Shown here piece by piece: positions 1-22,062 of a stretch of 22,062 nt of DNA (the stretch's first letter is position 1; every line of letters begins with the position of its first letter). The DNA is from a virus. The position numbers and the translations under genes are program-made. The notes under the pieces were generated by a model. The model saw only the letters and a program-made list of their open reading frames with translations, was not told the origin of the DNA and searched no databases. The stretch lies in the IMG/VR virus record IMGVR_UViG_3300006920_000292, positions 1-22,062 of that record; one strand, 5' to 3'.

Positions 1-2064
1 ATAATAGAGATTCAAAATTTGTGTATAGCATTACCAGAGCAGCCTAAAGACATTAGTAAAAAAACTGATAGATGGACTCCGGCAGAATACCCAAAAGAAT
101 TAAATCAAATAAAAAGTATATTTGATTGGGAAAGCTATCCAGAAACATTTAAATCCAATTGGTATGAATATATTGATAAAGAGTTTACAAAACGGGAAGA
201 AGGTCATTGGTTCAATAATAAAGGTAATGCTACTTATATTACTGGTACTCACTACATGTACTTGCAGTGGACTAAAATTGACGTTGGGCAACCCGATTTT
301 AGAGAAGCCAACAGATTATTTTTTATCTTCTGGGAAGCTTGCAAAGCTGATAAACGATGCTACGGACTTTGCTACCTCAAAAACAGACGATCAGGCTTTA
401 GTTTTATGGCGTCAGGGGAGACCGTTAACCAAGCAACAATATCATCCGATTCAAGATTTGGAATACTTTCTAAGACTGGAGCAGATGCGAAAAAGATGTT
501 TACTGACAAAGTCGTGCCAATATCGGTTAACTATCCCTTCTTCTTTAAGCCAATACAAGACGGAATGGACAGGCCAAAATCAGAACTCGCCTATAGGGTC
601 CCCGCCTCAAAGCTTACCAAAAAGAGTATTACAAAGACCAGTGAAAAGCAAATACTAGAGGGATTAGATACAACAATAGACTGGAAAAATACAGGTGACA
701 ACAGTTATGATGGTGAAAAATTAAGACTGTTAGTTCACGATGAATCAGGAAAATGGGAAAGACCTGATAATATATTAAACAATTGGAGGGTAACAAAAAC
801 TACTTTACGATTAGGTAGCAGAATTATTGGAAAGTGTATGATGGGTTCAACGTCAAATGCTTTAGAAAAAGGTGGCGGAAACTTTAAAAAACTGTACAAT
901 GACTCAGATGTTACCAGAAGAAATAAAAATGGACAGACTAGCTCGGGACTATATAGTTTGTTCATACCTATGGAATGGAACTACGAAGGATACATTGATT
1001 CTTATGGATACCCTGTATTTGATACTCCAGAAGAACCCATCCTTGGCAATGACGGAGATTACATTGAAACAGGTGTAATTAATTTTTGGGAAAACGAAGT
1101 AGACGGATTAAAACATGATTCAGATGGCTTAAATGAATATTATAGACAATTCCCAAGAACAGAAGAGCATGCATTCAGAGACGAAGCAAAAAATAGTATA
1201 TTTAATTTAACAAAAATATATGAGCAAATAGATTATAACGAAGACCTTGTAAGACAAGGAGTTATAACTAAAGGTTCATTTTCTTGGGAAAATGGTATTA
1301 AGGATAGTAAGGTTATTTTTAATCCAAATCCATCTGGTAGGTTTTTAGTTTCATGGGTTCCTCCTAAGAACCTGCAAAACAACGTAATAGTAAAGAATGG
1401 AGTCAAACAACCAGGTAATGAGCATATGGGTGCTTTTGGTTGTGATTCATATGATATATCAGGTACAACTGATGGAGTAGGATCTAAAGGATCGTTACAC
1501 GGGCTCACTAAGTTCAGTATGGAAGATGCTCCAACAAACACATTTTTTTTAGAATATGTAGCAAGACCTCAAACCGCTGAAATATTTTTTGAAGATATGT
1601 TAATGGCTATTATATTTTATGGTATGCCAATATTATGTGAAAATAATAAGCCCCGTTTATTATATCATATTAGGAGAAGAGGTTATAGAGGGTTTTCAAT
1701 GAATAGACCGGATAAAGTCTGGAACAAACTATCTGTAACAGAAAAAGAAATTGGGGGAATACCAAATACCTCTGAAGATATTAAACAAGCTCATGCTGCT
1801 GCAATTGAAACTTATATAGAAAAACATGTAGGTGTTAATGAAGATGGTGGTGGTAATATATATTTTAATAGAACATTAAACGATTGGGCTAAATTTGATA
1901 TAAATAAAAGAACAAAGTTTGATGCAACAATAAGCTCAGGATTAGCTATAATGGCCTGTAATAGACATTTATATCATCCTAAGCCAAAATACGAAAAGTC
2001 TAATTTAGACTTAAAAATTTCAAGATATAACAATAAAGGTACGCATTCGCAAATAATACAATAA
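1..2064 (+). CDS. Phage terminase large subunit (5' end outside the window)
   Basis: This is the packaging motor ATPase/nuclease that pumps DNA into the prohead through the portal. The reading frame is open to base 1, so the true start probably lies upstream; the TTG at 19 is only the first alternative start inside the window. Visible motifs are a variant P-loop at 379-402 (K-N-R-R-S-G-F-S), a Walker B at about 721-744 (hydrophobic run then His-Asp-Glu-Ser), an acidic motif CDSYDISG at about 1441-1464 that fits the first Asp of an RNase H-like nuclease, and a late Asp near 1921 (KFDATISSGLA) that fits the last nuclease Asp. The P-loop lacks the usual GK[ST] lysine and has Lys at its first position, as in phage lambda gpA. 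The portal gene starts 1 base after the stop. The family call rests on motifs, size and position; the nuclease residues are inferred. Confidence 0.88.
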   Translation: MIEIQNLCIALPEQPKDISKKTDRWTPAEYPKELNQIKSIFDWESYPETFKSNWYEYIDKEFTKREEGHWFNNKGNATYITGTHYMYLQWTKIDVGQPDFREANRLFFIFWEACKADKRCYGLCYLKNRRSGFSFMASGETVNQATISSDSRFGILSKTGADAKKMFTDKVVPISVNYPFFFKPIQDGMDRPKSELAYRVPASKLTKKSITKTSEKQILEGLDTTIDWKNTGDNSYDGEKLRLLVHDESGKWERPDNILNNWRVTKTTLRLGSRIIGKCMMGSTSNALEKGGGNFKKLYNDSDVTRRNKNGQTSSGLYSLFIPMEWNYEGYIDSYGYPVFDTPEEPILGNDGDYIETGVINFWENEVDGLKHDSDGLNEYYRQFPRTEEHAFRDEAKNSIFNLTKIYEQIDYNEDLVRQGVITKGSFSWENGIKDSKVIFNPNPSGRFLVSWVPPKNLQNNVIVKNGVKQPGNEHMGAFGCDSYDISGTTDGVGSKGSLHGLTKFSMEDAPTNTFFLEYVARPQTAEIFFEDMLMAIIFYGMPILCENNKPRLLYHIRRRGYRGFSMNRPDKVWNKLSVTEKEIGGIPNTSEDIKQAHAAAIETYIEKHVGVNEDGGGNIYFNRTLNDWAKFDINKRTKFDATISSGLAIMACNRHLYHPKPKYEKSNLDLKISRYNNKGTHSQIIQ

Positions 2065-2065
2065 T

Positions 2066-4489
2066 ATGGCCGAATCAATTTTAAAAAGTTCATTTCCTAG
2101 TCAAATTGCTAGTGATGCTGAAAAAGCAAGCTCAGAATATGGAGCAAAAGTAGCAAGAGCTATTGAACACGAGTGGTTTAAAAGAGATAGTGGTGCAACA
2201 CGTTTTTATTCAAATAGAGATGAGTTTCACAGATTAAGATTATATGCAAGAGGCGAGCAGTCTGTTAAAAAGTATAAAGATGAATTATCTATTAATGGTG
2301 ATTTGTCTTATCTTAATTTAGACTGGAAGCCTGTGCCTATTATACCTAAGTTTGTGGATATTGTGGTGAATGGCATGTCTGACAGACTATATGATATTAA
2401 AGCGTACTCACAGGATAGTGCTAGTGTAAAGAAAAGAACAGACTATATTGAATCTATATTGACTGATATGCAAACAAGAGCAATATCAGATCAAATACAG
2501 CAGCAGCTTGGAATTAATGTGTATAGCAATGATCCTAATACATTGCCAGAAAATGAAGAGGAGCTATCACTGCATATGCAGCTTGAATATAAGCAGTCTA
2601 TTGAAATAGCGCAGGAACAAGCTATTCAAGTTGTTCTAAACACAAATAAATATGACTTATTAAAAAGAAGAATAAATTATGATTTAACAGTGTTGGGCAT
2701 AGGGGCAATTAAAAACAATTTTAATAAATCGGAAGGTATTAAATTAGAGTATGTTGATCCCGCGAACCTTGTTTATTCTTATACAGAATCACCATACTTT
2801 GACGACATATATTATATAGGAGAAGTTAAAAGCGTTACTTTAAACGAGCTAAAAACTCAATTTCCTGAATTAACTAATGATGAATTAGAAAAATTAACTA
2901 AACAGGGAAATCAAACATCTGCTGCGCACAATAGATTTATAAACGAAGACAGTACGCTTGACGCAAACACAATACAAGTTTTATATTTTAATTTTAAAAC
3001 ATATAAAAACGAAGTATTTAAAGTAAAGAAAACAGCTACTGGTGCAGATAAAGTTATTAAGAAAAATGATCAGTTTAATCCACCTAAAGACAAAAGATCT
3101 GATTTTGAAAAAGCATCAAGGTCTGTTGAGGTAATATATGACGGTGCATTTATTATTGGTGTAAATAAGCTATTAAAATGGGAATTGTCTAAAAATATGA
3201 CAAGACCAAAAAGTGATACATCAAAAGCTATGTTTAATTATAGCGTTGTAGCACCGAGAATATACAAAGGAAGAATTGAATCTTTAGTTAGTAGAATTAC
3301 AAGTTTTGCTGATATGATTCAATTAACGCATTTAAAACTACAGCAAGTATTGTCAAGAATGATTCCTGATGGAGTCTATTTAGACGCTGATGGCTTGGCT
3401 GAAATAGATCTAGGTAACGGAACAAATTACAATCCACAAGAAGCGTTAAACATGTTCTTCCAAACTGGTAGTGTTATTGGTAGATCAATGACTACAGATG
3501 GTGATATGAACTCAGGCAGAATGCCTATACAAGAGCTTACTTCTAATGGTGGTAATAATAAAATAGGTTCTCTTATAAATACTTATAACTATTACTTACA
3601 AATGATCCGTGACGTTAGCGGGTTAAATGAAGCAAGAGACGGAAGTTTGCCAGATGCTAATGCTTTAGTTGGTGTCCAAAAAATGGCAGCAGCTAATTCT
3701 AATACAGCAACAAGACATATACTACAAAGTAGTTTGTACTTAACAGTAAGAACAGCTGAGGCTATTAGTTTGCGTATATCTGATATATTAGAATATTCTC
3801 CAACAAAAGAATCTTTTATATCAAGTATTGGTAGATTTAATGTAGCAACATTAGAAGATGTAAAAAATATGCATCTACACGACTTTGGTATTTTCATTGA
3901 GTTAGCACCAGATGAAGAAGAAAAACAATTACTTGAAAACAATATTCAGCAAGCTTTGTCAAGAGATCAAATATATCTTGAAGATGCTATTGATATTAGA
4001 GAGGTAAAAAATTTAAAGCTAGCTAATCAATTATTAAAAGTACGTAGACGCAAAAAATTAGAACAAGATCAAGCTGCTTCTCAAGCTAATATTAAAGCGC
4101 AAGCTGATGCTAATTCACAAAATACCCAAGTGGCTGCTCAAATGGAGGTTCAAAAGAACGAAGCTCTCACTGCGCAAAAACTGCAATTAATACAAGCCGA
4201 ATCTGAGCTTGAAATGCAAAAAATGCAAACTGAAAAAGAACTTAAGAAAGAACTTATGAAATATGAGTTTGATCTTAATGTTGCTATTAAGCAACAAGAC
4301 AATGATCTTTTAGATAAAAAAGAAAAATATAAAGAAGATCGGAAAGATGAAAGAACTAGAATACAAGCTAGTCAACAATCTAGACTAATTGAGCAAAGAA
4401 AAGATCGAAAAGGAGAGCAAGAGTTTGAATCCGCTGGTAATGATACCATGGGTAGCGGATTTAATTTAGAAATGTTTGAACCAAGATAA
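2066..4489 (+). CDS. Portal protein
   Basis: This is the dodecameric portal at the capsid vertex, the docking site for terminase and head-tail connectors. The 807 residues are long for a podovirus-type portal. The N-terminal two thirds look like a portal core: the stretch with YVDPANLVYSYTESPYFDD, then an Ile-Tyr-Tyr-Ile-Gly-Glu strand, matches the usual wing region. A segment around residues 500-570 (RDVSGLNEARDGSLPDANAL) resembles the conserved stem/clip region of this portal type. From about residue 650 the protein becomes Gln/Lys/Glu-rich and strongly helical, with a likely long coiled coil (KLQLIQAESELEMQKMQ and onward), ending in a basic then acidic tail. This suits the barrel extension of large podovirus portals. 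It lies directly between terminase and the probable scaffold. The identification rests on motif style and gene order. Confidence 0.87.
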   Translation: MAESILKSSFPSQIASDAEKASSEYGAKVARAIEHEWFKRDSGATRFYSNRDEFHRLRLYARGEQSVKKYKDELSINGDLSYLNLDWKPVPIIPKFVDIVVNGMSDRLYDIKAYSQDSASVKKRTDYIESILTDMQTRAISDQIQQQLGINVYSNDPNTLPENEEELSLHMQLEYKQSIEIAQEQAIQVVLNTNKYDLLKRRINYDLTVLGIGAIKNNFNKSEGIKLEYVDPANLVYSYTESPYFDDIYYIGEVKSVTLNELKTQFPELTNDELEKLTKQGNQTSAAHNRFINEDSTLDANTIQVLYFNFKTYKNEVFKVKKTATGADKVIKKNDQFNPPKDKRSDFEKASRSVEVIYDGAFIIGVNKLLKWELSKNMTRPKSDTSKAMFNYSVVAPRIYKGRIESLVSRITSFADMIQLTHLKLQQVLSRMIPDGVYLDADGLAEIDLGNGTNYNPQEALNMFFQTGSVIGRSMTTDGDMNSGRMPIQELTSNGGNNKIGSLINTYNYYLQMIRDVSGLNEARDGSLPDANALVGVQKMAAANSNTATRHILQSSLYLTVRTAEAISLRISDILEYSPTKESFISSIGRFNVATLEDVKNMHLHDFGIFIELAPDEEEKQLLENNIQQALSRDQIYLEDAIDIREVKNLKLANQLLKVRRRKKLEQDQAASQANIKAQADANSQNTQVAAQMEVQKNEALTAQKLQLIQAESELEMQKMQTEKELKKELMKYEFDLNVAIKQQDNDLLDKKEKYKEDRKDERTRIQASQQSRLIEQRKDRKGEQEFESAGNDTMGSGFNLEMFEPR

Positions 4490-4524
4490 CAAATACCCAA
4501 CAATTAATTTTATAATATTTTATC

Positions 4525-5745
4525 ATGTCAGAAGAAACAACAAACCAAGAAGAAACTTTGCAGGAAACTGTAGAAAGTCAAACAGAAGTCCAACAAGAAG
4601 TTGCACAAGATGATGTACCGAAAAACGTATCAGTTGATGAGGATGGTACTATTAAGATTGACTTAAGACAACAACCAGAAACACAACAAGAAGATGCCAT
4701 TCAAGAGCAAGAAACAACAAGCGTGGATGTGGGCGAACGAACCACAAATAGCGAAGAAGTGGACGAAGAAGTACGGGCCGATAACGATGAAAGTCCAGTC
4801 GTCGAGCTCGTGCAAGATGAAGAAGTAGAAAATGTTCAAGAAACAATATTAGCGGATAAAATAAAAGATATTCCTAATAAGCTTAAAGAGCAAGAGGAAG
4901 ACGTAAGTAATACTAGAGAGCTTCCTGAAAATGTAGATAAGCTAATAAGCTTTATGGAAGAAACAGGTGGAACGCTTGAAGATTACATAAGTTTAAATAA
5001 AGATTATGGTGCAATGGAAGATATGGAAGTACTTCGCGAGCACTATAGAAAAAGTAAACCGCACTTGGATGAAAGTGAAATTAATTTTTTAATTGAAGAT
5101 TCTTTTTCATATGATGAAGACATTGATGATGAAAGAGATATTAGACGTAAAAAATTATTATTAAAAGAAAGTATTGCTGAGGCAAAATCAAATCTAACTA
5201 GTTTAAAGGGTAAATATTACGATGATCTTAAGTTAAGCTCAAAGTTAACTCCAGAACAAATAGAGGCGGTTGAGTTTTACAATAGTTATAAAGAAGAACA
5301 GGATTCTGTTCAGCAGCAGTCGCAAAAACAAAGAACTGTATTTGAAGAAAAAACAAATAATTTGTTTTCTGAAAGTTTCAAAGGTTTTGAATACAAAGTA
5401 GGAGATAAAAAATACAGATTCAATGTTAAAGACGTAAACAATGTTAAATCTACTCAGTCAGATATTAATTCGTTAGTTAGCAAGTTTGTTAACAATAATA
5501 ATGAAATGTCAGACGCAGCAGGTTACCATAAAGCATTATTTACAGCGATGAACGCTGACTCTATTGCTAATCATTTCTATGAACAAGGTCGAGCAGATGC
5601 AATTAAAACGCAAATGCAAGAATCTAAAAACATAGATATGGGACCACGGGGAACGCATGAAGCGGTAACCACGGACTCAGGGGTTAAAATTAGAGCTGTT
5701 GCAGGAGACGATTCTTCGCGATTAAGAATAAAAATGAAACAATAA
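4525..5745 (+). CDS. Probable capsid scaffolding protein
   Basis: It sits between portal and major capsid protein, the usual slot of the scaffold that organises prohead assembly from inside. The first ~120 residues are extremely rich in Glu, Gln, Asp and Thr and probably disordered. Residues ~125-280 are charged and helical (for example EEDVSNTRELPENVDKLISF and LLLKESIAEAKSNLTSLKGK), fitting a coiled-coil assembly protein. The C-terminus is basic (SRLRIKMKQ), and scaffolds often bind coat protein through a basic C-terminal helix. I see no protease motif, so maturation protease is less likely. Two patches in the gene (about 4725-4815 and 5640-5690) use noticeably GC-richer codons than the rest. 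The ATG is preceded by an AT-only leader without Shine-Dalgarno. The call depends on position and composition, not on recognised family residues. Confidence 0.7.
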   Translation: MSEETTNQEETLQETVESQTEVQQEVAQDDVPKNVSVDEDGTIKIDLRQQPETQQEDAIQEQETTSVDVGERTTNSEEVDEEVRADNDESPVVELVQDEEVENVQETILADKIKDIPNKLKEQEEDVSNTRELPENVDKLISFMEETGGTLEDYISLNKDYGAMEDMEVLREHYRKSKPHLDESEINFLIEDSFSYDEDIDDERDIRRKKLLLKESIAEAKSNLTSLKGKYYDDLKLSSKLTPEQIEAVEFYNSYKEEQDSVQQQSQKQRTVFEEKTNNLFSESFKGFEYKVGDKKYRFNVKDVNNVKSTQSDINSLVSKFVNNNNEMSDAAGYHKALFTAMNADSIANHFYEQGRADAIKTQMQESKNIDMGPRGTHEAVTTDSGVKIRAVAGDDSSRLRIKMKQ

Positions 5746-5764
5746 TTTTAAAACCTAAAATAAA

Positions 5765-7186
5765 ATGGGATTATTTAACACTGGTGGATCGTTTCCTGCG
5801 GGATTAACACCATCACCAACTAAAACACTATTTGCAGGTAACTACCTGACATTTGACTCTGCCTCTGGAGGTGGAACTTTTGCACAACAATTCTTACCAG
5901 ACGTATATGAAAAAGAAGTTGAAAGATACGGAAATCGTTCTGTAGCTTCTTTCTTACGTATGGTTGGAGCTGAAATTCCTTCTGCTTCAGATCAAATTAT
6001 TTGGTCAGAGCAAGGAAGATTGCATATTGCTTATGATGATGCAACTCTTACTGCTGCAACAAGCGTTGTTGCTAAAGCTGGTCATGCTGTTCATTTAGGA
6101 CAGACTGTTGCTATTTCTCAAGGGCTTACAACTGTTAAAGCCGTAGTTACTGTTGTAGCTGCTGGACAATTTACTGTTGCACCCTACACCGCAGAACATC
6201 TTGATGATGCAGGCTTAGCTGACGGAACTGCTAAAGTATTTGTTTACGGTTCTGAATTTGCTAAAGGAACTGCTGGAATGCAAGGATCTGTAGATGCTGG
6301 TTTCCAACAATTCAGCAATTCACCAATTATTATTAAAGACAAGTATTCAATTTCAGGATCTGATGCTGCTCAAATTGGGTGGGTAGAAGTAACTACTGAA
6401 AATGGAGCGTCTGGATATTTATGGTATTTAAAATCTGAGCATGAAACACGCTTACGTTTTGAAGACTATTTAGAAATGTCTATGGTAGAAGGTGAAAAAG
6501 CTGCTGCAGGTTCTGGAGCTCTTGGAGCAAGTTACAAAGGTACTGAAGGTCTTTTCGCTGCAATTGAAGGAAGAGGTAATATTTATCAAAACTTTAATTC
6601 AGGTGAAGCTACTTTAGCAAACGCTGGATCAGATCGTACTGCTTTACAAGATTTTGATGAAATTCTTAAGAACCTTGACAAGCAAGGAGCTATTGAAGAA
6701 AACATGTTATTTTTAAACCGTGCAACTGCATTGGCTTTTGATGATATGCTAGGAGCTGTAAATGCTCACTATGCTGGAGGATCTTCTTTTGGAGTATTCA
6801 ACAACAGTGAGGATATGGCACTTAACCTAGGATTTAGTGGTTTCCGCAGAGGATCTTACGACTTCTACAAAACTGACTGGAAGTATTTAAATGATGCTGC
6901 TACACGTGGACTTACTGAAGATATTGATGGTGTACTTGTGCCTGCTGGTACTTCAACTGTATACGATCAGCAATTAGGTAAGAACATTAAGCGTCCTTTC
7001 TTACATGTACGTTACCGTGCTTCAGAAGCTGATGATAGAAAAATGAAATCTTGGATCACTGGATCTGTAGGTGGAGTTTATACTTCTGACGTTGATGAAA
7101 TGAACGTTAACTTCTTGTCAGAAAGATGTTTATGTGTTCAAGGAGCTAACAACTTTACTTTATTTAAGTCTGTTACTCAATCATAA
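5765..7186 (+). CDS. Major capsid protein (HK97-type fold expected)
   Basis: This is the main shell protein of the head. At 473 residues it fits the major capsid proteins of large podoviruses and crAss-like phages. After a Gly-rich N-terminus it has an N-arm/E-loop-like region (FLPDVYEKEVERYGNRSVAS), then residues ~85-145 rich in Val, Ala and Thr that look like a small inserted beta domain. The core then resumes with YLKSEHETRLRFEDYLEMSM, a spine-helix-like stretch that I associate with this capsid family. Codon use is strongly biased towards GCT, GGA and ACT, as expected for the most abundant product of the region. It follows the scaffold by 19 bases and is followed by a strong hairpin with a T-run, consistent with a separate high-level transcript end. 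The fold is inferred; identity as capsid protein is well supported by order and composition. Confidence 0.88.
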   Translation: MGLFNTGGSFPAGLTPSPTKTLFAGNYLTFDSASGGGTFAQQFLPDVYEKEVERYGNRSVASFLRMVGAEIPSASDQIIWSEQGRLHIAYDDATLTAATSVVAKAGHAVHLGQTVAISQGLTTVKAVVTVVAAGQFTVAPYTAEHLDDAGLADGTAKVFVYGSEFAKGTAGMQGSVDAGFQQFSNSPIIIKDKYSISGSDAAQIGWVEVTTENGASGYLWYLKSEHETRLRFEDYLEMSMVEGEKAAAGSGALGASYKGTEGLFAAIEGRGNIYQNFNSGEATLANAGSDRTALQDFDEILKNLDKQGAIEENMLFLNRATALAFDDMLGAVNAHYAGGSSFGVFNNSEDMALNLGFSGFRRGSYDFYKTDWKYLNDAATRGLTEDIDGVLVPAGTSTVYDQQLGKNIKRPFLHVRYRASEADDRKMKSWITGSVGGVYTSDVDEMNVNFLSERCLCVQGANNFTLFKSVTQS

Positions 7187-7194
7187 TTACTAAT

Positions 7195-7237
7195 GTAAAG
7201 AATGGGGCGTCTCTGGGCGTCCCTGCCTTTACTTTTT
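7195..7237 (+). terminator. Probable intrinsic terminator after the major capsid gene
   Basis: An outer stem GTAAAG (7195-7200) pairs with CTTTAC (7227-7232), and an inner stem GGGGCG (7204-7209) pairs with CGTCCC (7218-7223) with one G-U pair. The two stems are separated by a 3x3 internal loop, and the apical loop has 8 bases. Five T residues follow immediately (7233-7237). It starts 9 bases after the capsid stop codon and is one of very few GC-rich patches in the intergenic DNA. It probably ends or attenuates the capsid transcript. An mRNA 3'-end stabiliser is the alternative. Confidence 0.75.
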
Positions 7238-7259
7238 ATAAATCTTATTATATTATATC

Positions 7260-8096
7260 ATGGCAAAAAAACAATCAATGGACAGCGTTATAGACGCTCC
7301 ACAACAAGAACAACCTGTTAGTATTAATACACCAAAAACAGAAGTTAAAAAACCAAAAAATACTTGGGCTATTAAAGATAGAACATATGTATTAACTGGA
7401 GATAAAACACCAATATCCTTTACATTAGCTTCAAAGCATCACGCTAGGCATCCTTTAATGTGGTTTGATGAAGAAAAAGGTTATTCAAGAGAATTAAGAT
7501 ATGCTTCAAATCAAAAATCACCGTTTAGAGATGAACAAGATGGTTTTTCAACATTAAAGCATATTGTGTTTAAAGATGGTTCATTATTTGTATCAAAAGC
7601 AGATCAAGCATTACAAATGTTGCTTTCAAATTACCATCCACAAAGAAATAAAACATATAAAGAATTAGATGCTGTGGCTACAGCTAAAGATGATCTTCAC
7701 GATATTGAAGTTGAAATTCAAGCTTTAGTACTAGCTAGAGATTTAGATATTGATCATGCCGAAGCAGTATTGAGAGTTGAACAAGGTTCAGCTGTGTCTA
7801 AGATGACTACTTCTGAAATAAGAAGAGATTTATTGTTATTTGCAAAGTCTCAGCCAGAATTGTTTATTGACTTAGTAGAAGATGAAAATGTTCAATTAAG
7901 AAATATAGCAATAAAGGCTTCTGAGGCAAATATAATTACACTTGCTGATGACAATAAAACGTTTAAATGGGCGTTGAATCAAAAGAAAATTATTACTGTT
8001 CCTTTTGACGAAAATCCATTTTCAGCAATGGCTTCTTACTTCAAAACAGATGAAGGGTCAGAAGTATTTAATTCTATACAAAAGAAACTTAAATAG
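7260..8096 (+). CDS. Conserved capsid-adjacent virion protein, function unknown
   Basis: The 278-residue product has a Gln/Lys/Pro-rich, probably flexible N-terminus (residues 1-35). A beta-type domain (~36-120) follows, containing HPLMWFDEEKGYSRELRYAS and SPFRDEQDGFSTLKHIVFKDG. A mostly helical C-terminal half comes next, with KMTTSEIRRDLLLFAKSQPE. From memory, proteins with this FDEEKG...RYA.NQ.SPF.DEQDG pattern are common next to the capsid gene in large marine and crAss-like podoviruses, but I know of no firm role. Head decoration, head completion or assembly chaperone are possible. The gene is bracketed by two hairpins, one after the capsid gene and one after its own stop, so it may be transcribed or processed at a level different from both neighbours. 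There is no signal peptide or membrane segment. Confidence 0.65.
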   Translation: MAKKQSMDSVIDAPQQEQPVSINTPKTEVKKPKNTWAIKDRTYVLTGDKTPISFTLASKHHARHPLMWFDEEKGYSRELRYASNQKSPFRDEQDGFSTLKHIVFKDGSLFVSKADQALQMLLSNYHPQRNKTYKELDAVATAKDDLHDIEVEIQALVLARDLDIDHAEAVLRVEQGSAVSKMTTSEIRRDLLLFAKSQPELFIDLVEDENVQLRNIAIKASEANIITLADDNKTFKWALNQKKIITVPFDENPFSAMASYFKTDEGSEVFNSIQKKLK

Positions 8097-8105
8097 TTAC
8101 CTTAA

Positions 8106-8142
8106 TAGTGGCGTGGCCATCTTAAGGGTGGCCATACTACTA
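8106..8142 (+). terminator. Long imperfect hairpin, terminator or mRNA-processing element
   Basis: The left arm (8106-8121) and right arm (8127-8142) form about 16 pairs around a 5-base loop, with three G-U pairs and one mismatch. The core is the perfect stem TGGCCA/TGGCCA, so the octamer GTGGCCAT appears once in each arm as a direct repeat. It begins 10 bases after the stop of the preceding gene. No T-run follows (the next bases are TAAATAATAAAAAAT), so classic intrinsic termination is uncertain. Attenuation or 3'-end protection is equally plausible. Confidence 0.55.
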
Positions 8143-8157
8143 TAAATAATAAAAAAT

Positions 8158-8856
8158 ATGATCAGTATAGATACGGTTTATCAAAGAGTTCTTGCTATTT
8201 TAAATAAAGAGCAAAGAGGTTATATAACTCCGCAGGAATTTAACTTAAAAGCAAATCAAGCTCAATTAGAAATATTTGAACAATACTTCTACGATTTGCA
8301 ACAATTTAAAAGAATGCGTGATAATAATACAGAGTATTCTAATATGGTCAAGCTTATTGATGAAAAAATAAGCAAATTTAAAACTTCCGGTAATTTAACA
8401 TCATCTGGAAGTCATTGGGCATTCCCTGCTAATTTACATAAGCTAGGTACAGTAATATACAACAACATTGAAGTTGAAAGAGTAGACTCTAGAGAAATAC
8501 TTTATTTAAATAGCTCACCGTTTGCTGCTCCAACCTCAACACGCCCTGTTTATGTTGAAAACATTAATAATACAAATGAAGATTGGGGGGTGCAGGTTTA
8601 TCCAACTACAATATTAACTGGCGTCTCAGCAACTTATGTAAGAAAACCGGCTGAAGCAATTTGGTCATATGCTAATGTTGACAACGTACCATTATATAAT
8701 GCTAACAACTCTATAGATTTTGAAATACATGATTCTGAAGAAACAAATCTTGTTATAAAAATATTAGCTTATTCTGGAGTTATAGTAAGAGAGCTTGAAG
8801 TAACGCAACTTGCTGAAGCTAAAGAAAACAAAACAGTATCACAAGAAAAATCATAA
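8158..8856 (+). CDS. Head-tail connector / adaptor (ring)-like protein
   Basis: This 232-residue protein occupies the first slot after the head genes, where short-tailed phages encode the ring or adaptor docking under the portal. The N-terminal ~80 residues are helical (VYQRVLAILNKEQRGYITPQ, then EFNLKANQAQLEIFEQYFYD). The middle (~100-200) is beta-rich, and a C-terminal helix follows (SGVIVRELEVTQLAEAKENK). The NKEQRGYITPQEFN...FEQYFYD pattern is one I associate with connector proteins of Bacteroidota podoviruses; that is memory, not a search. Only 3 bases separate its stop from the next connector gene, suggesting coupled translation. A packaging-completion protein or a minor head protein is the alternative. 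Confidence 0.6.
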   Translation: MISIDTVYQRVLAILNKEQRGYITPQEFNLKANQAQLEIFEQYFYDLQQFKRMRDNNTEYSNMVKLIDEKISKFKTSGNLTSSGSHWAFPANLHKLGTVIYNNIEVERVDSREILYLNSSPFAAPTSTRPVYVENINNTNEDWGVQVYPTTILTGVSATYVRKPAEAIWSYANVDNVPLYNANNSIDFEIHDSEETNLVIKILAYSGVIVRELEVTQLAEAKENKTVSQEKS

Positions 8857-8859
8857 TAA

Positions 8860-9750
8860 ATGGCTCTATTTACAGGAACACAAGAAGGATATTATGAGGG
8901 CAGTAACCACGGCACCTACCAATATGTATCATTAGCGAATATGATAAATAATTTTATTATTTCTTATATTGGAGATGATAAAATGATTAATACTGCTAAA
9001 AGAACAGAAGTTGCTTATCATGCTCAAAGAGCTTTACAAGAACTTAGTTACGATACGTTCAGGTCACTAAAAGCCCAAGAAATAGAAATTCCGCCAACTT
9101 TATCAATGACAATGCCTCACGATTATGTGGGTTATGTTAAGCTATCTTGGGTAGATGATTATGGTATAGAACAACTTATTATACCTAACAGGATATCAAG
9201 CATACCTAAAGCTCCATTACAAGATGAAAATTATAACTATTTATATGATGTAAATGGTAATTTATTATATGCAAACAGATCAACAACAGAAACACGCTGG
9301 CATGCTGCAACATCTGAAGATATAAGTGGTAGAGATAGTAATACAAATTTTTTAGAAGAGGGTTATGGGTATAATGTTGATTATGGAAAACGTTATGGTT
9401 TAAATCCCGAAACAGCAACAAAAAATGGTGTTTTTTACGTAGACGAGCTTAAAGGAGAAATTTCTTTTAGTAGCGACTTAGTTGGTAAGACTGTAGTGTT
9501 AAAATACATTTCTGATGGTGTTGCAACTGAAGAAGAAATGAAAGTACATAAGTTTGCCGAAGAAGCAGTGTACAAATATATTGCATATGCAATTGGGTCT
9601 ATGAAAAATGATATGCCTGAATATAGAGTTAATAGATTGCGCAAAGAAAAGAAAGCTGCTATTAGAACAGCTAAATTAAGGTTAAGTAATTTAAAGCTAC
9701 AAGAATTATCACAAATTATGCGTGGTAAATCTAAACAAATTAAATACTAA
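8860..9750 (+). CDS. Tail tubular / adaptor-like protein (T7 gp11-type position)
   Basis: The 296-residue protein follows the first adaptor and precedes the giant nozzle-like protein, the same place as the gatekeeper/tail-tube A type protein of short-tailed phages. Residues ~20-75 are helical (ANMINNFIISYIGDDKMINT ... RALQELSYDTFRSLK). The next section is beta-rich with TMPHDYVGYVKLSWVDDYG, a common pattern in gp11/gp4-like adaptors. Tyr- and Asn-rich loops occupy residues ~110-190. The C-terminus is a basic helix (RKEKKAAIRTAKLRLSNLKL, then QELSQIMRGKSKQIKY) of the sort that inserts between portal or nozzle subunits. The start follows the upstream stop by 3 bases. The exact structural equivalence is inferred from order and domain layout. 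Confidence 0.62.
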   Translation: MALFTGTQEGYYEGSNHGTYQYVSLANMINNFIISYIGDDKMINTAKRTEVAYHAQRALQELSYDTFRSLKAQEIEIPPTLSMTMPHDYVGYVKLSWVDDYGIEQLIIPNRISSIPKAPLQDENYNYLYDVNGNLLYANRSTTETRWHAATSEDISGRDSNTNFLEEGYGYNVDYGKRYGLNPETATKNGVFYVDELKGEISFSSDLVGKTVVLKYISDGVATEEEMKVHKFAEEAVYKYIAYAIGSMKNDMPEYRVNRLRKEKKAAIRTAKLRLSNLKLQELSQIMRGKSKQIKY

Positions 9751-9756
9751 GCTATT

Positions 9757-12700
9757 ATGCCAGAAATTAAAAATGTATTTACTTCGGGTCGAATGAATAA
9801 AGACCTAGATGATAGAGTTTTAGCAGAAGGCGAATACAGAGATGCTTTAAATGTTCAAATATCCACTTCGGATGGAAAAGATGTAGGTACTGTTCAAAAC
9901 ATATCTGGTAATGAACAAATATCTTTGCTTGTTGATACAACAGCAAAATGCATTGGTAGTGTTAAAGATACTGAAAACAATAAAATATATTGGTTTGTTG
10001 CATCTGACACTAAAAGTTTGATACTGGAATTTGATGAAGCAACTAAATCTGTTGCTCCTGTTTTAGTAGATATTTATAGCATACTCAAGTTTAGCGCTAA
10101 TTATTTAATAACTGGTGTTAATGTATTTGATGGCTTGTTATTTTTTACTGATAACCAAACAGAGCCAAAAAAAATAAACATACAAAAATTTAAAGAAGGT
10201 TCAAGTAATTTCACTAATCATACGCAGGTGTATGGGCGTAACTTTCAAGAATCTGATATTACCGTAATAAAACAAAAACCAAACAATGCCCCTAGTGTTG
10301 CATTATCAAATAAAGTAGGTAGTGATAATGTTGACTCTGCTACTAATTTTAATTTTTCTAAAAACAGCGGGGCTGACCCTGTTAGCGTAGGAGAATCATA
10401 TACTATTAATTTATTAAATTCAAATAGAGAGTGGGCAATAGGCGATATACTAGTTTTTGAGTACGAGCAAAACGCTGACCAATTCAGCACAAACTGGGAA
10501 CCTATAAAAATAAAAGGTATAATAACCTCATATTCAAAAGGAGCTTCTGTAACTATTGAAATTGTAACTGCTACCAATAATTTTACAAATGAGGTAGCCC
10601 AATATAGTGTAATAAAAGAGCAGCCAAATCCTTTGTTTGAATTAAAATTTCCAAGATTTGCATATCGCTGGAAATACGAAGATGGTGAATATTCCGTGTT
10701 TTCTCCGTTTTCCGAAGTTGCTTTTTTACCTGGTGAATCAAAATATAATGCTAAAGACGGATATAATGAAGGTATGATAAATACTGTCCGTAAAATATTA
10801 CTATATGGCTTTGACACTCCTCCGGATAACGTAGAAGAAGTAGAAATACTTTATAAAGAATCAAGCAACAACAATGTATACACAGTAGAAGGTTTACCAA
10901 AAGATTCATTGAGTTCTTATGATATAACATCGGAGATAATATATAAAATTGTTGAAAACAATCAATTATTAAGATCTTCGGATAATGTTCCTAAAAAAGC
11001 TCGTGCTCAAGAGTTTACTTCAAACAGATTAATGTTTGGTAATTATACTCAGGGTTACGACATTAAAACCGATCCTAATTTAAATGTTAGAATACTATCT
11101 AAAACAGGAGTAGGAGCTTCTGTAAAAACCGATAGAACATATCAAATTGGTACTGTTTTTGAAGATGCATATGGTAGACAGTCTCCCGTTATTGCAAATC
11201 AAACTGGAGTTTTAAAATTAGATAGAGCTGCATCGGACAAAAAAAATAGTATAACTGTTAGCGGAACAACAGAACCACCTATTTGGGCATCAAGATATAA
11301 ATACTATATTAAAGAATCTTCAGCACCATATTACAATGTATTAGTAGATAAATACTACTTAAATAAAGAAGAACCAAACTCAATATGGTTTTCCTTGCCT
11401 TCTTCAGAAAGAAATAAAGTTACTGAAGACACTTACTTAATATTAAAGAAAAAACACGGTGCTGATATTGCTGTAGATGATACTACAACTAAATATAAAA
11501 TATTAGATATTGATAATGAAGCTCCTAACTTTTTAACAGATAAGTTTCAAAGCAAGGGACAAATTAATATGACTAATGTCACTACAGGGTTAGTTTCAAA
11601 TTCCAGTTTATTAGAAGCTGAAATACAAGCTAATGATGTTTTAGAAGCAACTTTAGCTGCTGGCTCTAAATTAAAATTTGTAAATGCTAGCGGTGAAAGT
11701 GATATATATACTGTTTCAAATGTTGTATTTACTGATACTGACGATGATGAAATTTCTAACACTATACAACTAACTGTTAATGAAGTATTTAACGAAAATG
11801 ATGTAAATACATTTGGATCATTAACAGATTATAATATTGTATTTGGTGAAATTGAAACAAAAATATCTCCTGAATTTAAAAATAGATTTTTTATAAAGCT
11901 TCGCATTGATTCTTTATTAAAACAAAATATTGTTAATGCTGTTTCAATTAAAACAAACAATACTAATGAATATAGGATTATTGATCAAGAAACAATAAAA
12001 GGTGATACGTATCAAAATATAAATCCTGACTGTAATGCTGGTTTATTAGGTACTGGAAGTGTAGACGAAAATAGTGGATATTATTGGCCAGGTCCAGGCG
12101 ATCCTTCTGTTACCCCTATGTCTAATGGTAGCGATAAAATATATATTAGAAGAACAGGTCAAGCTTGGAAAGATAAAAATAGTAAGTTTGATGATTTTTC
12201 TGAATTTTTAGACTCAGTTGGTTCTAAAATAAGATTTGAATCTGACCCTAACTCTGAAACCTACGAAATAATTTCTTCATTAAGAACAGATGGTAATAAT
12301 GGTTTTGGACGTACAAATAAACCTAAAGAAAGAATATGTAATTATTGGGTCCAATGGGAAATTCAACTTGATAAAAACATAGACTTTACACCTAATACAA
12401 CGGCATTAGATAAAAGAATATATATTCTTGATAATATAATTAATGAAGAAGAAAATCAATTATCTGTTAATTCACCAATTATATTTGAAACAGAGCCAGA
12501 AGAAGTAGCTGATCTTGATCTTTATTATGAAACTGAACAATCGTTTGAAATAGCTGATTGGTATAATCAAAAAGAATTAAAATGGTTTAATTGTTTTGCT
12601 TTTGGTAATGGGGTAGAATCTGATCGTATTAGAGATGACTTTAACGGCACTTTAATGGGAAAACAAGTAAGAGTATCATCTGTAATTGCAGAGCAGTTTA

Positions 12701-13749
12701 AAGAGGAAGAAAAGAAAAATACTATAATATTTTCAGGTATATATAATAGTATAAATGGCGTTAATCAAACTAATCAATTTAATCAAGCAGAAGCAATAAC
12801 TAAAGATTTAAATCCTGAGTACGGATCAATACAAAAGTTACACGCTAGAGATGGGGAGCTTATTGCATTAACAGAAGATAAAGTATTAAGAATACAGTCA
12901 AATAAAGATTTATTGTATAATGCTGATGGTTCTAGCTCACTAATATCATCTAATAGAGTTTTAGGAAATTCTATACCAGCAGCGGGTAATTTTGGAATAT
13001 CTAAAAATCCTGAGTCCTTTGCTACATATGGTAATTCATTTTACTTTTCTGACAGTGCAAGAAATTCTTTTTTAAGATGGGGAGGAGACGGTTTAACAGT
13101 TATTTCAGCATATGGATTAACTGATTACTTTAAAGACTTATTATCTACAAACACAGGAGCTGTAATTGGTAATTTTGATGAAGATTTAAACACATATAAT
13201 GTTACTGTAGGTGATCAAACTGTAGGATTTTCAGAATCTCAACGTGGCTGGACATCAAGATATAGTTTTATACCGGAGCATGGAGTAAGTTTAAATGCTA
13301 ATTATTATACATTTAAAAATGGTAATATTTGGCTGCATAATGTAGAGGATAGAAATAAAAATAATTTTTATAATACACAATACAAATCTTCTATAAAATT
13401 TTTATTTAACCAAAGCCCATCAGCTGTTAAAAAATACAAAACATTATCGTACGAAGGCGATGAAGGATGGGTTGCATCAAGTATAAAAACTAATTTACAG
13501 GATGGTTCTATAGACAGTTTTACAGATAAAGAAGGGAAATTCTTTAATTATATAAAAGGAAATAAAACAATATTAGATATTCCATTGCAAACAAGCAATT
13601 GGGATAGTAAACAATTTTCAAGTCAAGGTATTGGTAATGTAGCAACATTAGGTGGGGATTTAGAAATCACTGTTGCTGTTATGGATGCTTATATAGTGAA
13701 AACTATAGTAGAATGGGTTGGAGATACATATGAGTGCGTACAAACATAA
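9757..13749 (+). CDS. Giant tail hub / nozzle-like structural protein
   Basis: The product has 1330 residues and is almost entirely beta-type (Thr, Asn, Ser, Val, short Gly turns), without signal peptide or membrane segment. The N-terminus (FTSGRMNKDLDDRVLAEGEY, then RDALNVQIS) is a signature I associate with the tail stabilisation/nozzle protein of short-tailed phages, where a beta-propeller platform forms the distal tube (T7 gp12- or P22 gp10-like role). Repeated blade-like patterns (NKIYWFVAS, GLLFFTDNQTEPKKI, EDKVLRIQSNKDLLY, GNSFYFSDSARNSFLRWGGD) fit a propeller. It lies between adaptor and fibre genes, so it probably anchors the fibres. The last residues (EWVGDTYECVQT) resemble an internal stretch of the second fibre protein (KWLGDTFECC), hinting at a modular C-terminus. 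The nozzle role is inferred from pattern and position. Confidence 0.68.
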   Translation: MPEIKNVFTSGRMNKDLDDRVLAEGEYRDALNVQISTSDGKDVGTVQNISGNEQISLLVDTTAKCIGSVKDTENNKIYWFVASDTKSLILEFDEATKSVAPVLVDIYSILKFSANYLITGVNVFDGLLFFTDNQTEPKKINIQKFKEGSSNFTNHTQVYGRNFQESDITVIKQKPNNAPSVALSNKVGSDNVDSATNFNFSKNSGADPVSVGESYTINLLNSNREWAIGDILVFEYEQNADQFSTNWEPIKIKGIITSYSKGASVTIEIVTATNNFTNEVAQYSVIKEQPNPLFELKFPRFAYRWKYEDGEYSVFSPFSEVAFLPGESKYNAKDGYNEGMINTVRKILLYGFDTPPDNVEEVEILYKESSNNNVYTVEGLPKDSLSSYDITSEIIYKIVENNQLLRSSDNVPKKARAQEFTSNRLMFGNYTQGYDIKTDPNLNVRILSKTGVGASVKTDRTYQIGTVFEDAYGRQSPVIANQTGVLKLDRAASDKKNSITVSGTTEPPIWASRYKYYIKESSAPYYNVLVDKYYLNKEEPNSIWFSLPSSERNKVTEDTYLILKKKHGADIAVDDTTTKYKILDIDNEAPNFLTDKFQSKGQINMTNVTTGLVSNSSLLEAEIQANDVLEATLAAGSKLKFVNASGESDIYTVSNVVFTDTDDDEISNTIQLTVNEVFNENDVNTFGSLTDYNIVFGEIETKISPEFKNRFFIKLRIDSLLKQNIVNAVSIKTNNTNEYRIIDQETIKGDTYQNINPDCNAGLLGTGSVDENSGYYWPGPGDPSVTPMSNGSDKIYIRRTGQAWKDKNSKFDDFSEFLDSVGSKIRFESDPNSETYEIISSLRTDGNNGFGRTNKPKERICNYWVQWEIQLDKNIDFTPNTTALDKRIYILDNIINEEENQLSVNSPIIFETEPEEVADLDLYYETEQSFEIADWYNQKELKWFNCFAFGNGVESDRIRDDFNGTLMGKQVRVSSVIAEQFKEEEKKNTIIFSGIYNSINGVNQTNQFNQAEAITKDLNPEYGSIQKLHARDGELIALTEDKVLRIQSNKDLLYNADGSSSLISSNRVLGNSIPAAGNFGISKNPESFATYGNSFYFSDSARNSFLRWGGDGLTVISAYGLTDYFKDLLSTNTGAVIGNFDEDLNTYNVTVGDQTVGFSESQRGWTSRYSFIPEHGVSLNANYYTFKNGNIWLHNVEDRNKNNFYNTQYKSSIKFLFNQSPSAVKKYKTLSYEGDEGWVASSIKTNLQDGSIDSFTDKEGKFFNYIKGNKTILDIPLQTSNWDSKQFSSQGIGNVATLGGDLEITVAVMDAYIVKTIVEWVGDTYECVQT

Positions 13750-13758
13750 TTAACAAAA

Positions 13759-14961
13759 ATGGCAAATTCAGGTTACAAAAATTATCTTACATTAAAAAAA
13801 TATGTAAATGGTGTTGCAACAACAGAAACTAAAGCGAACACAATAGGTGCTGCAGATTACATAGCTCCTGTCTTAGACATAGTTAGTTGCCCACAAGCTT
13901 CTAACACGTGTCCAGAGGTTGCTTCTGCGTTATCGGATATTTCTGTTACTGTTGGTGCTTCAAATCAAACCATATCATTAACTTCTGTATTTAGTGATGC
14001 TGATTCAGACCCTTTAACTTATACAGCAACATCTACAAACTCAGGAGCGATTGGTGTTAGTATATCTGGAAGTAACTTAATTATTTCCTATTTAAGTGGG
14101 ACTGCAGCTTCATCTTCTATTTCTGTAACAGCCTCAGACGGAACGTGTTCAGCAACAGATACATTTAATGTAACTTTAAATGAAGAGGCGGCAACCCCCC
14201 CAACTTGGAATTGTGTGAATAATTCTTGTGTACAAGTAAATGATGGAACTGGAACTTACAATACATTATCAGCCTGTCAAGCAGCTTGTGCTACAACTAC
14301 AGCAGCTCCGTGTCCTCCATTAATAACAATACAGTCCGCAAGTTTTAATATTGTACAATCTTCTCAATCTTACACTACAATGGGAGGATACTGCGCTAAA
14401 GACAATGTGTCCGCTACAGGATCAAAATGGTATATAGACACAAGCTCTTCTACCCCTGATATTTATTCTTATGAATTTACTATTTCAGGACCATATATTC
14501 AGTGCCCTACTGGTACTAGTTCTCCTTTAGGTACAAATGTACAAAGTTGGGATTACGGTACAGGTACAATAACCCCTCAAGCTTTGGGACGATTATGGGA
14601 TACAGGAATAGAATGGACCAACGCTGGTCATACTTATGATGTTATTTTAGAAACATCTAGTTTTGATGTAGAAATGACAAGAGTACACTTAGCACCTAGA
14701 TGCGGTGCAACAACTACATCTACTACAACAACAACACTAGCGCCGGCTTATACAGCTTTAGTTAGATGTGATAATAATACGGATACTTGGTATACTACTC
14801 AACAAATAAGTTCCGGGGGGACATTTTATAGTGCAACTGGGGTTTGTTATATTAGTGAAGGAACTACATATGATATTACTGGAAAATCATATTTAGATGG
14901 TAATGCTTATCCACCAATCGGTGGTCCTTGTGATTGTGATTGTTATAACCTAAACTGCTAA
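13759..14961 (+). CDS. Modular fibre-like protein 1: Ig/cadherin-like domain, Cys module, Thr-rich linker
   Basis: The 400-residue protein starts 9 bases after the nozzle-like gene. Residues ~1-45 form an N-terminal attachment region. Residues ~55-140 are an Ig/cadherin-like domain with SVFSDADSDPLTYTATSTNS and a closing ASDGTCSATDTFNVTL. A short Cys module follows (Cys152, Cys157, Cys173, Cys177; WNC...GTYNTLSACQAAC), then a short TTTAAPCPP joint. Residues ~190-314 form a beta domain of unknown type. A second Thr-rich linker (residues 318-330) leads to a C-terminal ~70-residue domain ending in the Cys-rich CDCDCYNLNC. This design suits a surface-exposed tail or head fibre carrying receptor-binding tips. 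No signal peptide is present, consistent with intracellular assembly. A head-decoration fibre is the alternative. Confidence 0.66.
   Translation: MANSGYKNYLTLKKYVNGVATTETKANTIGAADYIAPVLDIVSCPQASNTCPEVASALSDISVTVGASNQTISLTSVFSDADSDPLTYTATSTNSGAIGVSISGSNLIISYLSGTAASSSISVTASDGTCSATDTFNVTLNEEAATPPTWNCVNNSCVQVNDGTGTYNTLSACQAACATTTAAPCPPLITIQSASFNIVQSSQSYTTMGGYCAKDNVSATGSKWYIDTSSSTPDIYSYEFTISGPYIQCPTGTSSPLGTNVQSWDYGTGTITPQALGRLWDTGIEWTNAGHTYDVILETSSFDVEMTRVHLAPRCGATTTSTTTTTLAPAYTALVRCDNNTDTWYTTQQISSGGTFYSATGVCYISEGTTYDITGKSYLDGNAYPPIGGPCDCDCYNLNC
14712..14748 (+). repeat. 37-bp direct repeat, copy 1 (Thr-rich linker of fibre 1)
   Basis: This copy matches 15282-15318 at 36 of 37 positions; the one difference is C at 14741 against T at 15311. 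It encodes the linker Thr-Thr-Ser-Thr(5)-Leu-Ala-Pro-Ala; in the other copy the first Ala is Val. The two copies are 570 bp apart, in different genes, in the same orientation and the same reading frame. Such near-identity, including synonymous positions, suggests recent duplication or ongoing recombination. Confidence 0.85.
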
Positions 14962-14970
14962 TAAAATAAT

Positions 14971-16545
14971 ATGTCTTTAGTAAATTTTAATTCATCGGTT
15001 TGCAACTATACAACAGAGGTTGTTTCAATCTCTGCAAGCCCCGGTTCTCCATCAACTAATTCATATCAGTATATTGATTTAGAAATGGTGCCAGATTCTG
15101 GGTATTATTTAGATGCTGCTAATTTTACATATGTATCAAATGAGTATATTGATTACGTTGTTTTTATGGCGGATGGTAATAATTTAAAAGCTAGAGCGTA
15201 TTTAAAAACTTTTACTTGGCCTACTGAAAGAACAAATCTGGAAGTTCCTGTTTCTGGTTGTGCAACAAAAATATTGCCAATAACTACATCTACTACAACA
15301 ACAACACTAGTGCCGGCTACAACCACTACAGCTCACCCTTGCCCATATGTTTCGGGATATTTTATTAATAAAAGCATAATAGAACTAAGAGGGGAAAAAA
15401 GAACGTTTAAAGTTTATGGTTTGCAAGGTGCTACATTTTCTTATAGCGTAGTAGATAGCAGTAATAGTGCTACATTAATTTCTGGAACAAAAACAATTGG
15501 TTTTGCAGGTTCAGTTGACATTGTTTTTGATATTACGCTATCTACTATAGTAAGGGTGTTTGATGTTACATTAACCACAACAGAAGCATGCACCCTACAG
15601 TTACAAACACAACCATCTACATTTAAACTTTACCAAGGTGTTGATGAAAAATGGTTAGGAGATACTTTCGAATGCTGTCCAGAAGCAGGAACATTACTTA
15701 GTACTAATTGCGTTGGGGAAGATCAATACGGTACATACACTGACGGGCAATGCGGAACTGTAAATAGTTTAATAGAAAATTCGACTGAGTGCTGTCCAGC
15801 AGCGGGAACATTATTAAGCACTAATTGCGTTGGTGTAGATCAATATGGAACATATACTGATGGACAATGCGGAACTACAAACAGTTTAATAGAATCAAAT
15901 TCGGCTGCTTGTGGGTATGTACCTCCTACAACAACAACAACAACTGCAGGGCCAACAACTACCACAACCGCTGCCCCTTGCACTAGTTGCGCTGGAGGAA
16001 TAAATCCAATATCTGACTTCTCAGCCGCTGTTGGTGGAACATCAGGAACTATATCAATTACAGGAACAAACATATCTCCATATGCGGTAAGTTCATTGAA
16101 TCCTAGCTTAGTTACTGCTAGCTTGAGCGGAAGTACATTGACTTGGACAACAAATAGTAGCAACAATTGTGGTGTAGCTCATATAAGAGTGCTTGCTAGC
16201 AATACTTCCGGAGGGAATTGTTGTGTTGAAATAGAGAACTTTTATATTACGGTAACCGGCTGTACAGGACCAACAACTACATCAACAACCACAACTACGA
16301 CAACTACGACGACAACTACAACAACTACTACGGCAGCTCCGACAACAACTGCAGCACCAGTTTACTATAAATTTATATCTTGTACTGGCGGACCAACTGT
16401 ATACCAAACGTTCGGTTCTGCTCCAACAGTAAATGGTAGATATACAAATGGAGTTGAATATTATACTCACGACGGTTATTCAACAACTTTACCTGGGCCT
16501 GTAGTAAATAATTTATCTGGACCAATTGGAATAGGATGTCCATAA
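14971..16545 (+). CDS. Modular fibre-like protein 2: Cys-rich repeats, Ig-like domain, three Thr-rich linkers
   Basis: The 524-residue protein is a string of modules. An N-terminal beta domain (~1-100) is followed by a Thr-rich linker (~105-120) and a beta domain (~123-225). Two tandem 39-residue Cys-rich repeats come next (234-272 and 273-311). The following linker has Thr runs at 320-325 and 329-333. An Ig-like domain (~340-430) precedes a long poly-Thr linker (435-460) and a C-terminal ~60-residue tip (464-524). The linkers resemble mucin-like, possibly O-glycosylated stalks. The first linker shares a 37-bp near-identical DNA repeat with fibre gene 1. It follows fibre 1 by 9 bases and precedes a glycosyltransferase-like gene by 15. 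A receptor-binding or adhesion fibre is most likely; the host receptor cannot be read from the sequence. Confidence 0.66.
   Translation: MSLVNFNSSVCNYTTEVVSISASPGSPSTNSYQYIDLEMVPDSGYYLDAANFTYVSNEYIDYVVFMADGNNLKARAYLKTFTWPTERTNLEVPVSGCATKILPITTSTTTTTLVPATTTTAHPCPYVSGYFINKSIIELRGEKRTFKVYGLQGATFSYSVVDSSNSATLISGTKTIGFAGSVDIVFDITLSTIVRVFDVTLTTTEACTLQLQTQPSTFKLYQGVDEKWLGDTFECCPEAGTLLSTNCVGEDQYGTYTDGQCGTVNSLIENSTECCPAAGTLLSTNCVGVDQYGTYTDGQCGTTNSLIESNSAACGYVPPTTTTTTAGPTTTTTAAPCTSCAGGINPISDFSAAVGGTSGTISITGTNISPYAVSSLNPSLVTASLSGSTLTWTTNSSNNCGVAHIRVLASNTSGGNCCVEIENFYITVTGCTGPTTTSTTTTTTTTTTTTTTTTAAPTTTAAPVYYKFISCTGGPTVYQTFGSAPTVNGRYTNGVEYYTHDGYSTTLPGPVVNNLSGPIGIGCP
15282..15318 (+). repeat. 37-bp direct repeat, copy 2 (first Thr-rich linker of fibre 2)
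   Basis: This is the second copy of the repeat at 14712-14748, with a single mismatch. Sequence similarity stops sharply on the 3' side, where each linker joins a different domain; on the 5' side the preceding codons also differ. It therefore looks like a joint between swappable modules. Confidence 0.85.
15670..15903 (+). repeat. Two tandem 117-bp (39-residue) Cys-rich coding repeats
   Basis: Unit 1 covers 15670-15786 and unit 2 covers 15787-15903. Both encode the pattern ECCP[EA]AGTLLSTNCVG.DQ, then YGTYTDGQCGT..SLIE, with four Cys each. The protein is nearly identical between units, but many third positions differ (for example ACATTACTTAGTACT against ACATTATTAAGCACT). The duplication is therefore not recent and the protein sequence has been conserved. 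I associate similar repeats with structural proteins of marine phages, from memory only. Confidence 0.85.
15928..15969 (+). repeat. Thr-rich linker codons (residues 320-333 of fibre 2)
   Basis: Six Thr codons, then Ala-Gly-Pro, then five Thr codons, leading into Ala-Ala-Pro-Cys. Codons are mainly ACA in the first run and mixed in the second. It separates the Cys-rich repeats from the Ig-like domain. Confidence 0.75.
16273..16359 (+). repeat. Long poly-threonine linker codons (residues 435-463 of fibre 2)
   Basis: The tract reads Thr(3)-Ser-Thr(16)-Ala-Ala-Pro-Thr(3)-Ala-Ala-Pro. The 16-Thr run mixes ACA, ACC, ACG and ACT, with partial 9-bp units of the form ACAACTACG. It joins the Ig-like domain to the C-terminal tip and is likely an extended stalk. 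Its antisense strand opens a spurious Cys-rich frame. Confidence 0.8.
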
Positions 16546-16560
16546 TTAAAATTAAATTAA

Positions 16561-17469
16561 ATGATATATATATGCGCACAACCAGCCACTCAGTACTATG
16601 CTTGGCAGATAGACACAATGCTATACAGCTTCAGAACTGTAGGTATTAATTTACAGGATGTACACATAGTTTGTGCGATACATGGTGAAATAGACCCATA
16701 CTTTGACTCACTAATGCGTAAGTATACAGGGGTTGTGTTTTCTTTCTACGAAGATACTAGGCATGACAAGTCCTACATATCATCAATAAGACCTCACATC
16801 CTTAAAAAACATTTTACAGCATATCCAGACCTAAAAGACGAGCCTATATTCTATCACGACTGCGATATTGTATTTACAAAACCACTTAATATAGATCATT
16901 TTTTAGAAAACGACATATCTTACCTCTCAGACACGATCTCTTACATAGGGTACAACTATATCCACTCAAAGGGAGAAGATGTTTTAAAACGAATGCTAGA
17001 TGTCGTAGGAATAGACGAGGATGTTGTTAAAAGAAACGAAAGCAATTCTGGTGGTGCTCAGTACCTTTTGAAGGGTATAGATAAATACTTCTGGTATGAT
17101 ATAGAGAACGACTCTAATAGACTTTTTAAAGACCTCACAACTCTTAATGAAGAAAAGAAAAAACAAGATCCTAATTATCATGAGCTACAAATATGGTGTG
17201 CTGATATGTGGGCAGTTTTATGGAACTTATGGAAAAGAAGCAAAGAGACTCAAGTCATTGATGAGATGAACTTTTCATGGTCTGTAAACGATCAGATAGA
17301 GTGGCATAAAAGCTCTATTTATCACAACGCAGGAGTAACCAACGACAGAAAGGATTTATTTTTTAAAGGTAACTATATAGATACCCTTCCTGACCTTGGC
17401 TTAGATTTAAACAAAAACACTTGTTCTTACAAGTATTACAATATAATTAAAAGTGCTTTGACACAATGA
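16561..17469 (+). CDS. GT-A-type glycosyltransferase-like protein
   Basis: The 302-residue soluble protein has the hallmarks of a nucleotide-sugar-dependent GT-A enzyme. A beta strand near the N-terminus (MIYICAQP) is followed by a Rossmann-like half. A DxD-type motif, Asp100-Cys101-Asp102, sits in FYHDCDIVFTKPL after a hydrophobic strand and would bind the metal and sugar nucleotide. A late His255-Asn256-Ala-Gly motif could contact the acceptor or metal. SNSGGAQYLLKG in the middle resembles the acceptor-side loop of GT8-like enzymes. It starts 15 bases after the fibre gene, and its TGA overlaps the ATG of the radical SAM gene (ATGA), so the two are probably translated together. Codon use differs from the flanks: by hand count 14 of 30 Asp codons are GAC and about half the Tyr codons TAC. 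The sugar and acceptor are unknown; fibre proteins are the nearest candidates. Host surface modification is the alternative. Confidence 0.72.
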   Translation: MIYICAQPATQYYAWQIDTMLYSFRTVGINLQDVHIVCAIHGEIDPYFDSLMRKYTGVVFSFYEDTRHDKSYISSIRPHILKKHFTAYPDLKDEPIFYHDCDIVFTKPLNIDHFLENDISYLSDTISYIGYNYIHSKGEDVLKRMLDVVGIDEDVVKRNESNSGGAQYLLKGIDKYFWYDIENDSNRLFKDLTTLNEEKKKQDPNYHELQIWCADMWAVLWNLWKRSKETQVIDEMNFSWSVNDQIEWHKSSIYHNAGVTNDRKDLFFKGNYIDTLPDLGLDLNKNTCSYKYYNIIKSALTQ

Positions 17470-18512
17470 ACATAGAGGAAATAATAAGACAAGCCTTTAA
17501 TAATAACAAGATATCTCAAATGCAGTTAGATCCAAATGGTCACTGTAATGCAGCTTGTTGGTTTTGTCCTGTATCTGTTAAAGGCAATCCAAAGCACGCC
17601 AAGAAACCTATGCCCGTATCTTTGCTAAGAAAAATCATAGAGAATATGATAGAAGAGAGAGATAGGGAGGATGGGCTAGTATCTAAGAACTTTGGAGGTT
17701 TCTATACATCTCATTATAACGAAACCCTTTTGTATCCATATATAGAAGATTTTTTTAAGATCCTTAGAGAGTATAGACTTATGACTATGATTCTCTCAAA
17801 CGGATCCACACTTACTCCTAATAAAACTAAACTTATAAAGGAATATCAAGATGTCATAAACGGTGTAAACCTAAACGTACCAGCATTAAGTAATGATGAG
17901 CTTTGGGCAAAAAGATCTGGAATGAAAGTAGGAATGTATCCTAATCTAATTAGGAATATAAATTACTTTACTTCAGAACTACCCCATTGGTCAGAAAATG
18001 GTGTGTTTAGTATTGGTATGAACGGTATAAACAACAACTCTTTGTTTGGTCAAGGAGGTTGGATAGAGACTGGAGACAACTTTCCTAAAGACATTGATAT
18101 GGACACAAACACTGGAGAGAATGCTAGAGAAGTTGTTATGGCAAAACAAATGTTTCCTAAGATAAAAAACATATACGGAATGCCTCATTTAATAGATAGG
18201 GCTGGACTTATGGAAGGGATTATAGACAACAAAAAAGCAATCAACGCGCACTTAAAAAACAACAATCCATCTGCAAAAGTTGTAGGATGTGGAAACGGAA
18301 TAGAGGTTGGAGGAAGACCTATAGGATGGATACACATAAATTCCATAGGTCAAGCATTTCTTTGCTGTAATGATTACGATATGGAGATCGTAGTTGGGGA
18401 CATGTCAAAACAAACATTGAGAGATTTTTGGGGTAAAGAGGAGCACGTTCAAAAAGTAAAAGAATCTTACGAGGGAATATGCACGGTGTGTGCTTCCGCT
18501 AGATTTCAATAG
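17466..18512 (+). CDS. Radical SAM enzyme with SPASM-type C-terminal domain
   Basis: The 348-residue protein carries a canonical CxxxCxxC cluster (Cys27, Cys31, Cys34 in GHCNAACWFCP) that binds the [4Fe-4S] used to cleave S-adenosylmethionine. A glycine-containing strand (TMILSNGSTLT) fits the TIM-barrel core. The C-terminus fits a SPASM domain: Cys275, Cys300-Cys301 (INSIGQAFLCCND), a GDMSKQTLRDFWGKEE helix, and Cys339-x-x-Cys342. SPASM enzymes commonly modify peptides or proteins (thioether, C-C or epimerisation chemistry), though some act on small molecules or sugars. It overlaps the glycosyltransferase-like gene by 4 bp, so the two likely act in one pathway. The substrate is not visible. 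No precursor peptide is evident nearby; the Cys- and Thr-rich fibres upstream are conceivable substrates (speculation). Confidence 0.85.
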   Translation: MNIEEIIRQAFNNNKISQMQLDPNGHCNAACWFCPVSVKGNPKHAKKPMPVSLLRKIIENMIEERDREDGLVSKNFGGFYTSHYNETLLYPYIEDFFKILREYRLMTMILSNGSTLTPNKTKLIKEYQDVINGVNLNVPALSNDELWAKRSGMKVGMYPNLIRNINYFTSELPHWSENGVFSIGMNGINNNSLFGQGGWIETGDNFPKDIDMDTNTGENAREVVMAKQMFPKIKNIYGMPHLIDRAGLMEGIIDNKKAINAHLKNNNPSAKVVGCGNGIEVGGRPIGWIHINSIGQAFLCCNDYDMEIVVGDMSKQTLRDFWGKEEHVQKVKESYEGICTVCASARFQ

Positions 18513-18609
18513 CGGTAACTCCACTACCCAATCTAGCACAAGAGTTTAACATATCTGCTCCAAAATCAGTTGTGCTTTAACAAACTAATAAACATGTAAT
18601 AATAATACC
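18513..18609 (+). other. 97-bp spacer downstream of the glycosyltransferase/radical SAM cassette
   Basis: This is the longest unexplained spacer in the window. I see no hairpin with T-run, no Shine-Dalgarno sequence and no convincing promoter. The minus strand has a 25-codon open stretch (18576 down to 18499) without a usable start, overlapping the radical SAM stop. It could be a leftover of a displaced gene at the cassette edge, but it is too short to call. Confidence 0.4.
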
Positions 18610-18936
18610 ATGGATTCAATAACACTAACCTTTCCGAAGGAATTAAACGTATCGTTACAAAAAGATACAGAAGATATTGTTTATTTTTTAGATACAGATG
18701 GTACTAAAAGACGTATAGGTCCATGCATTAATATAACCGGAAATGTAGTTACTTGTAATATAGAACCTTGGAGAAAGCGTCCTGTAGCAGGTAGTTATAT
18801 ATTCTTTGGTAAAGAAAACATTATAAACTCTTCAGGTTTAGTAGGACACTATGCTGAAGTAGAAATGGAAAACACAAGTACAGTAAAAAAAGAACTCTTT
18901 GCTGTAAATTCAGAAATATTTTTAAGTAGTAATTAA
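18610..18936 (+). CDS. Small conserved virion-associated protein, function unknown
   Basis: The 108-residue protein is beta-rich, soluble and without signal or membrane segments. It opens with MDSITLTFPKELNVSLQKDT, has a central Cys pair (PCINITGNVVTCNIEP), and closes with a segment I recall from many uncultured marine phages (GHYAEVEMENTSTVKKELFA, then VNSEIFLSSN). In those phages it lies, as here, near tail and internal virion genes. I know of no assigned function. It is followed 11 bases later by the internal-virion-like gene. Codon use returns to the AT-ending style of the structural genes, so it belongs to the phage core rather than to the upstream cassette. Confidence 0.6.
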   Translation: MDSITLTFPKELNVSLQKDTEDIVYFLDTDGTKRRIGPCINITGNVVTCNIEPWRKRPVAGSYIFFGKENIINSSGLVGHYAEVEMENTSTVKKELFAVNSEIFLSSN

Positions 18937-18947
18937 AATAAAAAATT

Positions 18948-19670
18948 ATGATTGATCCAATGACAATAGTTAAAGCAGGAGCGGGAACTATCAAAGGAGT
19001 TGCCGATATAGCCTCTAGCTTTATAGGTGGTCGTGCTAGAAGACAAGAAGAAAGAGAAGCAAGATCAGAATTTGAAAGAAGAAAAAGTGAATATGGAAGT
19101 TTTCAATTTACTAATCCATATGCTAATATGCAAAACACCTTTGAAGACGTGACTGTTAATCAACAACAAGCCCAGTTTGCGGCTCAACAACAACAACAAG
19201 CATTAGCTTCTACAATGTCTGGTATGCAACAAGCCGCGGGCTCTTCTGGAATTGCCGCGTTAGCTCAAACAATGGCTCAACAGCAATCTGCTAATTTACA
19301 GCAAGCATCTGCTTCTATAGGTGCCCAAGAACAGCAAATACAAATGGCACAGGCTGGTCAAGCCGGTCAAATACAACAAATGGAAGCCCAGGGTGCTAAA
19401 ATGGCAGAAACGCAAAATTTTGGTAGGCTATCAACCCAATTAGAAGCTTCTGCAATTAGAAAAAGACAATCGGAAGCGGCTAGAGCAGCTGCAACACAGC
19501 AACTCATTGGCGGAATAACACAAGTAGCTACTGGTGGATTAGCTGGAGGCGGAAAGTCTAGTAATAAAGGCGGAGGAGATGCTCAATTAGGGAACACTAG
19601 CTCTACTGATTATTCAAATTTCGGAAAAGACTTAGCAAATATAGCTGCTTCTACTAATATTAAATTATAA
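18948..19670 (+). CDS. Gln/Ala-rich internal virion (ejection)-like protein
   Basis: The 240-residue protein has an amphipathic, weakly hydrophobic N-terminal helix (MIDPMTIVKAGAGTIKGVAD, IASSFIGG), then a basic/acidic helix (RARRQEEREARSEFERRKSE). The motif NPYANMQNTFEDVTVNQQQA follows. Residues ~75-170 are a long Gln/Ala/Met-rich helical stretch (QQQQQALASTMSGMQQAAGS). The C-terminus is Gly-rich (GGLAGGGKSSNKGGG). This resembles internal virion proteins that are stored in the head and ejected to form a channel through the cell envelope (T7 gp14-like role). It precedes two further large helical proteins, as in an ejection cluster. Function is inferred from composition and order; a virion chaperone is possible. 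Confidence 0.6.
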   Translation: MIDPMTIVKAGAGTIKGVADIASSFIGGRARRQEEREARSEFERRKSEYGSFQFTNPYANMQNTFEDVTVNQQQAQFAAQQQQQALASTMSGMQQAAGSSGIAALAQTMAQQQSANLQQASASIGAQEQQIQMAQAGQAGQIQQMEAQGAKMAETQNFGRLSTQLEASAIRKRQSEAARAAATQQLIGGITQVATGGLAGGGKSSNKGGGDAQLGNTSSTDYSNFGKDLANIAASTNIKL

Positions 19671-19676
19671 TAACGG

Positions 19677-21071
19677 ATGGTAAATACTTATAACCCAAGA
19701 CTAGCTCAGGCTTTAGGCAAAGCAGAAGGCAATTTATTTGTTGATTACGCTGCTCCTATTAAAGATGTTCTAAATAAAAATGAACAAGAAAGACTTAAAG
19801 AAGAAGAAAGCAATTATAAGAAAGCTATAATTGAAGCTAACGCTTACCAAAAAGCAAAAAAAGAAAGTGAAGCGGTAACAGCTAGGCTTGCTAGGGAAAT
19901 GAAAGATTATGACCCCGCAAAAGTACATCCTAAATACTTAAAAGAAGCTACTTATTCAGTTAATAATTTAAGAAATATAGCAAGGGGGATAATAAATAAT
20001 CCGGAATTATCTGAAGCGGAAAGATCTATTCAATTAGAAGAAAAATTTAATCAGCCTCTAAAAAAAATATATCAAAAGAGTGAACAATTAAAGCAATCTG
20101 ATGAAGATTTTTTAGATTCTAATGATTTATTAAGCAAAGCTAATAATGCATTTATCATAGATTTTAATAATATAAAGCATGATCCAGAAGGATATGATAT
20201 TATAAATGACTTTGCTGTAATTAAATTAGATAAATTTGATAATAAAAATCAAAACGATTCTGATTTTAAAGAATTAGTTGCTAAGTATAAAGTTGGAAAT
20301 AACGTTGCAATTCCATTAGATGATTTTAATGAAATGCATAAACCCATATTGCAAAGCTGGAAAAAATATAAGGAGGTGTTTGACGATATAGATGCTGCTG
20401 CTAAAAGCATGGCTTCAAAAGGTTTAACTAAACCTCAATTTGCAGCTGAAATAGAAAAAACAACTTCAGCTTTACGTTTTACTCCGGAAGAAGTTAAATC
20501 TATTGCTTATGATCATCTTGGAAAAAACGAAGAAGCGTTTGCTGGGTATGATTTAAATAAAGACAATAAATTTGATGAAAATGAATTAAATAATTGGGTT
20601 AAAGATCAATTAAAAACAGGAGCAAAAACTACTTATGATAATTGGTTTAAAGCAGATTTGCCTGAAGACGGCGGAAAACCTACAGTAGCGGAAGAAAAGA
20701 AAAAACAAATTCAACAAAATATAACTTTTGCAACTAATGAATTAAATAAAATGAATCTACCTAAAACTTCAAAAGGAATGATAGATGTGGGTAGTACTTC
20801 ATTTAATAGATTATTAAATAATCTTAATTTGTCTGTAGATGTGGCGGGTTCATTTGATGCAAATGGTAAACAGCTTATTAAAGTAAAAAGCAATCTTACA
20901 AATAAAACATTAAATTTTACTAGTGACATGACTGAGGCTGAATTTAATAGGGCTGTTTTGTTATTATCAGGAGCGTTGCCAGAAGAAGCTATGAAAAAAT
21001 ATCCAGATAATCAAGGACCGTCTGAACAAAACGAAGTAATTAATATTGGTAGTTTACCTGTTAAAAAATAA
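19677..21071 (+). CDS. Helical virion protein with an EF-hand-like loop
   Basis: The 464-residue protein is mostly helical and highly charged (residues ~30-75 and 140-165 rich in Lys/Glu), without signal peptide or membrane span. Residues 292-303 form a textbook EF-hand loop, DLNKDNKFDENE: acidic or Asn ligands at positions 1, 3, 5 and 9, Phe at 8, Glu at 12. The loop is flanked by helices (PEEVKSIAYDHLGKNEEAFA before and LNNWVKDQLK after). Only one such loop is obvious. The gene sits between the internal-virion-like gene (6 bases upstream) and a large downstream gene (5 bases), so an internal or ejected virion protein is the best guess. Calcium binding is predicted by motif. The remainder matches nothing I recognise. 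Confidence 0.6.
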   Translation: MVNTYNPRLAQALGKAEGNLFVDYAAPIKDVLNKNEQERLKEEESNYKKAIIEANAYQKAKKESEAVTARLAREMKDYDPAKVHPKYLKEATYSVNNLRNIARGIINNPELSEAERSIQLEEKFNQPLKKIYQKSEQLKQSDEDFLDSNDLLSKANNAFIIDFNNIKHDPEGYDIINDFAVIKLDKFDNKNQNDSDFKELVAKYKVGNNVAIPLDDFNEMHKPILQSWKKYKEVFDDIDAAAKSMASKGLTKPQFAAEIEKTTSALRFTPEEVKSIAYDHLGKNEEAFAGYDLNKDNKFDENELNNWVKDQLKTGAKTTYDNWFKADLPEDGGKPTVAEEKKKQIQQNITFATNELNKMNLPKTSKGMIDVGSTSFNRLLNNLNLSVDVAGSFDANGKQLIKVKSNLTNKTLNFTSDMTEAEFNRAVLLLSGALPEEAMKKYPDNQGPSEQNEVINIGSLPVKK

Positions 21072-21076
21072 TTAAT

Positions 21077-22062
21077 ATGTTTGAATTTAATGGAGAAGAA
21101 TATAGCTTAGAGCAAATTACTGAAGCAGCTAAGCAATCTAACATGGCTTTTGAAGACTATATGAAAGAATATAATGTTATTGAAAAGCCGGGAAAGACAA
21201 CTCCCACAACGCCGGGTGCGGTTGTGGAGGAAACTGCAGCACCCGAAATACAACTAACTCCTACGGGATCACAATTGGTAGATATTTCTTTGGCATTACC
21301 AGAACAGCCTAAAACAGGTACACAAGCAAATACTGAGTTTATACCTGATCCTATATCAAAAGAAAGAGAAGAAGAAATACTTTTTGAATATGATAAAATT
21401 TCCAATATAGATATAGAACAGGAAGCTATAAATAAAAAGAAATCTAAGTTAAAACGTTTTCAACAAGGTGAATTTAAGCTTGAAGAAAAAGAAGAATTTG
21501 ATTATTGGAAAAGTTCAAATGGTAAGTTATTTGAAGAATCTGAATTTTTGTCTGAGCAAGAAATTGAAGACAAAAAACAAGCTAATCAAACTGTATTTTT
21601 AAGTAAATTACCTGATTATGAAAGAAAAGAAATACTTTCTAAAAGTAAAAAAGCCATTGAAGAACAAGTATCTTTTATAAATAAAAAAACAGATAAAGTA
21701 TCAAATTTTTATAGTCAATATGAAAATATTAAAGACCAACCTATAACAAGTACTGAAGATTTTATTTATAGAAAAAATTTAATAAATCAAATAAAGTTTG
21801 AAAGTGTTGAAAGAAGAAGAGCTTTATCTAACTTAGATAGAACTGCTGATTTAATAGATGATTTTAAAAGAAGTTATGCTTTTTCTGATATAGCAGAGCA
21901 ATCTTTTAAAACAATTGGTACAGACGTTGCTATTGGGTTAATGAGTACTATAGACATGTTAAAGACCGAAGAAGGTCAAAAAGCTTCTTATTTAAATAAT
22001 TTAGTAGATTATAGGGAAGGTTTACAGCAGTTTGCAGAGGAGAATTTAGCAAAGCCTATAAG
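21077..22062 (+). CDS. N-terminal part of a large virion protein (runs off the right edge)
   Basis: An ATG at 21077 opens a frame that stays open for 328 codons to the window end. The first ~37 residues form a compact helical unit (MFEFNGEEYSLEQITEAAKQ, then SNMAFEDYMKEYNV). A Pro/Thr-rich linker (KPGKTTPTTPGAVVEETAAP) and an acidic, disordered stretch follow. From about residue 95 it is Lys/Glu-rich and helical. In related marine phages I recall proteins with this N-terminal pattern that are thousands of residues long and probably internal or ejected; that is memory, not a search. Position after two internal-virion-like genes supports this. No catalytic motif is visible in the part present. 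It begins 5 bases after the previous stop. Confidence 0.7.
   Translation, partial: MFEFNGEEYSLEQITEAAKQSNMAFEDYMKEYNVIEKPGKTTPTTPGAVVEETAAPEIQLTPTGSQLVDISLALPEQPKTGTQANTEFIPDPISKEREEEILFEYDKISNIDIEQEAINKKKSKLKRFQQGEFKLEEKEEFDYWKSSNGKLFEESEFLSEQEIEDKKQANQTVFLSKLPDYERKEILSKSKKAIEEQVSFINKKTDKVSNFYSQYENIKDQPITSTEDFIYRKNLINQIKFESVERRRALSNLDRTADLIDDFKRSYAFSDIAEQSFKTIGTDVAIGLMSTIDMLKTEEGQKASYLNNLVDYREGLQQFAEENLAKPI

Follow-up and report, generated by a model that had tools for sequence, protein, structure and literature searches.

Why should a phage keep a glycosyltransferase gene and a radical SAM gene, joined by a stop/start overlap, next to its fibre genes, and on what do the two enzymes act? We analysed the locus in the window, a 22 kb viral fragment (22,062 nucleotides, the whole stretch of DNA under study) with a crAss-like structural module. 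A preliminary description of the sequence had proposed that the pair forms a modification pathway for virion proteins or a route to an unusual sugar. The features on which the argument rests are as follows.

9757..13749, + strand: crAss-like muzzle protein, 1330 aa (Pfam crAss_MUZ 1.1e-12, crAss_MUZ_C 1.3e-10, PHROG 14478 3e-144)
13759..14961, + strand: fibre-like protein A, 400 aa, 16% Thr, Big_9-like Ig domain (Big_9 5e-4, below cut-off), candidate acceptor
14710..14736, + strand: Thr tract of fibre A, TTTSTTTTT at aa 318
14971..16545, + strand: fibre-like protein B, 524 aa, 19% Thr, five T/S runs, directly 5' of GT
16273..16332, + strand: longest Thr tract of fibre B, 20 residues, TTTSTTTTTTTTTTTTTTTT, beside four shorter runs
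16561..17469, + strand: predicted glycosyltransferase (GT), 302 aa, PHROG 4417 (2.1e-69), GT-A fold (model pLDDT 96.7)
16858..16866, + strand: DxD motif D100-C101-D102, in YHDCDIVF, both Asp invariant in 43 relatives
17466..17469, unstranded: ATGA stop/start overlap of GT and rSAM (GT TGA 17467-17469, rSAM ATG from 17466)
17466..18512, + strand: predicted radical SAM enzyme (rSAM), 348 aa, one-cluster (twitch) C-terminal domain (Pfam Radical_SAM and SPASM; BtrN best match)
17544..17567, + strand: CxxxCxxC for the SAM-binding [4Fe-4S] cluster, C27/C31/C34, invariant in 22 relatives
18288..18491, + strand: Cys of a single auxiliary cluster, C275, C300/C301, C339 and C342, invariant; C300, C339 and C342 align with Cys of BtrN

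The protein encoded at 9757-13749 scores 47.4 bits against crAss_MUZ in Pfam (cut-off 27), and the capsid protein (5765-7186) shares 45-52% identity with capsids of Flavobacterium, Cellulophaga and Maribacter phages, the nearest isolates by capsid being Flavobacterium elemo, Cellulophaga and Maribacter phages. Judged by its muzzle protein and capsid kin, the window phage is crAss-like (Crassvirales). The genes run in the order muzzle, fibre A, fibre B, GT, rSAM, and the ATGA overlap proposed earlier is exact to the nucleotide (16561-17469 / 17466-18512). The pair had also been placed between fibre genes and ejection-type genes. Thr-tract fibre-like genes do lie upstream, but the genes downstream of rSAM (18948-21071) gave no family match, which leaves the ejection-type label without confirmation. 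As a separate observation, a 108-aa gene product (18610-18936) corresponds to the C-terminal half of phrog_18548/38031, whose N-terminal half is matched by the C-terminus of the muzzle protein (gene 9757-13749). What is a single protein in relatives is thus in two parts here, with fibre A, fibre B, GT and rSAM in between. Further downstream, a 464-aa protein (19677-21071) contains an EF-hand-like stretch, DLNKDNKFDENEL, that matches Bacteroid_pep in Pfam below threshold (4e-5).

GT matches the PHROG 4417 profile full length (E 2.1e-69, residues 1-299 of 302). This family is annotated as of unknown function, is named 'prophage pi2 protein 34' in several isolates and occurs in 74 records of isolate phages, most of them phages of Bacillota. 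Neither the window GT nor its 43 relatives matched a Pfam glycosyltransferase family by sequence, GT8 and GT24 included; the fold alone agrees. Structure prediction gave a model of very high confidence (pLDDT 96.7) with a GT-A fold across the whole chain, and comparison of residues 1-302 with the PDB, where Foldseek was run too, returned glycogenin (Z 15.4), Skp1 galactosyltransferase (14.9), LgtC (14.8) and UGGT (14.0). The GT-A motif read earlier from the letters is borne out by the model and by the invariance of D100 and D102 among the 43 relatives, and the structure comparison suggested at that time indeed gave GT8-like fold neighbours for GT (LgtC, glycogenin) and BtrN as the nearest enzyme for rSAM. 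Hydropathy revealed no membrane helix in GT, indicating a soluble protein. On the strength of the model, we are confident that GT is a GT-A glycosyltransferase resembling glycogenin, LgtC and UGGT and equipped with a DxD motif.

Evidence on the acceptor came from the genes around GT. For neighbour counts, GTs from viral contigs were clustered at 80% identity and a Thr-tract gene was defined by three or more TTT. The gene directly upstream of GT carried Thr tracts in 31 of 45 clusters, compared with 15 of the 379 other genes at these loci (Fisher 4.5e-25), and the gene directly downstream in 0 of 40. A Ser/Thr run of at least five residues lay within six genes of GT in 76 of 90 loci, directly upstream in 63 of these; no Thr/Ser run was found nearby in the remaining 14.

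Isolate phages gave the same picture. Among 17 examined isolates with GT, 15 had poly-Thr tails (runs of at least five T/S) and two had Thr-rich tails, on the capsid, tail-tube, fibre or a neighbouring small protein; SAC12B and LP65 carry TTVAPTT and TTTETQT repeats in place of strict T/S runs. Where the homologous tail or capsid protein came from a phage lacking GT, such a run was missing in 13 of 13 cases, so that strict runs occur in 15/17 GT-positive vs 0/13 GT-negative phages. The capsid of Lactobacillus phage iLp84 (GT present) ends in VLVPTTTTTTTSK, whereas CL1, CL2 and R24.2 (GT absent in the stretches read) have capsids that are 98% identical to it but end in VLIPKP, and the tail proteins of these phages differ likewise. 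Within Coetzeevirus, R3.3, which has GT, bears the tail, and Bassarid, phiJL-1 and ATCC8014 are without it. The tail protein of E. faecalis phage phiFL1A ends in ...TTTTTSTTTTTTSSTTTTTTTQASSK, its stop overlapped by the GT start codon, and the tails of Lactococcus 1706 and bIL285 read ...VTTTTTTTTTTHHD and ...TTTTTTTTTRHD. A role fixed to fibres was ruled out, since GT tracks capsid and tail-tube tails in phages of Bacillota. In SA2, RQ1, Planchet, 9183 and VFW, the tail or capsid gene is followed immediately after its stop by poly-Thr encoded in a different frame; these sites lie at 3117-3927 of L175, at 2229-2931 of L182 and just past the capsid gene in L176, L178 and L184. These are possibly programmed frameshift extensions that bear the tag.

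Because GT and the tract co-vary in isolate phages, the acceptor can be named as the poly-Thr tract. We consider it highly probable that PHROG 4417 GTs glycosylate poly-Thr virion segments, and we infer from the genomic co-variation that they do so by O-glycosylation. The acceptors in the window would be the Thr tracts of fibre B and fibre A, with fibre B the most likely one by the directly-upstream position rule. Their genomes read in the same way, related phages likely apply this tag-and-enzyme scheme to their own capsid and tail proteins.

The second gene product scores above both Pfam cut-offs for Radical_SAM (2.9e-9; 37.8 bits, cut-off 29.5) and SPASM (7.9e-6). Its Cys residues comprise the three of CxxxCxxC and exactly five more (275, 300, 301, 339 and 342), and all eight are invariant in 22 relatives. 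The CxxxCxxC and SPASM-like Cys described earlier need one correction. The SAM-binding C27/C31/C34 stand, but a full SPASM domain, with two auxiliary clusters and 7-8 Cys, was rejected despite the Pfam score, as just five Cys follow residue 34. Four or five C-terminal Cys fit one auxiliary cluster, and by its sequence rSAM is a radical SAM enzyme of the one-cluster twitch (BtrN) type. BtrN, the 2-deoxy-scyllo-inosamine dehydrogenase of the butirosin pathway, was the best PDB match by sequence (4e-8; profile 3e-9) and by structure (Z 18.1 over 225 residues at 3.1 A; next rows Z 16.1). YydG/EpeE ranked next by sequence, and Foldseek with the rSAM model put DesII and BtrN on top, with DesII leading. 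The peptide enzymes ChlB, CteB, anSME and SuiB gave Z 15-16, about 2 Z units under BtrN, and with so small a difference the fold alone does not decide the substrate. Viperin was considered and set aside as the identity of rSAM: one generic profile match fell far below the cut-off, and its Z of 13.7 was lower.

No rSAM relative was found in published isolate phages. Limited searches for a bacterial source, with two peptide patterns against GTDB contigs and with a profile against 395 Bacteroidota genomes (without a positive control), returned no relative and nothing at E <= 1e-20, respectively. Pfam and NCBIfam scans, which cover short peptides partially, revealed neither a RiPP-type precursor gene nor an RRE beside rSAM. 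In L012 (8908-9943), rSAM is split into two overlapping frames beside an intact GT, through pseudogenization or sequencing error.

The GT and rSAM pair recurs in many unrelated viral contigs and also as a fused protein, and is therefore more than a chance arrangement. Clustering of rSAMs from viral contigs at 90% identity left 46 distinct proteins. A PHROG 4417 GT is encoded no more than two genes away from ten of these and is fused to seven. Another 22 are next to a different glycosyltransferase, either GT60-like (PF11397) or from a GT2-like family with a seed that narrowly misses the Pfam cut-off, and for the last seven no glycosyltransferase was recognised. Thus, 39/46 adjoin or are fused to a glycosyltransferase of one of three different families. 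In rSAM-recruited loci holding both genes, the two lay within two genes of each other in 26/26 cases (random placement within these loci predicts 10.3), and their distance matrices correlate (Mantel r 0.75, 0/5000 permutations). The fused proteins, from seven rSAM clusters with linkers of 13-20 aa (e.g. TANKSILIEQTPE), form one clade in the GT tree (100/100) and hence have one origin. Functional coupling of GT and rSAM is supported by adjacency, correlated divergence and fusion.

The association with rSAM switches at least six times on well-supported branches of the GT tree, which marks rSAM as a module that is gained or lost. It is near GT in just 14/48 GT clusters; a strict two-gene system was ruled out, as most PHROG 4417 loci have no rSAM, and the slot adjoining GT is taken in other loci by GT2, GT29-like, GT32-like or GT71-like genes. 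In short, rSAM is optional for GT, yet rarely without a glycosyltransferase. The pathway for virion proteins envisaged in the preliminary description is upheld for GT by the poly-Thr co-variation in isolates, but the pair is not obligate. Homologues that occur separately had been named there as counter-evidence, and some do; the main idea survives this. In addition, rSAM also accompanies GT60 and GT2 genes, sometimes in a replication module.

Some loci add an NAD-dependent epimerase, a GDP-mannose dehydratase or GT71 beside rSAM. In one clade (L100, L107, L121, L122 and L130), rSAM and a GT2-like gene are part of a replication module that also comprises DnaB, primase, dNMP kinase and DNA polymerase, plus a second glycosyltransferase; in L129 and L134, a member of this GT2-like family is next to rSAM too, there with Thr-tract fibres alongside. 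As both partners and settings of rSAM switch, these gene neighbourhoods leave the sugar as the common element. The likeness to BtrN and DesII also leans towards a sugar as substrate, and on balance we think it probable that rSAM tailors one. The GT2/rSAM adjacency in replication modules may reflect a different pathway.

Several further arrangements were seen around rSAM. L107 (2922-16005) and L122, with a GT2-like gene, dNMP kinase and second glycosyltransferase beside rSAM, are candidate loci for DNA glycan hypermodification. Three of the seven rSAM clusters without a recognised glycosyltransferase neighbour adjoin ribonucleotide reductase, and relatives in L123-L128, L131-L133 and L135 lie directly 3' of that gene with no adjoining glycosyltransferase; L125 and L131 are two rSAM copies on one contig of more than 200 kb. 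A distant rSAM clade (L137-L167) has a conserved order of Thr-tract gene, 126-162 aa gene, ~76 aa gene, rSAM, GT60-like gene and, often, epimerase. In L104, L160 and L167, 2OG-Fe(II) oxygenases adjoin rSAM, recalling the Skp1 hydroxyproline route.

The alternative that fares best, which we still hold to be unlikely, keeps GT as the enzyme that glycosylates poly-Thr and lets rSAM modify the protein itself, by epimerising Thr C-alpha or forming a C-C or thioether cross-link in the manner of EpeE or SPASM RiPP maturases, which would prime the glycosylated linker or lock it. The acceptor is a repetitive peptide, YydG/EpeE is second to BtrN by sequence, and the fold is common to ChlB, CteB, SuiB and anSME at Z 15-16. 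Against this, the Cys of rSAM allow one auxiliary cluster only, while most such peptide enzymes bind two; BtrN is best by both sequence and structure; and in replication modules rSAM takes a GT2 partner with no Thr-tract protein nearby. The evidence on rSAM points to tailoring of a sugar and away from peptide chemistry, the activity most familiar for SPASM enzymes.

Less probable again is that the pair makes an unusual nucleotide sugar for use elsewhere, on the host surface or phage DNA, and lies next to fibre genes for late expression only. DesII, one of the top structural matches, acts on TDP-sugars, and part of the rSAM family has NAD epimerase, GDP-mannose dehydratase or dNMP-kinase neighbours. 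However, poly-Thr tails on virion proteins go with GT in phages that are unrelated, and even nearly identical capsids differ in the tail according to whether GT is present; moreover, GT, which has no membrane helix, is accompanied by no membrane or lipid-carrier partner gene. Gtr-like modification of the host surface was itself disfavoured by the position in a structural operon and by the missing helix. That the Thr tracts are microsatellite-like expansions in fibre genes, with GT in the same operon and not acting on them, is very improbable: they are low-complexity ACN repeats and 14/90 GT loci lack them, but the co-variation in isolates extends to capsid and tail-tube tails, beyond fibres alone, with strict runs in 15/17 vs 0/13.

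We therefore prefer a reading in which fibre poly-Thr linkers are O-glycosylated and the sugar receives radical tailoring, and rate this reading as a whole as rather probable. The cassette would decorate the phage's own fibres. In the first step, strongly inferred, a retaining-type GT-A enzyme would use a nucleotide-linked sugar to glycosylate Thr/Ser hydroxyls along the poly-Thr linkers in the product of the fibre gene directly upstream, the tract serving as tag; a model acceptor peptide for the window GT would be TTTTTTTT. In the second step, for which the case is moderate, the co-translated BtrN-like twitch rSAM would abstract hydrogen from the sugar, whether already in the glycan or still bound to the nucleotide, and its oxidation or epimerisation would leave an unusual sugar on the virion. 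Further glycosyltransferases in the slot after GT in related phages would make this a modular decoration locus. It seems evenly balanced whether this is a widespread system, in which poly-Thr is a transferable tag read by PHROG 4417 and rSAM, sometimes fused to GT, makes a keto- or epimerised virion sugar, which would be the first case of a virion glycan tailored by a radical SAM enzyme.

Under this proposal, both the acceptor (poly-Thr) and the enzyme family (PHROG 4417) of virion glycosylation could be named for phages of Bacillota and Bacteroidota, and an uncharacterised rSAM family, which we found in viral contigs only, would be tied to glycan tailoring. Laboratory phages are included in the GT-positive set, which makes it directly testable. 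Poly-Thr tails could then predict virion glycosylation in any phage genome, with a bearing on phage adsorption and stability and on capsid and tail annotation.

How does this compare with known systems? The literature searched, largely outside subscription journals, held no description of a phage poly-Thr tag, of PHROG 4417 as its enzyme or of an rSAM add-on on virions. The earlier remark that no phage system with this pair had been described holds to that extent; virion glycosylation by a phage glycosyltransferase is itself already known, and what we did not find described is the poly-Thr tag and the rSAM add-on. BtrN shares with the window rSAM a radical SAM core and a one-cluster twitch domain, but is ~20% identical and ~100 aa shorter, and its substrate is a free aminocyclitol in antibiotic synthesis. 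The glycogenin or GT8-GT24 group (LgtC, UGGT, Skp1 galactosyltransferase) shares the whole-chain GT-A fold and DxD with GT, and the acceptors of glycogenin and UGGT are a protein or glycoprotein; identity to the window GT is 6-12%, with no Pfam GT8/GT24 sequence match. The Skp1-type hydroxyproline/Thr alpha-GlcNAc transferase (PF11397, CAZy GT60), a polypeptide glycosyltransferase, fills the rSAM partner slot in the distant rSAM clade with Thr-tract genes nearby, but it is absent from the window and not sequence-homologous to GT. In mycobacteriophages Che8, Corndog and Myrna, capsid and tail-tube proteins are glycosylated at their C-termini by a glycosyltransferase that the phage itself encodes (Freeman et al. 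2023, Cell Host Microbe, via PMC12363180, PMC12619734). As far as these accounts go, the scheme of a glycosyltransferase acting on virion protein C-termini resembles the present one. Unlike the mycobacteriophage system as described there, the one proposed here would combine a poly-Thr-like tag, a PHROG 4417 GT and fibre targets in crAss-like phages with an rSAM that is coupled or fused to the GT.
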